DNA of 48,429 bases, from positions 1 to 48,429 of the forward strand of contig JANYKZ010000051.1 in the NCBI GenBank assembly GCA_025361505.1. Direction: 5' to 3'. The stretch is from Coriobacteriia bacterium. GTDB taxonomy: Bacteria; Actinomycetota; Coriobacteriia; Anaerosomatales; PALSA-660. Numbering within the stretch: position 1 is the stretch's first letter; every line of letters starts with the position of its first letter. The position numbers were made by a program, and so were the translations under genes. The notes under the pieces are model-generated. The model was not told the DNA's origin, did no database searches, and was given only the letters and a program-made list of their open reading frames with translations. Positions 1 through 48,429 of the stretch are shown here, piece by piece.

Positions 1-5
1 CGCGC

Positions 6-644
6 TTGCCGTCGGCGCTCGCTCTCGCGGCCGCATGCCTGCTTGCGATCGTCGTCGTCGGCGTCCTGTCGTGGCGGGCGCTTGCGTCCGCCCTCTCAGG
101 CACAGCGGCCTACTACATGGTCTACGAGGGCCTCTTCTTCGTGGTCCACGGCTATCGGTGGTCATTGTCGTCGTTCAACTCGGAGGAGTTCCTGAAGCCC
201 TTCCTCAACGGGCGGATGACCGATGCGGTCATCGCAGGCGTCGTCGCCGCGTTCGTCGCGGCGGTGGTCTACCTTCTCATCCGCAGGCGGCCGCAACGCG
301 CGAAGGGTGAGTTCCTCTCCGGGTGGCTGGCCCTCGGCGTGGCGACGGTGCTGGTCGTTCAGGCGACGATCGGACTTCAGGTCGCCTGGTACCTGTGGTT
401 CTGGGGCGCGAGCGTGACCTGGTTCATCCCGGACCTCGCCATGGGCTTCAAGTACGACCTCGACCTCATCCAGCTCACCGGATTGGGGGCGGCTGCGTTG
501 CTGGCGCCCGTCGTGACCTGGCTCGTGGGGCGGTATCATCCCGTGAGGCGTTCCTCCGGTCCCGATGCGGGACCGGGCGAGGGCGCCGGAGTCCCGTCGA
601 AGCCACTGGTCCCTGTCGGGGCCGGTTCAGCCGCCAAGGAGTAG
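6..644 (+). CDS. Multi-pass membrane protein, function unknown (possibly truncated at the window edge)
   Basis: Open frame beginning at the window edge (TTG at 6) with several hydrophobic segments, ending just upstream of ubiD. Confidence 0.55.
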   Translation: MPSALALAAACLLAIVVVGVLSWRALASALSGTAAYYMVYEGLFFVVHGYRWSLSSFNSEEFLKPFLNGRMTDAVIAGVVAAFVAAVVYLLIRRRPQRAKGEFLSGWLALGVATVLVVQATIGLQVAWYLWFWGASVTWFIPDLAMGFKYDLDLIQLTGLGAAALLAPVVTWLVGRYHPVRRSSGPDAGPGEGAGVPSKPLVPVGAGSAAKE

Positions 645-647
645 ACG

Positions 648-2128
648 ATGGCCGTGAAGGACCTGCGCGAGTTCATGGCGCTGCTCGACAAGAAGGGCCA
701 ACTGAGGCGGGTCGCCGCTGAGCTGGATCCCGTGCTCGAGATCGGAGAGGTGACCGACCGCGTGAGCAAGGCCGTCGGTCCCGCGCTACTGTTCGAGAAC
801 CCGATCGACCGCGAGACGGGGCGCCGCTACACCATCCCGGTGGCGATCAACCTGATGGGCTCCTACGACCGCATGGCCTGGGCGATGGGGGTCGACGCCG
901 AGACCGGCACGTGGAAGGACCTCGACGCGGTCGGCAAGAGGCTGATGGACATGCTGCCCCTCGACATGCCCGCGTCGATGAAGGGCAAGCTCGACGTCCT
1001 TCTGGGCCTCAAGGATCTCGCCAACGCCGGCGCCAAGGAGGTCAGGAAGGCCCCCTGTCAGGAGGTCGTCCTCCGTGGCGACGAGGTGGATCTCGGGATG
1101 CTCCCGATCCTGAAGACGTGGCCGGAGGACGGCGGGCGCTTCATCACGCTGCCGGTGGTCGTCACGGCCGACCTCAAGGGCAAGCTCAACCTCGGCATGT
1201 ACCGGATGCAGGTCTTCGACCGGAACACGACCGGCATGCACATCCACGAGCACCACGATGGCGCCAAGAACATGCGCGAGCAGTTCGCTTCGGGCGTGAA
1301 GCGCGTTCCGGTCTCGGTCGCGCTCGGCGCAGACCCGGTCACGATCTTCTCCGCGACCGCGCCGGTCCCGCCGATCATCGACGAGTACCTCTTCGCCGGC
1401 ATCGTCCGCGGCGAGCCGGTCGAGGTCGTGAAGTGCGTGACGAACGACCTGATGGTCCCGGCCCATGCCGAGATCATCCTCGAGGGCTACGTCGAGGCGG
1501 GGGAGACCCGCTGGGAGGGCCCGTTCGGCGATCACACGGGCTACTACTCGCTCGCCGACGACTTCCCCGTGTTCCACTGCGAGGCCATCACCATGCGCCG
1601 CGACGCCATCTACCCCGCCACCATCGTGGGCCAGCCGCCGATGGAGGACTGCTACCTGGGGAAGGCCACGGAGCGGCTGTTCCTGCCGGTCGTCAAGGCG
1701 ATGATGCCCGAGGTCATCGACTACGACCTGCCGCTGGAAGGCGTCTTCCACAACTGCGCGATCTTCCAGATCAAGAAGGAGTTCGCGGGCCAGGCCTTCC
1801 GCGTGATGAACTTCGCCTGGTCCATGGGGCAGATGATGTTCACGAAGTTCGTCATCGTCGTGGACGCCGACGTGGACTGCCACGACTACTCGCAGGTCGC
1901 GTGGCGCTGCTTCAACAACGTCGATCCCAACCGCAACCTCCTGATCACCAAGGGACCGCTGGACCGCCTCGACCACTCGAGCACGATGCAGTCTTTCGGC
2001 TACAAGATGGGCATCGACGCCACGAAGCCGTTCCCGAACGAGGGGCACGACCGCGGGTGGCCGGACGCGCTCGAGATGAGTCCCGAGGTCAAGGCGCGCA
2101 TCGACGCCCTGTGGAAGGACCTCGGCCT

Positions 2129-2132
<4 letters not shown>
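648..2132 (+). CDS. ubiD: UbiD family decarboxylase (possibly menaquinone/futalosine pathway)
   Basis: Full-length 494 aa ORF with UbiD-like sequence; followed by ubiA and ubiX. Confidence 0.9.
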
Positions 2133-3016
<884 letters not shown>

Positions 3017-3029
3017 GGGAGCAAAAGCG

Positions 3030-3632
3030 ATGAAGACCTGGTTCGTCACGATCACGGGGGCCTCGGGCTCCGTCTACGGGCTGCGGCTCGTCGAGCAACT
3101 GCTCTCCGCCGGCATGGCCGTCACACTCGTCGTGACCGAGGCCGGTCGTGAGGTCATGGCCTTCGAGACGCCTCTGGCGCTTCCCGAGGCGCCGGCGGCG
3201 GCATCCGCTGCGGTCCTGCGCTTCCTGGAGCTTCCCGCGACGATGCCCCTGACCGTGGTCGCGCAGGACGACCTCTTCGACGCGGCTGCGTCGGGCTCCG
3301 CGCGGACCGCGGGCATGATCGTGTGTCCCGCGTCGATGGGATTCTGCGGCTCGGTGGCCGCGGGGCTGGCGTCCGATCTTCCGGAGCGCGCCGCCGACGT
3401 CATGCTCAAGGAGCGACGCCCGCTCGTCATGGTCCCGCGCGAGACGCCGTTCTCGCTCATCCACCTGCGGAACCTGACCGTGCTGGCGGAGTCGGGAGCG
3501 GTCATCGTGCCTGCGAACCCGGCCTTCTACCACAAGCCGCAGAGCATCGACGATCTCGTGGACTTCGTGGTGGGCAAGGTGCTCGACCAGATCGGGGTGG
3601 AGCACCATCTGTTCACTCGCTGGGCCGAATAG
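3030..3632 (+). CDS. ubiX: UbiX family flavin prenyltransferase
   Basis: TGASGSVYGLRLVEQL N-terminus, CPASMGFCGSVAAGLASDL; adjacent to ubiD/ubiA. Confidence 0.92.
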   Translation: MKTWFVTITGASGSVYGLRLVEQLLSAGMAVTLVVTEAGREVMAFETPLALPEAPAAASAAVLRFLELPATMPLTVVAQDDLFDAAASGSARTAGMIVCPASMGFCGSVAAGLASDLPERAADVMLKERRPLVMVPRETPFSLIHLRNLTVLAESGAVIVPANPAFYHKPQSIDDLVDFVVGKVLDQIGVEHHLFTRWAE

Positions 3633-3653
3633 CCACGCGGACGCGCGAACGGA

Positions 3654-3687
3654 AAGGGCCTGCCGGCAACACCGCCGGCAGGCCCTT
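3654..3687. terminator. Bidirectional intrinsic terminator between ubiX and the tRNA genes
   Basis: Perfect inverted repeat GGGCCTGCCGGC-AACACC-GCCGGCAGGCCC with flanking AA/TT. Confidence 0.8.
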
Positions 3688-3698
3688 CGTGCGTTCTA

Positions 3699-3772
3699 TG
3701 GAGGCGATGCCCGGATTCGAACCGGGGATAAAGGCTTTGCAGGCCTCTGCCTTGCCACTTGGCTACATCGCC
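3699..3772 (-). tRNA. tRNA-Cys (GCA)
   Basis: Cloverleaf on minus strand GGCGATG...CTGCAAA...GGTTCGAATCC...CATCGCC-T-CCA with encoded CCA. Confidence 0.95.
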
Positions 3773-3867
3773 ACGCTGGTGCGCCGTTGTCGGCGCCGCT
3801 CAAGAGGACGAAAGCCGGATCCGGGGGCCTACGAGCCATCCGGTCCCGGCCATCGGCGGGTGATCTA

Positions 3868-3943
3868 TGGAGCGGACGACCGGATTCGAACCGGCGACCC
3901 CAACCTTGGCAAGGTTGTGCTCTACCAACTGAGCCACGTCCGC
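3868..3943 (-). tRNA. tRNA-Gly (GCC)
   Basis: Minus-strand cloverleaf GCGGACG...TTGCCAA...GGTTCGAATCC...CGTCCGC-T-CCA. Confidence 0.95.
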
Positions 3944-4085
3944 ATACGCCGAAGCGCAAGGGGTAGGATAGCGAAGCCTCCACGGCCGCGCAAGGAGCAA
4001 GTACCCGCCACGAGCCTCGATTTCGGGACTGGCGCGCCGCGCGACTGGTCGGTACAATACCCAACGCTGCGCGGGTCGCAGTCAT

Positions 4086-4160
4086 GGGCGCTTAGCTCAG
4101 GGGGAGAGCACTTCCTTGACACGGAAGGGGTCGTAGGTTCAAATCCTACAGTGCCCACCA
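4086..4160 (+). tRNA. tRNA-Val (GAC)
   Basis: Cloverleaf GGGCGCT...TTGACAC...GGTTCAAATCC...AGTGCCC-A-CCA. Confidence 0.95.
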
Positions 4161-4170
4161 TGAATACCAG

Positions 4171-4215
4171 AACGCCCCTTTGGAGTCGTGTCCGATGACT
4201 CCGGAGGGGCGTTTG
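4171..4215 (+). terminator. Intrinsic terminator after tRNA-Val
   Basis: ACGCCCC-TTTGGAGTC ... GACTCCGGA-GGGGCGTTT inverted repeat followed by T-rich bases. Confidence 0.7.
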
Positions 4216-4293
4216 TAGTACGGGGAGACCGGATCAGTGCCGTATCATGGGCCGCGCTGACGTCGGAGGGACGAGCACACAGGGGAGCGTGCG

Positions 4294-6021
4294 GTGACGG
4301 TCGAACGTGAGGACTCAGTCGGGTCGGGCGGCGAACGCGTCGGGGTGACCGTGCGCGCACGTCTCTCGTCACTTCTGCCCGCGGCCGTGGTGTCGCTGGC
4401 ACTGGCGGCCGCCATCGTGGCGGGAGGCAAGGTCGTCATCGGGGGCGACTATCGGACCGCGTCCCTGGCGACGAACCACGTTCTGTCCTTCGGCCTTCTC
4501 GACGCCGTTTGGGTCGTCCTTCTGGCGGCCGCACTGACGACTGCGGTGGCGAACACCCCTCGGGTCTACCTATGGCTGGCGCGCCTCGGGCCGGCGTCCC
4601 GCATCCCCGTCGACGGGCGATCCGGCACGATGGTGCACGCGGCGCTCACCGGCGGGCTCATGGTCGCATGGCTCCCCATGCTCCTCACGTACGCTCCGGG
4701 CGGCGTGAACGTGGATGCGCTGTTCTCGATCCGGCAGGCGCTGTACGCGGGCACCTCCCTCGGCTGGGACAACCATCACCCGGTCGTCTACGCGCTCTTC
4801 CTGCGGGTCTGGCTCTCGATCGGCGCCCTGTTCCACTCGGTCACGGCGGGGGTCCTGATCGCGACCTGCGTGCAGTTCGTCATCATGGCCGCCGCGTGTG
4901 CGTACACCGTGGTCTGGCTGGCCAAGAGGGGGGTGCCGACCGTCTTCCTCGTGCTGGCCACAGTCTTCTTCGCGTTCGTGCCGGCCTTCCCGGTCTTCGC
5001 GGTGAGCCTGAGCAACGATGCGATCTTCGCGGCCCTGGTTCTGCTCTACTCGCTCCACTTGCTGGACGTGATCGCCAGTGAAGGCGCGCTCCTTTCAGCC
5101 CGCAGGGGTCTGGCGACCTTCGCCGCGCTCAGCCTGGCGATCATCTTCTGCCGCAACAACGGTGTCCTGGTCGTTCTCGCTGCCGGTGTCGCGCTCGCGT
5201 GTGTCTACGGGCCGAGGCTGAAGCCGGCCTACGTCGCGGTAGCGGTCATCCTCGCGTTCACCCTGATCGTACAAGGCCCCGTCTACAGCCTCTTCCACGT
5301 GGGCAAGCCCCTCGTCGAAGCCCTCGGCGTGCCCATCCAGCAGTTGGCGTACGTCGTCGTGACGGGCGGAGATCTCACTCAGCAGGACCGGTCGTTCCTC
5401 ACCCACCTCATGCCCATGGACCGCTGGCGGGTCGACTATGCGCCGTGCAGCGTGGACGCGATCAAGGGCGACAACGCATTCGACAAGAGCTACCTGACCA
5501 AACACACGGCGCAGTTCGCGACGACGTGGCTGAGCGCTCTGGTCCGGAACCCCGGATCGTTCGTGAACGCGTACCTGCTCGAGACGTTCGGGTACTGGAA
5601 GCCGGACATCGCCCCCGGCCCCATGCCGGGCCTTCCCGCAATCGCGGACAACACGCTGGGCCTCCACCGAACGGACCTGTTTCAGCGAGTGACGGGCCGA
5701 ACGTTGGCGCCCGGCTTCACAGCGATCGCGGGCTCGGTCGTGTGGCGAGACTGGCCGGCACTCGCCTGGACGGTGTGGATGGCCTTCGTGGCGGCCGCGG
5801 TACTCGCCTCGCTCGGCAAGGCCCGGTACATCGTGGGGCTCGTCCCCTGCTTCGCCTCATGGCTGGCGCTGATGCTCGCGGCGCCGGTCGCATCGAGCTT
5901 CCGGTACCTGCTGATGTTCCTGATCTCCCTGCCGGTCGTGATGTTGCTGCCGCTGATCGCGCTCCGTGACACGAGCGCGAGGCAGTCGAGCGTCCCCGAG
6001 ACCTCCGAGGTAACCCCATGA
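4294..6021 (+). CDS. Polytopic membrane protein, DUF6020/glycosyltransferase-like
   Basis: 575 aa, about a dozen hydrophobic segments, NVDALFSIRQALYAGTSLGWDNHHPVVYALFLR motif region; overlaps a GT2 gene. Confidence 0.7.
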   Translation: MTVEREDSVGSGGERVGVTVRARLSSLLPAAVVSLALAAAIVAGGKVVIGGDYRTASLATNHVLSFGLLDAVWVVLLAAALTTAVANTPRVYLWLARLGPASRIPVDGRSGTMVHAALTGGLMVAWLPMLLTYAPGGVNVDALFSIRQALYAGTSLGWDNHHPVVYALFLRVWLSIGALFHSVTAGVLIATCVQFVIMAAACAYTVVWLAKRGVPTVFLVLATVFFAFVPAFPVFAVSLSNDAIFAALVLLYSLHLLDVIASEGALLSARRGLATFAALSLAIIFCRNNGVLVVLAAGVALACVYGPRLKPAYVAVAVILAFTLIVQGPVYSLFHVGKPLVEALGVPIQQLAYVVVTGGDLTQQDRSFLTHLMPMDRWRVDYAPCSVDAIKGDNAFDKSYLTKHTAQFATTWLSALVRNPGSFVNAYLLETFGYWKPDIAPGPMPGLPAIADNTLGLHRTDLFQRVTGRTLAPGFTAIAGSVVWRDWPALAWTVWMAFVAAAVLASLGKARYIVGLVPCFASWLALMLAAPVASSFRYLLMFLISLPVVMLLPLIALRDTSARQSSVPETSEVTP

Positions 6022-6962
6022 AGACCGTCGTGCTCATACCCTGCTACAACGAGGCGCCGACGATCGCGAAGGTGGTCGCGAGCTTCAAGGCGCTTGCCCC
6101 CGACGTCGACGTCTACGTCTACGACAACAACTCCACGGATGACACGGGCCGGATCGCCACCGAAGCGGGCGCGATCGTGGTTCCCGAGTACCGGCAGGGC
6201 AAGGGTTTCGTGGTCCGCAGCATGTTCCGCGACATCGATGCAGACTGCTACGTGATGGTCGACGGCGACGACACCTACCGCGCGGACGAGGCGCTGGCGC
6301 TGTGCGCGCTCGTCCACGAGGGGCGCGCGGACATGGTGATCGGCGACCGGCTCTCGAGCACCTACTTCGAGCAGAACAAGCGGCGGTTCCACGGTGTGGG
6401 CAACCGTCTCGTGCGCTCGCTGGTCAACCGCATCTTCCACAGTGACGTGCACGACATCATGACCGGGTGCCGCTGCTTCAGCAGGACGTTCATCAAGTCG
6501 TTCCCCGTCCTGTCCGGCGGGTTCCAGATCGAGACCGAGATGACCATCCACGCCCTCGACGGCCGGTTCCTCATCCGCGAGGTCCCCATCGACTACCGCG
6601 ACCGCCCCGAGGGCAGCGTATCCAAACTCGACACGTTCCCCGACGGCTTCCGGGTCCTGAACACGATCGTCGGGCTGTTCCGCGACTACCGGCCGATGGT
6701 CTTCTTCGGCATCATCTCGCTCCTGCTGTTCGTCGTCTCGCTCATCATGTTCGCCGTGCCCCTTGCGGAGTACCTGGAGACGGGGCTGGTGTCGAGGCTC
6801 CCCACGCTCGTGGTCGCCGTGGCCTTCGGGACCAGCGCCCTGCTGTCGCTCGTCCTCGGTGTGGTGCTCGAGTCGACGCGCATCCAGTCGAAGCAGTTCT
6901 ACGAGCTCGCGCTCACGCTGCTCAAGGAGCAGAACGAGATCAAGCAGGCCGTCCGCGGGTGA
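6018..6962 (+). CDS. Family 2 glycosyltransferase with C-terminal TM helices
   Basis: VVLIPCYNEAPTIAKVV, YDNNSTDDT, MVDGDDTY; ATGA overlap with the preceding ORF. Confidence 0.9.
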   Translation: MKTVVLIPCYNEAPTIAKVVASFKALAPDVDVYVYDNNSTDDTGRIATEAGAIVVPEYRQGKGFVVRSMFRDIDADCYVMVDGDDTYRADEALALCALVHEGRADMVIGDRLSSTYFEQNKRRFHGVGNRLVRSLVNRIFHSDVHDIMTGCRCFSRTFIKSFPVLSGGFQIETEMTIHALDGRFLIREVPIDYRDRPEGSVSKLDTFPDGFRVLNTIVGLFRDYRPMVFFGIISLLLFVVSLIMFAVPLAEYLETGLVSRLPTLVVAVAFGTSALLSLVLGVVLESTRIQSKQFYELALTLLKEQNEIKQAVRG

Positions 6963-6998
6963 GGCATCGGTTCGTCGTCCGTCCGGGTATGAATCCGA

Positions 6999-7028
6999 GA
7001 GGCCCCCGAGGCTGCCTGCGGGGGCCTC
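6999..7028 (+). terminator. Intrinsic terminator
   Basis: GAGGCCCCCG / CGGGGGCCTC inverted repeat after the GT2 gene. Confidence 0.65.
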
Positions 7029-7091
7029 GCGCTATCGTCGGCGGCGTGCATGCCGATACATGTTCGTGAACCGGTAACAGGGAGGTGGCAC

Positions 7092-7709
7092 ATGAGCGCT
7101 GAGTTCCTGGTCTTCGTCTCGATCTACGGGATCGCGCTCGTCGCCGCGTCCCTGATAGTTCTCACGCCCAGGGGTCAGACGCTGCTACTCTGTTCAGTAG
7201 AGCGACTGGGCAAGGGTCTGGGGGCCGGGCCGTGGAGTCTGCTCGATACGTTCGGGCACGAAGTCCCGGGGGAGACCATGCGCGCTGCTGACCGCGCGGC
7301 ACTCGCCGAATCCTATGTGGCGTCTGCCGAGAGGGAGACGCTCGCGGGCGCACGCGCCACGCTCTGGGTGCTCATCGGCGGATTCGTTGCCAGCGTCCTT
7401 GCCTCGATCGTCATCATCGGAGTGCTGCCGCCGCTCGTCGAAAGCGGCCAGTGGCTCTACCAGACGTACGTTCACGTCGCGATGCTCGTCGTGTACGGGA
7501 CCGCGGCCGGGGGGCTTGCAGCAGGCGTCGTGCTCGTCGCATGGCTTCTGCACCGCACGGTGCTGCTGAACCGCACCGACGGGTGCGCCATCACGCGGGA
7601 CCTGCTCGGCGCGGCACGCGCGAACCGGTTGCCTTCGGATGTCAGCGCCGAGCTGGCCGAAGGCCCGTATCCGCGACTCGAGAGGATGCTGTGCCATGCC
7701 TCCTCGTAG
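7092..7709 (+). CDS. Membrane protein at head of minor-pilin operon
   Basis: ATG at 7092 preceded by GGGAGGTGG; 3-4 hydrophobic segments; overlaps the next pilin gene. Confidence 0.65.
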   Translation: MSAEFLVFVSIYGIALVAASLIVLTPRGQTLLLCSVERLGKGLGAGPWSLLDTFGHEVPGETMRAADRAALAESYVASAERETLAGARATLWVLIGGFVASVLASIVIIGVLPPLVESGQWLYQTYVHVAMLVVYGTAAGGLAAGVVLVAWLLHRTVLLNRTDGCAITRDLLGAARANRLPSDVSAELAEGPYPRLERMLCHASS

Positions 7710-8379
7710 AGCCCACGTCGAGCCGGATGCGGCCCCGTTCGCACCGATGCGGATCGACGGCGCCGATGCGGGCTTCAGCTTCGTCGAACTCCTGGTCGCG
7801 CTCACCCTGCTGCTGTTCACGGTGGTGGCGGTCATGGGGTTGTCGATGACCTCGTCGTTCATGGCGAATTCCGCGCGTCAGAACTCCGCGATGGTCAACG
7901 CCGGCGCCAACTACCTCGAGCGCGTGCGCCAGCTGCCCTACGCGAGCGTCGGCACGCGCACTCCGCCCAGCGGCGCTCCGACCGGGACGCTCGACACCTC
8001 CGTGACGACCACCGCGTCCTACATCGTCACCGTGACGCCGACCGTGACCTGGGGGCGCCCCAACGACCCGATCCCGAATGACACCGCGATCAAGACCGTG
8101 ACCTTGACCATCACATCATCCAAGATCGGTGGCGGCTCGCCGATGTCGTACACGACCTCGGCCGTGATCGCCGACATCGGATCGGCCGCGTGTTTGGATC
8201 CGCCGGGCCCGGCGGCGCTCGTGGCGCAGGCCGAGGGTGCCGTGACGCCAGGGCCCGCGCCTGCACCCTTCGCCGAACCGGCGGGATCCGTGAGGGGGAG
8301 CGGGCTCGCGTCGCCCGCATCTCCGAGGGCGTCCGCCCGGACCGTTGCCGATGCCGGCTTCCGGCGGGTGATCACATGA
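7696..8379 (+). CDS. Type IV prepilin-like protein (PilV-like)
   Basis: Class III prepilin signal GFSFVELLVALTLLLFTVVAVMG. Confidence 0.85.
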   Translation: MPPRRAHVEPDAAPFAPMRIDGADAGFSFVELLVALTLLLFTVVAVMGLSMTSSFMANSARQNSAMVNAGANYLERVRQLPYASVGTRTPPSGAPTGTLDTSVTTTASYIVTVTPTVTWGRPNDPIPNDTAIKTVTLTITSSKIGGGSPMSYTTSAVIADIGSAACLDPPGPAALVAQAEGAVTPGPAPAPFAEPAGSVRGSGLASPASPRASARTVADAGFRRVIT

Positions 8380-9032
8380 GCCTGAGGCGGGCTCCCCACG
8401 ACAGCGGGTTCTCCCTCGTGGAGCTGGTCATCGTCATGGGTCTCCTGGGGACGACCCTCGCGGTCGTGTTCGGCGCCGTGAACGTCCTCACGCTCTCGGC
8501 CTCGACGAGTACGGAGGAGAGCGCGGCAGCTCGCGACCTGTCCTACTCGATGGAGTTGCTCAGCAAGACGCTCATGGGCAGCAAGGTGCTCTATGCGTCC
8601 GACAACCAGATCGTGGTGCTGACGCAGGTGGGCGGCAGTGCCTGGCAGGTGAGCAGCATCATCGCAACCGCGGGTGTCGCTCCCGCGGCCACGCGCGGAC
8701 AGCTCATCTGGGAACGGTGGTCGAGCGACGCGAGCGGGACGGCGCCGAGCGGCGCCAGCCACGTCGTCTGGCTGATGAGCGACCGGAACGTCAATCGATA
8801 CACGACGCCCGCCACCACGCTGTTCACCTACTACAAATCGACCGATGCCACGCTCACGGCGGCCGCGGACTGGAACAGTTCTGCGGGGACCCGGGTTGCG
8901 GCATTCACCGTGACGCCGTCGGGCGGCTACACGGTCACGGGTATCACGCGCATACGGCTGCACATCGCCTCTGCGTTCAACGCCGGTGTGCACGACGACT
9001 ACCGCGACGTCGTTCTGCGCTTGGGGAGCTGA
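8376..9032 (+). CDS. Type IV prepilin-like protein (PilW-like)
   Basis: DSGFSLVELVIVMGLLGTTLAVVFG; ATGA overlap with the upstream gene. Confidence 0.85.
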   Translation: MSLRRAPHDSGFSLVELVIVMGLLGTTLAVVFGAVNVLTLSASTSTEESAAARDLSYSMELLSKTLMGSKVLYASDNQIVVLTQVGGSAWQVSSIIATAGVAPAATRGQLIWERWSSDASGTAPSGASHVVWLMSDRNVNRYTTPATTLFTYYKSTDATLTAAADWNSSAGTRVAAFTVTPSGGYTVTGITRIRLHIASAFNAGVHDDYRDVVLRLGS

Positions 9033-9033
9033 C

Positions 9034-10503
9034 ATGGGCACGAAGCACACCGATAGGTGCAACGACTCGGGGATCGCTCTCGCGATCGTCATGAGCGTCA
9101 TCGCGCTCATGGTGCTCCTGGCGACCGGCGCGTTCTACATCTCGAGCCAGACGCTCTTCGAGACGCAGATGGCGGCTCACCATGACTCCGCCTTCCAGGC
9201 GGCGAGTTCGGGCGTCGTCGTCGCGTTCGCCGACCTGAGGTCCCGGCTCGCGAGCGGGACCGTCGTTGCCGGCACGGTCGTGAGCGGCAGCATCACCGCG
9301 TCCTCGGCGGCCTACGTGGCGACCTCGAGCCTGAACGCCGCGCAGAGCGCCTACGACTGCACGTCGACGGGGACCACCCCCGACGGAACGAAGGAGGTCG
9401 TGGTCGCGTCGTTCGCGATCGTCCCGCCCTCCGCGCAGCCACTCCCGTTCGGCAACGACGTCTTCTACTTCGGCGGAGCCCAGGTCGGCAGCGTGAACGG
9501 CAACGGTACCGTCTCAGGACCCTTCTTCGTCCTCTATCCGCCACCGGTTCCGCCGGCGGGGTTCACGACGTTCCAGTTCAACGGGAACGAGAAGATGAGC
9601 GGCGGACCGGTCTACATCCAGAACGGGAACTTCCTGTCGAACAAGTCGGCCGGTACGAACCCCACGCTCGTCTACACGAACGGGACCGTGAACGGCTTCT
9701 CGGACATCGGGATCAACCACAGCGGCTTCGTCAGGTATCCGTTGGAGTCGACGGCCACGCTGACGGTGACCCGCGTCAACGTCAGTACCTTCCTGGCCAC
9801 ATCACTGGCGAACGCGACCGCACAATCGAGCGACAACCTCCTCGGGAACACGGCGACCGCGGTCCAGGAGGTCAGCGCCGTTGGCGTTCCGAGTACGTAC
9901 CTTCGTACGCGCGGTCCCAACGTGGTCGCGTCAGGTCCCTACAAAGTGGTCAGCAGCTCCGTGGCCTCTGGCGGTCTCACGATCCCGAGCGCCAACTCGT
10001 TCGGGCTCTATCCTGGCACCGCCCACGATGACTTCGCCTATGACAAGACGAAGAAGATCCTGTACGTCGAGGGGACCGTCTTCGTGTGGGGCTCGCTCAC
10101 GATCAACCAGAGCATCACGTACGTCGGCAACGGCACGATCGTGTGCTCGGGCGACCTGAACGTCGGCGCGAACGTCCTCCCGGCGACCAGCGGGAACGCG
10201 CCGGACGCCACGCACCTGCTGTGTCTGTTCACCGCGGGCCAGGCGAACTTCCCCTCGAACAACACCAACTTCACGGGAGCGCTCTACTCGATCGGCTCGG
10301 TGTCGCTGCCCGCGAACAACCTGGTGCTCACGGGATCGTTCCTCTCGGAGGGCGGGCTGATCAACGCGCAGAACGGCGTGAACATCACCGCGCTCCCTCT
10401 CATCGGCGCCTACATCTCGCCGGGGATGCCCAACCTCGTCAACACGTCGAGCGGCTCAGGCGGTGCGAACGGACTGCGGATGACCGCGTGGCGTCGTCTG
10501 TAG
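9034..10503 (+). CDS. Large PilX-like pilus-associated protein with repetitive beta-rich C-terminal region
   Basis: N-terminal DSGIALAIVMSVIALMVLLATGAFYISSQT helix, then about 440 aa rich in G/N/T/S/V; last gene of pilin operon. Confidence 0.65.
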   Translation: MGTKHTDRCNDSGIALAIVMSVIALMVLLATGAFYISSQTLFETQMAAHHDSAFQAASSGVVVAFADLRSRLASGTVVAGTVVSGSITASSAAYVATSSLNAAQSAYDCTSTGTTPDGTKEVVVASFAIVPPSAQPLPFGNDVFYFGGAQVGSVNGNGTVSGPFFVLYPPPVPPAGFTTFQFNGNEKMSGGPVYIQNGNFLSNKSAGTNPTLVYTNGTVNGFSDIGINHSGFVRYPLESTATLTVTRVNVSTFLATSLANATAQSSDNLLGNTATAVQEVSAVGVPSTYLRTRGPNVVASGPYKVVSSSVASGGLTIPSANSFGLYPGTAHDDFAYDKTKKILYVEGTVFVWGSLTINQSITYVGNGTIVCSGDLNVGANVLPATSGNAPDATHLLCLFTAGQANFPSNNTNFTGALYSIGSVSLPANNLVLTGSFLSEGGLINAQNGVNITALPLIGAYISPGMPNLVNTSSGSGGANGLRMTAWRRL

Positions 10504-10598
10504 ACCACTGAACCTCGGGCTCCTGTCGAGGTCGCGTGCGGGCCCCCGCGCCACTATCATGGCGTGACAGCCCACATGAGCGACGGACAGGTGCAGCC

Positions 10599-11285
10599 AT
10601 GACCGAACCCGGCCACCCGCGGATACGCGTCAGCAAGAACGGCCCCTATCTCGTCGAGGGGCCGGTCCCGGTCTCGAGGCAGACCATCGTCACCGACGCC
10701 GCAGGCGAGAGCGTGGCCTGGTCGGAGACCGAGCGGGCCGAGAAGGGGAGCTGCGCGTTGTGCCGGTGCGGCGGGTCGAGCATCAAGCCGTACTGTGACG
10801 GCACCCACGCGACCATCGCCTTCGACGGGACCGAGACGGCCGATCGCACGCCGTACGCTCAGGCCGCGACGGTCGCCGACGGGCCCGTGCTCAGGCTGAT
10901 GGACCAGTTCGAACTCTGCGCCGAGGCCCGGTTCTGCTCGGCGCGCGGCAAGATCTGGAATCGGGTCGCGTCGGATGACGCGGACTCGACCGCTGTCGTG
11001 GTCGAGCAGTCCGAACTGTGCCCGAGCGGCCGGTACACCGCGGTCGACCTCGCGACGCAGCTCGCGCACGAACCCGACCTCGAGGCGTCGATCGGACTCG
11101 TGGAGGATCCGCAGGCGGGCGTGAGCGGCCCCCTGTGGGTCCGCGGCGGGGTCCAGGTGGTCTCGGCGGAGGGCGAGCCCTACGAGATCCGCAACCGGGT
11201 CACGCTGTGCCGTTGCGGCAGTTCGAAGAACAAGCCGTTCTGCGATTCGACACACGTGGACATCGGGTTCGACGCGAGCGAGTAG
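10599..11285 (+). CDS. Protein with two CDGSH iron-sulfur domains
   Basis: CRCGGSSIKPYCDGTH and CRCGSSKNKPFCDSTH motifs flanking a third Cys-containing region. Confidence 0.88.
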   Translation: MTEPGHPRIRVSKNGPYLVEGPVPVSRQTIVTDAAGESVAWSETERAEKGSCALCRCGGSSIKPYCDGTHATIAFDGTETADRTPYAQAATVADGPVLRLMDQFELCAEARFCSARGKIWNRVASDDADSTAVVVEQSELCPSGRYTAVDLATQLAHEPDLEASIGLVEDPQAGVSGPLWVRGGVQVVSAEGEPYEIRNRVTLCRCGSSKNKPFCDSTHVDIGFDASE

Positions 11286-11336
11286 ACTCCACCGGCGTGA
11301 GCGCCGCGCTGCCGACGACAAGAGAGGCCGTTCCCA

Positions 11337-11678
11337 GTGGCCAACAAGGACGAGATCGAACGGGCGCTCGACCAGGGCGCCATGGGAGAGCTGCCGCCCA
11401 ACATCCCGCCCGGGTTCCTGGGCGAGATCGGGCCGAACATGAACAAGGCCGACGACTTCCACCCGACGTTGAACGCAGGCGTCATCCAGGAGAGCACCTG
11501 GGAGACGAACTGGCTCACCATCGTGCTGCTCTACCTGCTGGTCGTCACGTCGCCGGTCGCGGTGTGGATGCTGTGGCGCGAGTCGCGGAGATCCCTGACG
11601 GTCAAGTGGGTCGTGACGCTCCTGGGCGTCATCGGCTACGCCGGGCTCTATCTGCTGTACTCGAGGCCGCACGCGTAG
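11337..11678 (+). CDS. Small membrane protein, unknown
   Basis: GTG start; two C-terminal hydrophobic segments. Confidence 0.55.
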   Translation: MANKDEIERALDQGAMGELPPNIPPGFLGEIGPNMNKADDFHPTLNAGVIQESTWETNWLTIVLLYLLVVTSPVAVWMLWRESRRSLTVKWVVTLLGVIGYAGLYLLYSRPHA

Positions 11679-11784
11679 GGCGCCGGGCCCGTCGGAGCGG
11701 GTCGTGCTGGCAGGGAGTTTGATAGTGGTGCTCGGCACGACCATACTTGGCTGAGACGATGCGGCCGTTCGGGACCCACCCGAC

Positions 11785-12981
11785 GTGGCCTTGGACCGGA
11801 AGGACCCCGTGTACCTTCACGACACCGCAGGACTCCGTGCATTGTGCGACCGCGCACGGACGCACGGACGGATCGCGATCGACACCGAGTTCATGCGCGA
11901 GAAGACCTACTGGGCCAAGTTGTGCCTGATCCAGCTTGCGGTGGGCGACGAGTGCGCGATCCTGGATCCGTTGCAGATGTCCGATCTCAGTCCGCTCGTC
12001 GAGGTGCTCGCCGACGAGAGCGTGCTCAAGGTGCTGCACGCCGGCAGCCAGGACCTCGAGATCTTCTACCGTCTCGCCGGCTTCGCGGCCTCCCCGGTCT
12101 TCGACACGCAGATCGCGGCGACGGTGGCCGGTTTCCCGTCGCAGGTCGGCTATGCGCGCCTTGTGAAAGACCTCTTCGACGTGGACATCGACAAGTCCGA
12201 CACGTTCACCGACTGGGCTCGCCGGCCGCTCACCCCCGCACAGATCGAGTACGCCCTGAACGACGTGCGCTACCTCGACGGCGCCTATCTCGAGCTGACC
12301 GCGCGCCTCGAGCGCGACGGCAGGACCGCATGGCTCGCGGGGGACCTCACGAACCTGTCGGATCCCGCGCTCTACGAGATCCGCCCCGAGGAGCAGTTCC
12401 GCCGCATCAAGCGCGCGTCGGCGCTCTCCCGCCGTCAGCTGGGGGTCATGCAGCAGGTCGCTGCCTGGCGCGAGCGCGAGGCGATGCGGCGCGACCTCCC
12501 GCGGCGCTGGGTGCTCTCGGACGAGACTCTCACCGAGGTCGCGCGACGGCGACCCGTCGACGTGGCTGCGCTCGGCGAGATCCGCGGTCTGAACGTCCGG
12601 TCGCTGGGTGACGGTGGCGCGACGCTCCTCGAGGCGGTCGTCCGCGGGGTGGCGATGCCGGAGGAGGAGCTTCCTCGCATCGACAAGAAGCCGAGGGCGA
12701 TCGTCGACGTCGAGGGCGTGGTCGAGCTCATGGGCGCGCTCGTGCGCGTGCGCGCCTCCGAGCACGGGATCGCCGTGCCCCTGCTCGCTACACGCGGCGA
12801 CCTCGAGCACCTCGCCTCGGGCGAGCGCGAAGGGAGTCCGCTGCTGTCGGGCTGGAGGCGCACGATCGTCGGTGACGACCTCGTCCTGCTCGTGGACGGC
12901 AAGCTGGCTCTCAGCGTGGCGGATGGGAAGATCGTGGTGGAGCGTCTGGGCGCGGCGGAGGGCGACGCGGCAACCTCCTAG
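11785..12981 (+). CDS. rnd: Ribonuclease D with HRDC domain
   Basis: IAIDTEFMREKTYWAKLCLIQLA (DEDD motif I), HAGSQDLEIFYRL, HRDC-like C-terminus. Confidence 0.88.
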   Translation: MALDRKDPVYLHDTAGLRALCDRARTHGRIAIDTEFMREKTYWAKLCLIQLAVGDECAILDPLQMSDLSPLVEVLADESVLKVLHAGSQDLEIFYRLAGFAASPVFDTQIAATVAGFPSQVGYARLVKDLFDVDIDKSDTFTDWARRPLTPAQIEYALNDVRYLDGAYLELTARLERDGRTAWLAGDLTNLSDPALYEIRPEEQFRRIKRASALSRRQLGVMQQVAAWREREAMRRDLPRRWVLSDETLTEVARRRPVDVAALGEIRGLNVRSLGDGGATLLEAVVRGVAMPEEELPRIDKKPRAIVDVEGVVELMGALVRVRASEHGIAVPLLATRGDLEHLASGEREGSPLLSGWRRTIVGDDLVLLVDGKLALSVADGKIVVERLGAAEGDAATS

Positions 12982-13021
12982 CGCGTTCCGGCGACGGTCG
13001 GGAAGCGGTCGGTTCGGGGTC

Positions 13022-14314
13022 ATGTCGTCGCGCCACACTGGGTCGATGCCGCACGACACCGCCATAGGCCCGCTTGCCGACAGGTCTGACCTCGAGCGCG
13101 TGCTCATCGAGCGCTTCGGGCACCTTGGGTTCCGGCCCGGACAGCGCGAGGTGGTCGAGTCCGTCATGTCGGGCCGCGACACGCTCGCGATACTTCCGAC
13201 GGGCGGCGGGAAATCGGTCACCTACCAGCTGCCGGCTGTGGCATCGGGGCGGTGCTCACTGGTCGTCTCCCCGCTGGTCGCGCTCATGCGGGACCAGGTG
13301 TCGCAGGCGCTGAGCCGCGGCCTGCGGGCGTCGTCGGTCGACTCGACGCTCGACGCGGTCGAGCGTTCGCGCCTCCTCGCAGAGGTGCGCGACGGCCGAG
13401 TCGAACTCCTGTACGCCGCTCCCGAAGCCCTGGGGCGCCTGGCGAAGGATCTGGCGGGCGCGTGCCCGTTCGGTACCTTCGCGGTCGACGAAGCCCACTG
13501 CATATCCCAGTGGGGGGCCGACTTCCGGCCCGACTATCGGGAGCTCGGCCGCGCGCGTGAGCTGTTCGCTCCATCCTCCGCGCTGCTGGCGGTCACGGCG
13601 ACCGCGACCGCGCGGGTCGAGCGGGACGTCATCACCTCGCTCGCGATGCGCGATCCGTTCGTGTTCCGCGGGTCGTTCTTCCGACCCAACCTCAGGCTCT
13701 GCGCTCTGCGAAAGGACCGGGCTCGCGACGGTCGCGACGCGGTCGCGGCGCTGCTGCGGGGCTGCCGGGAGGGCTCGGCGATCGTCTACCGCATCTCGAG
13801 GGCGGGTGCGACGTCGCTGGCGGGTTGGCTGCGCCGCCGCGGCATCCCGGCGCACGCATACCACGCCGGTCTGGACTCCGGGCATCGCGCCTTCGTGCAG
13901 GAGGAGTTCCTCTCCGGCCGCTGTCGCGTCGTCGTGGCGACGGTCGCGTTCGGCATGGGCGTGGACAAGCCCGACGTGCGCCTCGTCATACACGCCGACC
14001 TGCCCGACTCGCTCGAGTCCTACGCGCAGGAGGTCGGGCGGGCGGGGAGGGACGGGCTTCCATCGGACTGTGTGCTGCTGTTCTCGTGGTCCGACGTCCG
14101 GCGCCGTGAGGGGCTCGCGAGTGACGCTCCGCCCGAGCGGCGCGCGTTCCTGAGAGCCGCGGTACGCGAGATGTACCGGTTCGCGGCGAGCGGGGGATGC
14201 CGACAGCGGGCGCTGTGCTCCCACTTCGGGGAGAGCGTGCCCCCTCCGTGCGGCGCCTGTGACGCCTGCGGAGCCGTATCGGCGGGACGCCTGCTGGCGC
14301 GTGGGGGATGGTAG
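13022..14314 (+). CDS. recQ: RecQ family ATP-dependent DNA helicase (short form)
   Basis: FRPGQREVVESVMSGRDTLAILPTGGGKSVTYQLPA, VDEAHCISQWGADFRPDY, QEVGRAGRDG; ends with Zn-type Cys cluster CxxxALCxHFGE..PPPCGACDAC. Confidence 0.9.
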   Translation: MSSRHTGSMPHDTAIGPLADRSDLERVLIERFGHLGFRPGQREVVESVMSGRDTLAILPTGGGKSVTYQLPAVASGRCSLVVSPLVALMRDQVSQALSRGLRASSVDSTLDAVERSRLLAEVRDGRVELLYAAPEALGRLAKDLAGACPFGTFAVDEAHCISQWGADFRPDYRELGRARELFAPSSALLAVTATATARVERDVITSLAMRDPFVFRGSFFRPNLRLCALRKDRARDGRDAVAALLRGCREGSAIVYRISRAGATSLAGWLRRRGIPAHAYHAGLDSGHRAFVQEEFLSGRCRVVVATVAFGMGVDKPDVRLVIHADLPDSLESYAQEVGRAGRDGLPSDCVLLFSWSDVRRREGLASDAPPERRAFLRAAVREMYRFAASGGCRQRALCSHFGESVPPPCGACDACGAVSAGRLLARGGW

Positions 14315-14345
14315 GATTCCTTCGACCCCTCAAAGGAGACGAAGG

Positions 14346-15629
14346 ATGTCCGACGCGCCGCGCGCGCTGACCGTCACAGAGGCAATGGGCTGGGCCAAGC
14401 GGACGCTCGAGGGCGCGCCGCTGCGCGTCATCGGCGAAGTCTCCGAGGCCACCGACCGCTCCGGCTACAAGGCCGTCTACTTCACGCTGTGCGACGGCTC
14501 CTCGGTGATGTCATGCCTCATGTGGCGTGACGTCTTCGGCGCTTCGGGCGTCTCACTGCGCGAGGGGATGCTCGTCGAGGTGACGGGGACGCTCACGGTC
14601 TACGCCCCCAAGGGTCGCATGCAGTTCCAGGTGCGCACGCTGCAGGCGGCGGGAGAGGGAGCGCTGCGCATGCAGGTCGCCGCTCTCGCGCGGCGCCTCG
14701 AGGCGGAAGGCCTGATGCGGATCGAGCGACGTCGTCCGCTGCCCGAGTTCCCGGACCGGATCGCGCTCGTGACCTCGCCGCGAGGCAAAGCCGTCCACGA
14801 CGTCATCCGCACGCTCCGTCGCCGCTATCCCATCGCGGAACTGCTGATCGCCGGCGTCGCTGTGGAGGGCGCCGGCGCGGTTGGCTCGATCGTCGACGGG
14901 CTGCGGGCGGCCGGAGCCTCGCGCGCCGACGTCGTCATCCTCGCGCGCGGTGGCGGCTCCTACGAGGACCTGATGCCCTTCAACGACGAAGCGGTCGCAC
15001 GCGCGGTGGTGGCGTGTCCCGTCCCGGTCGTGACCGGCATCGGACACGAACCCGACACGTCGATCGCCGACATGGTCGCCGACCTGCGCGCCTCGACCCC
15101 GACGGCGGCTGCCGAAGCGGTCGCCCCCTCGGCTGACGAGGTCGGCGGGCGCCTCGAGGCGCAGCGCCGCCTTCTCGCTCGGGCGCTGTCCGGCAGCGTG
15201 CGAGCGGCAGAACGCCGGGTGGCGGTGCTGCGATCGCACGCGGTGTTCCGAGACCCCAAGGCGCTCACGGCCACCGCCGCCCAGCGCCTCGACGTGGCGG
15301 CATCGGGGTTGCCCCGCGCGCTGCCCGGCCGGTTGTCCCGTGACCGCGTCCGACTCGATGCTGCCGCGGTGCGGTTGACGGGCTCAGCGTCCCGCTCGCT
15401 GGAGCGCTTCGGAGCGGAGCTGCGCCTGGCCGCGTCGCGGCTCGAGGACCTCTCGCCGCTCGGTATCCTGGCCCGTGGCTACGCCGTATGCTACGCCGAG
15501 GACGGCGCCGTGGTGCGCTCCTCGAACACGCTCGACCCGGGGGACCGCGTGCTGGTCCGCCTGCATCGCGGGGCCGCGGGATGCCTCGTCGAATCCGTCC
15601 GCAACGAAGGGAACGGCACCGATGCCTGA
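14346..15629 (+). CDS. xseA: Exodeoxyribonuclease VII large subunit
   Basis: ARGGGSYEDLMPFNDEAVARAV, GHEPDTSIADMVADLRASTPTAAAE. Confidence 0.95.
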   Translation: MSDAPRALTVTEAMGWAKRTLEGAPLRVIGEVSEATDRSGYKAVYFTLCDGSSVMSCLMWRDVFGASGVSLREGMLVEVTGTLTVYAPKGRMQFQVRTLQAAGEGALRMQVAALARRLEAEGLMRIERRRPLPEFPDRIALVTSPRGKAVHDVIRTLRRRYPIAELLIAGVAVEGAGAVGSIVDGLRAAGASRADVVILARGGGSYEDLMPFNDEAVARAVVACPVPVVTGIGHEPDTSIADMVADLRASTPTAAAEAVAPSADEVGGRLEAQRRLLARALSGSVRAAERRVAVLRSHAVFRDPKALTATAAQRLDVAASGLPRALPGRLSRDRVRLDAAAVRLTGSASRSLERFGAELRLAASRLEDLSPLGILARGYAVCYAEDGAVVRSSNTLDPGDRVLVRLHRGAAGCLVESVRNEGNGTDA

Positions 15630-15858
15630 GACGCCCGTCGCACCCGAGGAAATGCGCTTCTCTGACGCGCTCGCCGAGCTCGAGACCATCGTCTCGGAGC
15701 TGGAGAGCGGTCAGCTGGAGCTGGAGGACAGCATCGCGCGCTACGAACGTGGCGTCGCGCTCTTGCGCGCGTGCCAAGCGCAACTGGCGGAAGCGGAGCA
15801 GCGCGTGACCATGCTGATGGGGGAGCTGGAGTCCGACGACACGTCCGACGACGCGTAG
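15622..15858 (+). CDS. xseB: Exodeoxyribonuclease VII small subunit
   Basis: FSDALAELETIVSELESGQLELEDSIARYERGVALLRACQAQLAEAEQRV; overlaps xseA. Confidence 0.93.
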   Translation: MPETPVAPEEMRFSDALAELETIVSELESGQLELEDSIARYERGVALLRACQAQLAEAEQRVTMLMGELESDDTSDDA

Positions 15859-15928
15859 GGAGCCGTCTCCCCGCTACCGAACCGCTCAGACGAGGAGCGG
15901 TCATCCGGATCAGACGAAGGAGCAGCCC

Positions 15929-16276
15929 GTGACCGAGTGCGTCTTCTGCATGATCGCGAACGGCACGATCCCCGCAACGATCGTCTGGGAGGACGAGCAC
16001 GTCGTCGCCTTCAGGGACCTCCACCCGCAGGCTCCCGTGCACGTCCTCATCATCCCGCGCCGGCACTACAGCGGGATGGAGGACGAAGTTCCCGCCGAGG
16101 CACACGCCGCACTGTGCGCTGCCGCTCCCGCGGTCGCGCGCGCGACGGGAGTGGCCGAGAGCGGGTACCGGCTCATCGTGAACACCGGTCCGGACGCCGG
16201 GCAGACCGTCGCGCACCTGCACGTGCATCTGCTCGGGGGCGCGCCGATGTCGGAGGGGATGGTGACGCTCGCATGA
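15929..16276 (+). CDS. HIT family protein
   Basis: CVFCMIANGTIPATIVWEDEHVVAFRDLHPQAPVHVLIIPRRH and HLHVHLLGG. Confidence 0.95.
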   Translation: MTECVFCMIANGTIPATIVWEDEHVVAFRDLHPQAPVHVLIIPRRHYSGMEDEVPAEAHAALCAAAPAVARATGVAESGYRLIVNTGPDAGQTVAHLHVHLLGGAPMSEGMVTLA

Positions 16277-17127
16277 GCGGCGCGAAGCTGGTGGCGGTGG
16301 TCACCGACTCGACCGCGGACATCCCGGCCGAGTTGGCCCGTACGGAGGGCATAACCGTGGTGCCGCTGATCACGACGTTCCCCGACGGCGCAAGCTTCCA
16401 CGACGGCGATCTGTCGCAGGCCGAGTTCTTCGAGAGGATGGGCCGCGCGAAGGCCCTTCCGACGACGAGTCAGCCGGCCGTCGGCGACTTCGCCGCGGTG
16501 TACGAGCGGTTGCTCGAGGAGCACGCGCACGTGGTGTCGATCCACATCTCCAACAAACTGTCGGGAACGATCGAGGCCGCGCGGCAGGCCGCGGAGCGCT
16601 TCGGCGAGCGCGTGCACGTCTTCGACAGCCTCAACCTCTCGACCGCACTGGGCTGGCAGGTCATCGACGCGGCACGCGCCGCCGAACGGGGGGCGGGGCC
16701 GGCCGAGATACTGGAGGCCGCCGCTCGCCTTCGGCCGCGTGTGCGCCACATCGTCGGCCTGGACAAGCTCGACAACCTCGCGAGGGGCGGCCGGATCGGT
16801 GCCGTCTCGGCGTTCCTGGGCGGCCTCCTGGACCTGAAGGTGCTGTTGACCGTCGACGCCGAGGGCGCGTTCAGGCCGGTCACCCGGGCGCGTGGTCACA
16901 AGAGCGCGATGCGCGAGACGCTCGACTTCGTCCGGCGCGAGATGGCGGGCGCGACCAAAGGCAGGTTCATGGTCGCCCACGCGCTGTCACCGGAGACGGC
17001 GGCCTACCTGCGCGACGCGATCGTCGAGGCCTTCGAGGTGACGGAGCTGTTCATGGTGGAGACCGGCGTCGTGATAGCGACCCACACGGGCACCGGGTGG
17101 GGGATCGGGTTCATCCCGGGCGACTGA
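16273..17127 (+). CDS. DegV family protein
   Basis: VVTDSTADIPAELARTEGITVVPL; ATG overlaps the HIT gene stop. Confidence 0.92.
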   Translation: MSGAKLVAVVTDSTADIPAELARTEGITVVPLITTFPDGASFHDGDLSQAEFFERMGRAKALPTTSQPAVGDFAAVYERLLEEHAHVVSIHISNKLSGTIEAARQAAERFGERVHVFDSLNLSTALGWQVIDAARAAERGAGPAEILEAAARLRPRVRHIVGLDKLDNLARGGRIGAVSAFLGGLLDLKVLLTVDAEGAFRPVTRARGHKSAMRETLDFVRREMAGATKGRFMVAHALSPETAAYLRDAIVEAFEVTELFMVETGVVIATHTGTGWGIGFIPGD

Positions 17128-17179
17128 CCCGGGGTCCAGGCATCCGTGGAGGCCGCTCGATCGGGCCCCGGACACGGAG

Positions 17180-17203
17180 AAGCCCGGCCTTCGGGCCGGG
17201 CTT
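17180..17203 (+). terminator. Intrinsic terminator after the degV gene
   Basis: AAGCCCGGCC-TTCG-GGCCGGGCTT perfect hairpin. Confidence 0.85.
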
Positions 17204-17607
17204 CCCACATTCCTTCCCCAATTACCCCTGAGTCTCGGCGGTATCGCTCCTGCGAACCGCAGGACATGGATCTGTGCTCGGGTGCCGGCCTCTGCAACTA
17301 CGATCCGTGCCCATCTCGCCGTTCCCGGTATCGACCGGGAGCGGACCTGAGGGAAGGGAAACCTGTGAACACATCGGACTGTAGCGCGCCGGAGCGCGCC
17401 ATGCAACAGGCGTTGCGCGGTTTCGCTGCCGTTGACCGACGCGTGAGCGCCGTCCGCCCCCGCCGCGCGGGACAGCGCGCGGGCCGACCGCCAATCATGT
17501 GACTGCGGCACGGCGCGGCGGTGCGGGTAGACCGTCCCCCTCGCGGAGCCGCAAGGACGGGCCACAGGAGCCGACAAGCCGATCCGATCGAGGGAGGCGA
17601 CCAACCG

Positions 17608-19590
17608 ATGGCTGACTCAATCGAGTCGATGCAGCACGATGGTCTGACGATCACGCCGCCGGAGTTCGTGCGGGACCGCGCCTACATCAAGTCGCGCGAG
17701 GAGTACGAGGCCATGTACAACCGGTCCATCGAGGACCCGGAGGGCTTCTGGGCCGAGCAGGCCGACGAGTTCCTGTACTGGCACAAGAAGTGGGACTCCG
17801 TCCTGGAGTACGACTTCGACAAGCCGAAGATCGAGTGGTTCAAGGGCGGCAAGACCAACGTCGCCTACAACTGCGTCGACCGCCACCTCGAGACCTGGCG
17901 CCGCAACAAGGCCGCTCTCATCTGGGAGTCGGACGAGGGACGCACGAAGGTCTACACATATCAGTCGCTCTACTACAAGGTGTGCCGCTTCGCCAACGTG
18001 CTCAAGAAGCACGGCATCCGCAAGGGCGACCGCGTCGCGATCTACCTGCCCATGATCCCGGAGCTCCCGGTCGTCATGCTCGCCTGCGCCCGGATCGGCG
18101 CCATCCACTCCGTCGTCTTCGGCGGATTCTCCGCGGCCGCGCTGCGCGACCGCATCCAGGACTGCGGCGCGAAGATGCTGATCACCGCCGACGAGGGCAT
18201 CCGTGGCGGACGCGTGATCCCGCTCAAGGCCGACTCCGACTCGGCCCTGTACGAGTGCCCGACCGTCGAGTCGTGCATCGTCGTGTCGCGGGCCCGGGCC
18301 CGCGTCGACATGGAGCCGGGCCGCGACTTCTGGTACCACGAGGAGGTCCGTGCCGACGGCATCCGCAACCACTGCGAGATCGAGTGGATGGACTCCGAGG
18401 ACCCGCTGTTCATCCTCTACACGTCCGGGTCGACCGGCAAGCCCAAGGGCGTTCTGCACACCACTGCGGGCTACCTGCTCTACGCGGCCATCACGTTCAA
18501 GTACAACTTCGACTACCACGACGAGGACGTGTTCTTCTGCACGGCCGACATCGGGTGGGTCACGGGGCACAGCTACGTCGTCTACGGTCCGCTGTGCGTC
18601 GGGGCCACCTCGCTCATGTTCGAGGGCACGCCCGCCTATCCGCACCCCGGGCGGTTCTGGGAGGTCATCGAGAAGCACGGGGTCAACCAGTTCTACACCG
18701 CGCCGACGGCCATCCGCGCCATCATGAAGTCCGGAGACGAGTGGCCGAAGAAGTTCGACCTCTCCACGCTGCGCGTTCTGGGTACCGTCGGCGAGCCGAT
18801 CAACCCCGAGGCGTGGCGCTGGTACTACGAGGTCATCGGCGGAAGCCGGATCCCGATCGTGGACACCTACTGGCAGACCGAGACGGGCGGACACGTGATC
18901 ACCAACCAGCCCGGCTGGACGCCCATGAAGCCCGGTTCCGCGACGTACCCGTTCTTCGGGATCAAGCCCATCATCCTCAACGAGGACCACAGCGAGACGC
19001 CTGTGAACTCCGGCGGCCGCCTGTGTATCGAGAAGCCGTGGCCGGGGATGATGCGCGGCACGTGGGGCGACCCCGAGAACACCCTGATGAAGAACGTCTA
19101 CTTCTCGACCTTCCCCGGCAGGTACTTCACTGGTGACGGCGCCAGGGTGGACCAGGACGGTTCCTACTGGCTGCTCGGCCGCGTGGATGACGTCATCAAC
19201 GTATCCGGACACCGCATGGGGACCGCCGAGGTCGAATCCGCGCTGGTCAGCCACCCCCTCGTCGCCGAGGCGGCCGTCGTCGGATTCCCGCACGACATCA
19301 AGGGCGAGGGGATCTACGCCTACGTGATCCTGAAGACGGGCGTCGATGTACCCAAGAACCTCGAGAGCATCCTGGCGGGGCACGTCCGGGATCAGATCGG
19401 GCCGATCGCGAAGCCCGACAGGATCCAGATCGTCCCCGAGCTCCCGAAGACGCGCTCCGGCAAGATCATGCGCCGCATCCTGCGAAAGGTGGCGGCAGGG
19501 GAGCGCGACATGGACGGCTTCGGCGACATCTCGACCCTCGCGGATCCGTCGATCGTCAAGATCATCGTCGAGGGCGCCGACGCGAGGTAG
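17608..19590 (+). CDS. acs: Acetyl-CoA synthetase
   Basis: [40 protein letters not shown]. Confidence 0.95.
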
Positions 19591-19604
19591 TTCCGACGAC
19601 TCTC

Positions 19605-19643
19605 AAGGCGGCCGCGTCCCGTTCCACGGGGCGCGGCCGCCTC
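19605..19643 (+). terminator. Intrinsic terminator after acs
   Basis: AGGCGGCCGCG...CGCGGCCGCCT hairpin. Confidence 0.75.
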
Positions 19644-19731
19644 GCGTCGGGGAGGCGGGAGATGCAAAGCCTCTGGTAGACTGAGCACTCGCGATATCAC
19701 CCGTGGTCGAGCCCGGAAGGACCCTCAACGC

Positions 19732-20802
19732 ATGCCCTACGACGACACGTTCCTTCGCGCCTGCCGGCGCCAGCCCACCGAGTACACCCCGATGTGGATG
19801 ATGCGTCAGGCCGGGCGCTATATGCCCGAGTACCGCGCCATCCGGGAGAAGCACGGGTTCCTCGAGATGTGCCGTACGCCGGAGCTGGCGGTCGAGGTCA
19901 GCATGCAGCCCGTCGACCTCGTCGGCGTAGACGCGGCGATCATGTTCTCCGACATCCTGGTCTCCTTCCCGGGGATGGGTCTCGACCTCGAGTTCGCGAA
20001 GGGCGAGGGTCCGGTCATCCACAACCCCATCCGCACGGCGGCCGACGTGGCGAAGCTGCGGGTCGCGGATCCGCACGAGCACACGGGCTTCGTGATGGAG
20101 ACCATCAAGATCCTGCGTCACGAGCTAGAGGACAAGGTGCCGCTGATCGGTTTCGCAGGCGCGCCGTTCACGCTCGCGAGTTACGCGATCGAGGGCCACG
20201 GGACGCGCGACTACGAGAACTGCAAGGCGCTCATGTGGAGCGATCCGGTCGCGTGGGACTCGCTGCTCGACAAATTCGGCGACACGACGATCGCCTACCT
20301 CAACGCCCAGATCGACGCGGGTGCTCAGGTCATCCAGTTGTTCGACAGCTGGGTCGGCTACGTCGCGCCGCGCGACTACGAGCGCAGCGTCCTGCCGCAC
20401 ACGAAGCGCGTGATCGACGAGGTCACCGCGCATGGCCGCGAGGTCGTCGAGGGCGGCGTGCCGCTCATCCACTTCGCCAACGGTGCGACCTCGATGCTCG
20501 ACCTCGTGCAGCGGGCGGGCGGCGACGTCGTCGGCGTCGACTGGAGGCTGGACATGGGCCGCGCGGTCGAGCAGATCGACGAGAGGTTCGGCATCCAGGG
20601 CAACATCGACCCGGTCGCCTTGTTCGCACCCGACGACGAACTCGAGCGCATGGTCGTTGAGATCCTTGAGAAGGTCGGGACGAGACCGGGACACATCTTC
20701 AACCTCGGCCACGGCATCCACAAGACGAGCGATCCCGAGAAGGCGCGCGCCATGCTCCGATTCGTCCACGAGCACTCCCGTCGCATCCGTTCAGAGAGCT
20801 GA
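19732..20802 (+). CDS. hemE: Uroporphyrinogen decarboxylase
   Basis: MWMMRQAGRYMPEYRAIR, GFAGAPFTLASYAIEG. Confidence 0.95.
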   Translation: MPYDDTFLRACRRQPTEYTPMWMMRQAGRYMPEYRAIREKHGFLEMCRTPELAVEVSMQPVDLVGVDAAIMFSDILVSFPGMGLDLEFAKGEGPVIHNPIRTAADVAKLRVADPHEHTGFVMETIKILRHELEDKVPLIGFAGAPFTLASYAIEGHGTRDYENCKALMWSDPVAWDSLLDKFGDTTIAYLNAQIDAGAQVIQLFDSWVGYVAPRDYERSVLPHTKRVIDEVTAHGREVVEGGVPLIHFANGATSMLDLVQRAGGDVVGVDWRLDMGRAVEQIDERFGIQGNIDPVALFAPDDELERMVVEILEKVGTRPGHIFNLGHGIHKTSDPEKARAMLRFVHEHSRRIRSES

Positions 20803-20811
20803 GGCGCGGTC

Positions 20812-21861
20812 ATGGCTCGCACAGGAGTACTGCTCACGGCGTTCGGCGGCCCGGACTGCCTCGATGCCGTCGCGCCGTTCATGTGCTCGATCATGGGCGC
20901 CGAGCCGAGCGAGCAGATGCTCACGGAGGCGCGGCGCAAGTACCTCACGATCGGCGGGTTCTCCCCGTTGCCGGCCATGGCCGAGCGGATCGCCGCGCAG
21001 CTCGAACGTGCGTTGAACGGCATCCCGCTGGCCGAGGTCAGCGACGACGATGGAGGCACCCTCGGCTTGTGGGGCGGCGCCATGGCGTCCCTCCGGACCA
21101 CCGAACCCGTGCGCATGCCCGTCGCCGTGGGCATGCTGCACTCGGAGCCCTCGATCGAAGGCGCCGTCGCGGGTCTTGTCGAATCCGGGGCGCGACAGGT
21201 CGTCGTCGTGTCGCTGTCGCCGTTCGAAGCGGCCGCAACGACGGGTGCGTTCCGGGAGGCCGTCAGTGCGGCGCTCCGGGGACATCAAGGCGTCCGCCTG
21301 ATCGACTCGGCCGCGTACCACCGCTCCGACGACTTCGTCGGTCTCTACGCGGACAACCTCAACGAGGCGCTGCACGAGGCCGACATCCTCGCGAACAAGG
21401 CACTCATCGTCTTCACGGCACACAGCCTGCCCGTCCCGGACGTCGAGGCCGACCCGGCCTACGTCGACCAGCTTCGCGAGACCGCGGCCGCCGTCGCCGC
21501 GGGCGCGGGTCTGGGCGGCCCGAGCGGCTTCGACGCGCTTCCCGGCATCGACGCGTTCGGCGGACCGGGTGTGACCGCACCCTGGCTGCTGGCGTTCCAG
21601 AGCAAGGGCCGGCGCGGTGGCTCGTGGGTCGGTCCGGATCTCGACGATGTGATCGACGAAGCGCTCGCAGGCGGGTTTGCGGTGATCGTCGTGTGCCCGG
21701 TCGGGTTCGCGGTCGACCACATGGAGACGCTCTACGACCTCGACGTGAAGGCCGCGGACCGGGTGCTCTCGGCCGACAAGGAGTTCGTTCGAGTCGCCGT
21801 CCCGAACGCCGATCCGAAGTACATCGACGCGCTCGCGGGCGCGGTCCGCAAGGTGCTCTGA
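20812..21861 (+). CDS. hemH: Ferrochelatase
   Basis: GVLLTAFGGPDCLDAVAPF; FTAHSLP; GFAVDHMETLYDLD. Confidence 0.92.
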   Translation: MARTGVLLTAFGGPDCLDAVAPFMCSIMGAEPSEQMLTEARRKYLTIGGFSPLPAMAERIAAQLERALNGIPLAEVSDDDGGTLGLWGGAMASLRTTEPVRMPVAVGMLHSEPSIEGAVAGLVESGARQVVVVSLSPFEAAATTGAFREAVSAALRGHQGVRLIDSAAYHRSDDFVGLYADNLNEALHEADILANKALIVFTAHSLPVPDVEADPAYVDQLRETAAAVAAGAGLGGPSGFDALPGIDAFGGPGVTAPWLLAFQSKGRRGGSWVGPDLDDVIDEALAGGFAVIVVCPVGFAVDHMETLYDLDVKAADRVLSADKEFVRVAVPNADPKYIDALAGAVRKVL

Positions 21862-21879
21862 GCGTCGCACGCATCGACG

Positions 21880-21906
21880 ACGGGCGCGCCCCTGCGGCGC
21901 GCCCGT
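21880..21906 (+). terminator. Intrinsic terminator/attenuator between hemH and the first hemY-like gene
   Basis: ACGGGCGCGCC-CCTGC-GGCGCGCCCGT hairpin. Confidence 0.75.
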
Positions 21907-21933
21907 TCCTATGAGAGGGAGCTGGTCCGGGCT

Positions 21934-23442
21934 GTGGTAGATGTCGTCATCGTGGGTGGTGGGATCGCCGGTCTGGGGGCCGCGTACAAGATCCGGCGCG
22001 CGGCCGATGCCGGGCACGACGTGTCGTTCACGCTGGTCGAGAAGGACGATCGTCTCGGTGGGAAGATCCACACCGACATCGCGCAGGATCCGGACGGCGG
22101 GACCTACATCGCCGACGGCGGGTCCGACGCGTTCCTGACCGACAAGACCGCGGTCCATCGCGTGGCCCGGCTGCTGGGAGTCTTCGACGAGGAGACGGGC
22201 ACACTCGACGAGACCAAGAAGACCTTCATCGTCAAGGATGGACGCCTGGTCGAGATGCCGGACGGCATCATGATGTTCGCGCCCACCAAGATCGTCCCTA
22301 TGGCGACAACGACGCTCTACTCGTGGCCGGCCAAGCTGCGGATGGCGCTCGACCTGGTCATCCCACGCAAACTCCGTTGGGCGCCCGGGGAGACCGCGCA
22401 GGACCACGACGAGAGCGTCGAGAGCCTGGTCGTCAGGCGCATGGGCCGGGAGTGTCTCGACCGGCTGGCCGAGCCCCTCATCGGAGGCGTGAACGGCTCG
22501 GATCCGAAGGACATGTCCCTCGCGGCCACCTACCCGATGTTGCTCGACATGGAGCAAAAGCACGGCTCGCTCGTGCGCGGGTTCCTGGCGCAGCGGCGCA
22601 TGATCGAGGACATGAAGCGGAAGTACCCGCCCAAGCCCGGCGCCAGGCCCCGGACGTTCTTCTCCTCCTTCAAACTCGGTCTGCAGTTCATCATCGATAG
22701 GATGGCAGACGCCGCGGGGCGCGACCGGATCCGGACCGGCGTGTCGGCCACCGCCCTTCGCCGCGACGGCGGCCGGTGGGCAGTGACGCTGTCGACCGGC
22801 GAGGTGCTGGATGCCGACGCCGTCATCATCGCGGCGGAGGCGTGGGCCGCGGAGGCGCTCGTCCGCGAGGCCGAGCCGGCGATCGCCGACCTCGTGGGCA
22901 CGATCCCCTGTTCGTCGTCCGCGACCGTCATCCTCGCGTTCGCCGAGGCCGACTGCCCCTTCGACAAGAGGTGGCACGGCATCCTAACGCCGGCGGTGGA
23001 GAAGCGCTCGCTCACCGGCGTTTCGCTCATGTCCTCGAAGTGGCCCGATCGCGCGCCCGAGGGCCGCGTCCTGCTGCGGGGCTTCCTCGGAGGCCCGCGC
23101 GACCAGGGCGTGCTGCTGAAGAGCGACGAGGAGCTGATCGAGCTCGCCCGGTCGCAGATGGTGGACCTGATCGGCGTCAAGGCCGACGCCCGCCCCCGCT
23201 ACGCGAAGATCTTCCGTTGGCCGGGCGGCATGCCGCAGTACACCGTCGGGCACCTCGACCGGGTCGACGAGATCGAGCGGCTCCAAGCAGGCGTCGCAGG
23301 CCTGGCGCTCGCGGGCAACGCCTACCGCGGCGTCGGCGTGCCGAACGCGCTGGAGAGCGGCGAGCGCGCGGTCACCAAGGTGCTCGACGACTTCGGCATC
23401 GCGCTTGCCGAGGATGTCGTGGAAGAGAAGCGCACGCGCTAG
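21934..23442 (+). CDS. hemY: Protoporphyrinogen/coproporphyrinogen oxidase-like flavoprotein, copy 1
   Basis: VIVGGGIAGLGAAYKIRRA dinucleotide-binding motif, EKDDRLGGKIHTD, GHLDRVDEIE, GNAYRGVGVPNALESGERA. Confidence 0.9.
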   Translation: MVDVVIVGGGIAGLGAAYKIRRAADAGHDVSFTLVEKDDRLGGKIHTDIAQDPDGGTYIADGGSDAFLTDKTAVHRVARLLGVFDEETGTLDETKKTFIVKDGRLVEMPDGIMMFAPTKIVPMATTTLYSWPAKLRMALDLVIPRKLRWAPGETAQDHDESVESLVVRRMGRECLDRLAEPLIGGVNGSDPKDMSLAATYPMLLDMEQKHGSLVRGFLAQRRMIEDMKRKYPPKPGARPRTFFSSFKLGLQFIIDRMADAAGRDRIRTGVSATALRRDGGRWAVTLSTGEVLDADAVIIAAEAWAAEALVREAEPAIADLVGTIPCSSSATVILAFAEADCPFDKRWHGILTPAVEKRSLTGVSLMSSKWPDRAPEGRVLLRGFLGGPRDQGVLLKSDEELIELARSQMVDLIGVKADARPRYAKIFRWPGGMPQYTVGHLDRVDEIERLQAGVAGLALAGNAYRGVGVPNALESGERAVTKVLDDFGIALAEDVVEEKRTR

Positions 23443-23481
23443 CGGCGGCCGTCGCGGCGGCGCACAGGGAAGGACGGACGC

Positions 23482-24996
23482 GTGAAGAAGGTCATCATCA
23501 TCGGCGGCGGCGCCGCGGGTCTCGGAGCGGCGTACAAGGTCCGCCGCGCGGCGGCCGCGGGCGCCGACGTGGATTGCGTGGTCATCGAGAAGGACGACCG
23601 TCTCGGAGGCAAGCTGGCCACGGACATCCTGCGCGATGCCGAGGGCTGCGAGTACGTGGTCGACGGCGGCTCGGACGCGTTCGTGTCGGGGAAGCCCGCC
23701 ATCGCGCGCATCGCACGGATGGTCGGCATCGCGGACGAGATGGTGCCGGCACGTGAGGAGAACAAGAAGACGCTGATCGTGAAGGGGAGGCGTCTGGTCG
23801 AGATGCCGGACGGCATCATGATGTTCGCCCCGACCAAGCTCGTCCCTCTCGCGACGACCTCGCTCTACTCGTGGTCCGCGAAGTTCCGCATGGCGCTCGA
23901 CTGGTTCCTGCCGAGGAAGAGCGTCTGGGCCGAGGGTGAGACCGCGCAAGACCACGACGAGACGCTCGAGAGCTTCGTCGTCCGCCGCATGGGCCGCGAG
24001 TCGCTCGACCGCCTCGCCGAGCCGCTCGTCGGGGGCGTACACGCGTCAGACCCGGGCGAGATGTCCCTGGCGGCCACCTTCCCGAACTTCCTCGAGATGG
24101 AGCAGCAGTTCGGCTCCGTGATCCGCGGGTTCCTCAACGAACGCAAGAAGCGTGAGGAGATGCGCCGGAAGTACCCGCCGAAGCCCGGCGCCAAGCCGTG
24201 GGCGTTCTTCAACACCTTCCATCGCGGGATGCAGCGGCTCACCGACGGCATGGCCGACGCGGTGGGCCGGGAGCGGATCACCACCGGCGTGCGCGTGACC
24301 TCCCTGGAGCGATCGGGCGACCGCTGGCGCGTAAGCTTGTCCGACGGTCAGGCCCTCGAGGCGGATGCCGTCATCGTGGCGACCGAGGGATGGGCGGCGG
24401 CGGAGTTGGCGTGCGGCGTCGATGCCGAGGTCGCCGGCCTGCTGGCGTCGATCCCGTACTCCTCGTCGGCGACGGTCCCGATGGCCTTCCGGGCCGAGGA
24501 CTGCCCGTCCGACCTGAAGTGGTTCGGCATCCTCTCGCCCATGGTCGAGAAGCGTCCTCTGCTGGCGGTCACCCTGTCGTCCTCCAAGTGGCCCGATCGG
24601 GCGCCCGAAGGACGGGTCCTGCTCCGAGGCTTCGTCGGCGGACCGCGCAACCAGCATCTCCTCGAGAAGAGCGACGCCGAGCTCATCGAGACGGTGAGGG
24701 CGCAGATCGTCGACCTGCTGAAGATGGACCCCGACGCGCAGCCGGTCTTCGCCAGCGTCTATCGCTGGAACCGGGGCATGCCGCAGTACACGCTCGGCCA
24801 CCTCGACCGCGTGGATGAGATCGAGCACCGCTCGACCCGCATCCCGGGGTTCGCCGTGGCCGGCGGCGCGTATCGTGGTGTGGGAGTGCCCAACTGCATC
24901 GAGAGCGGCGAGCGGGCGGTCACCAAGGTCCTCGCGGACCTCGGGATCGTGCTCGAAGAGGACACGGCGGCGGCCCCGGGGCGTCGCACCCACTAG
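23482..24996 (+). CDS. hemY: Protoporphyrinogen/coproporphyrinogen oxidase-like flavoprotein, copy 2
   Basis: VIIIGGGAAGLGAAYKVRRA, EKDDRLGGKLATD, GGAYRGVGVPNCIESGERA; collinear with copy 1. Confidence 0.9.
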   Translation: MKKVIIIGGGAAGLGAAYKVRRAAAAGADVDCVVIEKDDRLGGKLATDILRDAEGCEYVVDGGSDAFVSGKPAIARIARMVGIADEMVPAREENKKTLIVKGRRLVEMPDGIMMFAPTKLVPLATTSLYSWSAKFRMALDWFLPRKSVWAEGETAQDHDETLESFVVRRMGRESLDRLAEPLVGGVHASDPGEMSLAATFPNFLEMEQQFGSVIRGFLNERKKREEMRRKYPPKPGAKPWAFFNTFHRGMQRLTDGMADAVGRERITTGVRVTSLERSGDRWRVSLSDGQALEADAVIVATEGWAAAELACGVDAEVAGLLASIPYSSSATVPMAFRAEDCPSDLKWFGILSPMVEKRPLLAVTLSSSKWPDRAPEGRVLLRGFVGGPRNQHLLEKSDAELIETVRAQIVDLLKMDPDAQPVFASVYRWNRGMPQYTLGHLDRVDEIEHRSTRIPGFAVAGGAYRGVGVPNCIESGERAVTKVLADLGIVLEEDTAAAPGRRTH

Positions 24997-25072
24997 GGCT
25001 GCGTCCCGCTCGGGCATACTTCAGGTGCAGGACGCCCGTCAGAGACCGCGCAGCGCAACGAAGGAGCCCGCA

Positions 25073-26992
25073 GTGACCGAACGCGGATTCAAGTCGCCTC
25101 GACTCGACACTTCGGACGTCGCCCGGCTGGCGCAGCGGGCGCGCGTCCTGCGCGGCGCCATCCTGACGATGACATCGCTGGCCGCATCGGGGCACCCCGG
25201 CGGCTCGATGTCGTCTCTGGAGCTCTATCAGGTCCTCTACGGCTACGCGGACCTGCGCCCCGACGAGCCCGCGTGGACGGCCCGCGACCGCGTCTTCATC
25301 AGCCACGGCCACACGTCACCGGGCGTCTATTGCACCCTTGCGGACAACGGGTTCTTCGAGCTCGAGGACGCCGTGGCGCACTTCCGGCAGGCCGGCTCGA
25401 TCTTCGAAGGTCACGTCGAGCGCTCGGTGCCGGGTGTCGAGTGGTCGAGCGGCAACCTGGGTCAGGGGCTCTCGGCCGGGGTCGGCTCCGCACTCGCCGC
25501 ACGCACGTCGGGCGGGAGCTGGCATACCTTCGTGGCCATGTCCGACGGCGAGCAGATGAAGGGCCAGGTCGGTGAGGCGCGGCGTCTCGCCGCCAAGTAC
25601 CGCCTGTGCGACCTCACCGTCGTCGTGGACCTCAACCGGGTGCAGATCTCCGGTCACACCGGCGAGGTCATGCCGGTCGATGTGGCCGCGGGCTTCGCAG
25701 CGGACGGGTGGGCCGTCGCCGACGTGGACGGGCACGACACGGCCGCGCTCTATGCGGCGGTGGCGGCGGCCCGCGCCGACGGCGACCGGCCCCATGCCGT
25801 GCTGGCACACACGATCATCGGAAAGGGCGTCTCCTTCATGGAAGACGACCCCGAGTTCCATGGTCGTGGGTTGAAGACCGACGAGTACGAGCGCGCCATG
25901 GCGGAGCTTGGGCTCGACGCACTCTGGTTCGCACGCGCGGCCGAGCGGCGCCCCGCGCCTCCGGCCACGCGTCCTGCGACCTTCCAGGCGCCCGTCCTCG
26001 CAACGGCGCTCGGGACCCCGCGCACCTACGCACGGGATGTGGTCACCGACGACCGCTCGGCCTGGGGGCGTGCGCTCCTGGACTTGGCGCAGGCCGACCC
26101 GGCGCTGCCTGTGGCGGTGTTCGACTGCGATCTCGCGGTCTCGGTGAAGACGGAGGAGTTCGCCGCCGCGCTGCCGGAGGCGTTCATCGAGTGCGGGGTG
26201 GGGGAGCACAACACCGCGACCGCGGCGGGGTCCGCCTCGGTCAACGGTGTCCTGGCCTTCTGGGCTGACTTCGGCGTCTTCGGATGCGACGAGGTCTACA
26301 ACCAGCAGCGGCTCAACGACATCAACGAGGCGAACCTCAAGGTCGCCCTGACCCACTGCGGGCTGGACGTTGGGGAGGACGGCAAGACGCATCAGAGCCT
26401 CGACTACGTGGGAGCGCTGCGCAACGCCTTCGGGTGGAAGGTGATCGTGCCGGCAGACCCGAACCAGACAGACCGGGCGGTACGCGCGGCCGCGGCCATG
26501 CCGGGATGCGTCGCGATCGCGATGGGGCGGAGCAAACTCCCGGTGATCGTTGACTCTGCTGGCGAGCCGCTCTTCGCAGGGACCTACGCCTTCGAGTACG
26601 GCGCGATCGACGTCGTGCGGGAGGGAGCGGACGCGTCGCTGCTCGTGATGGGCACCCCATCGGGTGCCGCTGTGAGCGCCGCCGACGCCCTGCGGGCCGA
26701 AGGCCTGCACGTGGCCGTTGCGGTAGCCTCCTGCCCCCTGGACCTCGATGAGGACGCCATGGACCGCCTCATGCAGGCCCCGCTCGTCATGACCGTGGAG
26801 GACCACAACGTCCGCACGGGACTCGGGGCGTCGGTCGCCGAATGGCTCGCGCTGCACGGTCGCGCGACGCAGCTGCTGCGGCTGGGAGTGGACGGCTACC
26901 GGTCGTCGGGCACGTCGCGGGATCTCTACGCGCGCGAGGGCCTGGACGCCGCGGGCATCGCGAGCGCCCTTCGGGCGGCCCTGCGCGGCTGA
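25073..26992 (+). CDS. tkt: Transketolase
   Basis: GHPGGSMSSLELYQVLYG, SDGEQMKGQVGEARRLAAKY, FIECGVGEHNTATAAGSASVNG; GTG start at 25073. Confidence 0.9.
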   Translation: MTERGFKSPRLDTSDVARLAQRARVLRGAILTMTSLAASGHPGGSMSSLELYQVLYGYADLRPDEPAWTARDRVFISHGHTSPGVYCTLADNGFFELEDAVAHFRQAGSIFEGHVERSVPGVEWSSGNLGQGLSAGVGSALAARTSGGSWHTFVAMSDGEQMKGQVGEARRLAAKYRLCDLTVVVDLNRVQISGHTGEVMPVDVAAGFAADGWAVADVDGHDTAALYAAVAAARADGDRPHAVLAHTIIGKGVSFMEDDPEFHGRGLKTDEYERAMAELGLDALWFARAAERRPAPPATRPATFQAPVLATALGTPRTYARDVVTDDRSAWGRALLDLAQADPALPVAVFDCDLAVSVKTEEFAAALPEAFIECGVGEHNTATAAGSASVNGVLAFWADFGVFGCDEVYNQQRLNDINEANLKVALTHCGLDVGEDGKTHQSLDYVGALRNAFGWKVIVPADPNQTDRAVRAAAAMPGCVAIAMGRSKLPVIVDSAGEPLFAGTYAFEYGAIDVVREGADASLLVMGTPSGAAVSAADALRAEGLHVAVAVASCPLDLDEDAMDRLMQAPLVMTVEDHNVRTGLGASVAEWLALHGRATQLLRLGVDGYRSSGTSRDLYAREGLDAAGIASALRAALRG

Positions 26993-26999
26993 TCCGGGT

Positions 27000-27015
27000 C
27001 CGGCGACACCGCCGG
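27000..27015. terminator. Short hairpin between convergent tkt and hydrogenase protease genes
   Basis: CCGGCG-ACAC-CGCCGG inverted repeat. Confidence 0.4.
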
Positions 27016-27023
27016 GAAGGCCC

Positions 27024-27587
27024 CTAGGCGCCCTGTGAGGGGCCGCGCACGGTCGAGAACGTGCGGATGGCCTCGAGGATGTCTCCCTCGTCTGAGGGGC
27101 TCTCAGCGATGGTCGCGGTGACGCCGCGCTCGGCCAGGATCTCGAGCGCCGCGGCGACTGCGGCGGGCACCGCCGCCTCCACGTCGGGCGTCAGTCCGAT
27201 CTTCACGGCGCCCATGTCGGCGATCTGGATGCCGATGCAGTCCGCATGCGGTTTGCAGCCCATCAGCATCGCCGCCTCGAGAACGTCGACCAGACGTACG
27301 TCGTGCATCGAGTGCTTGATCTGATTGGGCGCCAGGTCCTCGGGCGAGAGGCGCACGACCGTCCCCGGCGCCTCCCCGGTCCCGTCGACGGCGTCGATGA
27401 CCAGCAGGTAGTCGCACGCCTTGAACAGGTTCAGGATCCCCATGCCCATCGTGCCGGCGTCGATGAGCGTCACGTTGTCGGGGAACCGCAGCGTCCCCAT
27501 CATGACCTCCATCACGCGGATGCCGATGCCCTCGTCCATCATCAGGGGGTTGCCGATGCCCATGACGGTTATGCGCTCGACGCTCAA
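27024..27587 (-). CDS. Hydrogenase maturation protease (HyaD/HybD-like)
   Basis: ITVMGIGNPLMMDEGIGIRVMEVM, LIDAGTMGMGILNL, IKHSMHDV. Confidence 0.9.
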   Translation of the reverse strand: MSVERITVMGIGNPLMMDEGIGIRVMEVMMGTLRFPDNVTLIDAGTMGMGILNLFKACDYLLVIDAVDGTGEAPGTVVRLSPEDLAPNQIKHSMHDVRLVDVLEAAMLMGCKPHADCIGIQIADMGAVKIGLTPDVEAAVPAAVAAALEILAERGVTATIAESPSDEGDILEAIRTFSTVRGPSQGA

Positions 27588-27680
27588 GAGACCTCCTCGA
27601 AGGCGGGGACGGGTGACGACGATTCTAGCGCACGGCGGCGACCGCCCTGCGCCTCCCGGAACGAGGAGGGCCGCCGTGCG

Positions 27681-29003
27681 TCAGCCGGCGAGGCCCTGCG
27701 CGACCTCCAGCGGCGTGCTCTCGAGCAACAGCGCGCGCTCGTGGGCGGGCAAAGCCGCCCGGGCCTCGTCGCGCAAGCGGTTCGACCCCGTCAGCATCTC
27801 GCGCATCATGACGACGAGCAGATAGCGCCCGGTGCGCGTCAGCGTGAGGCACTCGTCGTCGTCGCGATCGAAGCCGCCCACGGCGCGCATGAACTGGATC
27901 TCGCCCCACAGACCGCGTTCGACGCTGGTGCCGAAGTCGGCGATGAACCGCCGCTTGTCGAGTCGCAGGCCGAACAGGTCGGTCACGAACCGGTAGCGCA
28001 TCATGTCCCGCTGTGAGTACTGCTTCCCACGCTGCGTCACCGACAGACGTCCCGCGTGCACCCGCTCCGCGTAGTCGTTGAGCGAGAACGTGTTCGTGTA
28101 GAGCCGCCCGTCGAGGAAGGACTGGGCCCCCGAGCCGATGCCCAGGTACTCGGGGTAGTCGACGATGTACTCGTCGATCATCCCGCCCTTCTCCTTGGAG
28201 TAGGTCCAGGCGCTCGAGTGCTCGAACGGTCCGGTGAGCTCCTCGTCGATGAGGTCGTAGAAGCGCTTCTCGCGGGTCATGTCCACGCGGCCGATCTGCT
28301 GCGACAGCGCGCGCGCCTGCCCCGGCGAGGCCATGAGCGGATAGAACGTGATCTGGTTGCAGCCCGTCTCCTTCAGCAACTGCGCATCGCGGCGCAGCAT
28401 CGCCTCGGTCTGGGACGGGAAGTTGAAGATCATGTCGACGTTCAGCGAGTGGAAGAGGTCGCGGCTGTTCGAGATGATCTCGAACAGCTCCTTGCCCGAC
28501 CCGTACTTCTCGTGACGGTCCATCTGACGGAGCAGCCCGTTGTCGAAGCTCTGGACGCCGACCGACATGCGGTCGACGCGCCCTTCGAGCTGCGCGGCGA
28601 GCTCGGGTCCGATCTGGTTCGGGCTCGTCTCTGCCGAGACCTCGCGGATGTGGAACAGCTCGCGAGCCAGGTCGATCGTCTTGCACAGCTCGTCGACGAG
28701 GATCGTGGGCGTGCCTCCGCCGACGTACAGCGAGCCGAAGTGGTACCCCAGGCCCGCCGCGATGCGCATCTCCTCGCGCAGGTCGGAGAAGTACCGCACG
28801 GCGATGTCCTCGTTGAAGAGGAACCGGTTGAACGAGCAGTAGGTGCACAGCCGCTCGCAGAAGGGCACGTGCGCGTAGAGCAGATAGCTCTTGCCCGCGA
28901 CGGGGGCCGGCATCTGCGCGCCGTCCACGGGCTCGTGCGCGGTGTACCAGCGGCTGAGCGGGCGCATGACAGCGGTGAGTGCGCGTTCGGCGAGCATGAT
29001 CAT
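27681..29003 (-). CDS. Radical SAM protein of the HemN/HemW coproporphyrinogen oxidase-like family
   Basis: HVPFCERLCTYCSFNRF (CxxxCxxC), YVGGGTPTILVDEL, SVGVQSFDNGLLRQMDR. Confidence 0.88.
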   Translation of the reverse strand: MIMLAERALTAVMRPLSRWYTAHEPVDGAQMPAPVAGKSYLLYAHVPFCERLCTYCSFNRFLFNEDIAVRYFSDLREEMRIAAGLGYHFGSLYVGGGTPTILVDELCKTIDLARELFHIREVSAETSPNQIGPELAAQLEGRVDRMSVGVQSFDNGLLRQMDRHEKYGSGKELFEIISNSRDLFHSLNVDMIFNFPSQTEAMLRRDAQLLKETGCNQITFYPLMASPGQARALSQQIGRVDMTREKRFYDLIDEELTGPFEHSSAWTYSKEKGGMIDEYIVDYPEYLGIGSGAQSFLDGRLYTNTFSLNDYAERVHAGRLSVTQRGKQYSQRDMMRYRFVTDLFGLRLDKRRFIADFGTSVERGLWGEIQFMRAVGGFDRDDDECLTLTRTGRYLLVVMMREMLTGSNRLRDEARAALPAHERALLLESTPLEVAQGLAG

Positions 29004-29135
29004 CCCCCAGGGTGCGTTCCGTAGTCTGCCGACGGGACGGTGCGAACTCCGCTCACGTTCCGGCGCGCAGGTCAGTTCCGCTCTGACTCCCGTATTCGAC
29101 GCGGACGGCCTGAATCCTGCCGCCGCGGGGAGAGG

Positions 29136-29170
29136 GAAGGGCCCGGGAGCTCGATGCTCCCGGGCCCTTC
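29136..29170. terminator. Intrinsic terminator at the end of the hydrogenase operon
   Basis: Perfect 15-bp stem GAAGGGCCCGGGAGC-TCGAT-GCTCCCGGGCCCTTC. Confidence 0.85.
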
Positions 29171-29210
29171 GTCACCGCATGCCGCAACGGGCGCGACGCG
29201 CGACCGAGTA

Positions 29211-29870
29211 CTAGTGCTCGTCTCCCGGCGTCTCTCTCCACAGGAAGATGAGGCCCCACAGCGGCTTGAAGCCGTCGATGGCCGCGAGGTACGCGTGGAC
29301 CATCGTGAACAGGATGACGACCCACATACCGAAGTAGTGAGCGATCCTGATGCCCATGGCGCCTCCGAAGAAGCTGACGCCTGCGGCGAAGAACGGCCAG
29401 ATCGCCCAGGAGTGCGCCGGCGTGTAGAGCGCGAAGCCGGTGTACGCCATGAAGAGGGTGATGATCGGCGTGGCCAGATACGCGATCTTCTGGAGCGCAC
29501 CGTACTTGGCCGAGATCACTCGCGTGTTGCGGAAGAACGTGTAGTACTTCACGGTCTCCATGAACTGGTACTTGTTCTCCTTCTGCGGGAGCCAGTTCTT
29601 CAGGTCGATATCCGTCTCACGCGTTCCAAGCTGGTTCGCCGTCTTGACCCAGAAGGCCAGGATGATGCGGCATGCCAGGTTGATGATGATGACGAACATC
29701 AGCAGGAAGTGGATGGCCCGGGCGCCGTACATGAACCCGGCGAAGAACGGGTAGTGGATGTAGAAGCCCGTGAAGGCGAGGCCGATCATGCACACGAGGT
29801 TGATCCAGTGGGTGACCACGAAGATCAACGGGTGTGCCTCACGGTAATGCCCTTCGTGCGACATCTGCAT
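29211..29870 (-). CDS. Ni/Fe-hydrogenase b-type cytochrome subunit
   Basis: Multi-TM protein with spaced His residues (HWINLVCMIGLAFTGFYIHYP, HFLLMFVIIINLACRIILAFW, HYFGMWVVILFTMVHAYLA); directly downstream of the large subunit with TGATG overlap. Confidence 0.9.
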   Translation of the reverse strand: MQMSHEGHYREAHPLIFVVTHWINLVCMIGLAFTGFYIHYPFFAGFMYGARAIHFLLMFVIIINLACRIILAFWVKTANQLGTRETDIDLKNWLPQKENKYQFMETVKYYTFFRNTRVISAKYGALQKIAYLATPIITLFMAYTGFALYTPAHSWAIWPFFAAGVSFFGGAMGIRIAHYFGMWVVILFTMVHAYLAAIDGFKPLWGLIFLWRETPGDEH

Positions 29871-31516
29871 CACCTACCAGTGGGCTTGGACATCACAAAC
29901 GACTGCTTGCCGGTCTTGGGTTCAATCACGTGAACCCCGCATCCGAGTCAAGGATCGAAGCTGTGCACGATGCGCAGCGCTTCGAGCGGCTTGGTCGGAT
30001 CGGCGATCGGCGTGCCTACGAGCGCCTCTTCCATCGGGCCGCGGACATTGTTCTTGTCGCGAGGCGAGCAGTCCCACGTGGACGGCGTGACGACCTGGTA
30101 GCTGGAGATCTTGCCACCCTTGACGCCGACCCAGTGGCCGAGCGCGCCGCGGGGAGCCTCCCAGAGGCCCGCGCCTTCGCCCTCGCCACTCTTGTCCACG
30201 AAGTACGTGGAGTCCCCACCCTTGACCGCGTCGATGAGCTCGGTGATCCAAGCGCCCATCTTCTTGGCGACGAAGGCGGCCTCGAGGTTACGGGCGCCGA
30301 CGCGGCCGAGGAGCGACTGGAGTGCGGTGACAGGGAGCGGGCCCGCGGCGCCGGCAGCCTTGCCCAGCGCGGCGAGCGTGAAGTCGACGAGACCCTTGAC
30401 GTCCGGATCGCCGGCGACGTACGCGACCAGCATGCGGGACAGGGGGCCGACCTCGACGGGCTTGTCGTCGTAACGCGGTGCCTTGACCCAGGAGTACTTG
30501 GCATCGGTGCTGTAGGCATCGAACTTGGCTTTCGTCTCACCCACGGAGGGGTTGAGGCCGTCGCCAGACTCGTACCACGAGTGGTCGATGTACTCCTTGA
30601 TCTTGGCGGGATCCGGCTGCGTGAGGGTGAGTCCACCCATGAGCATGCCGCGAGGCATGGCGCGCTTGGTCGGGTCCATGCTCTTGTCGTCGTAGACGCC
30701 CCACGCGAGGTAGTTTCCGACGCCCTTGCCGTAGCCGGCGAGGGGGAGATACTGGGCGGCGATCGCGATCGTGTCCGGGATCATCGCTCCGTTGATCCAG
30801 TTGCTGACCTTCTGCCACCTGAAGTAGATGTCGTCCAGCTTCTGCTCGGTCGGGATCCAGACCGTTCCGCCGGGCAGCGAGGTCATGAAGTGCGGGAACT
30901 TCCCGCCCATGACCGCGATGATCGCGGCGGCCTCGGACTGCATCTCCAGGGCCTCGAGGTAGTGGGCGACGGCGATGAGGTTCAGCTCGGGCGACAGCTT
31001 CATCGCGGGGTGACCCCAGTAGCCGTTGGTGAAGATGGAGAGCTGGCCGCCTTCGACGAAGCCCTTGAGGCGCTTCTGGATGGCGCCGAAGTCCGCCGTC
31101 GACGTGCCTGCGGCCTCAGCGAGGGCGTAGGTGTCGGCGATGTTCGCGGACAGAGCGGAGACGACGTCGACGTAGTCGAGGGCCGTCAGCGTGTAGAACC
31201 ACAGGATGTGGCTGTGCAGAGCCTCTGCGCCCTCGATGATGTTGCGGATGATGCGCGCGTTGTTCGGGATCTTGATCCCCATCGCGGCCTCAGAGCCCAT
31301 CGTCGAAGCATGGCCGTGAGAGATCGGGCACACGCCGCAGATGCGCTGCGCAACGTAGAAGGCGTCCGCGGGAGCGCGGCCGAGCAGGACCGTCTCCATG
31401 CCGCGGTACAGACCGCCGGAGACCCAAGCGTCCTTGATCACGCCGTTGTCGACTTCGACTTCGACGCGAAGATGTCCCTCGATCCTGGTGACGGGATCGA
31501 TCGTTACTCGTGCCAT
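29870..31516 (-). CDS. [NiFeSe] hydrogenase large subunit with in-frame UGA (selenocysteine) at 29950-29948
   Basis: L1 motif RICGVCPISHGHAS; L2 motif HSFDP-U-LGCGVH by reading through TGA; extended frame ends TGA 29872-29870 overlapping the cytochrome ATG. Track ORF 29948..31516 is the truncated version. Confidence 0.88.
29918..29950 (-). other. Candidate bacterial SECIS element with UGA codon
   Basis: RNA UGA-CUCGGAUGCG-GGGUUCA-CGUGAU-UGAACCC: perfect 7-bp stem, 6-nt loop with G at loop position 2. Confidence 0.78.
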
Positions 31517-32703
31517 TACTTATCGCCACCCTTCGAGGCCATCTTGGCATCGTGGACCTTCTGGGTCTCGGTCGGAACGCCCTTGACGCGGCCCTTGGCC
31601 GCAGAGCCGAGGCCGTGGGCCACGAGGCCGACAGCTGCGACGCCACCGACGACCGCGCCGATGGTCGACGGCTGGACGCCGCCGATGCCGGGCAGGCGGA
31701 CGTCAGCGTGACGGGTCAGGAACGGCGCGCTCGCGTCGAACCAGTTGCCCGGACCGCCGGTGATCGGGTTGGCGTTCCCGCAACCGATGCAGGGGGAGCC
31801 GGCCTCGACGCACCATGAAGAGCGGTGGTTCCAACGCACGAGCGGGCAGTTCGTCTGCGTCGTGGGGCCCTTGCAGCCCATCTGATACAGGCACCAGCCG
31901 GCGGCTTCGTCAGCGGCCTGGGTCGGGCTGCCGAAGACGACGAACTCGCCGTTCTCGAAGTGGCCGCGACGGGGGCAGTTGTCGTGGATCGTCGAGCCGA
32001 AGATCAGCTTGGGGCGACCCATGTCGTCGAGCTTCTTGAGAATGGAACCGTCGGCCAGCTCACCCATGAGCAGGACGTCGACGAGCATCGCGACGACCCA
32101 TTCCGGGTTGACAGGGCAGGTCGGCAGGTTGATGACGGGCACGTTGATGCCGCTGTCCTTCAGGAACTTCGAGACGCCGGTGGCGTTCGCGATGTTCGGG
32201 GCTCCGGCGACCCATCCGCCGTCGACCGCGCATGAACCCACGGCGATGACGGCTGCGGCCTTCGCGGCCACGGTCTTCAGCTCTTCGATACCGGGCTTGC
32301 CGCCGATGCGGAGAACGTTGCCGTTCTCGCCGAGCATGACGGAACCCTCGACGATGAGGACGTAACCGCCCGCGGCGACGGTCGCCGCGACGTTGTCTTC
32401 GGCCTGCGTGCCAGCGGCGGCCATGACGGTCTCCCAGTAGTTCACGGAGAGAAGGTCGAGGACCACGGTCGGTACGTCAGGATTGTCGACCTGTGCCATG
32501 GACTCGGTGCAACCCGTGCACAGACCATGAGCCATCCACAGAGCCGGCTGGAGCTTGCCTACGGCAGCGGCGATCTGCGGAGCGTACATCTCTGACATCC
32601 CCAGGAGCGCTGCCACGGATCCGCAGTACTTCAGGAAGTCACGACGCGAAACGCCCCGCGCTGCGAGGAGTTCGGTGAACTCTGCTCGCGCTTCTTGCGC
32701 CAT
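31516..32703 (-). CDS. [NiFe(Se)] hydrogenase small subunit, Tat-exported, C-terminal TM anchor
   Basis: Tat motif SRRDFLKYCG; LCTGCTES; NCPLVRWNHRSSWCVEAGSPCIGC; hydrophobic C-terminal helix; AAGGAGG ahead of ATG 32703; TAATG overlap with the large subunit. Confidence 0.93.
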   Translation of the reverse strand: MAQEARAEFTELLAARGVSRRDFLKYCGSVAALLGMSEMYAPQIAAAVGKLQPALWMAHGLCTGCTESMAQVDNPDVPTVVLDLLSVNYWETVMAAAGTQAEDNVAATVAAGGYVLIVEGSVMLGENGNVLRIGGKPGIEELKTVAAKAAAVIAVGSCAVDGGWVAGAPNIANATGVSKFLKDSGINVPVINLPTCPVNPEWVVAMLVDVLLMGELADGSILKKLDDMGRPKLIFGSTIHDNCPRRGHFENGEFVVFGSPTQAADEAAGWCLYQMGCKGPTTQTNCPLVRWNHRSSWCVEAGSPCIGCGNANPITGGPGNWFDASAPFLTRHADVRLPGIGGVQPSTIGAVVGGVAAVGLVAHGLGSAAKGRVKGVPTETQKVHDAKMASKGGDK

Positions 32704-32732
32704 CCCATACACCTCCTTGCGTTGACGACACG

Positions 32733-32760
32733 AACCAAGATTCGGACAGATTCGTTGGTT
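32733..32760. promoter_or_regulatory. Candidate operator upstream of hydrogenase operon
   Basis: AACCAA-GATTCG-GACA-GATTCG-TTGGTT: outer inverted repeat enclosing a direct repeat. Confidence 0.4.
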
Positions 32761-33296
32761 TGGGCGACGCAGGCTCTTCGGAGCACCGCGAGGCCTGAAA
32801 CCGGTTCGAGCCCCTCCTTCCCGTTCTTTGGAAACCGGCCTTCACAGAGTGCGCATCACGACACAGGAACGCCGCCCCGGCCGTTCCCCGGTGGGGACGG
32901 CAGGACGGCGACGTGACGTGGTTCGCACAAAACGATCGGACGAGGCCAGGCACCGGCGGGCAGACCTGCCCGAGCGCCCGGTCAAGCAGTGAGCAGAGCG
33001 GGTGGCATGGCCGACGAAAGGCGAGCGCTCGCGCGCTGCCGGACGCCCACTCGACCGACGTGGTTGAAGATCATGACCTGCCCCCTCACGACACCGTTGT
33101 CGCGACCTGCCCATGCAGATAGAAGTCTGCGGCTTCGAGGCCGTGGGCACAATACCCAGTCGTGCTTGTCCGGTGGTTTTGCCCCATTGTCCGCATGCGC
33201 GAACGCGCACTGGCGAACCATGGTCACGTTTGTCGTATGATGCAGGGCATGCGCCGCAGGGGGAGCGCCGGCAGGGGAGCAGCACGGAGGTGTTGG

Positions 33297-33563
33297 GTGT
33301 CCGTTCAGGGACCGCGGCTGGTGATGGATGTGAGGGCGCTGACGCCCGCGCTTCGACGCCCGCTGATCATGGCCACGGTCGACCAGCTGCTCTCGCTGGG
33401 GGCGACCGAGACGGTGGTCGTCATCACGGACTCCGAGCCAGCCGGCCTCGGCTATCAGATGGAGCTTCGCCGCGAGACGCGCGGCCGGGTCTCCTACTCC
33501 TACGACCAGCGCCTCGATGGCGCGTGGGTCGCACTCATCACGCTGCTCGCCGAGAAGAGCTAG
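33297..33563 (+). CDS. DUF2249-like small protein
   Basis: LVMDVRALTPALRRPLIMATVDQLLSLGATETVVVITDSEP...; SD-like GGAGG upstream of GTG 33297. Confidence 0.65.
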   Translation: MSVQGPRLVMDVRALTPALRRPLIMATVDQLLSLGATETVVVITDSEPAGLGYQMELRRETRGRVSYSYDQRLDGAWVALITLLAEKS

Positions 33564-34252
33564 CGGCCCTCTCGCCTGAGCAGCGCCGAGAGGTCCGCCA
33601 TCGTCCCGCGATGGTCGGCGGGCGCGCCGGCGTCGTCGCCCACGTAGAACGTCCGCATCCCCACGGCCGAAGCCGGCATGTCCATGCCCCGGTCGTCTCC
33701 CACCATCAGGCACTCACCCGGTTCGCAGCGGATCATCGCCGCTGTCTGCTGGAAGTACGCGGCGTACGGCTTACAGGCGAACATCGTCTCGTAGGTGGTC
33801 ACCGCGTCGAAGGCGACATCCGCGAGCCCCGCCCACGCCAGCCGATGCCTGATCGCTGCGAGGGGGAAGATCGGCTGCGTCGCTACCGCGACCCTGAGAC
33901 CGAGCGCCTGGGCCTGCGCGATCGCCTCGCGCGCCCCCGGAACGGGCCCGTACCCATCGCCCAGAGTGGGGAACACGTCGCGGTAGAACTCCTCGAAGAC
34001 TCCCCAGTCAGCGTCCATGTCGATGCCGGTGCGCTCGAGGATGTCGCGGTCGAAGACCTGCTTGTTCGTCGCGCCCGGGTGCGGGCGCTGCATGGCCGAG
34101 GTCGATGCCAGGACCGCCGGCATCAGGTCGACGCCCGGGAAGTGGGGGGCCGCGGCCGCCCCCAAGGCGGAGAAGTAGCGACGCAGGAACGCATCCAGGT
34201 CGAGGTCGAGCAGGGTCCCGTCGAGATCGAAGAGTATGCCGCGCAGTCGCAC
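33560..34252 (-). CDS. HAD family hydrolase
   Basis: ILFDLDGTLLDLDLDAFLRRYF; LMVGDDRGMDMPASAVGM. Confidence 0.9.
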   Translation of the reverse strand: MRLRGILFDLDGTLLDLDLDAFLRRYFSALGAAAAPHFPGVDLMPAVLASTSAMQRPHPGATNKQVFDRDILERTGIDMDADWGVFEEFYRDVFPTLGDGYGPVPGAREAIAQAQALGLRVAVATQPIFPLAAIRHRLAWAGLADVAFDAVTTYETMFACKPYAAYFQQTAAMIRCEPGECLMVGDDRGMDMPASAVGMRTFYVGDDAGAPADHRGTMADLSALLRREGR

Positions 34253-34407
34253 GATGGGACCTCCGGTTCGGATGGGGTGGCGAGAATCGTAGCACCCGGC
34301 ATCGGGATACGGGTGCGCGCCGCGACGTCTCGGGTAGATTAGAGACGTGCGGTTCGGCGCCCTGCACGGGCCGCCGGCGTCGCCCCAACGAGAGAGGACG
34401 GACGGAC

Positions 34408-34635
34408 ATGAAGGACTTCACCACGGAGGAGCTGGCCACGTTCGACGGCCATGACGGGCGTGCCGTCTACGTCGCCTACGAAGGGTCGGTCTACGACCTG
34501 AGCGACTCGCCGATGTGGACCGGCGGAGACCACGAGGGCATGCACGCCGCGGGGCACGACCTCACCGCGGAGCAGGACGACGCGCCGCACGACGTGCACG
34601 TGACGGACTTCCCGCAGGTCGGCCGACTGGTCTAG
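34408..34635 (+). CDS. Cytochrome b5-like heme-binding domain protein
   Basis: FTTEELATFDGHDGRAVYVAYEGSVYDLSDSPMWTGGDHEGMHAAGHDLT. Confidence 0.88.
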   Translation: MKDFTTEELATFDGHDGRAVYVAYEGSVYDLSDSPMWTGGDHEGMHAAGHDLTAEQDDAPHDVHVTDFPQVGRLV

Positions 34636-35957
34636 CCCTCAGGAGAGGCCAGCTCGAAGACGGCGACCGTCTCGACGTGCCACGTCTGGGGGAACAGGTC
34701 GATCGGAGTGGCCGAGGTCAGCCGGTAGCCGGCCGCTATCAGTGCGCGCGCGTCCCGTCCGAGCGTGGCCGCGTCACACGACACGTAGCAGATCCGGTGC
34801 GCGCCCGTCGCGACGAGGCCTTTCAGTACCGCCTCGGTCATGCCGGCGCGCGGAGGGTCGACGACCGCAAGGTCGAAGTGTCCCGCGTCGGCGAGCGCGC
34901 GAGCGGCGTCTCCGGGCATGACGTCGGCCCACACCCCGGCCGACTCCAGGTTCGCCCGGAGGTCCCGCACGGCTGAGCCCGCGCCCTCGATCGCCACGAC
35001 CTCTCCGGCGACCTCGGCCAGGGGCAGCGTGAACGTGCCCGCTCCGGCGTAGAGGTCCAGCACGCGGTCGGACCCGTCGGCGCCGAGACTCTCGAGGACC
35101 ATCGTGACCAGCGTCTCGGCGAGCACGGTGTTGACCTGGAAGAAGCTCGGGGCGGACACCTTGTAGTCGTACTCGCCCATCCGCTCGTGCCAGAAGCCGC
35201 GGCCTGAGAGCACCTCGACCTTGAGGTCGGCCCGCTCCCGGGCGTCGCCCTTCACGAGCACGCGCGTGACGCAGGTCGCCTTGACCGCGTCCGCGAGCGT
35301 CTTGGCCACCGCGTGGCGCGGGAACGCGCCCGGCGGGCCCCAGAGGTCGATCTCCAGGTCCCGAGTGCGCGCCGCCACCCGGATCGCGACGCGGTCGATG
35401 CCGAGATCGGCGCGGCCGCCCAGATAGCGCAGCGCGCCGGCGATCGCGCGCGGCGTCTTCCGGGCGCGGTCCGGCAGGAGGAGGCAGGCGTCGATGGGGA
35501 CGATCTCGTCCGTCCCGGCAGCGGTCATGCCGATGAGGGGCGAGCCGTCGGCGCGCGTGCCGACCCGAAGCTCGAGCCGGTTGCGGTAGCCGTAGGGCGA
35601 GGGACCGCTGACGGTCGGTGCGACCTCGACCCCTTCGATCCTCCCGATCCGGGTCAGGCTGTCCGCGACCTGTGTGCGCTTGGCCTCGGCCTGCGCCGCA
35701 TAGGAGATGTGCTGCCACTGACAGCCACCGCAGCGACCGAAGTACGGACACGGAGGGGTACGCCTGTCGGCGGACGGCGTGACGATGGTCGTGATGGAGC
35801 CCTCGAGATAGCGGCCGTGGTCAGCGGTGATCTCGAGATCGACCACATCGCCCGGACAGCCGGCCTTCACGAAGACGACGCGGCCGTCGTCGGCTCGCCC
35901 GACCGCGGCGCCGCCGTGGGCGAGTCCGTCGAGGTGTAGTCCGTGTAGCGCGGCCAT
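34632..35957 (-). CDS. Class I SAM-dependent 23S rRNA (uracil) methyltransferase, RlmD/TrmA family
   Basis: CPYFGRCGGCQWQHISYAAQ Fe-S cluster motif, TRAM-like N-terminus, VLDLYAGAGTFTLPLA, DPPRAGM, YVSCDAATLGRD. Confidence 0.9.
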   Translation of the reverse strand: MAALHGLHLDGLAHGGAAVGRADDGRVVFVKAGCPGDVVDLEITADHGRYLEGSITTIVTPSADRRTPPCPYFGRCGGCQWQHISYAAQAEAKRTQVADSLTRIGRIEGVEVAPTVSGPSPYGYRNRLELRVGTRADGSPLIGMTAAGTDEIVPIDACLLLPDRARKTPRAIAGALRYLGGRADLGIDRVAIRVAARTRDLEIDLWGPPGAFPRHAVAKTLADAVKATCVTRVLVKGDARERADLKVEVLSGRGFWHERMGEYDYKVSAPSFFQVNTVLAETLVTMVLESLGADGSDRVLDLYAGAGTFTLPLAEVAGEVVAIEGAGSAVRDLRANLESAGVWADVMPGDAARALADAGHFDLAVVDPPRAGMTEAVLKGLVATGAHRICYVSCDAATLGRDARALIAAGYRLTSATPIDLFPQTWHVETVAVFELASPEG

Positions 35958-36124
35958 GTGAGCCTCTCGTCGTATGGACGGCCATTGTACGGCACGGGGA
36001 AAGCGGGGAAGATCCCGGGCTTCACCTGCGGCGCCGACAAGCCGATACTAGACGGGTGGCCCACCGCGGGCGGCCCAGCCGCGCACGGTGGGTGGGGGGA
36101 CGATCCTTTAAGGAAGGACCGATC

Positions 36125-37675
<1,551 letters not shown>

Positions 37676-37699
37676 TCCGCGGCGGCCTGCAGCTTGCTG

Positions 37700-37732
37700 G
37701 AAGGCGCCCGCGGCCGTGCCGCGGGCGCCTTC
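37700..37732 (+). terminator. Intrinsic terminator after pilT
   Basis: Perfect 15-bp hairpin GAAGGCGCCCGCGGC-CGT-GCCGCGGGCGCCTTC. Confidence 0.85.
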
Positions 37733-37812
37733 GCGTCCCGTGGACGCGGCCGAGGGGGATAATGGAAGCGTCGGTCGTGCGCCGGCGTCCGAACGATACG
37801 AGGAGGACACCC

Positions 37813-38277
37813 GTGGACACCGTTCACGTGAGATGGGTCGAGCGCAGGCAGTTCGTCGGCTGGGACGAGAAGGGCCATGGGATCGTCATGGACGGTCCCT
37901 CGAACGGAGCCGGCGAAGGAACGGGCATCCGTCCGATAGAGCTCGTGCTCTACGGGCTCGCGGGGTGCACCGCGATGGACGTCGTGAGCGTGCTCGAGAA
38001 GAAGCGGCTCGATGTCCGGGGCGTGGAGATCAAGGTCACGGGAGAGCCCTACATGGACGGCTTCCCGCACTACTACAAGGAGATCGACCTCGAGTACGTC
38101 GTGATCGGAGTCGACATCCCCGACGCGGCGGTCGCGCGCGCGATCGAGCTCTCCGAGACGAAGTACTGCTCCGTCAAGGGGACGCTGGGCCCGCAAGTGC
38201 GCGTCACCACGAGCTTCCGGGTCGTGGCTCCGGCCGCACCCGGTCCGTCTGCGTCCTTGGGGGAGCAGCACGCATGA
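37813..38277 (+). CDS. OsmC family protein
   Basis: PIELVLYGLAGCTAMDVVSVLEKKRLDVRGVEIKV...CSVKGTL two-Cys OsmC pattern; GTG start. Confidence 0.9.
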   Translation: MDTVHVRWVERRQFVGWDEKGHGIVMDGPSNGAGEGTGIRPIELVLYGLAGCTAMDVVSVLEKKRLDVRGVEIKVTGEPYMDGFPHYYKEIDLEYVVIGVDIPDAAVARAIELSETKYCSVKGTLGPQVRVTTSFRVVAPAAPGPSASLGEQHA

Positions 38278-39026
38278 GCGGAGGGTGTTCGGATGCGACC
38301 TGCGTGGTGATGCCCGTCTACAACGAAGAGGCGACGGTCGCCGGAGTGATCGACGCCGTGCGCATGCGGTTCGACGGCCAGGTCGTCGTGGTGGACGACG
38401 GTTCAACCGACGGCACCGCCTCGCTCGTGGCGGCGCGTCACGACGTGATGCTGGTGAGCCACGGGCAGAATCGAGGCTACGGCGCGTCGCTGCGCAGCGG
38501 GTTCGCCACGGCTCTGTGTCTCGGGGCCGAGACGATCATCACGATGGACTGCGACGGCCAGCACGAGCCCCGGCACATCACCGAGTTCTGCACCGAACTC
38601 ACCCGGTGCGGCGCGGACATCGTCTCCGGCTCCCGCTACCTGCCGGCCAGCGGTTCGGCCGGCGTGGTGCCGCCTGACCGCCGCGTCGTGAACACGCGCA
38701 TCACCGGCCTCATCAACGAAGTGACCGGATGGGGGCTGACGGACGCGTTCTGCGGCTTCAAAGCCTATCGAGCGGCCGCATTGCGGCGCGTGCAGATCGA
38801 CGAGACCGGCTACGCGATGCCGCTGGAGTTCTGGGCGCGGGCATGGAAGGCGGGCCTCACCGTCTGTGAGATGCCCGTGGAGCGGATCTACATGGACCAC
38901 GACCGGTCGTTCGGACACGACCTGGACGATCCGGCACGCCGCACGGCGTACTACCTGCAGGTCTGGGAGCGGGCGCTCGGCGAGGCCGCCCCGGCCGCGA
39001 ACGGAGAGGTGAACAGCGATGGCTGA
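38274..39026 (+). CDS. Family 2 glycosyltransferase (dolichol-phosphate mannosyltransferase-like)
   Basis: VVMPVYNEEATVAGVIDAV, VVDDGSTDGT, TMDCDGQHEP; ATGA overlap with the OsmC gene. Confidence 0.9.
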   Translation: MSGGCSDATCVVMPVYNEEATVAGVIDAVRMRFDGQVVVVDDGSTDGTASLVAARHDVMLVSHGQNRGYGASLRSGFATALCLGAETIITMDCDGQHEPRHITEFCTELTRCGADIVSGSRYLPASGSAGVVPPDRRVVNTRITGLINEVTGWGLTDAFCGFKAYRAAALRRVQIDETGYAMPLEFWARAWKAGLTVCEMPVERIYMDHDRSFGHDLDDPARRTAYYLQVWERALGEAAPAANGEVNSDG

Positions 39027-39702
39027 CGTCATCTGCATCGGGGCGCACCCGGACGATGTCGAGATCGGCATGGGCGCGACGGTCGCGAAGATGGTCGCGC
39101 AGGGGCTGGAGGTCGTGATGGTCGATCTCACCGACGGCGAGCCGACCCCACACGGCACCCACGAGCGTCGGGTGGTTGAAGCGGCTTCGGCGGCCAAGGC
39201 TCTCGGCGTGGAGAGCCGGATACTGCTGCCGCTCGTGAACCGCGAGCTGGCTGACACGGTAACGGCGCGCACGCTCCTCGCGGAGGTGATCCGCGAACAT
39301 CGGCCGCGCGTGCTCTTCGCGCCGTATCCGATCGACGCTCACCCCGACCATGTCGCCGCCTCGGCGATCGTCGAGGCGGCGCGCTTCTACGCCAAGTTCG
39401 TCAAGACCGAGATGTCCGGAGAGCCGCACTTCCCGGCACGGGTGTACCACTACTTCGCCGTGCACCTGCGTCTGGTGGCGAAGCCTTCCTTCATCGTGGA
39501 CGTGACCGACGAGCTTCCGGTCAAGGCCGCGGCCCTGGCCTGCTACGAATCCCAGTTCGGCGCGGAGACGGCCAACCGTGGCGTGCTCGAGTGGGTGACG
39601 GGCCAGGCCGCTGTGTGGGGAGCGTTGATCGGGACACAGGGAGGCGAGCCGTTCTTCTCGCGCGAGGAGATCGGCATCCGCGACATCAGGGACCTGGTCT
39701 AG
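39019..39702 (+). CDS. PIG-L/LmbE family deacetylase
   Basis: ICIGAHPDDVEIGMGAT, DLTDGEPTPHGTHERR, HPDHVAAS. Confidence 0.93.
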   Translation: MADVICIGAHPDDVEIGMGATVAKMVAQGLEVVMVDLTDGEPTPHGTHERRVVEAASAAKALGVESRILLPLVNRELADTVTARTLLAEVIREHRPRVLFAPYPIDAHPDHVAASAIVEAARFYAKFVKTEMSGEPHFPARVYHYFAVHLRLVAKPSFIVDVTDELPVKAAALACYESQFGAETANRGVLEWVTGQAAVWGALIGTQGGEPFFSREEIGIRDIRDLV

Positions 39703-41267
39703 TGGCCCGCGTCCGCCAGACCTTGCCGTCGGGGCACGGAGAGGTCGTCACCCGTCCCGATTTCGATCAGTGGGGCGCCCTTGCGCGCGAGGGGTCCCGC
39801 CTCGCAGCTTCCTGGGACGCGACGCTGTGCGGCGTCCCGGTCGCGGCGCTGCGCAGGCTCGCGCGTCGCGAGGCGCTCGAGCGCGCGGTCTCGTTCTCGT
39901 CGCGTCTTGGAGTGCCCGTCCGCCCGGTCGAGGGCGAGCCCGGGCTCGTCGTCGTGACAGGACATCAGCCGGAGCTGTACCACCCCGGCGTCTGGATCAA
40001 GGACTTCCTGCTGCAACGCGTCGCGGACGAGACCGGCGCCGCCGCGATCGATCTCGTTGTCGATTCGGATGGCTTCGACAGCCTCGAGATCCACTCGCCG
40101 TGCCTGCGTCCCGAGGTGGGCGTGTGTCGCGCCTATCTCGCGGTCGGTACCACCGACGGCTGCTACGCGTGCACGCCGGTCCCCGCAGCCGACGACATCC
40201 GCGACTTCTGCGAGGCGGGCGCCGACAACCTGTCGACGCTCTCGGCGCCGGCGATCGGCCACCACTTCGCGCGCTTCTGCGAGGGCCTGCGCTCGGCATT
40301 GCCCGACGCCCGGAACATCGCGGAGCTGGTCACGTTCGCCCGGCGCCGCTTCGAGGCCCAGGCCGGGACCGACTACCTCGAGCTTCCGGTAACGGGCATG
40401 GCCGGGTCCGAGGCGTTCGCGACCTTCGCCGCGCATCTCGCGCTCGACGCCGCCGCCTTCGCGACCGCGTACAACGCGGCGCTCGCCGACTACCGCGAGC
40501 GGACGGGGACGCGCAGCGCCGCGCAGCCGTTCCCGGACCTTGCGACCGAAGGGGATCTGGTCGAGCTGCCGCTATGGGTGATCGATGGACGGCGCCGCAC
40601 CGTGTGGGCGCGGACCGGCGAGCATCCCGCGCTGCTTGCGGACGGCAACGTCCTGTGCGAGCTCGGAGACGCGGCAGACGCCCCCGCACGGTTGCTCGGA
40701 GCCGGCCTCTCACTGGCGCCGAAGGCGTTGGCTCTGACGCTCTTCACGAGGCTCCTGGTCGCGGACCTCTTCATACACGGGGTCGGAGGCGGCCGCTACG
40801 ACCAGGTCACCGAGGATGTCTTCCGGCGCTACCTCGGCATCGAGCCGACGCCGATGGTGGTCGCATCGATGACGGTCTATCTGCCGCTCGGAGCGCGCAT
40901 CGTGCGCGACGAGGAGGTCGAGGCCGCGACGATGGCGCTCAACCGGCTGCAGCACAACCCCGACCAGATGCTGGACGACGTCGAGTTCGACACGGCGGAG
41001 GAGCACGCGCGCGCCGTGGCCCTGGCGGGGGAGAAGGCGCGACTGGTGTCCGAGATCGCTCAGCCTGACGCGGACAAGAAGACGGTGGGTGCTCACATCC
41101 GCGAGGTGAACGCGGAACTCGCTGGGCTTCTCGCCCCGTGGGAGCGCGAGCTGGCGTCCGACCTCGAGGACCTGAGGCGCATGCAGCAGGCGAGTGAGAT
41201 ACTCACCGACCGGACCTACCCGTTCTGCTTCTGGAGCCCCGAGGAGATCGCCGACAAGGCCCGATGA
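39702..41267 (+). CDS. BshC-like (putative cysteine-adding enzyme-related) protein
   Basis: GLVVVTGHQPELYHPGVWIKDFLLQRVADE resembles the BshC VVTGQQ region; C-terminal coiled coil; TAGTG overlap with the PIG-L gene. Confidence 0.55.
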   Translation: MARVRQTLPSGHGEVVTRPDFDQWGALAREGSRLAASWDATLCGVPVAALRRLARREALERAVSFSSRLGVPVRPVEGEPGLVVVTGHQPELYHPGVWIKDFLLQRVADETGAAAIDLVVDSDGFDSLEIHSPCLRPEVGVCRAYLAVGTTDGCYACTPVPAADDIRDFCEAGADNLSTLSAPAIGHHFARFCEGLRSALPDARNIAELVTFARRRFEAQAGTDYLELPVTGMAGSEAFATFAAHLALDAAAFATAYNAALADYRERTGTRSAAQPFPDLATEGDLVELPLWVIDGRRRTVWARTGEHPALLADGNVLCELGDAADAPARLLGAGLSLAPKALALTLFTRLLVADLFIHGVGGGRYDQVTEDVFRRYLGIEPTPMVVASMTVYLPLGARIVRDEEVEAATMALNRLQHNPDQMLDDVEFDTAEEHARAVALAGEKARLVSEIAQPDADKKTVGAHIREVNAELAGLLAPWERELASDLEDLRRMQQASEILTDRTYPFCFWSPEEIADKAR

Positions 41268-41384
41268 AGGCCGCGCAGGCGCGCGGTCGCGAGATGGCCG
41301 TCGCCGGTGCTAGAATCCTGCAACGCCCGCGCTTCGAGCGCATGGGGCGCTGGCCTGAAGACCACGTGGAAAGGACGCTGCTCA

Positions 41385-41558
41385 ATGGGCAAGCCCGTCG
41401 TTGACGTCGATCTGTGCACGGCTTGTGGTATCTGCGTGGACGAGTGCCCGTCCAGCGCGCTGGATCTCGGCGACACCGCCATCCTGGCTCGTCCGGACGA
41501 CTGCACGGAGTGCGGCACCTGCCAGGAAGTCTGCCCCAACGAGGCCATCACCCTCTAG
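41385..41558 (+). CDS. 2[4Fe-4S] ferredoxin
   Basis: CTACGICVDECP and CTECGTCQEVCP motifs in a 57 aa protein. Confidence 0.93.
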   Translation: MGKPVVDVDLCTACGICVDECPSSALDLGDTAILARPDDCTECGTCQEVCPNEAITL

Positions 41559-41579
41559 GTCGACGCGCAGCTGCACATC

Positions 41580-41611
41580 GAGAGCCGGGGCCCGAAAGGG
41601 TGCCGGCTCTC
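41580..41611. terminator. Intrinsic terminator between convergent ferredoxin and plsY genes
   Basis: GAGAGCCGG...CCGGCTCTC inverted repeat. Confidence 0.7.
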
Positions 41612-41638
41612 GTCACATCGAGGGCGTCGCGGCATCGA

Positions 41639-42313
41639 TCAGCCTCGCGGGCCCATCCGGTCCTCGACGTACAGCTTGGGCTCGCGGCCCTGCAGGAGCC
41701 CGACGAAGCGCTTGTGATGCGCGGCGTAGACGAGCACTCCCATGAACAGCGCGAAGGGCCAGTCGGGGGACCGCAGGACCAGCGCCGTCACGGGGAGGGT
41801 GAACGCGGCGATGACCTGTCCCGCCATCATGTAGCGCGTGATCGCGATGGTGAGCAGCCCGATGACGACGACCGCCAGGAAGTACCGCCAGTCGTAGGCC
41901 AGAAGGGCGCCCGCGCCGGTGGCCAGTCCCTTGCCCGTGCGCAGGAACCGCTTCTCGATCAGCGCCATCCAGACGGAGTAGTTGTGCCCGAGGACCGTGC
42001 CCAGGACCATCGCCGGCACCGCGAGGGCGGCGAGCGTCAGTCCTCCGGTGAGCGTGACTGCGAACGGGACCGGGATGCTCAGACCCTCGAGGAGCTTGAC
42101 CGCGGCGACCGGAACGAAGCCCTTGAGCATGTCGGCGGCCATCGCCACGGCGAACCAGCCCCAGGATCCGGTGGCGCGCCGCACGTTCATCGAGCCGACG
42201 TTGCCGGTCCCGTGAACCGTGATGTCCTCGCCGGTGACGAGGCGGACGATGACGTAAGCGAACGGGACCGAACCGATCAGGTATCCGACCCCCAGCGCGA
42301 GGACGGGTCCCAT
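41639..42313 (-). CDS. plsY: Glycerol-3-phosphate acyltransferase PlsY
   Basis: IGSVPFAYVI, GTGNVGSMNVRRATG, DMLKGFVPV. Confidence 0.9.
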   Translation of the reverse strand: MGPVLALGVGYLIGSVPFAYVIVRLVTGEDITVHGTGNVGSMNVRRATGSWGWFAVAMAADMLKGFVPVAAVKLLEGLSIPVPFAVTLTGGLTLAALAVPAMVLGTVLGHNYSVWMALIEKRFLRTGKGLATGAGALLAYDWRYFLAVVVIGLLTIAITRYMMAGQVIAAFTLPVTALVLRSPDWPFALFMGVLVYAAHHKRFVGLLQGREPKLYVEDRMGPRG

Positions 42314-42314
42314 C

Positions 42315-43217
42315 TCAGGCTCTCCTCGGGACGACGCACTCGATCGCGGCGGCCATCATCGTCACCTCGTAGCGTCTCTCGAACAGCACCTCGCCGTCGA
42401 CCTGGGCCGGCAGCGGCACCTCGCTGTCGATGAGCGCCGAGCGGTGCCGCGACATGTGGACGACGGGCATCTTCGTGTGCTTACCGGCGATCACGAAGGG
42501 CAGGCGCCACAGGGCCTGGCCCAGACCGAGCGGGTCGATCATGCACACGTCGAATACGCCGTCGGTCGGGTCGGCACCCGGAGTGATCTTGAAACCGCCG
42601 CCGTAGGTCGCGCCGTTTGTGATCGCCACGATCAGGGTGTCGCACGGTGTCTGGGGGGCGCCGTCGAACCCGATGTCCAGGCGGAAGGCCCCGAGGTCCT
42701 TGAAGAGCACGTGCAGCAGCGCGGTCAGATAGAGCCACAGCCCGCTGCGCCGCTTGGTGACCTTGTACTCGACCGCCTTCGCGGTCACCTTCGCGTCGAG
42801 CCCGGCGGCGAACGAGTTGTTGAAGAAGATCCCGTTGCAGACGCCGACGTCGAAGCGGCGAAGCTCTCCCGTGGAGAGCAACGCGGCCGCCTCCGAGAGT
42901 TCGAAGGGGACTCCGAGGGTGCGGCACGTGTCGTTGCCGGAGCCGGTCGGCAGCACCGCCAGGGCCGGGCGTGACGCGGCCTCGATCCGCATCAGCCCGT
43001 TGAGGACCTCGTGGACGGTGCCGTCGCCGCCGGAGGCGACCACGACGTCGTAGCCGGAGGCGGCGGCGGCCAGCTCGGAAGCGTGCCCGGGAGCCTCCGT
43101 CACGACGGTGTCGTGGGGAAGGTTCGTCAGCAGCGCCTCGACGACGGGCGAGAGCGCCTCAGCTTCACCGTGCCGTGCCTGCGGGTTGACGATGATGAGG
43201 TGCCGGGCCTGCGTCAT
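42315..43217 (-). CDS. Diacylglycerol/lipid kinase family protein (YegS-like)
   Basis: LIIVNPQARHG, VASGGDGTVHEVLNGL, VLPTGSGNDTCRTLG. Confidence 0.92.
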   Translation of the reverse strand: MTQARHLIIVNPQARHGEAEALSPVVEALLTNLPHDTVVTEAPGHASELAAAASGYDVVVASGGDGTVHEVLNGLMRIEAASRPALAVLPTGSGNDTCRTLGVPFELSEAAALLSTGELRRFDVGVCNGIFFNNSFAAGLDAKVTAKAVEYKVTKRRSGLWLYLTALLHVLFKDLGAFRLDIGFDGAPQTPCDTLIVAITNGATYGGGFKITPGADPTDGVFDVCMIDPLGLGQALWRLPFVIAGKHTKMPVVHMSRHRSALIDSEVPLPAQVDGEVLFERRYEVTMMAAAIECVVPRRA

Positions 43218-43328
43218 CTCTGTCGGTCTCCTTGGTCTGGCGGCGGCTCGTCCAAAGCATAGCCCAACGCCCGCCCCGGTAGCAGCGGTGCGTGCCGCTG
43301 TGCTACCGTATCCCCTCGGTCACCTCAT

Positions 43329-43404
43329 GCCCTGTTAGCCCAGCGGATAGAGCGTCTGCCTCCGGAGCAGAAGGTCGAAGGTTCGAGTCCTTCACAGGGC
43401 ACCA
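43329..43404 (+). tRNA. tRNA-Arg (CCG)
   Basis: Cloverleaf GCCCTGT...CTCCGGA...GGTTCGAGTCC...ACAGGGC-A-CCA. Confidence 0.95.
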
Positions 43405-43417
43405 TCGCTCACACCAC

Positions 43418-43447
43418 GAAGGCCCGGCGCGTCTGCGCCGGGCCTTC
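43418..43447. terminator. Bidirectional intrinsic terminator
   Basis: GAAGGCCCGGCGC-GTCT-GCGCCGGGCCTTC hairpin between tRNA-Arg and the convergent EF-G-like gene. Confidence 0.85.
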
Positions 43448-43477
43448 GCCGCATCTTCGGCCGGGAGATCGGGCCGA

Positions 43478-45538
43478 CTACTCCTTGTTGTCGTGTTCCT
43501 GTTTGGCCTGGTCGACGATCTTCTGCGCCATCTCGCGAGGCACCTCGGCGTACTCGCCGATCTCGAGGCTGTAGAGGCCCGTCCCGTGCGTCAGCGACCG
43601 CAGGAGCGTCGAGTACTGGACGACCTCGGCGTAGGGCACCGACGCTCTGATGACCTGCCTGCCTCCCACGCCCTCCATGCCGTTGACGCGGCCGCGCCGG
43701 GAGGAGATGTCGCCCATGACGTCTCCCGCGTACTTGTCGGGGACGGTGATGGTCAGGTGCGCGATCGGCTCGAGGAGGACCATGTCCGCCTTCTCGGCGG
43801 CAGCCCGGAAGCCGAGGCGTGCAGCGGTGCGGAACGCGATCTCGGAGCTGTCGACCGCGTGGTAGGAGCCGTCGTAGCAGGCCACCTTCACGTCGACCAC
43901 CGGGTAGCCGGCGAGCACGCCGTGGAGCATGGTCTCCTGGATGCCTTTGTTGACCGGCTCGATGAACTGGCGCGGGATGCGGCCGCCGACGATCTCGTCG
44001 ACGAACTCGTAGCCCTTGCCGGGGTTCGGCTCCAGCCGAAGCCAGCAGTCCCCGAACTGGCCCGACCCGCCGGTCTGCTTCTTGTGGCGGCCCTGCGCCT
44101 GCGAGACGGTGCGTATCGTCTCGCGGTAGGGGATGCGGAGGTCGACGAGTTCGGTCTCCACGCTGAAGCGACTGCGCAGGCGCGCCATGACGACGTCGAT
44201 CTGCGTCTCGCCGAGCGCGCTCACGACCGTCTGATGGGTCTCCGCGTCGCGGCGGACGAGCAGCGTCGGCTCCTCCTCGACGATCTTGTTGAGGCCGGTG
44301 CCGAGCTTGTCCTCGTCCGCCTTGTTCTTCGCGCGGATCGCCACGGAGTGCAGCGGCAGCGGCAGTGGCATCGCGGCGAACGTCACGTCTCCCTTGGCCG
44401 AGAGCGTGTCGTTCGTGGCGACGTCCCCGAGCTTCGGAAGGACGGCGATGTCGCCCGCCGGCACCGCCTCGACGTCCTTCGTCTCCTTGCCGGTCATCTT
44501 GAGTACGTGGCCGGGACGCTCCTTCTTGCCCGTACGCGAGTCGATCAGCTCCGCGTTCGGTACCAGCGTGCCGGAGATGACCTTCACGAAGTTGAGCCGG
44601 CCGAGGTACGGGTCGGAGATCGTCTTGAACACGAAACCGGAGGTCGATCCGGTGACGCTCAGCGGCACCTCGTCGCCCTCGACGGTCGGCATGGGTCCGT
44701 GAGCCGTGGGCTCGGGGAAGAACGTGACGATCTCGTCCATCAGGTCCTCGACGCCCTGCATCTTGAGCGCGGACCCGACGAAGACCGGCACGATGATGCC
44801 CTGGGCGATCGCGAGGCCGAGCAGTTTCTCGAGGTCCTCCTGAGAGAGCGTCTCTCCCTCGAGGAACTTCTCCATGAGCGCCTCGTCGGCCTCGGCGACG
44901 AGGTCCGTGAGCTTCTCCCGGGCGGCGTCGACCGCAGCGGCGAATTCGGAAGGGATGTCGTCCATGTGCTCGCCGTCGGCCTCATGGTGATAGGCCTTCA
45001 GGCGGATGATGTCGATGACGCCGTGGAAGTCGGACTCTGCTCCCATCGGGATCTGGATCGCTCCGACGCGGTGGCCGAACGCGGTGTCGAGCTTGGCCAT
45101 CACATCGTGGAAGTCGGCGTGCTCCTTGTCCATCCGGTTGATGAAGACGGCGCGGGCGATGCCCATCTTGCCCGCGGCTTCCCACAGACGCTCCGTCTGG
45201 ACCTGGGGACCGGCGACCGCGTCGACCACGAACAGCGCCATCTCGGCCGCTTCCATGCCCGCGATCGCATCGCCCATGAAGTCGGCGAAGCCGGGGGTGT
45301 CGATGATGTTGATCTTGACGCCTTTGTGCATGACAGGTGCGAGCGACAGGTTGACGGTCATCCGCCGCTTGACCTCTTCGGGGTCGTAATCGAGTGACGA
45401 GTGGCCGTCGTCGACGGTCCCGAGGCGCTTGGTCTCCCCGGCCATGAAGAGCATCGCCTCGGCGAGCGACGTCTTGCCCGCGCCTCCATGGCCTACAAGG
45501 ACGACGTTACGGACCCTGTCGGTGCTCGGTGCTCCCAT
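43478..45538 (-). CDS. Elongation factor G-like translational GTPase paralogue
   Basis: VGHGGAGKTSLAEAML P-loop, NIIDTPGFADFMGD, full EF-G domain length; ATG 45538. Confidence 0.9.
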   Translation of the reverse strand: MGAPSTDRVRNVVLVGHGGAGKTSLAEAMLFMAGETKRLGTVDDGHSSLDYDPEEVKRRMTVNLSLAPVMHKGVKINIIDTPGFADFMGDAIAGMEAAEMALFVVDAVAGPQVQTERLWEAAGKMGIARAVFINRMDKEHADFHDVMAKLDTAFGHRVGAIQIPMGAESDFHGVIDIIRLKAYHHEADGEHMDDIPSEFAAAVDAAREKLTDLVAEADEALMEKFLEGETLSQEDLEKLLGLAIAQGIIVPVFVGSALKMQGVEDLMDEIVTFFPEPTAHGPMPTVEGDEVPLSVTGSTSGFVFKTISDPYLGRLNFVKVISGTLVPNAELIDSRTGKKERPGHVLKMTGKETKDVEAVPAGDIAVLPKLGDVATNDTLSAKGDVTFAAMPLPLPLHSVAIRAKNKADEDKLGTGLNKIVEEEPTLLVRRDAETHQTVVSALGETQIDVVMARLRSRFSVETELVDLRIPYRETIRTVSQAQGRHKKQTGGSGQFGDCWLRLEPNPGKGYEFVDEIVGGRIPRQFIEPVNKGIQETMLHGVLAGYPVVDVKVACYDGSYHAVDSSEIAFRTAARLGFRAAAEKADMVLLEPIAHLTITVPDKYAGDVMGDISSRRGRVNGMEGVGGRQVIRASVPYAEVVQYSTLLRSLTHGTGLYSLEIGEYAEVPREMAQKIVDQAKQEHDNKE

Positions 45539-45767
45539 GGCACATCGCCTCCACACGTCGGGTGACTGGCTCTACCCTCCGGGGCACTGCGTGTCTCTCT
45601 CCCCGGAGTGACATCCGTACCGCGCCGCTTGCGCGACGCGACGAGTTACACACTAGCACCACCCGCGCGCGCGAAGGGCGGTCCGCGGCCGGCCGATCAA
45701 CGCGCGACCGGCGCCCGGTCGCGGGGCTGTGGCGGTGGCCGCGGCGTCACTGGTACCATGGTCACCG

Positions 45768-46451
45768 ATGTCCCGCAGATCACTCATCGCCGCCTCCGCG
45801 GCGCTCGCGACCGTCCTCGTCCTTCTGGCCGGGTGCGCTGCCGCGCCCTCGCGCCCCGCGTCCACCGCGCCCGCGGCCGTCCCGGCCACCGCGCCGCTTG
45901 CCTCGACCGGTCCCGAGACGTCGCCGGGAACGACCGGTGCCACGGGCCCGGAGGTGACCATCAAGACCGACAAGGGCGTGGTGGTCGTGACGCTGAACAC
46001 GGCGAAGGCGCCGAATACCTCCGCGAACTTCCTCAAGCTCGTCGAGGTCGGCTTCTACAACGGCCTTCGTATCCACCGCGTCGAGGCGGGGTTCGTCATG
46101 CAGGCGGGTGACCCGCTCACCAAGGGGCTGAGCAGGCAGGCGCTGCTCGACATCCTGGCCCGCCGGCAAGCCGGCGCTCCGGCCGCCAAGGATCCCGCCA
46201 TCGGGACCGGTGGACCGGGCTGGACCATCCCATTCGAGGACACCGGCCTGCTCCACGATCGCGGCGTCATCGCGATGGCCCGCTCACAGGACCCGAACTC
46301 CGCCGGGTCGCAGTTCTACATCACGCTCGGCGCCGCGCACGGCCTCGACGGGAGCTATGCCGTCTTCGGCCTCGTGACGAAGGGGATGGACGTGGTCGAC
46401 AGGCTCGCTGTCGGTGACGAGATCATCTCCGCCACCGTCACCAAGCAGTAG
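45768..46451 (+). CDS. Peptidyl-prolyl cis-trans isomerase (cyclophilin type) lipoprotein
   Basis: Lipobox LLAGC; YNGLRIHRVEAGFVMQAGDP; GVIAMARSQDPNSAGSQFYITLG. Confidence 0.93.
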   Translation: MSRRSLIAASAALATVLVLLAGCAAAPSRPASTAPAAVPATAPLASTGPETSPGTTGATGPEVTIKTDKGVVVVTLNTAKAPNTSANFLKLVEVGFYNGLRIHRVEAGFVMQAGDPLTKGLSRQALLDILARRQAGAPAAKDPAIGTGGPGWTIPFEDTGLLHDRGVIAMARSQDPNSAGSQFYITLGAAHGLDGSYAVFGLVTKGMDVVDRLAVGDEIISATVTKQ

Positions 46452-46461
46452 GGGAGTACCC

Positions 46462-47778
46462 GTGGACGATCCGCACCGCACCGCAGGCGAGGCGGCCTAC
46501 GCCGCCCGCGACTGGGACCGGGCGGCGGTCGAGTTCCTGGCGTCGGTCCACGGCAGGCCTGTCGAGGACTCGGGCTACGCACTTCACCAGGCCGGCAACG
46601 CCCTGGTCAAGCTCGGGCGCTTCGCCGACGCGGCGACCGTCTACGAGAGGGCCGTGCTCGACGGCGGCTACGACCGTCGCTCCACCGTCTACGCGAACAT
46701 GGGCGCCGCCTTCAGCGCGGCCCACGAGTACGACAAAGCCGCCGACGCCTACGCGTCGGCGCTCGAAGACCCGACGTACCCGACCCCGTTCAAGGCGCTC
46801 CAGGGCCGCGCGGGGGCACTCTACGAGCTCGGACGCTACGACGAGGCCACCTTGGCATACCGGCAGGCGGCATGGGACAGCGCGAACCCCGATCCCGGCA
46901 AGTCGTTCAACAACCTTGGTCTGGCGTTCATGGCGGCCGGCCGTCCTGAGGACGCCCTCGAGGCGTTCCGTGCCGCGATGGGCATGGAGGGCTACTCGGC
47001 CAAGGGAAAGGCCGACGCCAACCTCGCACTGGCCTACATGGCGATGGGCTTCTACGAGGAGTCGGTGCGCGAGTTCGAGCGCGCCCGGGACGACTTCGGG
47101 CACGAGCTGACCGGCGACACTCTGGCCGCATACGAGGAGGCTCAGCGCCGCGCGGGGGAGGACCGCAAGTCCCAGACCGCGCCGTTCGAGCCGCTGGAGG
47201 TCGAGACCGTCGACGGCTGGCTGACGGGGGAGATGCCGCCCGCGATGCCCGCCGAGGCGGTCATCAGTTCCCTGCCCGACGCCGACGGCGAGGCGACGAA
47301 GCGGTTCTTCAACCGCTCCGAGGACGAGATGCTCACGGCCGACAGGGCCGAGCGCAAGGCGGCGCGTTCAGCGCGGCTCACGCCTCGCGCCATCGGCCTG
47401 CGAGTGGGGATCGCCGTGCTCGCCGTGCTGATCGTCGCGGGCGTTCTCGGCGGGCTTCTCTACGCGGGGTACGGCTATCCGACGCAGGAGCAGACCGTCA
47501 CCTCGCTCATCGACGCCTACCACAAGGGCGCGTCGTACACGGAGTTCTGGGTCGCGGTGCCGCAGGCGAACGTGCAACAGGAGATGGACCAGCTTCCCGC
47601 CAAGTTCGCCTCGTACCGCATCTCCGGGGTCGGTCGCGCCGCTCGGACGAGCACCGTGCGCGTGACCGTCCGTCTGGACAGCGGCGCCGAGATGGCCTAC
47701 GACGTGTCACTGACCCGTGAAGGGGTCGGCTGGAAGGTCATCGGCATCAAGAACGCGTGGAACTCCTCCGCCCAGTGA
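46462..47778 (+). CDS. TPR-repeat protein with single TM helix and C-terminal extracytoplasmic domain
   Basis: Repeated ~34-aa units (GNALVKLGRFADAATVYERAV, GALYELGRYDEATLAYRQA, GLAFMAAGRPEDALEAFRAAM); TM around IGLRVGIAVLAVLIVAGVLGGLLY. Confidence 0.8.
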   Translation: MDDPHRTAGEAAYAARDWDRAAVEFLASVHGRPVEDSGYALHQAGNALVKLGRFADAATVYERAVLDGGYDRRSTVYANMGAAFSAAHEYDKAADAYASALEDPTYPTPFKALQGRAGALYELGRYDEATLAYRQAAWDSANPDPGKSFNNLGLAFMAAGRPEDALEAFRAAMGMEGYSAKGKADANLALAYMAMGFYEESVREFERARDDFGHELTGDTLAAYEEAQRRAGEDRKSQTAPFEPLEVETVDGWLTGEMPPAMPAEAVISSLPDADGEATKRFFNRSEDEMLTADRAERKAARSARLTPRAIGLRVGIAVLAVLIVAGVLGGLLYAGYGYPTQEQTVTSLIDAYHKGASYTEFWVAVPQANVQQEMDQLPAKFASYRISGVGRAARTSTVRVTVRLDSGAEMAYDVSLTREGVGWKVIGIKNAWNSSAQ

Positions 47779-47829
47779 CCGGCTGAGCGCCTACCGACCG
47801 ATATGCGGCGCGGGGTATTGTCGCGCCTT

Positions 47830-47843
47830 GTAACATTAGTTAC
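47830..47843. promoter_or_regulatory. Small palindrome upstream of ndk
   Basis: GTAAC-ATTA-GTTAC in an AT-rich patch of a GC-rich intergenic region. Confidence 0.35.
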
Positions 47844-47902
47844 GATGCTCCGACCACGGAGCGTGTCGACTACAGGATCGTCCGACGCAGTAAGGGGAAC
47901 AC

Positions 47903-48304
47903 GTGGACCAGCGCACCTACATCATGATCAAGCCGGACGCCGTCGCTCGCGGGCTCGTAGGCCGCATCCTGGCGAGGTTCGAGGACACCGGGCTGAAGTT
48001 CCAGCGCCTCGAGTTCGGCGTGGTGACCGCCGAGCAGGCCGCCGCCAACTACCGCGAGCACGAAGGCAAGCCCTTCTACGAAGGGCTCATCGACTACATC
48101 ACCAGCGGCCCCGTCGTCAAGATGGTCCTGACGGGCCCCGACGCGGTCGTCGTCTGCCGCAAGCTGATGGGCGCCACCAACCCGCGCGACGCCGCTCCGG
48201 GCACGATCCGTGGCGACTTCGGCTTGATCATGGAAGCCAACGTGGTCCACGGCTCCGACTCGCCCGAGTCCGCCGAGCGCGAGATCGGCATCTTCTTCGC
48301 CTGA
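47903..48304 (+). CDS. ndk: Nucleoside diphosphate kinase
   Basis: YIMIKPDAVARGLVGRI...NVVHGSDSPESAEREIGIFF active-site motif. Confidence 0.97.
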   Translation: MDQRTYIMIKPDAVARGLVGRILARFEDTGLKFQRLEFGVVTAEQAAANYREHEGKPFYEGLIDYITSGPVVKMVLTGPDAVVVCRKLMGATNPRDAAPGTIRGDFGLIMEANVVHGSDSPESAEREIGIFFA

Positions 48305-48429
48305 GTGACCCGCACCACGGTCTTGTGACAGGGCGGTCGGCCGGCATATCCGACCACCTCCGCCTTGTAGAGCGCCGCCGAGGTCGGCGGCTGGGGGAAG
48401 GGGCGTGACGCGTGTTCTTCCGGATCATC

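Follow-up and report, generated by a model that had tools for sequence, protein, structure and literature searches.

What would four genes, packed onto one strand of a contig from a Coriobacteriia MAG, make together if a deacetylase and a possible ligase among them recall bacillithiol synthesis and the glycosyltransferase does not? The window, that is, the whole stretch of DNA analysed, is 48,429 nucleotides long (contig JANYKZ010000051.1), and the genes at 37813-41267 (Table 1) form a tight operon. OsmC and GT2 share an ATGA overlap, GT2 and PIG-L overlap by 8 nt, and PIG-L abuts the gene of the 521-aa protein, here called BCL, at TAGTG. The original prediction of a single operon, made from these overlaps, is borne out in relatives, in which all inner junctions are on the same strand and short, with median gaps of 1 nt for OsmC/GT2 (n=22), -1 for GT2/PIG-L (n=50) and 7 for PIG-L/BCL (n=51). 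The outer junctions of the four-gene block have median gaps of 70 and 334 nt, and none is of 30 nt or less. With inner gaps tight and outer ones wide, the arrangement is not due to chance. The wider gene order (TrmA, PilT-like ATPase, OsmC, GT2, PIG-L, BCL, PlsY, DAGK) is mostly retained in the 20 loci retrieved with wide flanks; since this synteny with the unrelated PilT, PlsY and DAGK genes is also order-wide, the linkage of the four genes is better judged from spacing.

Table 1. Genes of the four-gene operon, with positions in the window.
Feature	Position	Strand	Evidence
OsmC-family protein, 154 aa	37813..38277	+	Pfam PF02566, 60.3 bits; Cys motifs AGCTAMD, KYCSV
GT2 glycosyltransferase, 250 aa, DPMS/ArnC/PpgS-like	38274..39026	+	PF00535 Glycos_transf_2, 85.4 bits
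PIG-L/LmbE zinc deacetylase, BshB1 type, 227 aa	39019..39702	+	PIG-L 93 bits; TIGR04001 200 bits
BCL, 521-aa distant BshC homologue, candidate amino-acid:aminosugar ligase	39702..41267	+	Predicted fold, Foldseek

Two neighbours of the operon deserve a mention of their own. The PilT-like ATPase (36056-37672, + strand), whose gene is found upstream of the operon across the order, carries an N-terminal response-regulator receiver domain (a REC-T2SSE fusion). Directly 3' of BCL, outside the tight operon, lies a 57-aa ferredoxin-like protein (41386-41559, + strand) with two CxxCxxC-type clusters recognized by eye and without a Pfam match.

BCL was found in 65 of the 69 sampled genomes of one Coriobacteriia order, which consists of anaerobic bacteria of soil and subsurface. 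It was detected in none of 81 genomes from other orders of the class and, by a family-profile search whose scope was the phylum Actinomycetota, in none of 293 other genomes elsewhere in the phylum; nor was it found in the plasmid and viral collections. Full-length strong orthologues of GT2 and PIG-L have the same distribution (about 64 of the 69 genomes each), and the genomes that lack them are those that lack BCL, with a single exception, where a fragment of BCL lies at a contig edge. The BshB1 model TIGR04001 was above cut-off in 52 of 120 genomes, every full-length strong match coming from within the BCL-bearing order, and the BshC-fold protein was found solely alongside GT2 and PIG-L. The suggested survey of the co-occurrence of the three genes has thus returned one shared distribution, together with operon spacing. 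Some copies are imperfect. At L001 (4631-6060) and L010 (1501-2930), two records that probably belong to the same genome, BCL is broken, with ca. 43 residues missing and a frame change, reflecting either gene decay or an assembly error. At L061 (3580-4261) PIG-L is split into two open frames, by damage or by sequencing error, and the BCL of this locus is among the most divergent.

The label "BshC-like" had been given to BCL on the strength of one motif (VVVTGHQPELYHPG), with a search against PF10079 proposed as its check and the lack of a match as counting against it. No match was obtained: BCL is unmatched in Pfam and NCBIfam (PF10079, TIGR03998), PF10079 found nothing in its own genome nor in any of 40 BCL relatives scanned, and a sequence-only hunt for likeness to BshC (phmmer, profile search of the PDB, Pfam and NCBIfam) was equally negative. 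By HMM, therefore, the label fails. It stands by predicted fold, another of the checks that had been proposed. The AlphaFold model (built from 40 sequences; pLDDT 93.9, pTM 0.88) has BshC 4WBD as its top Foldseek match in the PDB (E 2.7e-12, probability 1.00), aligned end to end in 550 columns over 521 and 540 residues, with TM 0.51/0.50 and 11% identity. The next matches are class I LysRS (7e-5), 7 orders of magnitude behind, and TyrRS (1e-3). They are the neighbourhood to be expected, as BshC itself combines a Rossmann fold of the class I synthetase-like kind with a coiled-coil domain (PMC4360819). A viral fold library gave nothing under E 0.001.

Judged by its predicted model, BCL is homologous to BshC, a kinship that shows mainly in the fold, and because Foldseek ranks BshC first over the full length, PF10079 is too narrow for it. 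At the level of sequence the two profiles weakly agree at the GxQP motif, the only stretch that hhalign brought together, with T-G-H-Q-P placed in register on G-G-Q-Q-P (score 30.6, compared with 27.4 for the highest of 60 column shuffles and 16.0 for a reversed control; probability 4%). BCL and the Bacillus subtilis enzyme (4WBD) share the end-to-end fold, GxQP after strand 1 and a C-terminal helical region, and differ in most of their sequence and in the details of the motif (TGHQPELYHPGVW versus GGQQAGLLTGPLY). Weak Pfam matches to FliT and DUF4164 fell in the C-terminal helical region of BCL and were dismissed as coiled-coil noise.

As had been claimed, the deacetylase is of the bacillithiol type, scoring 200 bits against TIGR04001 (NCBI cut-off 182.5) and only 40.8 against the MshB model (cut-off 224), and its nearest solved structure is 6P2T, N-acetyl-alpha-D-glucosaminyl L-malate deacetylase 1 (E 1.5e-37). 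The metal site H10-D13-H111 and the acid D12 are invariant in 31 members, leaving the zinc site intact, and so are R51 and H108, the counterparts of BshB Arg53 and His110. The position of BshB Arg109, however, is occupied by Ala (A107) in all 31, whereas the arginine is kept in 14 of 14 true BshB of the phylum (family f26) and in the aligned Bacillus and Thermus structures. Docking puts Arg109 at GlcNAc-malate, and the R109K mutant is impaired (PMC4101496). Its replacement argues for an aglycone other than malate.

Genomes were also searched for other genes of thiol metabolism. No BshA (TIGR03999), MshC (TIGR03447; CysRS-level matches only) or bacillithiol disulfide reductase YpdA (TIGR04018) was over cut-off in 75 genomes. 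For the glutamate-cysteine ligase family GCS2, none of the 69 genomes of the order passed the cut-off. In a sample of 150 genomes of the class, no more than 52 of them from the BCL-bearing order, 43 from other orders passed it, and many genomes of those orders likewise lack the family. DinB_2, whose superfamily includes bacillithiol S-transferases (PMC5815605), exceeded its cut-off in 37 of the 69 genomes of the order, compared with 2 of 51 others. The operon OsmC matched PF02566, and both active-site cysteines were present in 22 of 22 relatives. These comparisons run between clades, and their observations are not independent. The paper on the first isolates of Anaerosomatales (OPB41), presumed to be the order in question, does not mention a thiol, and no description of the order's main low-molecular-weight thiol was found.

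With moderate confidence we read the operon as a variant of the bacillithiol-type pathway, with a product other than bacillithiol that serves the order as its low-molecular-weight thiol. GT2 would transfer an N-acetyl-aminosugar, its acceptor being phosphorylated or acidic and other than malate; PIG-L would then strip the acetyl group, and BCL would couple the freed amine to an amino acid, most likely cysteine, through an amide bond. The resulting thiol would be the order's equivalent of bacillithiol, mycothiol or glutathione, and OsmC may act as a thiol-linked peroxidase in the pathway. As for the predicted chemistry, it is quite likely that the BshC-fold ligase has as its substrate an amino-sugar glycoside that has been deacetylated; the odds that a soluble, cysteine-bearing thiol distinct from bacillithiol results are about even. 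Supporting the thiol reading are the top rank of the BshC fold, the weak profile agreement at GxQP, the BshB1 score, the shared distribution and spacing, the lack of BshA, MshC and YpdA, the GCS2 and DinB_2 patterns, the loss of Arg109 and the OsmC cysteines. Weighing against it are the TM of ca. 0.5, the lack in BCL of any residue that would indicate cysteine, the same absence of YpdA, the weak linkage that gene order provides, the absence of GCS2 from many genomes of other orders as well, the fact that in vitro activity of BshC had never been demonstrated as of 2015 (PMC4360819), and the kinship of GT2, whose nearest relatives mostly use polyprenyl phosphate and so suggest a lipid-linked product.

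This last point leads to the glycosyltransferase, which is indeed not BshA-type, as the original prediction had it, and belongs to GT2 (PF00535). BshA is a retaining glycosyltransferase, and the family of the operon GT2 is probably inverting. Its AF2 model (pLDDT 92.8) is closest by Foldseek to ArnC and DPMS and then to GpgS, an enzyme with a soluble acceptor. PpgS (polyprenyl-phospho-GalNAc synthase) is its best NCBIfam match (107 bits, under the cut-off of 370) and the NCBIfam model most widely matched in the family (41 of 41 relatives); a literature search for the mycobacterial PpgS pathway found no papers. D92-x-D94-x-Q96-H97 (DxDxQH), R121, R136 and N140 are invariant in all 41. The two arginines align with PfDPMS Arg117 and Arg131, the residues by which that enzyme holds the dolichyl (acceptor) phosphate (PMC5526996), and Asn140 takes the place of DPMS Ser135. 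An anionic acceptor is likely, probably a phosphorylated one, and either soluble or lipid. The operon enzyme has the GT-A fold, the motif and the arginines in common with PpgS, DPMS and ArnC, and differs in its lack of the transmembrane domain of DPMS and ArnC, in the asparagine, in its low PpgS score and in being coupled to a deacetylase and a ligase.

One could envisage a lipid-linked route in which GT2 would make polyprenyl-phosphate-HexNAc, PIG-L would deacetylate it and BCL would aminoacylate the amino sugar, so that the envelope would be modified rather than a soluble thiol made. Such a route would account for the uniform PpgS matches, the ArnC and DPMS folds and the phosphate-holding arginines. 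We nevertheless consider it rather unlikely, as GT2 is far under the PpgS cut-off, has no transmembrane domain, carries Asn140 and has the soluble-acceptor GpgS enzymes near it by fold as well, the operon includes no flippase or GT-C partner, and the OsmC, DinB_2 and GCS2 evidence suits a soluble thiol better. The broader proposition, in which polyprenyl phosphate or some other phosphorylated acceptor would carry an aminoacyl- (cysteinyl-) aminosugar made by the operon, with the BshC-fold ligase outside its known role, seems doubtful; we know of no described counterpart of such a compound.

Alternatively, the amino acid that BCL adds to the amino sugar might not be cysteine, or BCL might be some other class I synthetase-like ligase, giving a product that is not a thiol. 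LysRS and TyrRS are its second-best folds, it lacks both an invariant cysteine and an evident thiol-binding site, and no residue points to cysteine as the substrate; with BshC as the best match over the full length, and a genomic context (GCS2, DinB_2, OsmC cysteines) that suits thiol metabolism, we find this improbable. Ordinary bacillithiol (Cys-GlcN-malate), with GT2 in the role of BshA by non-homologous displacement, would explain a BshB1-type deacetylase and a BshC fold within one operon, but is highly improbable given the alanine at the GlcNAc-malate contact, the probable mismatch of inverting and retaining enzymes, the lack of YpdA over cut-off and the ca. 11% identity of BCL to BshC.

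Under the favoured thiol reading, the operon keeps the logic of BshA-BshB-BshC (glycoside, deacetylation, amide) with a glycosyltransferase, a BshB1-type deacetylase and a BshC-fold ligase. It differs in having GT2 instead of the GT4 BshA, a deacetylase without Arg109, a BshC homologue missed by PF10079 and TIGR03998, no YpdA, and all its genes joined with OsmC. With mycothiol synthesis (MshA-D) it shares a PIG-L-family deacetylase and a class I synthetase-like ligase, which in mycothiol adds cysteine to an amino sugar; unlike that pathway, the order has no MshC over cut-off and a PIG-L remote from MshB. The order probably makes a protective thiol or an amino-acid-tagged sugar so far undescribed. 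If the thiol reading is true, bacillithiol-like thiols with another aglycone and another first enzyme would extend across a whole order of Actinomycetota, and BCL would be a second, very distant lineage of BshC, an enzyme with poorly understood catalysis whose key residues it would help to find. Published surveys of bacillithiol genes relied on sequence cut-offs (E 1e-20; PMC6282198, PMC12719100) and should for that reason miss BCL.

Finally, true BshC is found in our phylum sample only as family f26 (19 of 297 genomes), adjoined by BshB and, at one locus (L046), by BshA. These loci (L033-L052) carry canonical BshC and BshB, bacillithiol genes within a phylum noted for its mycothiol.
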